NCBI RefSeq assembly: GCF_041146795.1
Contig: NC_135187.1
Span: 18,324,056 to 18,388,055 of the forward strand
Direction: 5' to 3'
Source: Maylandia zebra
Taxonomy: Eukaryota > Chordata > Actinopteri > Cichliformes > Cichlidae
DNA length: 64,000 nt
Shown: positions 1 through 64,000 of the stretch, piece after piece
How positions within the stretch are numbered: position 1 is the stretch's first letter
How the letters are laid out: every line of letters begins with the position of its first letter
Program-made: the position numbers and the translations under genes
The notes under the pieces: model-generated
What the model saw: only the letters and a program-made list of their open reading frames with translations
Databases searched by the model: none
Told to the model about the DNA's origin: nothing

Positions 1-130
1 GAGAGAGGGGGAGATCATTAGGATTGGAGGCGTTTTTGGATTTTCACTTATTGTTGGCTTTACAGTCACATAAAATTCATTCCAATTTTTTTGCCTTTGC
101 TTCAATTAAGGTGTTTCTTTAAATCTACAG

Positions 131-883
131 CAGCTTCCTTTTCAAAAAGTTTACTGACATAGTAAGGAAGTAGCTAGGGAACTCAGTAAGTATGAGCAAC
201 AACAGCTTAGGGACTGTTTCTACAATAAAGAGGAATTCATCATCATCTGCAGTTCATCAAAAAAAAAAGTGCCATTAAAAACAATTCAGCAGATCCTCAA
301 AGTATGGATACAATCTGTTTTCAGCTGTAGAGGTACGCTTCATGTACTTATCAACATGCAGTTTAGAGGCTTGCATTAGAGTGCTTTGGTACTTGGGCCT
401 CTTTTATTTAGCACGGTTATACCATTGTGTATTTAGCTATATAAATATGCTCAAGAGTCTATTGTATGTTTGTCATGCAATTAAAAATTCAAAAATATAT
501 TGTATTTCCCTGAACACAACCAATCAAGAGAAAACGCCTGTAGGCCTCACTTTGGTCATTTTGAACGCTGAAGGAGATTTGTTCAATAGACACCTTATAC
601 TAGTGTTTCCTGCACTTAATCCATCACTACTATGTTCTATATAAATCCAGATTCCTTTTATAGTTTGCAGTGAAATTTGTTAAACCGTTGCTTAATGGGA
701 CAGAAGTACAAGTCGCTCTTTACTAACACATTTGTAGATGAGTTTAATGCTGAACAACACAGCTAGCAGTCTCACACACTCTTTAGGTTTTTCAAGTTAT
801 GTGTGTAAGGGTTTAGTCTATCAAACCTTACCCTTTTCTCCTCAGTATCACAACAGTATGACTCCCAAAGTACGGCTCAGTAA
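131..883 (+). CDS. Possible last two coding exons of an unidentified gene
   Basis: I do not recognise this gene. A pyrimidine-rich acceptor ends at 130. From 158 to 332 one frame is open and looks protein-like (it includes KYEQQQLRDCFYNKEEF), and it stops at a good donor (GAG|GTACGC) in phase 1. A second acceptor (TTTTCTCCTCAG) ends at 845, and the phase-1 join gives a short tail ending QYDSQSTAQ and a TAA at 881-883. Between 132 and 170 the protein-like frame (SFLFKKFTDIVRK) is offset by one base from the downstream frame, so the exon either carries a frameshift or sequencing error, or starts differently. Read without splicing, the second exon could also stop at 932. The gene would extend left of the window. 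The call rests only on splice signals and amino-acid character. Confidence 0.33.
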
Positions 884-993
884 ACAACCTATGACTCTAA
901 AGCCAGAACAGAAAGATACAGTTGGAAGATGAATGATTGCGTTTTTATGATGTGTAGTAAAACGACCCCCTCTTCTTCTTCTCTGTGTTGTTC

Positions 994-1035
<42 letters not shown>

Positions 1036-1899
1036 CTTAGAAGTCAATTAATACATTAGCCATACTTAAAAAAAACATCTGAATTTCATTTAGAACTGAG
1101 ATTCTAAGTTGTAAGGAGGAATCTTATGCACAGCCAGAAACATGTTTCCCCACTTTCACAATGCTGAGGTGCCAAATCCACAACCCCCAACAAATGGTTT
1201 ATTACACGCAGGTGTGAAGGGCAAGCTTTACTTACACAGCCTCACACACAGTAGATTTTTAAAGTTTTTTTGGGTACAGGGGTTTAGCCACAGATGCAAC
1301 ATCCACTTTTGATAAAGATCACTCCACCTGTTTATTTCTTAAGAAATTAAGCATCTTTATTAAGCTCTTATTTATACATGTCTACACATTAATAGACACC
1401 GTGTGCTCTGAGACATTATAGTCTTCTACTTCTGCTTCCATCGGTTTGCATTTTAAACTCCCAACCTTTCAGGTTGTTATGAACGGCTTATATTTCTAAC
1501 ATTTTGTGATGTAAAAGTGAACCATGTTTTTTTTTTTTTTTTTAATTTTCTGTTTGATGGAAGGACTTAAGACACGAGTTATTTAAACAATTCTAAATGA
1601 CAGTGTGATGGCCATAGTACTTTATGTGGGCCAAATGTGTTAAGGATAATGTTTATCAATGTAAAATTGCAAAGAACCTTTGAATAGATTATAACATTTT
1701 GTAAACAGTTACCTCAGAAGCTGTACTGGTAGATCTATGTATGTAAGGTAAAACTTTCCACAGTACTTCCACTTAAGTAGCTAAACACATAAAGTCACCC
1801 TTACCAATAATCCACTGCTCCTTGAAAAAAAGTAGCACAAACAGACGACTGACTGAGCAATGATAAGTAGAGCTACCCGAGGCCGAGACTCAAGCAGAA
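884..1899. other. Non-coding stretch with a (TG)n tract
   Basis: No supported gene. It holds a (TG)n microsatellite at about 994-1034 and AT-rich sequence. If the exons at 131-883 are real, this is probably their 3' untranslated region and flank. I see no convincing AATAAA signal close behind the stop. Confidence 0.5.
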
Positions 1900-1959
1900 G
1901 AAAATTAAAAGTTGTTGTTTTTGTGGCTCGAAAAATTAAAGAAAGTATGTTTAATAATT

Positions 1960-2395
1960 CAACAAGACCCGCACCTTCACCCGCTAGATTTCAGCCAGTG
2001 TTGTTGGAGCTCTTATCCAAATTAATCAAATTATGAATGTAGAAAAGTTCCACCAGATTTTGATCGACCATGTAATACCACGTAGTGTCTGATTGGCTTC
2101 AACTTCATTTTTCAGTACGACAATGATCGCAAACATACTGCCAATGTAGTCAAAGTATGCCTGGATGAAACAACGCATCAGTCATGGATTGATCTCTCCA
2201 GGGTTCGAACCTCAAGATAATCGAAGCAGTGTGGGATCATCTTGACAGAAAACAAAACAAAAGGCAGCCAGCATCCAAAGAAGAGTCTCGGATGTCTTTC
2301 AAGAAGACTGCAGAACTAAGAAATTACAAGAAAGCTTACCTATTAGAGTTTAAGCTGTGTTGAAGAATGAAAGGCAGCTTTAACTGGACAAAAGG
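1960..2395 (+). pseudogene. Decayed Tc1-like transposase remnant
   Basis: Translated pieces in shifting frames match the C-terminal half of a fish Tc1 transposase: KFHQILIDHVIP around 2044, then YDNDRKHTANVVKVCLDE around 2116-2170, then IIEAVWDHLDRKQNKRQP around 2215-2270 and a tail to about 2370. The second catalytic Asp lies in the DNDRKHT block and the third acidic residue in IIEAVWDHLD. The segment between them that normally carries a proline-rich PPQSPDLN block is damaged by indels, and several frame changes rule out a functional protein. I found no clear terminal inverted repeats, so this is an internal relic. Confidence 0.75.
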
Positions 2396-2708
2396 GGAAA
2401 AAAATCCCACATTGACAGCTAACTCAAGAGACAAAAAGCATTAGAACTCAAGTCATTACCTTACTTAAGGATAAATAAGTTAATTAATTACATTAATGCA
2501 TAAGCAGAAAATAACCTACAGTAACTGCTTTGTGATATGGAAGTGCAAAAGACAACTGAAAGGGAGGATAGTTTCTATATATGTGGTTTCTATTAAGGGA
2601 CAGAGGAACGATAAGAAACGATAAGAAATCAAGGACAAGGAGTGTGGTGTAGATAAGTGAGGAAATTCGATCATTACTACAAATTTAGTTGAAATTTAAA
2701 TATTTTAA

Positions 2709-3044
2709 CTATGGTGTGTGAGGTGGGCCCCTGGGTGCCTCCTGTGAGGGCTGTCTGTTTTCCACATTCTGCAACGGTAAAATACGACTTTGAGGCGGAT
2801 ATTTGTTTTACCAAATGGACAATTGCTGTTGACAAAACTCGCCTCATGGTTGACTCTTTCCCACAGAGGGGGGTGCTTTAATAAACTTATTCGAATATGA
2901 GCTTTTTTTTCCGCTAAGGCTTATTTTAGGGGAGGAGATGTACGAAATTATTTACCGGGTTACAAGCAATGATAATATCGGCTGTTGACTCCTCAACGTC
3001 ATCATTTTCTATCTATTGAGAAAACCCATTGTAAAAGTACCCGC

Positions 3045-3106
<62 letters not shown>

Positions 3107-3120
3107 AAGATCGCCTGTCG
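2709..3120 (-). pseudogene. Mirrored left copy of a small split reading frame
   Basis: On the minus strand three exon-like blocks can be drawn. Block one is 3120..3041 (acceptor ATTGCAG, donor CGCGG|GTACTT), mostly a (CA)n tract read as His-Thr. Block two is 3012..2956 (acceptor CTCAATAG, donor CCCG|GTAAAT), coding for 19 residues IENDDVEESTADIIIACNP. Block three is 2768..2709 (acceptor CCGTTGCAG), coding for NVENRQPSQEAPRGPPHTP and a TAG stop. Blocks two and three join in phase 0. Block two differs from its partner in the right arm by an in-frame 6-base deletion, which suggests the frame was under constraint at some point. The acidic stretch followed by a small hydrophobic run (ADIII) resembles a SUMO-interacting motif. 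The family is unknown to me and the 5' part is undefined. It could be a live gene or a degenerate copy. Confidence 0.35.
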
Positions 3121-3198
3121 CTGCAATTATGGTTTGTTTTTCAGTCTCTCAAAAGGAAAAGTAGTATTCACTAAGGGATATTTATTCGTTTTTTACAC
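2743..3198 (+). repeat. Left arm of a large inverted repeat
   Basis: This arm is the reverse complement of 3973..4518, by eye close to identical apart from indels. Shared landmarks include TGTGAGGGCTGTCTG at the outer end, the block at 2871-2905 ending near TCGAATATGAGC, the block CGGGTTACAAGCAATG, and the inner end GGATATTTATTC. It contains a (TG)n tract at 3046-3102 mirrored by a (CA)n tract in the other arm. The left arm is about 90 bases shorter through several deletions. Confidence 0.9.
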
Positions 3199-3972
3199 AT
3201 AGGCAGCCTGTAGGTTACAAGCGGATAGAAAGTTCTTCTTTTCATCACAAGCTATGGTGTATCTTAAAGGTTTTTTACAGCGTCTGTATTATAGGAAAAT
3301 AAAATACTATTGAAATCTCTACAGGAAGTCACTCTTTATTTCCATTACAAACGCCGGTGCAGCTTAAGAAAGTAAAATTACACCCGCTATTGTAAAAAAA
3401 AACAGAGAAAATTGTCATAATATTGAAACAGAATTCAGACTATGAGTTTGCGGAAAACTAGCTGCCGCTCTGTCTCTCTATACATCACAGAATCATCTGC
3501 TGCATCACCGCTGTGCTTAGGGAACATGACGCATCAGGTCTGAAAATGACTAGACACTTCCGGAGTATTTCCGGTAGGATCGAGGCCTTCCATAGTAAAT
3601 ATGCTGTATTTGAATATGTCATATTCAAAGCCTTCTTCTTTGGGAGAGCAGATCTCATCGGACACAGGAGCGCTGCTGGGCTGCAGAAGGAAATCCATCC
3701 TGTGTGTCTGTGACTTAGAAATTGTGACGGACTCCTCCTCTCTGCTTTTTATTCTCCTCCCCTGCTGCAGACCCTCCCTCTAAAAACTTTTTTTCCCCCA
3801 ACAACAGATGGCGCGCTTCCGGGGTTCACCCCCCCTTCTCCGGATGCGATTCGTCACGCTCATTACACACTTCCGGGGGGGAGGGGGGGGAGGTCAAAAG
3901 GTCGTGATTAGGGCCATCAATCACTTCGGATTAAATTTTGTCATAAACTGTATGGGATTATCGCTCTCCCGT
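3199..3972. other. Spacer between the inverted-repeat arms, promoter-like
   Basis: About 774 bases separate the arms. No long reading frame is convincing. The right part holds several ETS-like ACTTCCGG sites (around 3555 and 3869) and CRE-like half sites (GTGACG near 3723, CGTCACG near 3852), next to a G-run. These are features of a CpG-type bidirectional promoter. Because the mirrored reading frames point away from this spacer on both sides, it is a reasonable candidate for a shared divergent promoter. That is inference. Confidence 0.35.
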
Positions 3973-4093
3973 GTAAAAATGAATAAATATCCCTTAGTGA
4001 ATACTTTTCTTTGAATACTACTTTTCCTTTTGAGAGTCCCTTTTACAAGGGACTGAAAAACAAACCATAATTGCCGTGACAGGCGATCTTGTT

Positions 4094-4127
<34 letters not shown>

Positions 4128-4518
4128 ACCGCGGGTCAAGGAGGAATGAGACAGCGGTAGAGTTTTTTTCTTCATTACTTTTACAATGGGTTTTCTCAAT
4201 AGACAGAAAATGAAAATGATGACGCTGAGGAGTCAACAGCCGATATTATCATTGCTTGTAACCCGGTAAATAATTTCGTACATCTCCCCATAAAATAAGC
4301 CTTAGTGGGAAAAAAAAGCTCATATTCGAATAAGTTTATTAAAGCACCCCCCTCTGTGGGAAAGAGTTTTTTTTTTCTCAGAGTCGAGTTTAAACCATCA
4401 GGTCAGTTTTGTCAACAGGAGGCGAGCAAGAACAACTGTTGCCCATAAAGTAAAACAAATATCCGCCTCTAAGTCGTATTTTACCGTTGCAGAATGTGGA
4501 AAACAGACAGCCCTCACA
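3973..4518 (+). repeat. Right arm of a large inverted repeat
   Basis: Reverse complement of 2743..3198 (see that entry). The right arm keeps extra segments missing on the left, for example about 20 bases near 4037 and a stretch near 4138-4170. The arms are not terminal repeats of any element I recognise: no target-site duplication was found outside either arm, and the outer (CA)n tract at 4553-4606 lies beyond the homology. Confidence 0.9.
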
Positions 4519-4549
4519 AAAAAGGAAATTGGACACCCCAACTCTCCCG

Positions 4550-4611
<62 letters not shown>

Positions 4612-4696
4612 AAACAGAGACCCGAAGGATGAGAAGAAAAAAACCCCCTCTCTAACTGACAATACAGATGCAGCGAAAAAACAGATGCCTCGCTAG
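4203..4696 (+). CDS. Right copy of the mirrored split reading frame, unidentified
   Basis: Two exon-like blocks: 4203..4265 (acceptor TTTTCTCAATAG, donor CCCG|GTAAAT) coding for TENENDDAEESTADIIIACNP, then 4493..4696 (acceptor TTTTACCGTTGCAG) coding for NVENRQPSQKRKLDTP, a His-Thr run encoded by the (CA)n microsatellite, a lysine-rich tail ending KKQMPR, and a TAG stop. They join in phase 0 without stops. The upstream exon or start is not defined. Compared with the left copy, the last exon diverges after NVENRQPSQ and is much longer because of the microsatellite, so repeat-length change would directly alter the protein. Acidic-hydrophobic ADIII is a possible SUMO-interacting motif. No function can be assigned. 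Confidence 0.4.
4553..4606 (+). repeat. (CA)n microsatellite inside a candidate coding exon
   Basis: An uninterrupted CA run of about 54 bases. In the frame of the candidate exon at 4493..4696 it encodes alternating His and Thr without stops. Confidence 0.9.
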
Positions 4697-4794
4697 ACGA
4701 GGATAAAATGAGAGAGGGGAGTTAAAAGAGCCGTTATCTGCTCAAACCCTACTGTGACAGTTCTACCAATCGCGAGGAAGCATCCGAGAATATT

Positions 4795-5826
4795 ATGTCA
4801 GCATTCCGTTCAAACAACACCGCCGATCAGAGCGCCAGGGCCATCTCGCCAGAAGTATTCGTACCTCACCCCGGTAAGTCTTTTTTTCTTTACGACTTTA
4901 AATTATATATCAACAGAGATGTCAATAATTTGATTACTTTCTTTTTGATTTCTACATCAATGATTTCACGCAAGTGGACTACGGTGCGATTAAATAAGTA
5001 TATATCATTTTTTAATTAGGTTTAGATAGACTTTTTTTAACGAAACTCTGTTACTTACAGAAGCTATCGATAGCGCGGTGAGTAGCAGCATAAATCCGGC
5101 CGTTTTCCGAGGCGATTTAGACGCCATCCTCCCCGCAGAACCTCCGCCGCCGCCGCAGCGAAAAGAAGAACAAGAAGACGACGTTATTTTCGTCTCCGCA
5201 TACCAGGAGAACTGCGGAGAAATAAGTTTTAAAACCGAAGGTAATCAATTTTTCTACAAAATAACGTATTCGAAAAGCCGAGTATGCTATACCGCCCCTC
5301 CCGACTTGGAGTGGTATAAAGTGTGCTAGAAAGTTGTTTTTTTTTTTTTAAATCTTTTTCTTTTTGTTTTATTTCTCGACAGCCGAGATTGAGAATATAC
5401 CTATTCAAACCCCCGCTACAGACAATCGGATGGAGGAGCGAGGTAAATAAAAGTTTTTCATTCTCAAAAATAGGAAGGAGGAGAGACACAATTTGTTTTC
5501 TTAAAACTTTTCTCTCTTCTGTTTTATTTCTCGACAGAGACCGATACAGAAAATCAGGCGGAGGAGGAATCGTCCAGAGCTCCTCCTCCTCTCAGGAGAC
5601 TGAGAGGTAATTGACGGGGGATGAATCGACCCTAATAAATAATTATGTTGTATTAATAAACTTCTCCGCTCTATAAAAAAATGTATGTTTTAAAAATACA
5701 TTCTGTCTGTCTTTTCTTACAGGTCGACGGCTACGTCATAAGAAGAGAATCCTTGGAGACCTCGCTTTCATGTACGCCATAACAGTCTGTGCATATGCAT
5801 CAATATATCGACACAATGATCTGTAA
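4795..5826 (+). CDS. Unidentified compact five-exon gene, 163 aa
   Basis: Exons 4795..4873, 5061..5240, 5383..5442, 5538..5606 and 5723..5826 total 492 bases and give one open frame of 163 residues ending at TAA. All four introns are phase 1, each breaking a codon after a G, have GT-AG ends and are short (187, 142, 95 and 116 bases). Introns 2 and 3 share the 3' end TTTTATTTCTCGACAG, so exons 3 and 4 may be a tandem duplication. The protein starts MSAFRSNNTADQSARA, then has a proline run (five Pro near residue 57), an acidic patch running into DDVIFVSAY that fits a SUMO-interacting motif, a Glu-rich middle, and an Arg/Lys-rich C terminus (RRLRGRRLRHKKR) followed by a hydrophobic stretch. I do not recognise the family. 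Exon 2 of this gene and the mirrored copies to the left share an acidic-hydrophobic pattern, so they may be relatives. No transcript evidence is available here. Confidence 0.6.
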
Positions 5827-5892
5827 AGTAAAGGGATGCAAAGTAAAAGCATACACATGTAAAAGTCTGTGAATTAAGAAATAAAGAAAATC

Positions 5893-6174
5893 ATGTCGGA
5901 AGAACGCAGCATTCCTGACGCTTTGTTGGAAGCCGTGGCAGAATTGAACAGAGACGTTGATCATATAGCCCCACCGATCGACCCCCTACAGCCTTTAGAA
6001 AACGCTTTGCAAGCCCTGCTTCAAAACATTGAAAACGAACGGCGTGCCGGTGTTGTGCCAAAAAGTGATTGTCTGCCAGAAACTGATTGCCGTCCGCGGG
6101 AGCGCGCGCAGCTGCTTAAAGCTGTAGCGCCCGGATTACTTGCGTTGCCAGCTACTTCCGTGCAACTGATATAA
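5893..6174 (+). CDS. 93-aa reading frame downstream of the five-exon gene
   Basis: An uninterrupted ATG-to-TAA frame 66 bases after the preceding stop, on the same strand. The first half is helical and acidic (LLEAVAELNRDVDHIAPP, LENALQALLQNIENER) and looks like protein. The second half runs through CCAAAAAGTGATTG at 6058-6071, a 14-base string repeated exactly in the tandem array at 6497, 6669 and 6843, so that half is probably repeat-derived. It may be a separate gene, a downstream frame on the same transcript, or a chance frame in a mobile element. Function unknown. Confidence 0.3.
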   Translation: MSEERSIPDALLEAVAELNRDVDHIAPPIDPLQPLENALQALLQNIENERRAGVVPKSDCLPETDCRPRERAQLLKAVAPGLLALPATSVQLI

Positions 6175-6412
6175 CGGGCGGGGGGGCAAACAAACACATT
6201 TATGCCTTTGTTATTAGGCAAAGGTATGCATTTATGAAACTTCAACGTTTCTTGTAACTGAATTATGACGCTTTTCAGAACGTTGCTTTCGGTGTGTAGC
6301 GCAGTCACGAATGACTACACGCATCACGATGGAATAATTAATGCCTACAGGTTTAGTATGTCTACTCTCGTTGTTCATATTTGTTATAAGACTGTCGAAT
6401 AGTAGTTAAAAC

Positions 6413-6418
6413 AATAAA
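6413..6418 (+). terminator. Candidate polyadenylation signal AATAAA
   Basis: The first canonical AATAAA after the 93-aa frame, followed about 10-20 bases on by T/G-rich sequence. It could end a transcript covering the five-exon gene and the 93-aa frame. Confidence 0.3.
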
Positions 6419-6484
6419 GACCGTTTGTGCCAGTATCACCATGACTCTTTCTTGTTAGTTCAGAATAACGACTGAGAACATGGC

Positions 6485-6998
6485 ATTTTAGCGCTACCAA
6501 AAAGTGATTGTGGCATAACTCGTCACTGAGATACTATTTCTGCTTCAAACTTGGTGGATGTCATTCAGAAGGGTTATATGTCAAATATTACACCTCAAAC
6601 AATCCCCCAGAACGGCTAAATTACCATTAAGGGAACAATAAAACTGACAATATGCAATTTTCAGCCTGCCAAAAAGTGATTGCCACCTATATCTTGTCAC
6701 TGAAACAATGTTTCTGCTTCAAAATTGTTGGATATCATCCAGAAGGGTTACATGTGACATATTATATCCCAAACACTCTCCAAGAACTGCTGAATAACTT
6801 TTAAAAGAACATTAATACCCATAATATGCCATTTTCGACCTGCCAAAAAGTGATTGTGGACTATATCTTGTCACTGAAACAATATTTCTGCTTCAGACTT
6901 GCTGGAAGTCATTCAGATGGGTCATATGTCAAATATTATATCTCCACCAGTCCCTTAGAACTGCTGAATAACTTTTAAAGGGACAATAATACCTATAA

Positions 6999-7002
<4 letters not shown>
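6485..7002 (+). repeat. Three tandem copies of a ~173-bp unit
   Basis: The marker CCAAAAAGTGATTG occurs at 6497, 6669 and 6843, and each time is followed in order by TTTCTGCTTCA, a GGGT(T/C)A(C/T)ATGT block, and a CTGAATAACTTTTAAA-like block (weaker in the first copy). Spacings are 172 and 174 bases. The copies are visibly diverged. The array ends in the (TG)n tract at 7003. A fourth, isolated copy of the marker lies at 6058 inside the 93-aa frame. Confidence 0.85.

Positions 7003-7096
<94 letters not shown>
7003..7096 (+). repeat. (TG)n-(TA)n compound microsatellite, left flank of the LINE
   Basis: TG repeats to about 7040, then TATATATATGTATGTA and TA repeats to 7096. The LINE fragment starts immediately after. 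The same TA/TG mix, in mirror order, flanks its 3' end at 8551-8634. Confidence 0.9.
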
Positions 7097-7097
<1 letters not shown>

Positions 7098-8489
7098 CGA
7101 GACATCGATTCACTGATCCACACTACCAGGCTATACAGCAATGACATTGGAATGTCGTTCGGACTGGAGAAGTGTAGTCGGATGGTAACAAAGAGAGGGA
7201 AGGTAGTCAGAACTGAGGGGATTGAACTACCAGAAGGCAACATTGCAGACATAGAGGACAGTTACAAGTACTTGGGGATCCCACAGGCGAATGGGAACCA
7301 TGAAGAGGCCGCTAGAAAAGCTGCAACCACCAAGTACCTGCAGAGGGTCAGGCAAGTCCTGAGGAGTCAGCTGAATGGTAAGAACAAGATCCGGGCCATC
7401 AACACGTACGCCCTGCCCGTGATCAGGTACCCTGCTGGGGTAATAGGCTGGCCAAAGGAGGAGATAGAAGCCACTGACATAAAGACAAGAAAGCTCCTTA
7501 CCATGCATGGAGGGTTTCACCCCAAATCCAGCACCCTGAGGCTGTACGCTAAGCGGAAGGAAGGGGGCCGGGGACTGGTGAGTGTCAGCACCACAGTCCA
7601 GGATGAGACAACGAACATCCAAGAATACATTGGGAAGATGGCCCCAACTGACCGAGTGCTCAGTGAATACCTCAGGCAGCAGAAACCCAAGAAAGAGGAG
7701 GGAGACGAGGAACCATCATGGAAGGACAGGCCCCTGCACGGTATGTACCACCGGCAGATAGGGGAGGTGGCTGATATCCAGAAATCCTACCAGTGGCTGG
7801 ACAAAGCTGGACTGAAAGACAGCACAGAAGCACTAATCATGGCAGCACAAGAACAAGCTCTGAGTACAAGATCCATAGAGGCTGGGGTCTATCACACCAG
7901 GCAAGACCCCAGGTGCAGGCTGTGTAAAGATGCCCCAGAGACAATCCAGCACATAACAGCAGGGTGCAAGATGCTAGCAGGCAAGGCATACATGGAACGC
8001 CATAACCAAGTGGCCGGCATAGTGTACAGGAACATCTGTGCCGAGTATAACCTGGAAGTCCCAAGGTCAAAATGGGAGATGCCCCCAAGGGTGGTGGAGA
8101 ATGACCGAGCTAAGATCCTGTGGGACTTCCAGATACAGACGGACAAAATGGTGGTGGCTAACCAACCGGACATAGTGGTGGTAGACAAACAGAAGAAGAC
8201 GGCCGTAGTGATCGATGTAGCGGTTCCGAATGACAGCAATATCAGGAAGAAGGAACACGAGAAGCTGGAGAAATACCAAGGGCTCAGAGAAGAGCTCGAG
8301 AGGATGTGGAGGGTGAAGGTAACAGTGGTCCCCGTGGTAATCGGAGCACTAGGTGCGGTGACTCCCAAGCTAGGCGAGTGGCTCCAGCAGATCCCGGGAA
8401 CAACATCGGAGATCTCTGTCCAGAAGAGCGCCGTCCTGGGAACAGCTAAGATACTGCGCAGGACCCTCAAGTTCCCAGGCCTCTGGTAG
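7098..8489 (+). CDS. C-terminal LINE polyprotein fragment (RT end, CCHC, RLE nuclease)
   Basis: The frame is open from 7098, just after an in-frame TAA at 7095 in the microsatellite, to TAG at 8487-8489, so at least 463 codons are intact. The start reads RDIDSLIHTTRLYSNDIGMS, typical of the thumb side of a reverse transcriptase rather than a true N terminus. A C-x2-C-x8-H-x4-C knuckle (CRLCKDAPETIQHITAGC) lies about three fifths along. The restriction-like endonuclease follows, with QPDIVVVDKQKKTAVVIDVA supplying the PD...D core and a downstream KLEKYQ supplying the basic residue. The polymerase catalytic domain is missing, so the copy cannot retrotranspose by itself, although the surviving frame has no disabling mutation and therefore looks young. 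Confidence 0.85.
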   Translation, partial: RDIDSLIHTTRLYSNDIGMSFGLEKCSRMVTKRGKVVRTEGIELPEGNIADIEDSYKYLGIPQANGNHEEAARKAATTKYLQRVRQVLRSQLNGKNKIRAINTYALPVIRYPAGVIGWPKEEIEATDIKTRKLLTMHGGFHPKSSTLRLYAKRKEGGRGLVSVSTTVQDETTNIQEYIGKMAPTDRVLSEYLRQQKPKKEEGDEEPSWKDRPLHGMYHRQIGEVADIQKSYQWLDKAGLKDSTEALIMAAQEQALSTRSIEAGVYHTRQDPRCRLCKDAPETIQHITAGCKMLAGKAYMERHNQVAGIVYRNICAEYNLEVPRSKWEMPPRVVENDRAKILWDFQIQTDKMVVANQPDIVVVDKQKKTAVVIDVAVPNDSNIRKKEHEKLEKYQGLREELERMWRVKVTVVPVVIGALGAVTPKLGEWLQQIPGTTSEISVQKSAVLGTAKILRRTLKFPGLW

Positions 8490-8540
8490 AGGACCCGAGC
8501 TTGAAGGATAAACCGCCCGCAGGGGCGTGCTGGGTGTTTT
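7098..8540 (+). mobile_element. 5'-truncated R4/Rex6-like LINE with restriction-like endonuclease
   Basis: A non-LTR retrotransposon fragment keeping the last part of the reverse transcriptase region, a zinc knuckle, the C-terminal endonuclease and a short 3' UTR that ends in a T run at about 8540. Coding sequence begins directly at the TA microsatellite with no remaining 5' portion, as expected of target-primed integration that stopped early. It lies inside a TA/TG microsatellite on both sides. Elements of this class with a C-terminal restriction-like endonuclease (R2, R4, Dong, Rex6) are often sequence-specific for their insertion site, so insertion into the microsatellite may reflect target preference. 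Assignment to R4/Rex6 rather than another such clade is inferred from protein character. Confidence 0.8.
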
Positions 8541-8548
8541 TTTTTTTT

Positions 8549-8634
<86 letters not shown>
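8541..8634 (+). repeat. (TA)n-(TG)n microsatellite, right flank of the LINE
   Basis: A T run, then TATATATATATATATGTATG, then about 35 TG units. Order and composition mirror the left flank at 7003-7096. Confidence 0.9.
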
Positions 8635-8638
<4 letters not shown>

Positions 8639-8772
8639 CATATTTTCATGAATACCTTAAATGCTCGAATCCAATTTGTGCAGGAATAGAACTCTATTGT
8701 GCAAAAATATCAAAACTAATGTGGTCTGACTTTGTTTTGATCATGAAAAAATTTCAAGGACGTTTAATCTAA

Positions 8773-8806
8773 ACAATAAATAAATAAATAAATAAATAAA
8801 TAAATA
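8773..8806 (+). repeat. (AAAT)n microsatellite
   Basis: Tetranucleotide AAAT run of about 34 bases. Nothing else is seen between 8635 and 8877. Confidence 0.85.
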
Positions 8807-8877
8807 GAAAATTCAAACAAGTCAACATCAGTTGCAACGAAACGCCACTTGGTAAAGACCACAGGTGGCAGTAGAGT

Positions 8878-9072
8878 CTAATGCACTCTACCTAACTGTG
8901 GAGAGCTGGAGCTGCCCGTCTCTTTTTGAAGTCTGGCCTTGTTTGTGAGGACCACAGTGGTATCGTGGTCAGACAGAAAAGCCTGGAACTCCTGCTCCAC
9001 CTCCATGATGTGAGAATCTTTGTCCAATTTGTGTTCCAGAATTATCAGCTGTTTAGGAGCTCCAGGTCCTAA
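8878..9072 (-). CDS. Candidate terminal coding exon, unidentified
   Basis: On the minus strand an acceptor (CCCTTTATAG) ends at 9073 and is followed by 64 codons and a TAG stop at 8880-8878 in phase 0. The peptide starts LGPGAPKQLIILEHKLDK and continues through MEVEQEFQAFLSDHDTTVV to SSSSPQLGRVH. It looks like ordinary globular or coiled protein sequence rather than repeat sequence. I cannot name it. If real, the rest of the gene lies at higher coordinates on the minus strand, where the only other candidate (9910-10025) does not join in frame. It may therefore be an orphaned exon or a fragment of a processed copy. Confidence 0.35.
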   Translation of the reverse strand, partial: LGPGAPKQLIILEHKLDKDSHIMEVEQEFQAFLSDHDTTVVLTNKARLQKETGSSSSPQLGRVH

Positions 9073-9166
9073 CTATAAAGGGTGGCAGCATAGAAATGAG
9101 TGATTGCTACAGCTACCGCTGGTCATTTCAGATCTAAATGACCAGTATACTGTCCTTGTCACCAAG

Positions 9167-9800
9167 GAAAAACTCCCTTTTAACACGAAGAAACCTCTGA
9201 CAGAACAAGACTCAGGGAGGGGTAGGCAGCCAGGCAGTGTAGTTCAGACAGGCCATGAAGTCAGGCTCAACTGCAGATCAGCTTCTCTGTATCCAACAGG
9301 TGAGAATAATATAGGCAGTGCTATTTAAGTTGCTATTTTAGCCTGCCACTGTAGATGCACATCTGCAAACTCTCCACATCCTGTCTCTCATTTAATCTGT
9401 TATATTCTGTGCAGGGTTCTGCTGATGTTTTTTTTTTTTTTTTCAATTAAATGTTATTTATATTGCACCAAATCACAACAACGGTTGCCTCAAGGTGCTT
9501 AATATAAAGCTCCAATAATATACGACCCCGATGAGCAAGCTCTTTAGCAACAATGGGAAGGAAAAACTCCCTTCCATCAAGAAGAACCTTGTGGCAGAAC
9601 CAGGCTAAGGGAAGGGCAACGATCTACCGTCACGGGTTGGGGGTGAGGGGCGGGAGACAGGCAAAGACATGCAGAGCCAGAGATGAATAATAACCCAGAA
9701 TTAAATGAAGAGTGGTATATAAACACGTTGGTGATGCCTGATTCCATCATAATGAGGGTGGATTCAGGGTCACCTGCACATTTAAAAAACAGAAGTGGAA
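9167..9800 (-). repeat. LINE 3'-end fragments (common teleost repeat)
   Basis: The segment 9436-9800 carries, in reverse orientation, the same 3' region as the LINE at 54961-55440: an AATTTTATTT-like tail, a GCACCAAATCACAACAAC block and GGAAGGAAAAACTCCCTTCC. A short diverged second piece sits at 9167-9235 (GGAAAAACTCCCTTTTAACA). The class is LINE, possibly L2/CR1-type, inferred from the protein remnant at 54961. Confidence 0.6.
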
Positions 9801-10604
9801 CCAAAGTGCCTTAGAGAAAGACACATTTAAGGTCAAAATACATGAAAAGCCTAAAGGTGTGCTTTGTTGTGTTAACTAATCATCCTGCAAAGTGAGAACC
9901 ATGCTTTTACAGTGTCTGGTGGTTCAGCTCTTTCACCGCATCGGCCTGGTCGGGGAACTCAATGGCAATAAATGACTCAGTCATCTCATAAATTGTGAGG
10001 CCCTGTTCTCCCCTACATAAGCTGCCGTTAAAAGTATCGCTATTGGTTTTGGTAATTGGTAATCTATTGCACAATTTGATTATCTCACAGCACATTTACA
10101 GCAGTGATGCGGGCGGCGCATGTGCGGCGGTCACTTTAAGACCTGCGAGCAGTAGCGTATTCGTTGTCAGGACAACAAATAAAGACAAAACTGGCCCGTG
10201 TGTTTCCTGCAGGACCTTTGAGAGTAGAGGCAGAGAGCAGTGGGAGCTCACCTTGATAAATAACAAGAGATACTGCACAGCACAGGCTGAATCAGGTGTA
10301 ATTTTCAGGCGCTAAATGGAGGTAAAAACTGTTCCGCCTCTCGACTGATAAGTGACGCGGGGTATGACTCATATGGTCGCATGAGGGTTGCCAGGTGAGA
10401 TCCAAGATCCTGCACTGCAGAGAGATCCGCCTGTTAACGTAAGATTCTTTCCAATTATTGATTGTTATGGAAATATTGCACGATGCACTCCTGATTCATT
10501 CGGCCATCGCCACCAGACTGCCAGCTTTCAGAGTCTCCTGATCTCTTCCAGGAGTGATCAAAGAGCCTGGTGATGATTACTGAATGAGCACGAGCACGAA
10601 GTGA
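9801..10604. other. Intergenic region upstream of mapk15
   Basis: Contains a locally CpG-rich patch at about 10110-10165 and the 5' untranslated region of mapk15 just before 10605. No TATA box in a convincing position. A possible minus-strand peptide (YEMTESFIAIEFPDQADAV, about 10003-9907, ending in TAA) is noted among the findings. Confidence 0.4.
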
Positions 10605-13600
10605 ATGGAAAAAATGAGCAAAAAATATGAATCAGCAAACATCTCCGATGTGGAAGAGCACATTTCTCTGAAGTATGACATCAAGAAGAGACTTGGAAAA
10701 GGGGTGAGCAACTTTTTCTCTCTTTTTAATTTAGTGGAAATGAACTTGTTTGCTCAGGCTGTACAGTTACTAACGAAACTCCAAGTTGCTGTTTGAGCAA
10801 ACCGGAAAAAAAAACAGTTTCACTGCAGTCTTCTTTTTCTTTTGCAGTCTCTAACTCTTCTGCCTTCATGTGCAGTAATTCAGTTAAAGTTTCCTCTGCA
10901 CTTAAGCCTTTAAATTCCTGAAATTCTCCAGACTTACAGTTCTCAGTGGATACCAGTGTTTTAAGCAAGAGGTTTATTTACTTTGGCAGCAAGAAAATAA
11001 ACTCTTTCTTTGCAGATCAGCTGGTGTGTGAGGACACTTGTTCTCTTTAGAGTCCAGATCCCTTTTGTTTTTGTTTTTCTTTGTCTCCAGTAGTTTCCAC
11101 AGTTCTAAAAACAGCCCGGTTTCTTTCCACCGTTTGCCCCAGGAGATTATCAAGTTGTTGCTCTGCTTCTAAATAGCCAGCTGATAGCTGCCACGTAGAA
11201 ACCACATAACTGGCTGGACATGCTGAGGGTGGCTTTGACTCATGTTACCCACAGCTGTTCAACCTGTTGCACCTAGGCAGCATTCTACACCTGCACTGTG
11301 ATGCTGAACAGCTCTGATCAGATGACTTCAGATGCATTCAAAAATCATAATGTGGATGTATTTTATTTTATTTTAAATATAGCTTCAAATACCAGGTTTA
11401 AAAAATGTCAGTGTATTATATAGGTCTGTTTTTCTGCAGCTGTTTGATTAAAAGAAGAAGAAGAAGAAGAAGAAGAAGAAGAAAAAAGAAAACACATCCC
11501 CAGTGCTCTTTCCTCCACGTATCATTAGAGTGTATTATAATCTCCTGCCTCACTGCTGCCTCTGTTATGCTTGGCTTCACTACGCTGCTCACACCCTGCT
11601 ATCACTGAAGTCAAAGAGCTCATGTCATCCATGTTTTATTCAATATAGAGATCAAGAGTTTTTTTTACATGGTGCATATAGTGGATTTGTATTCTTGATG
11701 GAGTGAAGATTAGTCCAGCAGGAATAATACACAGTTTGTGACTCTACATAAACAGCATATTAGCTGGTTTTAAATACATGCAAAAATCAAAATTATTAAT
11801 GAATATAGGATTAGCTGCTGGTAGAAGAACTACTTAAATGTATGATGTCAGGCAGGGTTAGTTCGCTGCATCCTACTGGTAAGACTCATAAGGGCAGTAA
11901 AGCTGCATTACCCTGCCCACTATAGCTGCACATCTGCAAACTGCTTTCCAAACCACATCCACTCAGAATCTTTCTTCTTTGCTGGGTTCTTGCTGATGCT
12001 CTTTCCGTCTTTTATTTTCCATGTATGCACATGGAGCTGTGGGGAGAGCAAGTCCACAGTGCAGATGGGAATAATTTATAGTTACTTAAATCTGCAGGAA
12101 TAAGTTATCATTTTGACTTACAGTGGTCCTAACTGAACTCAGATGCCAGTATTCTCATATTTTGATTTTTATAATTAAAATCTTGCACAGGATATAAGCC
12201 CAATCCTGTAGGTACAAGAAGCATCCTGGTGACGTGTTACTTGCGTTTTGTGTTTGCCTCAGGCCTACGGCATTGTCTGGAAAGCAGTTGACAGACAGAC
12301 TGGCGAGATTGTGGCTGTGAAAAAGATCTTTGATGCCTTCAGAAACAGGACAGATGCCCAGGTGTGTACCATGTGATCTGCAGTAAGTGGAACAATGCTG
12401 TTGTTCTAAAGCAGGGATGTCAAGTTCATTTTACACCATGGGCCAGATACAGCTCACTTTGATCCTGAGTGGCCTAAACAGTGAGACTCCCCTTTTTGTG
12501 CGTGTAAGAAGTGTAGCTACACATTTAATCCCCGAGATATGTTAATATAAGAAAAAGAAGTGGAATTTCAATAATCTCGTTTTCAGGACACAATAAAAAA
12601 AATGCTGCTGTAACAAATGAAAGAACTCTGTCAGCATGACCCCTTGGGCCTAAAAGCGGCTTCTTATTTTTCCATAATTTTCTTTTTAAGTACTTGAAAT
12701 TAAGCATTTCCTGCTTGCAGTCTTTCAAATGTCCACTTCATTTTGACTGAAAAGCAATCATTTGAATAAATTGTTAAAGCAAAAGTAGAAGCAGCTCTAC
12801 TTGCTTCACGATTGTCATGCCACTTCTTACATTTTGCTTGTATCTCATCCTGGGTATTACATGGTATTAATTTCCTCCTTTATCTGTTTAAAGACAAGTT
12901 TAGTAAGTGTTTGCATAGGACAGGTGGCTTGTGTGCACCTGATTTACAGCTGCATATTTCCTGATCATGACCTCAGTGTCTTCTTTTTTCTTTTTACAGC
13001 GAACGTTCAGAGAAATCATGTTCCTCCAGGTAACCAAAGTATTTATTATGTTCCTGTCAAATAATCTTAACACTTTTCCAAATCACTGTCATGTCTTTTA
13101 GTTCCATTTATGAAGACTGAAACAACGATAATGTCAGTCTCAGTCTCACCGACTGTACTCGATCTCTCTACATGTAAATTACCTTTAGTTGAATTTAATA
13201 ATATTCTACAACTCGACCAGTGACATGTTCAGTCTGTTAGTACTCCACAAAACTGTTGCATATATATAATATTCTTAAGAATCCTTGTGAATTCTTTTTG
13301 AAATATCAAAATAAGTAAACAGGGAATGTGTTTTTCCATGTTGTTTTTATAAATCACATAAATGTTTCCCTCCTTATCTGCTGACCTACCTTCATGTGAC
13401 CTTCCCCTGCTGTTTGCACAACCTTGTCACAAAACCATTGCCAGTTATTACTGGTCAAACAGTAGCCAGAGTGTGAGTTTTGTGTTTGAGAGTAAGCATG
13501 TTTACCTTTTCTTTTTGTGTGCAGGAGTTTGGAGGCCACCCCAACATCGTTAAGCTTCTAAATGTCATCAGAGCACAGAACGATAAAGACATTTACCTCA

Positions 13601-16600
13601 TCTTTGAATATATGGGTGAGTGTAAAGCCCAGCTCATCATCTGAACTTGTAACACAGCAGCATGAGGAAGGCCCCGGGGGCTCTTAGTAGCTTAACCTGG
13701 CACTGAAAAGGTGTGTGTGTGTGTGGGCTTCTGCTTCTCTTGGCCGGCTGTGCTGTCTTACTGCTGAGTCCACAGACTGCCCTCCCTGTCTATGCAGTCT
13801 AATCCTTGACAGTACTGCAGCATTACAGTGCAGACTCCCACTGCTTACATTTCATTTGATTTCAGCCATGCCGTTGCATTAAAATTAGCGTGTGTGATTT
13901 CATAGAGGATTTGTATGTTCAACAACACCGTAGATGGTTATCTTTATAACTAATGATTATTTAGAATTGGATCATTACATAAACACCCATAACAGGTTTT
14001 TTCCTGTTTCTGCTTTTGTACCAGATACTGACCTGCATGCAGTGATAAAGAAAGGCACCCTACTGAAAGACATCCATAAACGTTACGTGATGTACCAGCT
14101 CCTCAAAGCCACGAAATACCTGCATTCAGGAAATGTTATCCACCGGGACCAAAAGGTACAGCAGATGGAACAGATGTGAGAATGTGAGAAGCATGCTCTT
14201 ATTTGGATTAGAAAAATCCCAAATGAATGCCTGTATCATGCATGTACAGTGCACTTTTGCTCTTGTCACATGTTAATGTTCTAATTATTTTTTCTTTGTG
14301 GCCTGTGTAAAACTGTGGCATTTCCTTATCCTATGCAGGTTTGTGCAGTAAACTCTGCTGAGTTGACCTCACAAAATGGTCCTTGGCATCACAAAATAGT
14401 TTTTCATCCCACATTTTCTGCTCACTGAACATTCATATTCACATTTTCATCTTTTAAGCAAGCACTGGAAACCTGAGAAAATTCTCTTTGGTAAGAATGT
14501 TTTTTCTTGTCTGTTTCCCACAGCCGTCCAATGTGCTCTTGGACTCTGACTGTGTTGTCAAGCTGTGTGACTTCGGCTTGGCCAGATCGCTCAACCAGAT
14601 CCAAGAGGACAGTGGGAATCCTACACTGACGGAGTACGTGGCCACACGGTGGTATCGAGCTCCCGAGATCCTGCTGGGATCCACAAGGTACCCGACTGTG
14701 TTGAGCGTCTGCTGCTAACGCTTGTTTTTCACTGACAGAAATGAGTCTAAACGTTAAATTTAGGCGGTGCTTCTGAATAATCAGCGTATTTTCCAAAGGT
14801 ACACTAAAGGCGTGGACATGTGGAGTCTCGGCTGTATCCTGGGAGAGATGCTGCTGGGAAAAGCCCTGTTCCCTGGGACATCCACCATCAACCAAATAGA
14901 GAAGATCATGAGTGCCATTCCACATCCCAGCCCAGAAGGTGGCTTCACAAAAGTCCAGATTAAATGTATTTAACTGCTTGACATTTTACTTTTACTTTGG
15001 ATTGATTAAATATGCCTTAATTTTCAGATATTCTCGCAATCAAGTCAGAATATGGATCCTCTGTCATACAGAGAATGTTACTAAAGTAAGACAATATTTT
15101 ATGTTTGCAATTTATGTTGTGAAAATCATAAAATTATTCATCAAATGTCTGTTTGAATCTGGTAATCTTAAATACTAACCCCGCGTTTTTTGCCCTTTAT
15201 TTTTATGTGAGTACACAGTGTGTACAGTTAATGCGTGGCCTCAGCTGACCTTGTCACTCTTAACACAGAGCTAGGTTAACAAATTTCCTCCACTTCCGCA
15301 TAAAAACTAGAATTAGAGCTTACAAGTGGAAGCAAGGCTGATTAAATACTTAAGGAGCAGAAGTACTGATGCAGCAGAACAGTAAACTGAGCAACAGCAG
15401 GTGAAATAGGCCACAGAAACTGAAAGACAGATCACTATAATAAACCCCTGTTAATTATTCTTCTTCATCTGTTCATCCTTCACCAGACCACAGGTGCCTT
15501 TGGAGGATCTTCTTCAGCCTTCTGTGCCTCCCGATGCTCTCGACCTGTTGAAGGGTTTCTTGGTTTTCAACCCAGACAAGCGGCTAACTGCAGAGCAAGC
15601 CCTCCAACACCCATACTTAGCCAGGTATTAAGGATCAGACTGGCCCCTGGATTAGGAGCTGTGGTCAAATTTTATTCTGTTTTCTTGTTGCTCAGTTGGT
15701 CAGATTGAATAGATTTGTGTGTTATTCCCCTTGTGGTAAATCTGTAATCTGTAAATGGTTTTTATGATTTTACTGTCATTATATGTTCATGTGTGCTGTC
15801 ATATGTTTATAAGTGTGCTATCCATTTCTGAAGATTTCACAATCCAGCCAAAGAGCCAACACTGAACTACGACGTAGTGCTGCCAGTGGATGATGACATC
15901 CAGCTATCTGTGGTTCAATACCGCAACAAACTATATGAGGTACAGTGTGACTTATAACTGAGTTTGAGTACTGAGTACATCAGATTACTTTGAGGTATAC
16001 TACAAAAAACTACTGAAAAAGCTCTGTAGGCTGTAGGACCCTTCACACAAACATGCAACTCTGCCTGCTTCACATAGCAAGACCGAAAGAAGCAAATGTA
16101 AGAAAACAATACAGTTTCAAAATTTAGAAATACATTTCAAAAAATGAGTCAAGAACAAATGAAATCCCTCACAGCATAAGAATGTGCTGTAACGTTGTTC
16201 CAAATTAAGAATTTAGGGCTTTCAGCTTGCTTTTCTAAATATTAAGACATAGACTGTATATAAAAGATGGACATAGTTACTGTGCCATCACACAATTAGT
16301 GAATTTAGTCCCAAGCGAAATCCTCAAGCTGAGCATTTTCAGTCGGATCATGAGTTGTATTATATTTATTTATAAAGCAGGCATGATACATATTAACATT
16401 GCTGCATGTAAACAAATGCAGCTGATGAAATGTACAGAGGACTTTGTGGCACATTGAATTTGGAGATCTTATTCATGGTTAGGCCTTAAGACACAACTAT
16501 GGAATTATATTTATGTCAAAAGCTGCGTGCAGTAAAAAAAATGTAATCAGGAGGAAATAATTTACTTTCACGAGCGGAGGTGTTCATTGCCACTTGCAAG

Positions 16601-18609
16601 ATGAATTTACTCACATGTAAATTCAACAGCACAACGAAGCCTTCACACACAGGAGAGTTTCTGGTGTGTGAGCGATGCAGCAGGTTCATGCTCTCAGGGG
16701 TAACTCTGCTCTCAAAGCTCGAATCTGCTCACTTTAATAAACGGACTTTTGACAGTTTTGAACGCGTCACAGAAAAACACTTTCAAAGGAGTGCTGCCTC
16801 AACCTCTGTGATGGTCAGGTTCAGGTTACTGCATTAACCTGAGTTACACTGTGGCAGCAATACAAGAGCTGTTTTAATCCATATTTGTTTTCACTGCATT
16901 ACTTTAATGCTGAAGAGATTTTGAAAACCGAAAGATTCCAAGGCAACTTCTGAAACATCTGGCTTTACTTCAGTTTCAGTATAATTCAATACATCTACTG
17001 CAATTATACAATTATTCCAATGTTCCGGTCTCTGCTGGTCATTATAAAGAATGCGTTGAATTGGGTTCACTGTGCTTATCTCTTTCAAGAAGTCATCATT
17101 TGATAACAAAAGGCAGACTGTTCCACAGTTTAAAAACAAAAGGTGGCTTTTCAGTGCTTCATTGGACACACAAGGTAGCTTTAAAACAATACCTGTGTGA
17201 TCATGCTTGAACATTCATGGTCTCTGAATTTTCTATACAAATGAGACAACTGGAAGTTAATCAAACTAGTTAAAAATGCTAGAGTCTGTATCTTTTTTTA
17301 ACCTGCAGATGATACTGGAGAGGAGAACTAACCAAGGGATGTTGAGGTTGATCCAGCCAAAGGAAGGAAGCTGTGTCAGCAGCAGTGAGAAGCCCAGTGT
17401 GAAGTGTGATAAAGGAGTGAAGAGCCAAGTGGCTGCAAACAGCATCAGAGATGGTGATGATGAAAGAAAACCAAAACCTGAAAAAACTGACGAGACGACC
17501 CATGCGCCTCCATGTACAGGAGTTGGCAAAACCGAGGCGGTGAATGCATCCACCCCACCTGCAGCAGAGAAGACGAGCCCTCTAGCTGGCCCTGGCATAG
17601 GAAAACTTACATATAACCCCATCACACATGCCCCAAGTATGAGAGTTTATTTTTTTGGTGTAAAATATGAAACCTGTCTTTTTGTTTAAAAAATGGTGGG
17701 GTTTGAAAATTCCTGAAAAGCATAATTATTAAGCCATCAGAAAGTCAGGTATTTAATGAGCACAGTACAACAGCTGTGTTTATACTGCCTCAAACTCTTG
17801 TTTTCTTCATTCAGATGTCTTTGTTCGGAGTCCAGGTGGTCCTCCTCATTCCTACCAATCCACTACAGCCAGCAGGAAACCAGTGGGACAGAGCAGCTAC
17901 AGTAATGCAGTTGCATCACCAACAGAGGGCACCAGCGCTGGTGTAGTAAGCGTCAGACCTCAGTCCACTTCAGCTTTGTTTTCCTTTAGTGATGTAAGCC
18001 TTGTTTCTTTTTGTACTTACCATTTGTACTTTTCTCTGTCTCCTCACCCTACTTCTGCTAGTCGATGGACCAGATTCTGCAGCGTGGTCGCTCAGCCCCC
18101 GTGGCCCATAACCATTCCTTTTCCTCGTCCCTAAACCACACCCAGAATAACCCGTTAGTACGCAAAGATGAGACATCCTTGTCTTCTGGGCTTTACATCA
18201 CATCAGCACGTCTGGTCAGTCCACTACATCCATGTAAAATATTATATGAAAGAACAGATGCAATTTTAAAAAAATGAAGTGACTTTTAAAACATTTTTGA
18301 GGATTTAATAGATGGCGATTATTTTGAAACTTGGTGGCTTTAGGGGCAAGAAAAGAAACTTGGTCACTGTCACGTGTGTCTGACCAGGTTTAATTTTTTC
18401 TTCTTCTCATGCAGAACCAGCGCTCCACCACTCAGGTGCATGAGGCCCGGCCACCACCGCGGTTCAGCAAGAAAGTGTTTCAGACTAACTGTAACGTGGC
18501 AGCAGCTGGCGACCCACGAGCCAAACTAGGCAGCTATTCGCAGGCCTATGGCACCATCAACAAGACTGGACTGGACAGTCTTCTTCGGGGCCGCCCTTGC
18601 AACCAGTGA
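10605..18609 (+). CDS. mapk15: Mitogen-activated protein kinase 15 (ERK7/ERK8)
   Basis: Fourteen exons: 10605..10703, 12263..12361, 13000..13029, 13525..13615, 14025..14155, 14524..14687, 14799..14938, 15028..15085, 15487..15624, 15834..15939, 17309..17636, 17815..17993, 18062..18214 and 18415..18609. They total 1911 bases and encode 636 aa (human about 544). An atypical MAP kinase linked to ciliogenesis, autophagy and genome stability. Visible motifs: glycine loop GKGAYGIVWK, catalytic lysine in VAVKKIF, HRDQKPSN with the Gln typical of this subfamily in place of Leu, DFGLARS, activation loop [10 protein letters not shown], and [14 protein letters not shown]. The tail is long and low in complexity, and near its end [10 protein letters not shown] matches the conserved C-terminal block of mammalian MAPK15. 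A YEMI motif matching the LC3-interacting YxxI of the family lies at residues 351-354. Exon 3 is only 30 bases. An alternative start at Met4 is possible. All splice phases agree. Confidence 0.95.
11451..11487 (+). repeat. (AAG)n microsatellite in mapk15 intron 1
   Basis: A run of about 12 AAG units followed by A-rich sequence. The rest of the intron (10704-12262) shows nothing else identifiable. Confidence 0.9.
15940..17308 (+). other. mapk15 intron 10
   Basis: AT-rich intron of about 1.37 kb separating the kinase-domain exons from the tail exons. No element, RNA gene or second reading frame was recognised in it. Confidence 0.5.
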
Positions 18610-18791
18610 CTGCTGTCATACCTGCAGTTACATAGGGGTCCGGTGCCACATGTGTTTAAACACACAACAAAGTTTGCTTTGATCTCCTTCAGACTAGGAC
18701 TAGAAACGATTCTGAAAGGCAGATCAAACAAACATCTCTTATGTCACATTTAGATTTTACCCATGGATACATGAATTTATTCACTGTCTGT

Positions 18792-18865
<74 letters not shown>

Positions 18866-19890
18866 ATTCTAGGCGTTAATACCAATGTATGAATATATGT
18901 AAATGTGTGTATTTTTTTAAAAAAAACTTGGAAACCTTTTCTTAGAAGGCTGGATTAGCCTGTCTGTCTGTAGAGAGGCTCTGTATTAAAGTGCATATGC
19001 TAAATAGTAAGTTTGAGCATTTGTCTCAGGAGCGTCTGTCGGTTTAAAATAAGCCCTGGTGTCTCATGTTGACTCTGGTCTAGAGGCTTAATGTTTTAAT
19101 ACTACATTAGGAACATTGAACCAGTGGTTTGGGTGCAGAATACTTGCAGATACATGTAAAATATGCAAATAGATGGTTTGGTGAATTCATTATATCTAAT
19201 AAGTGATTATTTTTCATTTGTGAACATACCAGCAAGAATTCTACTTGTTGTTCTGATGTGTACAGAATTTTATAATGTTTAACACTGAATCACTTAAATG
19301 TCTATGAACAATTTCAGGTGGAAGAACTCAGACTCTCAGTGTCTCTGTAAAAGAACAGCCATGTAAAGAAAAAACAAAGTAAACATTGTTTTTTTACACA
19401 TTTCTTCTCCTCCCACAGTTTTGTTTCTAAAACTGACTGCGAAATATCTTCAAGAAACCTAAGAAGTCCAGTCGCTTTTCTTTCCAAGGTCCTTAGAAAC
19501 TGAAGCTACAGTTCACATAGGCTCACCAACATTGGACAACAGAAGAGTGGAAAAATGTTGCCTGGTCTGATGAGTCTCAATTTCTGCCCCAACATTCAAA
19601 CTGTAGGATCACAATTTGACATAAATATGAAAGCATGGACTCGTCCTGCTGTATGTTAACGGTTCAGACTACATCACATACTGAAATTAATGACAAAATT
19701 AAACATAATGTAGTTATCAGTGAATCGCTGTCGGAAAACCTTGCTCTTTTCACTTAATTAAAAAGCCCAAAGGGAGCACAAGCCAAACTTACAAAGCAGT
19801 TAATCTTGAAACTGTGTTTGTTTTTATACATTTCTATCTGAAAATGACAAAGTAAAAGCAGGTGAAGAGAAAAACCCGTAAACGCGACCG
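18610..19890 (+). other. mapk15 3' region and intergenic DNA
   Basis: Holds a (TA)n microsatellite at 18794-18863 and an ATTAAA at about 18985 that could serve as the mapk15 polyadenylation signal. Around 19400-19700 there is a short stretch resembling a decayed Tc1 copy (AACATTGGACAACAGAAGAG near 19529), too short to class firmly. Confidence 0.4.
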
Positions 19891-19894
19891 ATAA

Positions 19895-20229
19895 TAAACC
19901 ACGTGACTTAAGACCAGCATGAGTCCTGCAGTAATTTCCAGATTAATCTGGATCTTTCCACAGAAGCATTTTGTTTGCATATTTAATTGAGCGGCTCTGT
20001 TTTGTCTTTATCCCGATGATGTTATGGGAGGGGAAAGCATGTCATGTGGCAGTTTGTGAAGTCATTTGTGTCGGTTTTCTGTAATGACTGGTGATTCCCA
20101 CACAACACGTGACCACGCTGTGTCGAAAACGTCAGGGGCCGTTGTCCAGAACCCAGCGCGAGCACAGAGGAGGAGGAGGAGACGGCGAGAGTACAATTCG
20201 GCAGTTACTTCGGAGTAAACTTACCTCAG
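19895..20229 (+). promoter_or_regulatory. grina: Probable grina promoter and untranslated first exon
   Basis: GC-rich relative to its surroundings, with two CACGTGAC sites (about 19900 and 20107) and CRE-like ACGTCA (about 20130). A donor (ACCTCAG|GTAAAA) ends a likely untranslated exon at 20229. The next acceptor in position is TTTTCAG at 28792, 25 bases before the grina start codon. The first exon therefore probably spans roughly 20130-20229 with an 8.6-kb first intron. CACGTGAC matches the core bound by TFEB/USF-type factors; its use here is inference. Confidence 0.45.
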
Positions 20230-23200
20230 GTAAAAAGCTGTAATGTTTTTTAATGAGTATTTTGTGTTTTATTAGTAATTTTTCCCCTTTATTAAACACG
20301 TATGGATGATGAGCGCCTTTTTCTTTTTTGTTAGCAATCGTCAGCATCTTGCCTATCGCCAACTGTCAGAGGAATAGAAAGCAGTAAATTCCAAAAACAC
20401 ATGCTGTTATTTAGGGTTATTAGTTAATCATTTTGTACCCAGATACCAAAAGGTCTGTGTAACTGCAATTTGGCTTTAAAAGGAGCTCTCGGTGTCCTCA
20501 GCTTGGGGGCGAGGCGTGTGGTCAGCGTCCGAAAAACGTAGCTAACCCAAATTGGATTCATCATGGCGAGGCTAGCTCGGTGCTGTCGGGTGTCTGTGGC
20601 CCACACGCTCGTAGTTTATCCACGCTCCGACATTAATGGTGGTCTCGGCAGCTTGGGCGTAACATTCGTGAATGCCATGTAGTAGATGGTAGCAGTGTCG
20701 CATTTATCAGCGCTGGTGAGGCCTGCAGGGGATGCGCCTAAATACAGGTGCAGCATTAAAAAAAAAAAAAAGAAAAAGAGACCGCTCGATGGATGCTTTC
20801 GTTTTTGGTTTAGAGTCGCTCACCTCATCTAAACATGTCGCGTTGCTCCACTTTTAGTCCGGATTTCTGTTTGAGTTTAGTCTTTCTGACATTTCGGTGT
20901 TTTTATCAGTGAGTTTGCGTCGTATTTATGAGTATTTGTGGTGTTTCTCAGTGTGTGACTGAGCAGATATCGCAGTATTCATAGCAGTGGCTTTATTATT
21001 TAATCACGAGGATTCAGAAGGTAGAATCCGGACTGAGTCGCATGAAATCGCTATCTTTCTGTGTCATCATAGTTATATATATATATATACAAAATTATGC
21101 GTTTAGTATTTACTGGTTGTGCACACCTTGACAAATATTAAGGTGGGTTTTTTTGTTTATGTTTTTTGGAAGAAAGAAACTCTGACTCCTGGCTCCCTCC
21201 AGCTTAAACCGTGGGGATATACTGCTGTATCCTAGAGTCGCCTTACACGAACCAAGGCTCTTTTGCTCGTTATGTGAATGTGTAAACCACTGTTCTTGCA
21301 CATATATGTAACAGGTGTTGAACAAAATATTTCAGAGGGCTGAGCATGAAAAATACAATGTGAAAAAAGGAGAGGCTACAATAAAAACTATGTTATCCTG
21401 ATATGGGCGGCTAGATTTGGCCTAGACTTTGAGATATGTGCTCTAAAACTGTGAAACTATGACTGTGTTATATTACTCATGTCCTGTTTCTAACCTCCAT
21501 GAATAATTCACACACCTTTAAAATATACCCAGTTTGGTAAAGAAGCGACATCTTCGGTTGTTTTTGTAATTACAAACCTCCAAATAAATTATTGACAGTT
21601 TTAGTTGTCAATTCTTCATTTGACAGGGGTATTGATAAAGTACAGAGAAAGACAAAACCATGATCCTGTGATATGTGGAGAAAAATATTGTACAGTTGTA
21701 GGTTAACTTGCTTAGTAAGTTAACTTGCTTGAATGTTGAATGTAAAAACTTACAGCCACAAATGGAGAGATGCCAAACTGCGTTTCATTGTTCTGCTAAC
21801 AGTGACAATAAAGCTCTATCTTATCTGTCTTATCTATCTTATCTTATACCTTGATTACTGAATTCTATATGGCTGTAGTGTTTTACTGATGATGATGAAA
21901 TATTGTAGAGGAGTTGCATTAAACATTTGGAGATGCATAAGATTTGGCCACACAACTAACAGTTCATCTCTCTTGCCAGCACCACCTCCTGAAACTGGCA
22001 ACCCCGCAGAGAGTGAATATTTGATTTTTAACTCTGAGCTAGTAATAAATAGCTTTCTTGTAGTTGCAGTTTTGCTACAGCACTCTATTGTCTAAGTTAC
22101 ATTAATTTTGTGAGCTTAAAAACTCAGTATCTCATTATTATGTTGTTACAATATTAACTTTCACACAGCAATGAGAGCGTATTACGTCAAATGAGAAAAA
22201 CGGCTGAAATATGTAACTCTTAATATAGAACTATGAGAACAAAATAAATATCATTATAATGATGTAATTTTTCTACTTTCAGAAGAAACTGAGTAGATTT
22301 TTTTTTTTATGCCACAGTGGTGGCAGTCTGTTGCTATTCTGTGCTAACCTACCTACCTAAAGTGTATCCATCTGCCACAAGGCAAGGTGTCTGCAGGCTT
22401 GACAAAGTCAAAGCTGCTGCTGACATGGTATGTCACGATGACAGTATCATACTGCTGCCCTGGCTGGCTGGTAGGAAGCAACTCAGTGTAGGCTTCTCTC
22501 AGCCAAGTGGTCCAGTTAGCTGTTCGTTAATAGGACATGAACAGTGTCAGCTGAGGGGTTTGGTTTAAAGCACAGCCGTCTCTGTAGTGGTTTTAAAGCA
22601 CGTGGGGTCTTTTTATGTTGCAAAACAGGCTTGCAGCAGAGTTACATGAACACCATGTGACTGTGAAACAGCATTTATTTTGATGATATCACTTAGTCAT
22701 GCTACAGCGACTAAAAGAAAAGCAAAGGGTTCCTGCTCAGCCAGTTACATCTTTGAGTTGAAAACTAACTCAAACTTTAACTGAAAAGCTTTTGGGTTTT
22801 CTGATTTTAGGAAGTGTTGAACAGTTTTATTGTAGTGTTGTATGCTTTGTTTTTAAATATGTTGGACTTTCAAGTGTAGCACTTCTCATTTGAAGTTGTT
22901 GCAGTGCCAGATATTTCACCTCCATACTGGCCCCACTGTTTTGTGCAGCTGTTCCTGTTTTGTCACTTTGTCTTCTTGTGTGGCTCAGGCATGTACGTGA
23001 TGTTTTGAATGTGGGTTTGTCGATGTATTGTGGTAGCCTAATTGTGTTAACTTGGCTCTCTGTCTAGCCCACTGAGTTCCTCCGTTCAACCTAATTCCAC
23101 TAGCGATAGCTATCAGCAGAAGCCAGGGATAGCAGCACTGTCTTTATCCACGGCGATGGAGCGTCTGTCCTAAGAGGATTTGAAATCTCTCACGTAATGC

Positions 23201-26200
23201 TTGTAAAGCTGTACAAACCATGCCTCAAACTCACTCAAAAAAAACAAAACAACTGTGACTATACCAACCTCTTTCCCAGACGGTGAAGTGAAACTGTTGT
23301 GGTTACTGGTTGCTGAATTGAACTTTTGAACTTGAGGGTTAATGTGTATTTCTGACAATATTGTCGTGTTTTTTGAACTCTGTGTTGTTACTTTGGATTA
23401 TAGGAGGTAATCCATTCTACATAGCCACAAACAGAGCAGTGCAGATAAATTCAGAATCAAAAACACAGTGCGAAGTCACGGCTGTTAAATGTAACATGAA
23501 TATAAAAACAGCTGATGTTTTTTGAATTTATGCAACTGGGAAAGATAAGTTTTACCGAAGTTTTATATAGATAATCATTTACATTAAGCTGTTACAAATT
23601 AATAGAAAAAGATCCTGAAGTTTTAGCTTTACTCAAGACAAGCAAGTGAGCAGTCAGCTACGAGGACTTTGAAGCTGCTTTTTTTGTGAAGTTCAAAATT
23701 TTCTCTCATGTTCTCAGTTTTTAATGTTCTCTTTAATGATGGACTTCAAAGCCTAACAAGCTCCCTTTTAAACAAAAAACCAAAAAAACCCAGATTAGTT
23801 AAAATCAGTAACTGATAAAATGGGGATGTGTATAGCTTTGAAAAGTGTACATGAAGTGTCCGTGAGTTGCACACTCACACTTTTTGTAAACATTGGACGG
23901 GGTGGATATCACATGCTTTGGGTGACTCACGTAATTAGTTAAGGCCTCTTTGGTTATAGTTTCACCAGGGCTACTTTAATTGACTAATATTTCTGTCTAT
24001 ACAAGGGGAGGGTAATCTTTTTATGTAAGCTAACATTGACCACATATTGGATTCTTCAAGAAATCTAACAAAAATATGCTACTGGGTGTATACTGCATCC
24101 CTCTTATGCAACCATTGTTGTTCGGGGAGGGATTTGACTCCTCAGATAATGATTGTAATCTGTTATGATCTTAATGCAGACTGTCACTGTGAAGCACTGC
24201 CAGCTTGTTTGTCTGCAGTGTCTCACTGCACTGTCCTACTGATGGACAGATAGGGATCATGAGGATGCACACTGGAGTCCGGATGCATTTGCCAGAGTGA
24301 AATGGAGCAGTGTTGCATAACACTCACCATTAATTCGGTGTGCCCTGAAAAGAGAGGAAGGGGAAAGAGTAAACAACTTTTACTAGATTGATCTGGAAAT
24401 GAATGGATACTTCCATCCACCTCTGTATTTTTTTTCAGTACTCAGTGTATTTGTACTGTTTACAGTTTTGTACACGTAGTAGGTGTAGTCTAAACACCAC
24501 AGGCTTCTCTATTATTATAAAGGTAACCTGCAGTCTGCTCCACCATTGCTTCTCATTGTGCATTTTTGTATGCATTTATATTTGGCTGTAAGCAGTGAAG
24601 AATATGAAACCCACGCAGAAGTGCCTGTGTGCAGTCCTTCAATAAAGTAGCAGCACATAGCCCAACCTTCTACGTGCCAGTAGTATGCTGACTGAAAAGT
24701 GAAACTAAAAGTTGAAAAGTGGGCCTGAACAGCCATCATGTAACAACTAAAACTGTACATATCATCTATTTTCAGTGACTTACTTGGACTGACTTGTATC
24801 ATTATTTCAATTCTTTTAACTCTTAAGTGTCAGAAAGTAGTGTAAAAACATCTGAACTGATGAGTGTTTAGAGACAGCTTTTTATTCATTTTTAAGGTTG
24901 TAGGTTTCAGTCATTGCTGTAATTCTGTGTAGAATTGTAACAGGGCTCCTTCCTGGTTCTAACAGTTTTTGCTGCTCTAAGCTTCTTGTGACAAGCACAT
25001 TAGTTTATTAAAAAATGTCAGCTAGCTACTACTGCTGGGATGTAATATTTTCACAGTCTGTGCATGCTTATGCTGATGTTAAACACTTCTAAAAAATGCC
25101 TTAGCCGTGCAAAGCTATCAGAGTAAAATTCATCGATTTAAACATCCAGGAGGTCACATCCTATTGAAGAGCTTCTTACATCACACCACATGGTTTTTTT
25201 TTTTTTTCTGACTTTCAAAAGGAGAAGAAGAGCCATGGAAATGCTAAATGGAGAAACTAGTCCAATAGCTCCCAGGAAAAGAAATAGAATTGGAAAAACT
25301 GTATTCCTAATTTGATTTTTTTTTAATCCATTTACGTTAAAAGATTTTGAAAATACTATTTAATTTTTTTTTTTTTTTGAACCTGAAAATGTTTTTACTG
25401 ACTTTTTTGTAAATCCCTTTTGTATTTGAACTATTTATTAATGGATTAGTAGTTTGAAAAATGTATTTATAAATACTCTTTTTATTGTCCATTAAATATT
25501 CAAATAATGCATTACTTGAATGTCTAAATAAATAGAATACATTAACAGTTAATTTGCTACTTAATTTACTAATTCATATTTTATTGCACAATTTAGATAT
25601 CCATTCATTCATGAAAAGATTTATGTCAATGTGTATGACTCCTGGTCCTCCATAACCCAGTTGTAGCTTTGTAAGAATAGAGCTATAGTCCTAACAGAGG
25701 GTGATTTTCTTCTCTTGTATACACAACCACAGTGTCACCCTAAAAATAAACCCGATGCAGTATTTCCAGAAAAGGACATTGTATCTGAAGCTGGCTATCT
25801 CCTGCTGTTTACTACATGTGTGGCCGAAGGCAAATGTGGAGGATATCTCATCTTGATTCTCATTGATTGGATGTGTAAAATGGTTTAAGTGATGCAAGGA
25901 TAAGATCCAATGATGGAAGAAATATTCATTTCTAAGCAGTGGCATTTAAATGTCATGCACTTGATTTAAAAAAAGGTTTCCTCTCTCTAATCTCCTCTAG
26001 AAGCCTCCACTCTCCTTGTTTGCTTAAGGTCAAATTAACAGATTAGAAAGTAATTTATTATGGGGAAGAGAGAACGTTTTCCCAATTTAAGGAGAGGACA
26101 TGAGGCAAACGTTAACATAATGAATAGCACCCCAGGTGTTCTTTTGAAGTCAGCAATTGACTCAGTGGCTTTTTGGCTCCCTGCCCTTTGAGCAAGTTCT

Positions 26201-27453
26201 CCTCTGGGGACTTCAGGCCTTATTATGAAACCTGCACAGCACATTTGGAAGATGGCGACTGCTTGCCTTGTGCACCTCTCTGCGGAGTAATTTTGTTTTC
26301 TGTTGTGGAGCTCTGTGCTTTTAGATGCCTTGTTAGCATTATAGATTACAGATTACAGGATATAAACCTGTTGACCCAAGTTGTGCGGGGAGCCCAGGTG
26401 GGAGGAGGGTCACTGCAGTAATGGCCAATATGTCAGGTTGCCTCCTGAAGCAGATTAATAATACATACAGTTACCAAGGCGGCGCCTGCATCCATGGAAA
26501 CACTTTCAGCACCAGTGTGTGAGCAATGTTTGTACTGTAGTTTCTTTTCCTTTTTCCTCTCACGTCCATGACAGCTTTAAGTAGATATCAGGGTAACCGG
26601 TCATTCTTCTGAAAGTTTTCGCTCAGATCGGATTTATTGACAAAACCTCATACATCTGTAGTAGCAAAGATTCATCTGTTGTTTGTGTAAAGAAAATAAA
26701 ATAAAAACTCCTTTATTTTACCTACTTCAGATGTCTTGGTAACAATAATACACTATCCCTTTAAGAGTAGTAGTGGGGCTACTCAAACAATGTTAGTGTA
26801 CTGTCATTATCTGGCTAAATATGTGTATTGTCAAATTGTCTTTCTAGGGTCTGCGGTCTTTGCCACCAACTTGTGTAACATTGTGACATATTCCTGTTTT
26901 TGTTCCTCTATGTTGGTTTGTACTTCTGTATACTTAGGACTATCAGACACTCCTCCCCTTATCTTTCGTCACAGAGGAGTGTGTTGCAAGTGTCTTGTCT
27001 AGTGTTCAGACAGTAACCTTTGGCCATTTTTTTCCTGACATTAACTCATACTGCACTACAGTGGTTCACACTGAAATACCACAGTCTGAGGTCGTACCCT
27101 TTGGTCTCTTCCACCTCTGCTCTGCTTCAGTGGCACAAACAGCCTTAACAGAAGACATGTGCTTGTCACCACACCTATATATAAACTTAGCCTGGCTTTT
27201 AATACTGTGATTTTATTTACCTTTATGATTTACAAAGTGCTCTGACAGAGGCAAAGAGTAGATTTAAACAGACTGAAACATTAAATTCAAACAAATGTAC
27301 AGCTGAAAGAAAAAGAAGTTCACCCTATAGACATGAGGTTACTGAGTGTGCAACACCTGCTTCAAACACCCTTGTGTACTTAGTGGTTGGACCACACCCA
27401 GCTCACTTAGAGACCAGCTACACACCTGTGAAGCTGTGAGTGCCTCTTTCACA
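20230..27453 (+). other. Probable grina intron 1, left part
   Basis: AT-rich DNA without a supported reading frame. It has a poly-A tract at about 20757-20773, a (TATCT)-like run at about 21815-21850, and several T runs near 25195 and 25365. No mobile element could be named in it before the hAT copy at 27462. Confidence 0.45.
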
Positions 27454-27461
27454 GTTACAAC

Positions 27462-28389
27462 TAGAGCAGGGCGATATGACCAAAAATATTTATCACGATA
27501 TACATTTGAAAATTTGCGATAACGATATAACTGATGATATAATTGACACTAGACAAAATACTTTACAACTCCTCAACTTTATTAGTGCAAAAAAAACAAA
27601 AAACATCAATGTATTTTCAATTAAACAAGCAGCTTTTTAAGTGCATTAAAGTTATATAAAAAATTAAGTGCAAATGCAAATTCCTCGCTGACAGTTTAAC
27701 CAAAAGGCATTTCCAGTGGAAATTGGCCGACATATCCTCAGCATAACCATGTATAATATCCACAAAACTTAAAAAGAGGTTATACACACACAATACGGTA
27801 ATATTATGTTGAAGCACAGTACGTATCACTCCGCGAGGCTCCTGCCTACGATAGCTGTAAAGCTCCGACAATCCATCAAGCGGTGCGGCTTCGTAGCTTA
27901 GCAAAGTCGTACTGAAACATTTGACAGATTTTCGAGCGCCGTGTACCACATAAAGTCGTTTCGAGGTCAGCAAACACAACCAGAATTCATACATAAGGCA
28001 CACGGGATTATACGGGGCACTGTCGATTTTCAGAAAAATCAAAGAATTGATTTTAAGTGTGCCGTATTTTCCAAAAAACACAGTAATAACGACGGCCCGC
28101 TAGCATGCTCTACCAAAAATAGTGCTTTGTTGTGTATCTGACGGATGAAAGCCAAACCAGTTTCACACCACTGAAGTTGCAGCATTTTTACAAACCAGTT
28201 CTCGTTCATCCGTTTCATTCAACAATCCACTTTCGCTCTTCTCATTCTGTGTCGCCGCCATGTGCGCATGTAAACAAAGGCACTGCGCATGCGCGTTTTA
28301 CCCATATTCTATCGCGATATTTCATTTTCTTATCGTTGCCCAACATTACACCGGTATTACTGTGAACGGTATGATATAGCCCAGCCCTA
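27462..28389 (+). mobile_element. Non-autonomous hAT element, 928 bp
   Basis: The ends are an imperfect inverted repeat: TAGAGCAGGGCGATAT on the left, and a right end whose complement reads TAGGGCTGGGCTATAT. Both are flanked by a perfect 8-base duplication GTTACAAC (27454-27461 and 28390-28397). Eight-base duplications and GGGC-rich ends fit the hAT superfamily. No hAT transposase domain is visible, so it is a deletion derivative moved in trans. The longest internal frame (minus, 28081..27617, 154 codons) is not recognisable. It lies in the probable first intron of grina. Confidence 0.85.
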
Positions 28390-28397
28390 GTTACAAC

Positions 28398-28792
28398 AAC
28401 ATAAAACAGTATGTTTGTAGTATTTACCACTGATGTAACTGTCTCAAGAACTAGATCTTCATGTGATGGCACCCAGAGGCAGACATTCAGCTGCCTCAAT
28501 GATGCAAGCTAACACTAATTCTAGGCCTGCTCTTGCTCCGGGTAATGATAAAATAGCTGACTTTTTGCTTGTGAAACAAAACTTGAACATCCTGTTGGTC
28601 TGCCTAGTGCCTTTGCCTTTCCCTTTGTTGAATTTGTTTACTCGCCTCTCTCCTTTTAATCAAGCAGATGCGGTGTTTGTGTCTTTGCCAGTTTGGCTGA
28701 GATGTTGGTGTTATATTATGTGCTTTTATTCTGTACATATTTGTAAGTAGCTACATTATATTTTTGCTTTTCTGCTTTTCAGAGATTGTTGA
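28398..28792 (+). other. grina: End of grina intron 1
   Basis: About 400 bases with no further element, ending at a polypyrimidine acceptor (TTCTGCTTTTCAG at 28792). Confidence 0.5.
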
Positions 28793-28817
28793 AGCAGAGT
28801 GAGCTTTTCTCTACATC

Positions 28818-32157
<3,340 letters not shown>

Positions 32158-34690
32158 GGCAGCACCTAGAGGAGAACAGCTGGGAGATGGGGAACGCCTC
32201 CCTTTATTTTGAAATGTTGCTAAAATGCCCCTTCTCGTTGACTTCATTACTTTATTTGATCCCCTTTTGTTTCCTCTCCCATCACACAGAGTTCTATTTT
32301 TAAGAGGTAGTAGGTGCTGAGGAGATGATGCAGCTGGTCTTGACAGTCAGCTGAGAGGGGCACTATTTATTTAGTGGAATAAAAATATTGCAATTAATGA
32401 CAGAGCATAATCATCTGTCCTCACCTTTGACCATTGTGCTTGCTCTAACTGTCCTCTGCTTCTATTAACACAGAAGGCTATGTCTATACCTACACCTCGA
32501 CTTCTCGTATGGCAGAATTAAACATGCAGGCTCTGCTGCAGAAGTTGAATAGAAAAAGAGCAGGAATGATTATGCCGACACACAGATGAAACCAGCTTTG
32601 CCTAAAGAGAAGTTAGTGTTAGGAATGCCATCTTCCTTCGACTGTCTGTTTTCACAAACTTTGTCTCTCCCTTTCAGCCTGCTGGTGTAAAGTAACTCTG
32701 CATGGCAAACTGGAAACACAACTAAAGACGTGGTATGGTTATCTACAGCTATAAGAGGAATGCCTCTAGCTTGCTTGTCACAGCTGTAAATAGTTGATGT
32801 GTTTTACTGTATATGATGCCAGTATCCCCCCTACCTCTGAAAGATGTGCTGGAGTAATTTATATGGATGTGTCCAGCAACGAGTAAAAGCTGTTTTGAAA
32901 ATGGTAAATGTTTTGAATGGCATAAGAATGAAGCTTGTTGTTGGATGTGTAACATAAATGAACATAAATTATTGTATTATTACAGAATATCTTTTCAAAA
33001 TGAGGATTTTTCTTTTTTGTTGTTCTAAAACCTGAAATGTTCTCTTAATTTTCCCGTTTCTTTAATTTACTCCTTTTTTGGGGGGGGGAGGTCATTAATG
33101 TGAATTAAAAATTACTCTTTGTATGGGTTTCTTTGTCATAACTAATATTATTTTTGGTTTTGCAGTTTTTGTCCATGTTTAAAAACTAATGTAGACAGGT
33201 ACTGGGCTTTAAAGACATGAAACTTTGAACTTGTGGTAGATACTGGGGTTTCTTTGAATTTGGTGCAAGGTTTAGAGGAAACTTGGAGACTGTAACATCA
33301 TCACACAATAGCATTTTGAAACCATTACTTACTGACTGCAGGTTTTTTTTTTTTGTTTTTTTGTTTTTTTTTTTTTTAAAGTGAAACTCACAGAATAAAT
33401 CTTAACGCACTGGAAGCCAAAATACATGCAATGACATTGAAGTTGAATGAAACAATATTTTTATTCTCTAACTTGTTTTGATTTTTTTCACCCCTTGCAT
33501 GACCCTTTCCTCGTCTGCATGTGTGAAAAATGTACACAGTACAGCTGTTCTTGTTTTGGGGACACATTGGTGTATTGAACCCCAATTAGACTATTTTTAA
33601 AATTCCTGTGTTTGTATTCAACTAACATGTCTGTATATAGAGCTCCTTAGTGGTGTGTATAGGTAAAGTAAGTTTTGGGCTTTGTAGGTCTGTTCGCATT
33701 GTATATTTGCATCAAATCAAACTTGAACTAAACCCCCCTACACAGCTGTTTGGCTTTTCATTAAAATGGATACAGTGATTAACAAGTTTGAGCTCTGTGT
33801 GTTGTTTTTTGTGTTTCAGTTGTGATAAAATGATCACGTAAAGGAAATACAAAATTCTGGGCCTTATTAATAACACTTCTGTTTTAAATAAAAAAAACAA
33901 AGCACAGCCAGTGCAGTAGGTTGGCTCTGTGGAAGACTGGTTCTGCCACTAAAGGGAGGAAAATATAAACACCAAATTTGATTTGCCTTTTGGAAGTAAA
34001 AACATTTTGTTATATTAAAATTTCAGTGTTGGTATCACAAAGTCTTTACAAATTAGAGCTGAGCCTTAGTACTGGAAATGGTGAGAAAATGAAAACATTT
34101 TTGAGTAATCAAATTTTACTGAAATGGTCTTTCTTTTTTTTCTTTCTGTTTTTTCTTTTTTTTTTTTACCCTTTCGTTTAGTCAGTGAATTTATCAAATC
34201 CATTTTTCAGTGGTGGAAAGGAGCTTCCATATTGCTCTGGTTAACTTCACTCAAAAAATTGATGAATAAAAACCTTTGTGCTACCCTGACATCCTAGAAA
34301 CATCACATTTCAGGACATTTTTTTAGTATTTCAGCAAAAATTAAAATAATAAAAAAAAAATTTAAAAATAAGTGTATTATGTACATAATAATGATAACAT
34401 ATTATAATCACCCTTTTAATGGTCTTCTTGGTCAGTTTATTTACACAGTTGCATTGGGGGGGGTATTGAAAAAATTCCAACAGTCATAATTGAATACATT
34501 ATTTTAAACATGAATTATGCACTCGGACACGAACATGTCTTGCTCCTGCTTTATGCTAATTAAAAACATTTATAGTGAAACTGTAATTACCAGGTAAAGC
34601 ACATACCACCCTGTTTTTCAGCTATGATTTATTTATTGTAATATTAAGTTGTTTTACGCTATAAATAAGCAAAAGGGCTAAATATCATGC
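32158..34690 (+). other. grina 3' UTR and intergenic region
   Basis: An AATAAA at 32378-32383 is the first good polyadenylation signal. AAUAAA-like signals recur (for example about 33394), so a longer UTR is possible. A G run (about 33080), T runs (about 33342-33378) and a pyrimidine-rich tract (about 34128-34168) are present. No other gene is seen. Confidence 0.45.
32378..32383 (+). terminator. grina: Candidate grina polyadenylation signal
   Basis: AATAAA about 220 bases after the stop codon, the first canonical signal downstream. Confidence 0.45.
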
Positions 34691-34838
34691 AGTGCTGTGC
34701 ACGCGCCCGTCAGTACTGCGGCTCGTGCTGCCGCCCCACCTATGAGAGCGGAGCAAGGAGGAGAAACTTCGCGCGTCAGTTAAGCTGTCAATTGCTCTTG
34801 TGGTCAGTTAAAGAAAACAAGGTGGTGTCAGGATAGAG
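34691..34838 (+). promoter_or_regulatory. Probable syce1 promoter and 5' UTR
   Basis: A short CpG-richer island (GCACGCGCCCGTCAG, GCGGCTCGTGCTGCC, CTTCGCGCGTCAG) within otherwise AT-rich DNA, directly before the start codon at 34839. No TATA box in position. Inferred from composition and location. Confidence 0.4.
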
Positions 34839-37800
34839 ATGAGTGATTTCGAAGGTAAAGCGATGTACATTAAGCTGGAGAGAGAAATTTACACTGATCT
34901 AAAAAATAACCTGGAAAAAAAAAAGCTAAACAACCGTTGGTTTCATATTTGCCAAAGGTTTTAAAGTAAATGTTCAGTATTTTACCCCTTAAGTATAACC
35001 TCTTTGTGAAATATTCTACCATCATCTTAATTTAAACATTAAAGCCTCTCATATTAGCCTAAATAAGTCTTTATTTAGGTTAGCAAAAAAACTAAGCTAG
35101 CGTTTCCACTTGGCTACCTATCGGGCAGGTGTTCAAGCTAGCCAGAAAACCTTACCTGCTTAAATTTAACCTCAGGTTAAAGATGATTTATAAAAGTAAC
35201 TATTTATTTATTTTGTACTTATTACCAGATTATAACCAGAGTAAGTAAGAATATTATAGAAAGGTAAAGTTATTACAAGTTTACATGACTCTAACGTTTC
35301 ACTTTATTACGTGACAGGGTTCAGCATCGAGAACATGATTAATGTGAAACCGCTGAGAGGAGGTAAACCAGCTGACGTTTCACTGCACACTGATAAACTT
35401 CAAAACCTCGAGCCTGATACGGTTCCGTGCGCTTCAGGTGGACAAATGCACGAGCCAAAGGTTGAACAGCTGATCGGAAAACTCGGGAGGCTTAAACAGG
35501 GTAATGTATGATTGATCTGTTCTATCAGATGTTTTTTGAATAGCTGCTAAATGTATTACTTACAGTTTTTGCCCGTTGCTTGAACACCATGAACCCATGC
35601 CTAGACTAAAGTAACACAAGTTGAAGCTTTTGTTACCATACCTCAAACACATGTACCCCTACCTTAAACAAAAGCGCTGCTTTGCACCCCAGTTCCAATT
35701 ATGCAACACACCTACTCCTTTATGCAACACACATGGTCCTGCATGCTACACTCCATTTCATACATAAGACACTTCGCTCACAAAATGAAATTTCAGGGTG
35801 CCATCCGGAAAACACATGTATCCAAAATACAAAACACATCGGGTAATTGCAACCACTCAAATACACACCTGAAGGCACTTACTTGCAAAACCGAACACCA
35901 ATTAGCCAACTACAAAAAGCCCTCAGCGTAGCCATTTCAAGAACTTTGCAAGCATGGATGGAGGGAGAGCAAGAGGAAGAGGAAGAGGTAGAGGAGGAAG
36001 AGGAGGAGGAGGCCGAAGAGGCCATGCACGGACCCATATTTCTGATGAAATAAGAGCAACTTTGGTGGACCATGTCATCAACCATGGCCTGACTATGAGG
36101 GAAGCTGGGCAGAGAGTCCACCCACATCTAAGCCGCTTCACAGTGGCATCTGTAATACGAACATTCCGACTAGAAAACAGGTATGTCTTCACCTCCATAC
36201 CTTCTGCTCTACTCAGATGGTTTTATAACACTGTTCTACAGTATATCACATTACCATATCAAGTGTACGGGGTGCTAATGCTCCTTTTGCAGCCAAAGTG
36301 GCTGATTCCTTATATTGAAGTACAGTGTTGTACAGTGGATGACACAGTGCATACAGTAAAGTACTGTAAGAAAAATAAGCAAACCGATGACAATATCAAA
36401 TTCAAATTTCAAATTCAAATTTTATTTGTCACGTACACAGTCATACACAGTACGATATGTAGTGAAATGCTTGGACAACTGCTCGTGACCTAAAGAAAAC
36501 AAAAAAGGAAAGGCTATGAATAAGATAGGAAATAAATATGAAAAATTAAAAAGGGTAAATTGTCTGCCCTAGTGAGGGCAGACAATGCCATCCGTCTCCA
36601 CCAGCTACGACGGAAAATACTTGCAGACAGGCGAGTGTTCAGCAACATAGACCATGTGAGCATCACCACCATCAGACGCATCTTGGGTAAACACAGCATC
36701 ACCATGAAGCAGCTCTACAGAGTCCCATTCGAGAGGAACAGTGACAGGGTCAAAGGACTTCGAGCTGAATATGTACGGGTACGTGTAACTGTCCCTTACA
36801 TTTACAATAGAGTATTGGTGAAGTCCAGTAGCAGCTGAATATGTACCATATCAGTACCACATGGATCTATTCTGAGAGCTACACAGGTACCTGTGTGATG
36901 GGGTGAGGGTGCTGAATGTGTAGCACTGTAGTACAGTGATATGTTCCCCTTTTTTTCAGAGAATCTTGGCCATGGATGGAGCTGCACAGCCTCATGAATA
37001 CATTTTCATTGATGAAGCTGGATTCGACCTGAGCAAAACAAGACGACGGGGTCGTAATGTAATTGGCCAAAGGGCAATTGTGCACGTCCCAGGGCAGCGC
37101 GGGGGAAACATCACATTATGTGCCGCCATATGCCTTCGAGGGCTTCTGCACCATCATGCAATACTAGGTCCATACAATAGCCAACACATACTCACATTTC
37201 TAGATGCTCTCCATGATATAGTTGTACAGAACAGACCAGATCAGCCCAGGTTTGTGGTGATATGGGATAATGTCAGTTTCCATCGGGCTGCTCTGGTCCA
37301 GGCCTGGTTCTCCAACCACAATCAATTTGAAGTGGTATACTTGCCCCCTTACTCACCATTTTTGAACCCTATAGAGGAATTTTTTTCGGCTTGGAGATGG
37401 CGAGTATATGACCGCCAACCACATGCCCGCATGCCTCTTCTGCAGGCAATGGAACAGGCCTGCGGCGACATTCAGGTGACAGCAATCCATGGATGGTTTC
37501 GACATGCAAGAGGATATTTTCCCCGGTGCCTAGCGGGAGAGGACATTGCTTGCGATGTTGATGAGGTCCTGTGGCCAGACCCCAACAGACGGCGGGATCC
37601 ATGAGCCCACTTATGCACAATTGTCATGGTTTTTTGTGTTTACAGTATAGTGTTTTTTCTATTGCAGTATTATTGTGTTGTTGTTGTTTTTTTTGCTTTA
37701 TCTGAATTCATGGTACTGCAATGTACAATATTGAGTAGGTCTATTTGCGTTTTTGGTTGTTTGAAAATGTGTCTCCTGTAAATGTGCCTTCTGAATAAAC

Positions 37801-40716
37801 AATGGAAATCAAGGACTGCAGTGTTTTATATAAAGAAGACTAGTGTGTTCCCCCTGATCTGTCAGTGTTTGCATATGATGCAAGTATGTGTCATTTTGTC
37901 AACAGAGTTACATTTTGACAAAGGAATGTCAGGTTTTGACAGCAGAGTTTAGGTTTTGGGAGTAGAGTTTCAATTTGGCACAGATGTGAATGGTATATTT
38001 GTGTTGTGTCATGTGTCATGTGTACTTGTGTGTACAGTTTTGGCACAGAGAGCGGAGTTTTGCAAAATGTGTTCAAGCAGTGGGCAAAAACTGTAACAGG
38101 ACGGCAGATATATAACGTTTACGGTAAGACTGTTCAGACTCAATAGCGACATCTGCCGGTGATCCTTTTCTCCCCGGTTTTTTCAGACGAGTTTTGGGGA
38201 GACGAACAATGTTTCGCCTATAATAATAATGATGATACTACTACTACTAATAATAATAATAATAAAAATGATAAACGACTCTGGGTTTTATCGGAAGCCT
38301 TGTGGGCCTGGTTTTGCTGTGTTTGCAGTAAATTTGGCTTAATCGAAGGATTCGTGTAAAGCAAACGAACTCGTTGTCGTGTCTTTCCGTCTTGTGTTGA
38401 CCTGCGATAGCGACGCGCATGCGTGTCGTTATACAAAGGCCTGTAGATAACTAATAAATCCGCCGTTGGCGTCATTTTTATCTGTCGAATAATGAGCTTA
38501 TTCACTTGATCTGTAGGAGCACTAAGCATGTAACTAAGTACATGTGTTTAGTACAAACCAGTCCGTCTGTCAGCTCATAATGTGTCTCTATCCAAATGGG
38601 AGGTAGTCACAAGTTCCGCTTCCGGTAGCAAGCCCCGTATAATTTTCCTTATATTAGACAAAAATCGCGATAGCATGCGAATTTGTGACATTTTCATGTT
38701 TTCTCAAGTGATGAGACACGCGTACAACGTGAAAAACACGTTAACAACTTTTTTACGGAGGGATAGAAACGTTATTTATGCGCACCAATGAGAGCGCAGT
38801 ATATAGCGATATGCTAATGAACACGCGCTCCCTGTTTACTTTAACAGAAATATTATAGAATATAGCTCAATTTCTTTACAAATTTACATAACATCCGTGC
38901 TGTTTATAGCACTATAGGCAGAATGTAAGTGCTAAATATTTACACAGAAATTTAAAACCGTGAGTAAAACATGCATATGCGTTGTTGATAATGTCTCTGT
39001 GAACTATGGTTGGGTATCGTCAGTGAGGTATATCCTTACCTGTTACTCCATTTATGGAGTTGCAGAAAATGATGAATGGAGAGCTATGAGATATGATTAG
39101 TATCTCCCTCTTTTGGGGAACAGCAACACCCCTTAAGAGCCATTCTGATTAACTTGTGAAATGTAATTGTAATATTTTGCAAAGTTTATCCTGTCTTTGT
39201 ATTATTTGTTGGAAACCTATGTTATGTAATGTTGTTGTGCTGTGTCTAAGGCATTGTTCTCAATTTAAGGTAAAAGAGCCCTGGAAGAAGAAATTGAGAA
39301 GACAAAGTCAGTCAGTGACTCACTGGAGAAGGAGCTGGAAAACTGTAAGACACGAAGTTAATGATCTTCACACAGTCTTTACTAAACCAGCAACTGAGAT
39401 ACTGTCCTTGATTCACAGTACAAACTAAAGTCTTCCAACTGGAGGCAATCCACAAAGAAAAGGAAGGTATGCAAGTGCTAGTGGCAAACAGTTGTACACG
39501 TATAGTTCATCATTTATAAGTGTACAGGCATTAAATGTGAGCCCACTGATGAACATAGTTGCTCGTCTGTTTCTTCAGAGGTGTGCAATAAGCTGCAGTT
39601 TCAGTGTGAAGAGTCTGAGCAGGACGCTGCCAGGTGAGCTCCGTGCTGAAAGTTTGAAGAGATTTACTGGATCTGCTCAGTCATAAGGAGCATTCTTTGC
39701 TGAACCATCAATGGGCTTCATTTGTGTTTTTTGATGTTGAACACTAGATGGCAGTAATCTGTCTTTTTTAGCATCCTGGATACTTTTTTTATTTTATTTT
39801 TATTTTATTTGGGGTTGAATCTTTATATAGTTAGATAATGTTGTACAGCCCGATACTGCTGTCTTAGCTTTTGCTTCTTCTTTCAATTGTGTTTAATTGC
39901 CCACAATCTGCCCATTTATTCAATTAAATACCTGAAAAGGATGCACCTTCCCACATTCAGTCAGTGTAAACAGGTAGTCAGAGATATAATGGTTTTTTAT
40001 TTAAGATTAGAATCTGCTTTTTATTACATTTATTGTTTGAAAATCTTTTATTAGTTTTAATCTTTTTAAGTTTTATTGTATTTTGTGTTTATATCTGTGT
40101 GTGTGTTTCAGACATTTACAACTGAATAAGAAAAGTGAGGAGCTGCTGGAGCAGTATAGATATGAAATCCAGGATGTCAAGCTTAAACACCGAAAACTGC
40201 GGTACTGTTTAATAGTGCAAAGACTCGTTTTCTGTGAAAAACCTCTGGCTGTTGTTACACATTTAGAAACTCATGTTTCTGCAGGATGAGATTTGAAAAC
40301 CAGCTTCATCAACTGATAGACCAGCACAAGAATCTGCACTATGTCTTTGTAAGTGTTTGTGCTAAATTCTCTCCACAACTCTTGTGAGAAGATTCAAATG
40401 TGACTTTATTATTATATTATTATTATGACTTTACTCAGACTCCAGAGAGACTCCCAGATGAATTAAAGAGTGTTGAGAATACAAAGAGCCAGCTGTTGGC
40501 AGCTGGTAAGCATCTCCGCACACTCTTCTCTCAGCACAAATGTTGTATGTGTGTGAATACAGCGTTTGTTTTCACTTTCCAGCACTGTCACTGAATTTCT
40601 TCTGTGTTTTGACAGAAAAGCTAAAGCTCACTCAGCTGCACAACCTCGATGAGGAGCTGGAAAAGATGAAGAACCAGAAGCAGGCTCAGGAAGCAGCTGC
40701 AGAGACTCAGGAGTAA
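34839..40716 (+). CDS. syce1: SYCE1-like synaptonemal complex central element protein
   Basis: Nine exons: 34839..34854, 35318..35500, 39270..39344, 39419..39466, 39579..39633, 40112..40201, 40285..40348, 40439..40505 and 40616..40716. They total 699 bases, 232 aa, all phases consistent. The central block (EPKVEQLIGKLGRLKQGKRA, then MRFENQLHQLIDQHKNLHYV and PERLPDELKSVENTKSQLL) lines up with mammalian SYCE1 (EPRVEVLINRI, FEEQLEDLMGQHKDL, PERLAKEI). The protein is mostly Glu/Lys-rich coiled coil, as expected for a component of the central element that holds homologous chromosomes together in meiosis. It is shorter than human SYCE1 (about 351 aa) because the C-terminal extension is lacking. Intron 2 (35501..39269) contains a complete-looking Tc1/mariner element. 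The 3' end faces fam83h. Expression is expected in germ cells, by family knowledge. Confidence 0.78.
35563..35585 (+). repeat. Left terminal inverted repeat of the transposon
   Basis: Begins CAGTTTTTGCCCG directly after the TA at 35561-35562; pairs with 38071-38093. Confidence 0.92.
35954..37604 (+). CDS. DD35E Tc1/mariner transposase, spliced
   Basis: A three-exon reading keeps the frame: 35954..36180 (donor AACAG|GTATGT), 36577..36778 (donor CGG|GTACGT) and 36960..37604 (acceptor TTTTTTTCAG). This gives 1074 bases, 357 aa. The N terminus is an unusual Arg/Gly run (GRARGRGRGRGGRGG), then a helix-turn-helix region (EIRATLVDHVINHGLTMREA). The catalytic core has FIDEAGF (first Asp), VVIWDNVSFHRA (second Asp) and PPYSPFLNPIEEFF (Glu), with 35 residues between the second Asp and the Glu of NPIE. 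The join into exon 2 is the weakest point because that acceptor follows an inserted repeat and a perfect 9-base hairpin (36563-36584), so some N-terminal linker may be lost. No stop interrupts the catalytic exon. Activity cannot be judged. Confidence 0.8.
36395..36560 (+). repeat. Short interspersed repeat inside the transposase gene
   Basis: A sequence with TTTTATTTGTCACGTACACA and GTGAAATGCTTGGACAACTG, which I recognise as a motif scattered widely in fish genomes, followed by an A-rich tail. It interrupts the first intron of the transposase, so it inserted later than the transposon. Confidence 0.55.
38071..38093 (+). repeat. Right terminal inverted repeat of the transposon
   Basis: Ends GGGCAAAAACTG directly before the TA at 38094-38095; complement of the left end with a single-base difference in the inner part. 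Confidence 0.92.
38096..39269 (+). other. Remainder of syce1 intron 2
   Basis: Contains a trinucleotide run of TAA/ACT type at 38220-38268 and a stretch at 38380-38860 that is richer in CpG than its neighbours. No gene or named element was recognised. Confidence 0.45.
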
Positions 40717-43266
40717 ATTTGCTCTGATTTAAAGAATCAGAGGTATATGCTGTGATTACACATCTGTCTTGTCCAAGTTCCAAGTTCAACTTTATCAGCC
40801 GGAATCGTTCAAACTAAGTGATTATTTATACCCCTGACATCCAGCTGAGATATCTGACCACAGAATTCTGGGTATTTCTGATGTTTTTTCTCATATCATA
40901 TAATATATTTGCTGTACGGATAAATTCTGGTTGATCTCTTAGTGTTTTTCACATAGAGACATGCTATATACTGTCATCTGTTTGATACTAGGTTATTTAT
41001 TGTGTTCATATATTTAAAAACTATAAAGCCTGTTTGAATTGTTGTAACATTGTTTTCATCACTCTGAAATCCTAAAAGTAGCACAACCCTTCCCTGCAGT
41101 TTACATGCACACCTGCTGTGTACATACATACATACAAATACATACATACATACATTTGCACAGAGACACAGTCGCGTTCAATTTTAAAAGAGATTTAATG
41201 CAAGAGTTTGTTGCAGTATTTCAAACAAAATGTAATACTATCTGAGGTTTAAAAAAGAACACATTAAACCTGTGCAACAATGACTTCCCCGAATTAATGC
41301 CAATTGCTTTTTCTTTTTACTTCTTTTTTCTATTTTACAGACAAACCACATTCTCACATTTCAATTCAAATAATCCAAAATAAACACAAGGCACGTTCAG
41401 AGCGCAGTGAGGGCGATCACAATCTAGTTCATCACTTAAAATATAAACAATCCCCCTTTTTTTTAACATAAACATTTACAGCATAATCCTGTGTAGAAAA
41501 CAAGTGTCACCCCACCCTCACCCAGAAGTGTCTTTACAGCCATACAACATATACTTTAATCTTTTTTGACGTACTCAGCAAAAACACAGTGAACCGTAAG
41601 TGGTTTGATGCCCTGTCGAGATATCAGGCAACACGAGGCCAGTAAGTCTTTGGTTTAATAGTTTGTGCCGACCAACAAAGGAGTTAGGAATCCTGTGCAG
41701 GGCGTAGCTCTCAGGAGTTAAATGAGTTATGTAAGGAAGCGTGGCGCTGCTCCAGTACTGTGTAATATACCTGTTCTTTCTCGTATACCTTGTAGAGGTA
41801 ATTCTTGGTTTTCAAGAAGGAAAACGGAGGTCAGTTTTTTGTTTTATTATTTACTCTGATTCAGGCCAACTGGAAATCTTGCATATTTATTTACACTACA
41901 TGAGGCGAACACTAACACACATAAACACCACTCCCCTTTCCATGGAAGCGTCTAGGTCTCCTAGGAATTGTTATTTATTTATTTTCAACCCTGAGAAGGG
42001 GGTATATGACTTATTAGAAAGAAGTCGAGTGTGTTACGTTCACCACAGCCGCTACCATCCATCCAAACTGTAGTCCCCCAACATTTTCACCTTCTGATTC
42101 AGTTTTTTCCTCCCACACTTTTCACACTGACTCTACCCTCTGATCTCACTCTTCTCTACCCTTTACTCTTCATCAGCTGTCTTTTTATTCCTATGTTTTG
42201 GTTATTTGTCCAGGTTAATACTAATACTACTACTAATAATGACCCCCCACCAGAACCTTGGCAAAACCCTCAATGGGCCACTGGCACATGGTGAATCCAC
42301 AAAGACACTTTCTCCCATTCAGTTTCAAGCAAGCTCCATCTACAAAGTGGCCTGCACACAACACTGGTACTACACGTGTGCCGTGTTTTGTGACTGGCAC
42401 ATTATATGTTTTTGATTCTCAGATGCAACACTTCCCTTTTCGTCTTTTAGTCCTGTTCACAAAAGCTCATTTACAGGTAAACCTGTGCTACCTTTCTTTT
42501 TTTTTGAGACACGTACCGGCCCATTAAGCCAGTATCCAAGTAGAGTCTTGTTTCTCTCAGTCACCATATAAGGCAAAAAAATAGAACAAGGTCTTGGCAA
42601 AAAGGCACATTCCAGACTCAATGACTTGAGTTTGTTTTCACCATTTTATAAGTCGTCCTTTCAAGTTTTATTACTTCTTGTGGAAAAATCCAGAAAACGC
42701 TGTAGTGTTAAGGCCCAGAGGAACTCTCACAATGTCGTTGGCACAAACGTGGACAGTAGAGGTTTTTTGATAGTCTTGCATTAAATAAGTTTCCGTGTAA
42801 AAGGTCGCTCCTCCATCTTTCGTTATCCCAGGTTATTCCCCATCTGTTAACAGAACAACAGGGATAACAGTGAAATCTCTTTACCTCCTGCCTTTCCTCC
42901 TCGCTGGCCTTCAGCAGGACGTACCGTGCTCTTTGCGCCATAATCACGCTTGCATTTGTTCAGCTTAATCTGTTAATTATTTTTTCTGAAAGCAGATTCT
43001 CTTTAAAGTAGTATAAAAATCCATAACAGTGATGAACTGTGGTTTTGCCAGTCTCTTACTGTACATATAAGATAATCACATTTAGCCAGTCACTGCTCAG
43101 AAGCTAATTTATAACATTCATCTGCTGCTTTTTGAGAACAAACACTATTTTCAAACATTTCAAAATATATCATTTTTAAGCTAAAACCCTGGTTTCCCTC
43201 TTGGATTCCTTTCCCTCCCCTCTTGGTGGTTTACACCTAAACATATTTTTGTGTTGTTGTTTTTCC
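40717..43266. other. Convergent 3' regions of syce1 (+) and fam83h (-)
   Basis: The two stop codons face each other about 2.55 kb apart. The left part is the syce1 3' region, and most of the rest is probably the long fam83h 3' UTR read leftward; a minus-strand ATTAAA lies near 41190. A run of CATA units lies at about 41123-41153. Short reading frames here show no protein family. Confidence 0.45.
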
Positions 43267-48253
<4,987 letters not shown>

Positions 48254-48322
48254 GGTTGGAGGGGGTCAGGTCAAAGTTTAAGGCTCAGGAGTAAGAAAAG
48301 GTGAGGAAGGAGGAATTTAAAC
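48254..48322 (-). other. fam83h: fam83h 5' UTR part of the first coding exon
   Basis: A minus-strand acceptor (TTTTCCTTGCAG) ends at 48323, so an untranslated exon must lie at higher coordinates. This 69-base piece precedes the ATG. Confidence 0.6.
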
Positions 48323-51300
48323 CTGCAAGGAAAAGGAAAATATAAAATGAGGTCCCACAATAATTAATAATTAACGTCATCACAGCTGGTTTTGTACTCT
48401 ATTTGCACATACTGTAAATATCACACCACTCCCCCATCCATGAGACACAATACTTATGATTCAACAAAATATCCCCTTGGGTGTTGAGAGGAAAAGACCT
48501 TTGTGTCTGGACACACAAACAGACGTTACCTTTAACCACGCACACAAAGCAACTATTGTCGCTGAGTCAACGGCGGCTTAGCAGCAAGTAACAGTTTAAC
48601 AGGCAAATTTGTCTCAATGTTAACAACTGTAACAGATATTTATTGCTTGCCTACACAATTAGAATACTTTTATGAAACTAACAATACTTTTTGACATTGT
48701 GTGGGATTGCAGGTAGTAATGAGTAATACTGAAGAAAGCATGCATAAAAGAATGGTGCTATGAGAGAGCAACTCCTTCAACTTAAACGTAGAACAGGTAA
48801 AAGTATCATATTTCTCAAGTATGATTAATTGAATTAAATGAAAAGACTTCACTCTAATAATACCAGCGATTAATCAACCTTCAGTGCGGCTTATTGAAAG
48901 ACTGTATATAAAGGTGAGAACAAAGTGGAACAGCTGGATACAGAAAAAGCAAAGGGAGGAGACGAGATTAAAGAGAGCAAGAGGAGAGGTGGGAGAGGCG
49001 TGAGGAGTTGTAGAGACAGGTTCTTTCATATCACAGTAAACTTGCCACGCTGGTGCGTCATAATTCATGTTGCTGCTTAGACCTTATCCTGAAAAATCTG
49101 CCGGTCATGGCAACCAAACTTATTTAGATGGGCATGACTTAAAGAAGTCACAGGTCCGCTGTTACATAACACTGTGTGAATATACGCCTGTTTCAACGAG
49201 AACCAGATAGTGACATTTTTGATTCACATGCCAAACTTTAAGAGGTGACTTTGGCGTGACTAAGACGCAGGTTTGATTGTTCATCTATCAGCAAGGGTAA
49301 CACACCTACACAAACACACAAACAATCTCATGAAGCTTTCAAAAATGTGAAAATGACGTGATGGTGATCTCGAGCTCTTTCTAAAAAAAAACAAGATAAA
49401 ACAAAGGTTTAGCCTCAGTGTTATTTCTCTGTGTGGCCTTCTAGTTTCATACGCGGATGAATACAGTCATCAGATAAAACACGGTTAGGAAAAGCAGCTG
49501 GTGAGAGGCTAAAAACAGCTAAACCACATCGGCTAAAGAAGCACCGAAAACCAACATAAATGTTCACATAATTTGAGCTGTAAAATGTAATATATAGCAC
49601 TTTTCTAATCTCATCAAGCAAACCATCCTTTCTTACGGCACGTTTTCTGCCTGACATCCTGCACACAAGCAGTTTAGAATCACATAGATGTGTTTGAACT
49701 GTTGGAGGAAGCTGTAGTTCCTGGAGGAAACCTACCAAAAGCACAGGGAAAACATAAATTACACACAGAAAGGTCCCCACGGGACTGAAACCAGGAAACT
49801 TCTTGCAGTGAGTCAACAATGCTAACTGGAGCCCAACCAATACTGATATTTGTCAGTTAAACTCTTTAACACACGACAGCTTACTAAGAAAAGCCGTTGA
49901 ACCCTTAAAGCTCTTTGAAGTCTGAGCGGAGTGGTTTCTGTCATATTTCAGGCCTGCTTATAAAACAAATAACTGGATTTGCATTAGTTAGTCATGGTGG
50001 CCGCTACCGAACTATAGGTCATCAAACCATCCTTATTAATATATACCAAGATGTCAAAACTCACCATTAAGGGTGTGTGTGTGTGCAATTTAAAAATAAT
50101 CTTGTTTCATTGTCATAGTCGTTTATGCTCCGTCCAACTCTGCTTGGATCAGCTGGTTGCTTGTGGAGCTCCAAACACGAGCTCCCAACAGGGAGGTAAG
50201 AGAATGGACCAACTACGCAACATCAACACTCACACTGTGGTTGATGGTCTCTCCCATCTCTTCTTTACTTTTCACTTGTCAGCTGTTGTAATTAATGATA
50301 CTTGTATGTTGGTAAATAGCTAATAATGAGACAGCCACTCGACCACAGTGTCGTCCAGCAAACAAACAAACCCATTAACTTTTCATCTATTACTGCTGAT
50401 TGTAAATGATGTCCAAATAAAACAGTGGAGTGTTTAGTTGGCCACTTTTGTACATCCATGTACCTGCTTTCGAAAGGTAAAGTAGATACTTTACTAAAAA
50501 CCTAATTTGGCTTTTGAGGGGGTTTTTTTGGCATTAGATAAAGAAACAATGAAAATCCCAGGCTTGATTCCAACCCACAGCACACTTGCATATTATGAAC
50601 CATCACTGAGCCAACCAGAGCACCCACTGAGCGATGTTTGATGTGGTCCTGACAGCTGCATGCTGGAGGGTTTGCATTCTGGTGGAGAAAAGAGTGAACA
50701 ACCACCACGCTGCTTAAGTATTTAAAGTAAGCTGGCAATGTTAGGAAACATACGTGGCTTATTTTCTTATGTAGCATGTGGTCGAAAGAGGAAGTGGATA
50801 CACCTACAGTCTGAGCAAATTAGGGCGTGTGTGTAACCCGGGGTCTGACAGGTAGGGTGGGTAAGTATTTAGTGAGGCTGTACCTGCTTTACAAGTGTGT
50901 GTTTGACATGTTCTCTGCAAACTTCCAAGCACACTTGAGAGATTAATGACGGTGATAGCTAAGGGCTGAAAGTCCTAACCCACAATCAGTGGGACAACCC
51001 GGTTTACTCAGCGACCTGGTGAGTCATCGAGTAGCCTGGTTGGCGTGGCCTGGGGATAACTTGCAACAGACTGCCGAGATGGTGATTCATCTGCTGACAA
51101 AATGGCTGACATCCTGTTTCCCTATTCATGTGGAGCCATTGAAATTAGGGCTTTGTGGCAAGCCGTTGGCTTTCCATGCTCCACGGTGGTCAGGGAGGAA
51201 TGCCGGGGCACACATGCTTGTTGCATGGAATTATTTTGCCCCTGAATTCCAAGTCATTTGATTTGCCTAGTTTTGCTCTTTGTATCTAAGTCATTTGCAG

Positions 51301-53959
51301 CACCACGGTGCCCATTGTGTACATAGGTGTACTGCACTGAAGCTGCAAATGAAGTGCATAACCGATGACAGACGCAAAATAAGAGAAAAACTCACATGTA
51401 GCAACACAACAGTCCAAAAGTCAGAGTTAATTCCCTCGTGAATGGAAAGTTGTTTTATAGAGTGCAAGCTGAACAAACCTAATCTGTAGGAACAAGCAAT
51501 AAGTTCACTGTCACGTTTGAGAAAGAAATGTAGCAAAAATAACTAACAAGAAGTATTTTTGGTAGTGTTACTGTTTTTGTAATCAAGTGATTATCAAAAG
51601 CATTGACAGCAGCTTGAAGGAAGGCAGCCTGGGGAGGAAATGACCTAATTGGTTAATTCAGAAGCATGGTGGCATTAAAAAGAGCCAAGGCGGGTAGAGG
51701 GGGATGGGGGTTTCCTTTGCATCCTCGTCATCACTGTGTCACCGTAGAGTGGGGCAACAGATGAATAACACAATGTCAGAAGCATGACAGACTTTCCCCG
51801 CCTCACCTGGCCTACTGGTAGGATATTCAAACAAATACTGCTGCTTTGTTTGCTGTTATAGCAACTGCAGCAAGCATCAAACTGCAGAAAGTGTCTCATG
51901 ATGATCAGGATCCCTGTCTTTACTACCTTTGTTGTGAAGCTTTCAGAGGCCCACAGGAGGACGAGGCTGCCCTAAATGTACCATATAAACAAAGGCCGGT
52001 CTGAAACACTAAACCCTGGCAGACGGGACATGAAGGCAGCAGCAAGACTTCGGCGTCTCTGAGCCGATAAACCAAATATTCAGACGTGCACAGCGTCTGC
52101 TCACGAAGCGTACAAACGGCCCATTCTCAGCATTCCTGCGCAAATGCTGAAAAGAAGGAGAGAAACTGGAAGGTGAAGAGCAGAGGGAGTGTAAATTACA
52201 TCTGTCCTGACATGTGAATCATGAGACGCGTTAGAAGCGAGCCCGAGGACACAAACTATCAAGAAAAAAAACACAAACTACATCCTCGCCGCCTCTTTCT
52301 GTTTTCTCTCGTTCGCATCCGAACACACCTCACTAAACAAACACTCCAATTGATCCGGCATACCATTGGCCGGTTCGTGCTGTGTGATAATTCGGTGTGT
52401 GAACCCAGGTTGAGAAAACAATACTTAAAAACAGGTTTGGAGAGATGAGCCAGTAATCTCCAGATGCTCCCGTCAGAACCTTTCAGTGACATTTTTTTGT
52501 CAGATGAACCTACAGAGATGTAGATATGTGCACACACACACGGCGCTGGTTGTCTCCCTGTATATCATCACACCTCAGCGTGGCTGTTGAACGCTGCACA
52601 AAAGACAGCTTAAATGAATTCATACAGTATGTGAGAACACACGGCAGCTTGCATCCTCCCCTTTGTGTTGTGTGTGTAGCTGGGGTTTTAATGCAGCAGT
52701 ACTGCTAGAAAAACTGGTCCACTGAGATCCCCGCCATCTTTCCAACCGCCTTAAAGGCCTGCAGTCATTCTGTATGGAAAACCCAGCAGCGATGGCATCA
52801 AAATATTTCCACTTCATACACACTAAACCTCACGCATACATAACAACACCTCTGTAACCAGACCCCCGTTTTCTATACCACACACAGCAGTGCAAACAAA
52901 TTAATGAATGGCACACAGCCTTGGCCTTAAGGCCAGTGTGTGACAAGATTAAACCTATAATGGGAAGCACACATGCACATGCACAGACCCAGCGCAGGGG
53001 GAAAATGGCACTAACATTCCCACTACTCTTCAAATTATAACCACATGTCGTGCTATTTCTGAACAGTGACTCACTTTGAACGAAGCGAGGGAAAAAGCAT
53101 GCGATGGTGAAGTTTAAAATCAATACACACTCAAGTCAAAACAAAAGTGCCAAAGTGCCTGTAATAAAGACACAGTAAAAAACCCTTAAACCAAAGCCTT
53201 AGGTAGGGAGTAGGTGTGAAAGAGAGATGCACTCTGAATGTTTGGACTAAATAGTTTGAACATAAAGTGAGTTGTTCTTGCATCACATTTAATTTTGCTT
53301 CTTTTTTTAGGTTAAAACCTTTATTCTCCCTGAAGTGTTTGTTTCTTTCTTCGACAAACAAGTTTTTACGGTTACAGGCTAATGCCTTTGTGTTACTGGA
53401 AGGATTTCAAGTTGGTTTTAATGACAGTGACTGGCAGTGCGTGCATGCTGTTGTGCAACCAGTGCATTAGGCACACTTGTAAAAGTGTCCCTGCCCTCTC
53501 AAGCATTATTTATTAGCTGTAGTTCCTACAGAGCCACGCAGACAAAGCACTAAACAGGTTGTAAGCGTGCTTTTTTTCTGGTCTTTTATGAAAGTCTTCA
53601 CAGGGCTGGAAAAAGAGCAGCACAGTTTGTCTCGTCCAGCCTCCCAGCACTGAGCCCTCTGTGTACGCGGGCTGTAATAACATCGCTGTTGCACTGCAGC
53701 TACCTGGATGACTTAATTCTGTGTAAACCTCCAGCGGCTTATGAGGAAATGAGGAAAGTAGGCTGCATTTCACTTTTTATTAATCCGCAGAGTCCACATT
53801 TCACGCTTATGGACAGGGGAGAAGATAAATAGGACGCTTTTTGAAGACAGGAGATAATAAGTTAGAGGTTAATATAAAACTGGACAGATCACAACAGAGC
53901 AGGACGAGACAATGGCTCTTTTGTCCCTCAGCTTGCCCTCGTTTTAACTTCGTACCTCC
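48323..53959 (-). other. Probable fam83h 5' intron, no gene recognised
   Basis: 5.6 kb of AT-rich DNA. Reading frames of up to about 140 codons occur (for example 49840..49421 minus) but look random, and no named mobile element stands out. It is the likely intron between the fam83h untranslated first exon and the exon at 48322. Confidence 0.4.
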
Positions 53960-54480
53960 TCACTTTGCTGCTGAACTCGCCTCCTCTCTTTTTCTCTGTG
54001 CACCGACGGCTTTATCTCCTCCCGGTGAAACCGTTGATGCGAGTCTGCTTCCCGTCCGCGCGTCACATTCCTCGGATCGGAAAAAAAAACTCCACCCAAA
54101 CCTCCCCCCCGTCTCCAGCTGCGTGCACCCTCCACCGCCGATCGGCAAACAGAGCGGACTCTGCGCGGACTCCAGGCCCGGGTTCAGTGTCGTCCCGGCG
54201 GTGTGTGACCCTGCAGCAGCCGCTGTCACAATAAACGGAGACGGAAGCGTCGGGGCGACTCCTGCGAGGCAGGGCTTTCCCACCGGTGAGACTCCTCCCA
54301 GACCAGTTGATCGCTGGGAGTGGAAGACTATTGGAAGTTCTCTCCCCCGGGCACGTTTCAAAAGTAGCTTTTATGTCATGGCTGCAAAAGATTCAAGCAA
54401 AAGAGGAAGTTTCTCCAAACTCGCAAACTTTTTCCGTGCCCGTGCAGGAGTTTGGCCCAACTGGCGGTCCGTACAATGAA
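53960..54480. promoter_or_regulatory. CpG-rich block, candidate fam83h promoter/first exon
   Basis: Marked CpG and GC enrichment compared with both flanks, centred on 54040-54300 (CACCGCCGATCGGC, GTCGTCCCGGCGG, GCGTCGGGGCGAC). Both strands are open over several hundred bases here, which is what GC-rich DNA does by chance and not evidence for a protein. Position upstream of fam83h on the minus strand makes it the best promoter candidate. Orientation is inferred. Confidence 0.4.
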
Positions 54481-54960
54481 TGCTTTATTCATCCTTGCAC
54501 TTGACTCTTTGACATGTTTGTCCGATGTTTGCTCCTTTTTGCTTGCTCTCGTGTTGTTTGCACTGCGAAATGTTTTGTCAGTAAAACAACCGATTTGAAA
54601 CTCTCCATCAATAAAATGCATCATATCAGGGATTTTAGTGCTACATTATAAACACAAGCAAGACTTTATTTAATTTAAACTACAACCTTAAACTCACTAA
54701 CCTTTAAAAAAGAAATTATGTCCCTGAATGTAGTTATCTATGCTTTTTGCACATACACCAAAGAAGTGCAAAGAATCAGTGTTAATATTTTACCTCAAAT
54801 CTGTAATTAGTAGTATTTTAATCAATGTTTCAGTTGTCTAGTCTTTAAATTTTACAGAGGAGAGATATACTTCATACTGCAGGTTGTTGCTGTTTAAATG
54901 GTAATAAAACCAGTGAACCTGTAATTGCAACGTGTACTACATCAGAGGACTATGACAGAG
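54481..54960. other. Intergenic, nothing recognised
   Basis: AT-rich DNA without reading frames, repeats or RNA genes that I can identify. Confidence 0.5.
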
Positions 54961-55440
54961 ATGAGATCACCACCTGTTTAATCTTCTTTCCATCATATCT
55001 TAAAGACCTGATAGTGCCATATCACCACTGTGAAGGACTCCGCTCTAACTCGGTGGCTTACTTGTGGTATTTAAAAGTAGAATGGGAGGCAGAGCCTTCA
55101 GCTTTCAGGCCCCTTGTCTGTGGAACCAGCTCCCAGTTTGGATTCAAGAGACAGACACCCTCTCTGCTTTTAAGATTAGACCTAAAACTTGACTTTTGAT
55201 AAAGTTTATAGTTAGGGCTACATCAGGTGACCTTGAATCCTCTCTTACTTATGCTGCAATAGGCCTAGGCTGCTGGGGGATTCCCATAATGCACTGAGTC
55301 TCCTTCACTCACCTCTTTTCACTCTGGCTCTCTTCCACAATGTGTCTTTGTCCTGTCTCCCTCCCCTCACTCCCAAACGGTGCGACAGATGGCTGCCCCT
55401 CCCCAAGCTTCATTCTGCTGGAGTCATAATGTAAAAGAGC
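54961..55440 (+). mobile_element. LINE 3'-end fragment (L2/CR1-like)
   Basis: Broken plus-strand translation reads like the end of a LINE reverse transcriptase protein: YLKDLIVPYHHCEGLRS, then in another frame FQAPLLWNQLPVWIRE and TLSAFKIRLKTFLFDK, then a stop. The 3' UTR follows with CTTATGCTGCAATAGGCCTA and ATGCACTGAGTC. The same 3' UTR family occurs in reverse at 9436-9800. It is 5'-truncated and frameshifted. The clade is a guess from the protein remnant. Confidence 0.65.
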
Positions 55441-55915
55441 AGACTCAACAAGCAGTGGCTTTTGATTAAGTAAACTTTATTGCAAAGAAACTGAGCAGAT
55501 GAAGGACTGTAGCTGGGAAAGAAGAACGGCTTCAATGCAAATGGGATCACTGAGCTCTGTCAGGGGAGAAAATGAGAGTTAATTGGCTGTCCAGGAGGTG
55601 AATAAAGCAGGATGATGTGTAAATAGAACCAGATCAACTCATTTCTTGAGACTGTGAAGTGGGCAGACATCCTGAGAGTGGGTCACAGACATTTGGAGGT
55701 ACGAACGTGAACCACAACAACTTGAGTTGTTACCAGATTGCAGGTAAGTTGATTCTTGAGCCAGATGACACAAACGGAGGGAGCCTAACACTGACAGACA
55801 CCAGCCTCAGGCAGAGAGACCAGAACTAGACCCGCAACTTCACCTGAGAAAATGTCAGAGAGAAAGGAAAAAGAAAGAGAAAAAAAACAAAAATTCAAAA
55901 CCACCCAGGTCTGCT
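55441..55915. other. Intergenic, nothing recognised
   Basis: No reading frame or named repeat; purine-rich (AAAGAAAGAGAAAAAAAAC) just before the next LINE fragment. Confidence 0.45.
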
Positions 55916-56300
55916 TAGTCAACAGCTAAGATCGCGGATACAAGCGGTGGAAATGAGCTTCCTCCGAAGGGTGGCTGGCCTCTCCCTTAGAGATAGGGTG
56001 AGAAGTTCGGGCATCCAGGAGGGGCTCAGAGTAGAACCGCTGCTCCTCCACATCTAAAGGAGCCAGCTGAGGTGGTTCAGACAAGGATGCTCCTGGGCGC
56101 CTCCTGGGGTTGGTGTTCCTGGCATGTCCCACTCCGGGCCCCGGGGCAGACCCAGGACACGCTGGAGAGATTATATCTCTTGGCTCCCCCGGATAAGCTG
56201 GAGGAGGTGGCTGGGGAGAGGGAGGTCTGGGCTTCTCTGCTTAGGCTGTTGCCCCAGCGACCCAGCCCCGGATAAAGCGGATGAAGATGGATGGATGGAA
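55916..56300 (+). mobile_element. RTE-type LINE 3' end (Rex3-like)
   Basis: Translation in shifting plus frames gives AVEMSFLRRVAGLSLRDRV, then SQLRWFRQGCSWAPPGVGVPGMS-type remnants, then RGRPRTRWRDYISWL and EEVAGEREVWASLLRLLP, typical of the reverse-transcriptase tail of fish RTE elements. It ends in GATGAAGATGGATGGATGG, and (GATG)n-type tails are known for Rex3. It is a short, 5'-truncated, frameshifted copy. Confidence 0.75.
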
Positions 56301-56424
56301 TTATCTTGCATAAATAGGCTGTTGATTTTCTTTACTCATTTCAGGTATTAAAAGCAAAATAGCTGCATGTTTAATCATCTGGGAATTTACCCAGATTTAT
56401 TTATTTATTTAGACAGAGATCTTG

Positions 56425-56512
56425 ACCCACCCAATGTTCAACACAAAGTTACGCCGATGGTGCTTAGCTTCCAAGATAATACGAGATCGGCCGTGCTTAG
56501 GGTGGTGTGGCA
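56425..56512 (-). pseudogene. 5S rRNA-derived fragment
   Basis: The reverse complement of 56462-56511 matches the 5' half of vertebrate 5S rRNA at most positions: in plus-strand order GCTTAGCTTCCAAGAT, ACGAGATCGG and AGGGTGGTGTGGC correspond to the complement of the standard ACCACCCTGA...GATCTCG...GGAAGCTAAGC. The upstream part (56425-56461) resembles the rest of the gene only weakly. It is too diverged to be a working gene. It abuts the SINE-like copy that follows. Confidence 0.6.
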
Positions 56513-56778
56513 TTGGTTGCCTCACAGCAAAAAGGTCCTGGGCATGAATCCACCAGATGGCTGAGATGTGTGTGGAGTTTGCATGTTCTCTCCGTGTCTG
56601 TGTGGGTTCTCTCCAGGTACTCCGGCTTTCTCAAGTGTGCATATTAGGTTAAGTGGCGACTATAACTGGCTGTAGGTGTGATAGTTGTCTCTCAACAGAT
56701 TGAAGACATGTTCAGAGTGTACCCCACCTCTCACCCCGTGATAGCAGTGATAGGGAGACAAAATGGATGGATGTTTTT
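56505..56778 (+). repeat. tRNA-derived SINE-like repeat
   Basis: Recognisable landmarks in order: GGTGGTGTGGCATTGGTTGC with an A-box-like start, TTGCCTCACAGCAAAAAGGT, a B-box-like TCCTGGGCATGAATCCA, TGTGGAGTTTGCATGTTCTC, TGGGTTCTCTCCAGGTACTC, and a tail AAAATGGATGGATG. These match a widespread fish repeat that shares its GGATGG tail with RTE LINEs. The copy is diverged. Confidence 0.7.
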
Positions 56779-58436
<1,658 letters not shown>

Positions 58437-58870
58437 GCAAAAGTTTTGAGACACTCCTCATTTCTTTATGCTTTGCCAGGAAAATGAAAAATAGGTGCAG
58501 CGACTTATTGAAGGATCTTGAAAGTCAATATTTGCCAGATAAACTTTTTTTCCGTTAATTAGTTTTTGAGAATACCTCTCCAAATAAAATGTCTAAAGAA
58601 AATGTAGAATTGATTCCTTGATTCTCCGTTAAGTGTAAACACAACACAGGTTCATCCCTTGAGTTAGGGATGCCTTTTTACGCCGATGCTGATTCATACG
58701 TCGGTTTTAAGAAATATAATAAGTAAAAACACAAACAAGACTCTCTGAAAATGGCCAGTTACAAGGACTGGACTGAAAATAAGAGAAAAGGCAGCCAATG
58801 TCCAAGGAAAAACTTTGAAAAACCTTCACAAAGCACAGAGAACCATTGCTCACGACTGGCTGGCCCTCCT
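58437..58870 (+). mobile_element. Fragment of a Tc1-like element
   Basis: Starts AGCAAAAGTTTTGAGACACT, resembling the end repeat of fish Tc1 elements, and later reads MASYKDWTENKRKGSQCPRK-like sequence in one frame (58751 onward). The opposite end was not found, so it is truncated. Assignment is by resemblance only. Confidence 0.4.
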
Positions 58871-60398
58871 GGGAGCAAAAGGTAAAGAAATGTCAGAGTT
58901 TTGTTTATATTATAGGAGGCGTTTCTCATTTTTGTCCATCCCATTTATGTTCATGGTGCTGTGCTTGCGTGTATAATACGAAGCAATTCAAAAGCACCAC
59001 AAGCCCCAAAACCACCGCAAAGTTCACGTCATGTGATCAGTCAAACAAACATGAAGGCTGTACTGTTGTGTTGCTAGGAGACCCTAATAAACCATGGCAT
59101 TTTTCTCTTTGTGACCGTTTCATAGTCACATTTTTTCCTTTAGTCTCAGAGTGCAGAACAGAGTGATATGAGTCAAAATCTGGAGTATCTGTATCTGACT
59201 TCATGTCTTATCACCGCGTGTGTCCATGTCTGCTGCAGCTTCCAGTGCAGACTTAATCACCATTTTCTAGGAGCAACAATAAGAGGAGGTTGCTCTTTGA
59301 GTGTGCCCTTCTTTGTCTGTCTCCACACTGCTCTCTGTGAGCTTTCCCAGCATGCTTTTCTCACGATGTAATGTCACACCGGAGTATAAGGTGACTCCCT
59401 GGAGCCAGAGGCTTTGAGGTCATCTTTACACCACTGTGCCGAGAGGAAAGGTGCCCAACGCTGTACAGTACACTGTACTGTAGGTGGCTGTGTGGGGGGG
59501 AGCTGTGTTTCTGTGGAGTTTGAGTAAACGTGGAGTCTAATGCTAACAATACAACACTGCATTCACCATTACTACCCAGGGTCTGATGATAAATATTGAT
59601 AAATATTGGTACATCTGAGTGTTTAATGACCTGATTATATTTTTTATGTTGTTCCAAAAGATGACACCTGCATAATCCCTGCTAATTGGATCTAAAATTA
59701 ATTTAATGAGCTTGACAAACTGGCGTGTGACTGTGTGCGTTTCTGCTTCATCCAGAGCCTGAAGCCTGACGCCTAAAGCCTTCCAAGGAGACTCTGTTCA
59801 TTTTTAGTACTGGGCGGGCCCTTGTTATGAACTATAAACAGCTCAGGTAGAAGGAAAGTCCCCAATGAGAGTGCAGCGTTTTCATTTACAGTAAGTATGT
59901 GTTCCTGGTGCGATGCAGAGAAATGACAGACCAGCGCCACTACATACTTTGGGCAGGTGTTGTCGTTTTAACGCTATTATTACCACCTGTCACACGTGAT
60001 GGTAATGATTATTTATGAAACAATGTGCATAACTTCACAGACAGACGGACACAAAGTCTGAGCAAACAAGGGGCTGATTTATCAAAGCTGGATGCCTTTC
60101 GACTGAAAGCCTGCTGTGACCTGCTGCTGCTCAGTCAATCAAAAAGGAAAGGAAAACAAGAACACCCGAGGCCTTCCCTTTAACAACTATTTTTTTGGGG
60201 GGGGTTTAAATATAGTTTTATATCAGGTAAAATGACATATTTTAGAGGGCTTGGTCCACCTTTGGACATGAATGTCACCAGACAAGACAGATTTGTTCCA
60301 GGACCTCACGGATCACTGCTAACTCCTAAGTGAAGTTCAGACCTTTATAATGTGGTTTTGGATGAACCTTATTAGACATGAAACGTGCTTCAGATTCA
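58871..60398. other. Intergenic, nothing recognised
   Basis: No supported gene. A local palindromic run CTGTACAGTACACTGTACTG lies near 59461, and a G run near 60198. Confidence 0.45.
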
Positions 60399-61571
60399 CA
60401 GTTGTGGTCAGAAGTTTAGAGACACTCACCTTGAACTTGAATGCCATGGTAATTTTAGGGCTTTTAATAATTTCTTTGAGCTGTTCTTTTTCCAAAGTGG
60501 AAAGATTGTACCACGAACAATATTAATAACTTTAAAAGACAAGAATTGGGTGCACAAGTTTGAATTTTTTTTTGGATTTTCTCTAATCCATACAGAGTCA
60601 GAAGTATCCATACATACAGCCCCACTAATATTTTGTCATTTCTCTGCACCTTTGAAAGTTGCACTTCAACAACAAGCTTCTGGTTCTATTCTGGCTTGAT
60701 ATTTGACTTCTCTTCTTTGCAGGAGGGTTCATTTAGATTGGTTGGTTTACTGGCACGTACATGCTGTTTAGCCTAGTCCACAAATTTTCAGGAGGGTTGA
60801 GGTTGGTGTTTTGAAAAGCCAAAAGCTTAAGGTTAATCTGCTTTATCCAATCCAAAACCAGTTTTGTTGGTACACCCAACACCTACCTTAGATTTGAAAA
60901 GAAGCTGAAGAAGTGCATCCACTTTGTGCACTGTACCTGTACCACTAGCAATAAAACAGCCCTGCAGCATGATGCTACCACCACCATGCTTGACAGGCAC
61001 GTGGCCTCTCCTTCATGGTCAATCTTGGCACAATAGCTTTTTTTCCAAACCAATTTCCTGTCACTGAGGGTGACAGATTGGGTCTTCCCAGAGACCTTGG
61101 CAAAGTAGCGACATATCTGAATAAACTTGTACTTGCAAATGTATGAACTGATGATCTTGGAGTCAGTACTTGTTTGGAAATGGATCTTGAACTTTCCTGT
61201 TCTTCTGAGTATCAGTCAATCCAGTGAGTGCAGTTACGCAAATCCTTTTTATGATTGCAAAGAGAAACTGCCAGTTGTAGTCAGTCATGTGATGTTTACA
61301 GCTCTTGGCTATTTTAAATTAAAGTACACTATAGAGCCTTCAGCACCACTTACTAAAAGACCAAAGTGAGTGTATATATAATTTTGATCCTGTGGGGATT
61401 AGAGAAAATCCAAAATAAATTAATACTTGTGCACTCAATTATTATTAAAGATATGTGATATACAGTCATTCGACCCTGGAAAAAGAACAGTTCAAAGAAT
61501 TTATCAAAAGCTCAAGATCACATTAAGATTTAAGTCACTAATGAGTGGATACAAACTTCTGACCACGACTG
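60399..61571 (-). mobile_element. Decayed Tc1-like element, 1.17 kb
   Basis: The ends are inverted repeats: CAGTTGTGGTCAGAAGTTTA on the left, complement of the right end CAGTCGTGGTCAGAAGTTTG. The flanking dinucleotide is CA on both sides rather than TA, so target duplication is not clean. The minus strand retains broken Tc1 transposase motifs (VKHGGGSIMLQGCF near 60995, then TVHKVDAL). Multiple stops and frame changes make it non-functional. Confidence 0.78.
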
Positions 61572-62560
61572 CAAATCTCAAGAGGTTCTGTTTGTACTAA
61601 TAACTCTGACTTGAACTCTGCCAAAGTGTCATATGTGGGCTGCAGGATGAAACTGCAGATCAGCAGGTGACTAAGAATGTTAAAGGTGTAAACATGCAGC
61701 GATGTAATGATGGCTATCTGCCACAAAACAGGCTGACGAGACAGTTCGACCTATGACTGAATTTAGAGAAATGTACCCTGATCACTGAAGACAGAAAATA
61801 TCTGTGGATGTTTTTAGCAGGTGACTTTTGTGGGGGTCATTTAGAGTCATCAGTACGACCTTATGTGGTTCCTCTCCCCAGCTTTCCAGCCATACTAAAT
61901 ATGTTATATGTAACCACACTTACGTATCGTAATGGAAAGCTGATCCTGCTTAGAAGAAACCATCTTATGACAGGAGTCCAGAGTCCTTAAAGCCTTGTTT
62001 CCACTGAGCTCCAGAGGATCATCAGCAGTGGAGCATGGTGTTAGCTATCTGTGTTATACTGCCCTCTACTGGGCGGAACTTGAAAGTGTCCTTAGCGGAA
62101 GTTTAAAATAGTTTGCAAATCTCTTCAAAATGTAACAAAAACCTCGAATAATAAACGCAATCCACTGACGAAGGCGACTAAACGTGTTTTTCCTTAGACT
62201 TGATAGCAATAAGATTAAAAAATACAAAAGGAGCTCTTGAAGAGGGTAAAATAATTGATCAATTGTGGAAAATGATAAATAAATAAACTGTTGTTAACTC
62301 CCATCTTGTAATTCTGAGGTTTATTGTTACACTTTCACTGATATTGCTATAAATGAAATCATGTTTTTAACCGAGTCTCACATTATTGTGCTGCCCTTTT
62401 TTAATGTTTTGACGACTCTGTGCATGATTCAGTGCTGTAGATTATTCATAAAATCCACTTCTAAAATAGGGCACGCATATTCAAACGTCAGGAAAACTGG
62501 GATCAAACTGTGGCGCAAACACTTTGTTTATGTTGTTGATGTTTCGCGAGCTCTGCGTCA
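61572..62560. other. Intergenic, upstream of the rtp gene
   Basis: No reading frame or named repeat recognised apart from the promoter elements listed separately. Confidence 0.45.
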
Positions 62561-62581
62561 TATTTTCGCACAGACTGAAGG

Positions 62582-62593
62582 GAAAATGAAACT
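62582..62593 (+). promoter_or_regulatory. Interferon-stimulated response element
   Basis: GAAAATGAAACT matches GAAANNGAAACT exactly, 52 bases before a TATA-like box and about 158 before the start codon of the rtp-like gene. IRF/ISGF3 sites of this form drive interferon-induced genes. Confidence 0.7.
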
Positions 62594-62600
62594 GATGTTA

Positions 62601-62612
62601 AGTTTCGATTCC
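62601..62612 (-). promoter_or_regulatory. Second, imperfect ISRE in opposite orientation
   Basis: The minus strand reads GGAATCGAAACT, one mismatch from GAAANNGAAACT. It lies 7 bases from the first site, facing the other way. Confidence 0.5.
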
Positions 62613-62633
62613 ACCCCAAAGCTAATATTAGAG

Positions 62634-62641
62634 CATATATA
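62634..62641 (+). promoter_or_regulatory. TATA-like box of the rtp gene
   Basis: CATATATA about 100 bases before the ATG, placing transcription start near 62665 and leaving a short 5' UTR. Its spacing from the ISREs is that of an inducible core promoter. Confidence 0.5.
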
Positions 62642-62739
62642 CAGAAGCTGCCTGCAGGTCAACATTCACGAATCAAACGCTGATTATTTCACGTCGACGT
62701 TTCACCTCAGCGGACAGAGTTAATCCACAGCCGAGCAGC

Positions 62740-63246
62740 ATGGGCAGATCCACAGGTAAGACATCATTTATTTCATTGAGTATTTTATTAATATGAGGTG
62801 GAAAAAAAATTTTTTTTTTAATTTCTTGCAGTGTTTGTTTTGATCACCATGGCTGCTGCGTCAGCATTTAAGTAGCAGCGTTAAACTTCTTAATTTAAAA
62901 CCGAGGAGGGGAAAACAGCTTTTTGATGAGCTTGATGATTTTTTTTACATTTATTTTTCACTGTCTGCTCTTTTTTCTTAATTTTTGCTTTTTTCTATCC
63001 AAATGACAGTGATGTTGTGTAGTTTAGTTTGTTTTTGTGTTCTTAGTTTTTCTTTTTTTTACTCCTTTGTGCAGAATGGATTCCTGCTTTATGGTTAGAC
63101 GTCTTTAATGACCTGCTGTATGAGGACAATCAGCTTGATTATGAAGACCAGTGGACTCTCAACTTTAGCTACAGCCAGACAGACACAGTCACCAAGGACG
63201 AGAGGAAAAGAGGCTGGAAGGTTTATGCCCACTGTGCCCGTGGAAA
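62740..63246 (+). CDS. rtp3: Receptor-transporting protein (rtp3-like), first two exons
   Basis: Exon 1 coding part is 62740..62755 (ATGGGCAGATCCACAG, donor GTAAGA, phase 1). Exon 2 is 63075..63246 (acceptor TTTGTGCAG, donor GTACGT, phase 2). The peptide begins MGRSTEWIPALWLDVFNDLL and continues to WTLNFSYSQTDTVTKDERKR and GWKVYAHCARGK, which is the start of the 3CxxC zinc-finger domain of receptor-transporting proteins. The CxxC pairs themselves would be in exons beyond the window; I searched 63247-64000 and found none. RTPs help odorant and taste receptors reach the membrane, and members in mammals (RTP4) and fish (rtp3) are interferon-induced. The upstream ISREs fit that. The rtp3 name is by resemblance and could be another fish RTP paralogue. 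Confidence 0.8.
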
Positions 63247-64000
63247 GTACGTTCCCTGAATACTCTCAACATTTCTTGCGTTAATTTCCTTCAAATAGAG
63301 CCTGTGTGAGGTAACAGTCACTGAAAATATTAATACATATGCTGCAAAGGAGACATAGATACAAATATTTCCTTGCTATGGTTACGCAGTCTCCACCCAT
63401 TCCTGTCCACATGAGCAAACAGCTGATCTGATGACATGTCTGTGTGACAGCTGTCTCACAAAGCAGTCTACTCAAATGGAGAGAAACTTGTTCTGCCACC
63501 TGGTTAAATAAGTTACCTGAGCGAGTTTCTTCTTCTAACCTAAAATCAGAAAGAAAGTTGGACCCACGAGGTGCCAGACTGCCCACTAAAGCCTTGTGTG
63601 TCTCCTAGTCTGTTTTCCACTCAAAGGAAGCACAACGTTCATTTAATTAATGAGGAACAAGGGAGGAAAGAAGCAGTTCATTTTCTAGAAACAGAACTGA
63701 GGATTGCACAAAAAGTCTTATCATTTCTTATTCCTCGTGGTTTATCTCTACGTGGCAGTCACACCTCAATAAGCAAATGATAAGCGTGAGAAAGAAGGGG
63801 AAAAAGGACTGATTTGGCCTGTGGTGATTTGTCATCATCCTTCCATCCAACCTCAACCATACTGGCCCCATCCACCCTCCCCTATAAAGTCATCTGGCTA
63901 GAAAGTTATACGGTTTAGAAGAGCAATATGATAAAGCAGCTGCGATATGGGAAAAGTGAACGCCTGCACTGAGATAGCAAGGTTAGCGATAACTACTAGG
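63247..64000 (+). other. rtp intron 2 (partial)
   Basis: The intron continues to the window edge. No further exon, repeat or RNA gene was recognised. Confidence 0.5.

Follow-up and report, generated by a model that had tools for sequence, protein, structure and literature searches.

The sequence analysed here, referred to as the window, is a 64,000-nucleotide stretch of Maylandia zebra DNA that carries at positions 4795-5826 a spliced open reading frame, ORF1, with a second frame, ORF2, downstream and an inverted repeat upstream. When the gene model was recomputed from the sequence, five exons with GT-AG splice sites and a 492-nt open frame were found exactly as claimed in the original prediction, and all four introns proved to be in phase 1, as had also been claimed. 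The exons (79, 180, 60, 69, and 104 nt, 492 nt together) encode 163 amino acids plus a stop codon and are separated by introns of 187, 142, 95, and 116 nt. The internal exons are all multiples of three in a single phase, that is, symmetric. The GC content is 51% in the exons and 27-33% in the introns. The features of the locus are listed below.

2743-3149, plus strand: left arm of the inverted repeat, ungapped pieces 91-100% complementary
3534-3698, minus strand: open reading frame of 54 codons between the arms, weakly similar to the alternative N terminus of the family protein P0015
4048-4518, minus strand: right arm of the inverted repeat, upstream of ORF1, ungapped pieces 91-100% complementary
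4795-4873, plus strand: ORF1 exon 1 (cassette 1, MSAFRSNNTADQSARAISPEVFVPHP), homologous first cassette in 12 of 13 family proteins, P0015 being the exception
4947-4982, plus strand: relic of cassette 1b (DFYINDFTQVDY) in intron 1, tblastn match 4947-4991
5061-5240, plus strand: ORF1 exon 2 (cassette 2a), its 5' end a tandem acceptor CAG/AAG
5183-5194, plus strand: VIFV behind the acidic run EEQEDD, resembling a SUMO-interacting motif, from a motif scan of the family rows
5383-5442, plus strand: ORF1 exon 3 (cassette 3), a unit repeated in other copies
5538-5606, plus strand: ORF1 exon 4, related to exon 3 over its 5' part
5723-5826, plus strand: ORF1 exon 5, with a basic stretch, a C-terminal helix predicted from the low-confidence model of P0004, and the stop codon
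5880-5885, plus strand: AATAAA, beginning 54 nt after the ORF1 stop and separated from the ORF2 ATG by 7 nt
5893-6057, plus strand: 5' part of ORF2, with homology to P0013 as far as 6057 and to P0014 as far as 6033
6413-6418, plus strand: AATAAA downstream of ORF2

ORF1, ORF2, and the inverted repeat

That the ORF1 exon chain is unlikely to have arisen by chance had likewise been proposed, and a shuffle control agrees. We searched for ATG-to-stop chains with exactly four introns of 70-250 nt, GTRA donors, and pyrimidine-rich YAG acceptors, and the longest chain in the real sequence was 492 nt, both with the restriction to phase 1 and in any phase. In dinucleotide-preserving shuffles of positions 4700-5900, an all-phase-1 chain appeared in 0/200 and an any-phase chain in 1/200 (273 nt), under splice rules that were fixed after the gene had been seen and are thus biased in favour of ORF1. 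The NCBI label "isoform X2" gives a hint of transcription. We consider ORF1 almost certainly a real, spliced, protein-coding gene.

The ORF2 frame extends to a stop codon at 6174, and its homology covers the first 55 codons, to 6057, ending one base short of a CCAAAAAGTGATTG motif at 6058. The same motif recurs at 6497, 6669, and 6843, within a three-copy tandem repeat of a 174-nt unit at 6471-7036. The ORF2 structure model contained helices only, with a mean pLDDT of 57.5, too weak for a fold search. Of the two ORF2 homologues, P0013 (118 aa) comes from a 2-kb contig and P0014 from Sarotherodon. The latter and the ORF1 homologue P0008 are on contigs of equal size (67,195,764), and the two proteins are labelled RE1-silencing transcription factor and nitric oxide-associated protein 1, respectively. 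The genes for these two proteins are neighbours in vertebrates. The equal contig size and the neighbour-gene names together suggest that ORF1 and ORF2 lie at one Sarotherodon site, other than the SACK1 region of the window. ORF2 probably travels with ORF1.

The two arms of the inverted repeat gave a gapped alignment in which 422/462 aligned bases were identical, the edges of the right arm being those of the input stretch. Each arm contains a CA/GT run, and the core of about 0.8-0.9 kb between them includes a promoter-like stretch on the minus strand. CCGGAA sites, which we take to be ETS-like, and an AATAAAA box lie upstream of the 54-codon minus-strand frame, whose place in the ORF1 unit is uncertain. 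An invertible promoter or first exon was considered and rejected: the similarity between the P0015 N terminus and the 54-codon frame is weak (score 39, reached in 8/2000 shuffles; the best of 2181 window segments, with the next three scoring 38) and serves as a lead at most, and by eye the frame has no good phase-1 donor. The arms are a candidate foldback transposon, with target-site duplications sought by eye alone. The flanks at 2480-2800 and 6050-6520 showed no mutual similarity above that of shuffles.

Several other features were observed in the window. A 463-aa open frame at 7098-8489, with a weak zf-RVT match under the Pfam cut-off, is probably part of a non-LTR retrotransposon. A transposase-like frame at 36936-37604 contains a DDE_3 domain (E 9.7e-28) and is presumably of the Tc1/mariner type. 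A U8 snoRNA match (RF00096, 105.9 bits) is found at 39017-39149, and a Bax1-I-like piece below the cut-off at 29499-29876. A minus-strand gene at 43267-48253 contains pieces of a SACK1 domain at 45785-46429 and 47705-48253, and we take it to be of the FAM83 type; its 802-aa frame at 43267-45675 gave no Pfam match.

The cichlid protein family and its exon cassettes

The gene had been described as unrecognised, which does not hold: NCBI already predicts the product as LOC143414570 of Maylandia zebra. The ORF1 product equals isoform X2 of this prediction (P0002) but for one residue, which falls at the tandem acceptor of exon 2 and is missing from the NCBI isoform. When 5.8 billion proteins were searched with the 163-residue query, 12 of 94 candidates were homologues, and a profile search gave 13 proteins among 7612 candidates (E 8.2e-146 to 1.7e-56); the search requires shared 5-residue words, so remote relatives beyond cichlids may escape it, and the homologues, being predicted proteins, over-represent intact frames. 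All 13 are under cichlid names, from six African cichlid species: Pundamilia nyererei (one), Maylandia zebra (two), Astatotilapia calliptera (two), Oreochromis niloticus (three), O. aureus (two), and Sarotherodon galilaeus (three). They cover the window product completely except for P0011 (96%), P0012 (80%), and P0015 (44%). The NCBI identifiers in the family are LOC143414570 and LOC143413317 (Maylandia zebra), LOC102212601 (Pundamilia nyererei), LOC120435456 (Oreochromis aureus), LOC109194172 (O. niloticus), and LOC113018149 (Astatotilapia calliptera). None of these six predictions bears a functional name, none of the six identifiers was named in any paper found in the open-licence literature, and no paper there was recognised as describing the family. 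Two O. niloticus clusters, P0003 and P0005, also bear an nr name starting "Mustela putorius fu", which is odd for a cichlid protein.

The further claim that the product belongs to no known family stands with respect to Pfam and PDB and falls with respect to the multi-copy cichlid family of which it is a member. The profile and structure-database search for a known family returned no convincing Pfam or PDB match. For the 13-row family alignment, the window row hit 0 Pfam families at E ≤1 and the best other value was 0.011 (threshold E 0.001), and the PDB gave 0 matches at E ≤5. Two ORF1 exon stretches had no Pfam match, ORF2 had one at chance level (0.35), and its homologues P0013 and P0014 had a best Pfam value of 0.034 and nothing convincing in the PDB. 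Exon 2 and ORF2 found nothing convincing in PHROGs, which holds phage families and is therefore of little information here. Pattern matches were confirmed as relatives in 0/13 cases for ORF1 and 0/6 for P0014 in the virus collection IMG/VR, and in 0/81 in a genome scan of the prokaryote collection GTDB, two collections from which the genome of the window may be absent. With a permissive cut-off, all Rfam matches scored far below the gathering scores of their families.

In the midpoint-rooted tree, a single clade (99/99), split into two sub-groups, unites the six haplochromine rows, the tilapia-group rows fall into several lineages, and P0015 is a long branch. The family is thus present across haplochromines and tilapias. 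The three Sarotherodon members are on contigs of three sizes (67.2, 32.1, and 137.0 Mb), which argues for dispersal of the family.

As had been proposed, symmetric exons appear to have been duplicated or skipped without loss of frame, since most members of the family are told apart by entire cassettes that lie at exon junctions. The window has the order 1-2a-3-4-5, the Pundamilia protein 1-2a-2b-3-4-5, and four of the five Oreochromis proteins 1-1b-2a-2b-3-4-5 with cassette 3 present one to three times. Cassette 1b occurs in 8 of the 13 proteins (P0003-P0006, P0008, P0010, P0012, and P0015), cassette 2b in 12 (partial in P0011), being missing from the window and P0002, and each of the 12 proteins that stay in frame as far as cassette 3 has between one and three copies of it. 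Cassettes 1b, 2b, and the extra copies of cassette 3 are placed at window exon junctions to within about a residue because of repeated letters, on a map whose references were built from the same alignments and which is therefore not independent of them. In the window, the cassette 1b relic has by eye no AG at the position where the exon starts in other copies.

Not all differences lie at junctions. P0011 is without part of 2b and the whole of cassette 4, with deletions inside cassettes, and small indels within exons are also present among family members. P0009 contains a stretch resembling a mis-predicted frame, P0012 stops short of exon 5, and P0015 departs from the others at its N terminus, is out of frame at its C terminus, and contains stretches that look mis-predicted.

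The intron ends upstream of exons 3 and 4 had been noted as similar, and alignment bears this out: the terminal 60 nt of introns 2 and 3 align with a score of 30 (0/500 shuffles), and the other five intron-end pairs are at shuffle level. The common origin suggested for the two exons is also supported by a 26-nt alignment (score 16, 0/500 shuffles), the other nine exon pairs having no significant similarity. These sequence comparisons support a shared origin of exon 4 and its acceptor with exon 3. Near-identical intron ends such as these would probably serve as recombination sites. By eye, cassette 2b starts like exon 3 and ends like 2a, as if it had recombined from the two. Judged from these comparisons, the proteins very probably form a modular cassette family whose copies gain or lose whole phase-1 exons. 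The ORF1 family is a natural case of exon-cassette evolution over a short time scale, in which related copies and species display gain, loss, and apparent recombination of symmetric exons.

Motifs and predicted properties of the ORF1 product

An acidic run followed by a VIFV core, features that we take to be those of a SUMO-interacting motif, recurs throughout the family. All 14 rows (13 proteins and the window) have at least one acidic flank with VIFV, VIYV, or VVFV; seven of them, including the window, have one motif and the other seven have two. The pattern fails in cassette 2a of P0007, P0009, P0010, P0011, and P0012 and is present in their 2b; for P0009, the loss in 2a may be a prediction error. 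In the rows without 2b (the window and P0002), the motif is present in 2a. When each protein was shuffled, the motif count was matched in 132-269/1000 shuffles for one-motif rows and in 24-59/1000 for two-motif rows, a weak control. Since shuffles often match the count, support for the motif rests on its conservation, among rows that are mutually related.

The net charge of the window product is -18 over residues 1-118 and +9 over residues 119-163. The structure model of P0004 (mean pLDDT 41.4) has very low confidence throughout and shows a single long C-terminal helix at 193-230; it fits a disordered protein and could also be a failed model, and the ORF1 protein is probably disordered on this prediction. 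A membrane tail anchor was considered because of the hydrophobic C terminus of the window product (mean 1.65 over 17 residues). The corresponding stretch in P0004, however, contains arginines and falls to 0.86, and a basic or amphipathic C-terminal helix was preferred to the anchor.

As a tentative mechanism, the product would be a flexible nuclear adaptor. Its acidic VIFV cassettes would bind SUMO or SUMOylated proteins, and the basic C-terminal helix would bind nucleic acid or serve as a nuclear signal. The number of cassettes would set the binding valency, with one motif here and two in seven other copies, and the product could blunt SUMO-dependent silencing of its mobile unit. Read from motifs, this SUMO-binding mechanism is possible rather than likely.

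A candidate mobile unit and its alternatives

CpG is not depleted at the ORF1 locus. The observed/expected ratio is 1.25 in the ORF1 exons, 1.28 in the introns, and 0.48 in the whole window. For positions 4795-6057 it is 1.28, a value reached by 0/603 other overlapping windows of the same size (maximum 1.07). Among 127 bins of 500 bp, the bin at 5001 is the highest (1.52) and that at 5501 has 0.98; other high bins are those at 38001 (1.33), 38501 (1.20), and 27501 (1.15). AT-rich introns without CpG loss suggest either a recent arrival or an unmethylated region. An old family with a fresh-looking copy would fit repeated movement.

Dispersal of the family, probable co-travel of ORF2, compact spacing, and undepleted CpG speak for a mobile unit. 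We lean towards the reading that ORF1 is an accessory gene of a candidate multi-gene unit, mobile or virus-like and dispersed, in which ORF2 is carried as well. The joint claim of a real gene, a cassette family, and a mobile unit has in our judgement an even chance.

The main rival is a lineage-specific family of ordinary host genes that segmental duplication has multiplied, ORF2 being another host gene within the duplicated block. This is consistent with the Pfam scans, in which the stretches examined near ORF1 and ORF2 yielded no transposase, integrase, or viral gene, the exception being the retrotransposon-like frame about 1 kb downstream, past CpG-poor repeats. The supported haplochromine clade with two sub-groups is also what host duplicates would give. 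However, the surroundings differ by name (NOA1, REST, and serine protease 57 in Sarotherodon; SACK1 pieces in the window), the spacing of the genes is very tight, and CpG is undepleted even in the AT-rich introns, although high CpG can alternatively mean an unmethylated region. We regard the host family as a possible but rather unlikely explanation.

ORF1 might instead belong to the non-core genes of an element resembling Teratorn (piggyBac-herpesvirus); this is one form of the mobile-unit reading, and the two probabilities overlap. The compact layout, undepleted CpG, and short introns would suit a DNA virus, and Teratorn-like elements are a plausible carrier. Against this, Pfam found no piggyBac or herpesvirus domain in 14 distinct window stretches (10 of the 20 window ORFs of at least 120 aa and four shorter ones), though the window copy could be a fragment; no protein among the 13 carries the name of medaka or another non-cichlid Teratorn host; and neither IMG/VR search confirmed a relative. 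As an explanation of this locus it is improbable. That the window copy is a decaying pseudogene or a splicing artefact is very improbable, because, in spite of the reduced cassette 1b, the absent cassette 2b, and the shortened homology of ORF2, the frame is uninterrupted across every exon and junction, NCBI has a matching model, and a comparable chain appeared in none of the 200 shuffles.

If the family rides a mobile or viral unit, as we prefer, it would represent a new system of accessory genes in fish that are known to have radiated rapidly, with a testable link between exon modularity and motif dosage. The further idea of an undescribed virus-like element of African cichlids, moving still or until recently, in which the shuffling of SUMO-motif cassettes tunes engagement of host silencing, is speculative and on present evidence unlikely.

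Among known systems, LOC143414570 isoform X2 is identical to the window product bar one residue, and the other NCBI family predictions have extra cassettes (1b, 2b, or repeated 3) compared with it. Teratorn-like piggyBac-herpesvirus elements occur in cichlids, with multiple copies in Nile tilapia, and medaka Teratorn has 18-bp terminal inverted repeats and long inverted repeats, according to excerpts of two reports (PMC5601938, PMC5822658); cichlids go unmentioned in the excerpt of a third (PMC10175614). These elements share with the ORF1 locus a multi-copy state in a cichlid, compact virus-like genes, and, in medaka Teratorn, long inverted repeats, and differ from it in that the window stretches scanned contain no transposase or herpesvirus gene. 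RNF4-type proteins with multiple SUMO-interacting motifs resemble the ORF1 product in having an acidic run beside a hydrophobic core in one or two copies, whereas searches of the ORF1 product gave neither a RING nor any other known domain. Gene families with symmetric modular exons have, like ORF1, internal exons that are multiples of three in one phase. In such families, gain or loss of whole exons preserves the reading frame. The ORF1 exons differ from theirs in that they seem to encode linear motifs, not folded domains.
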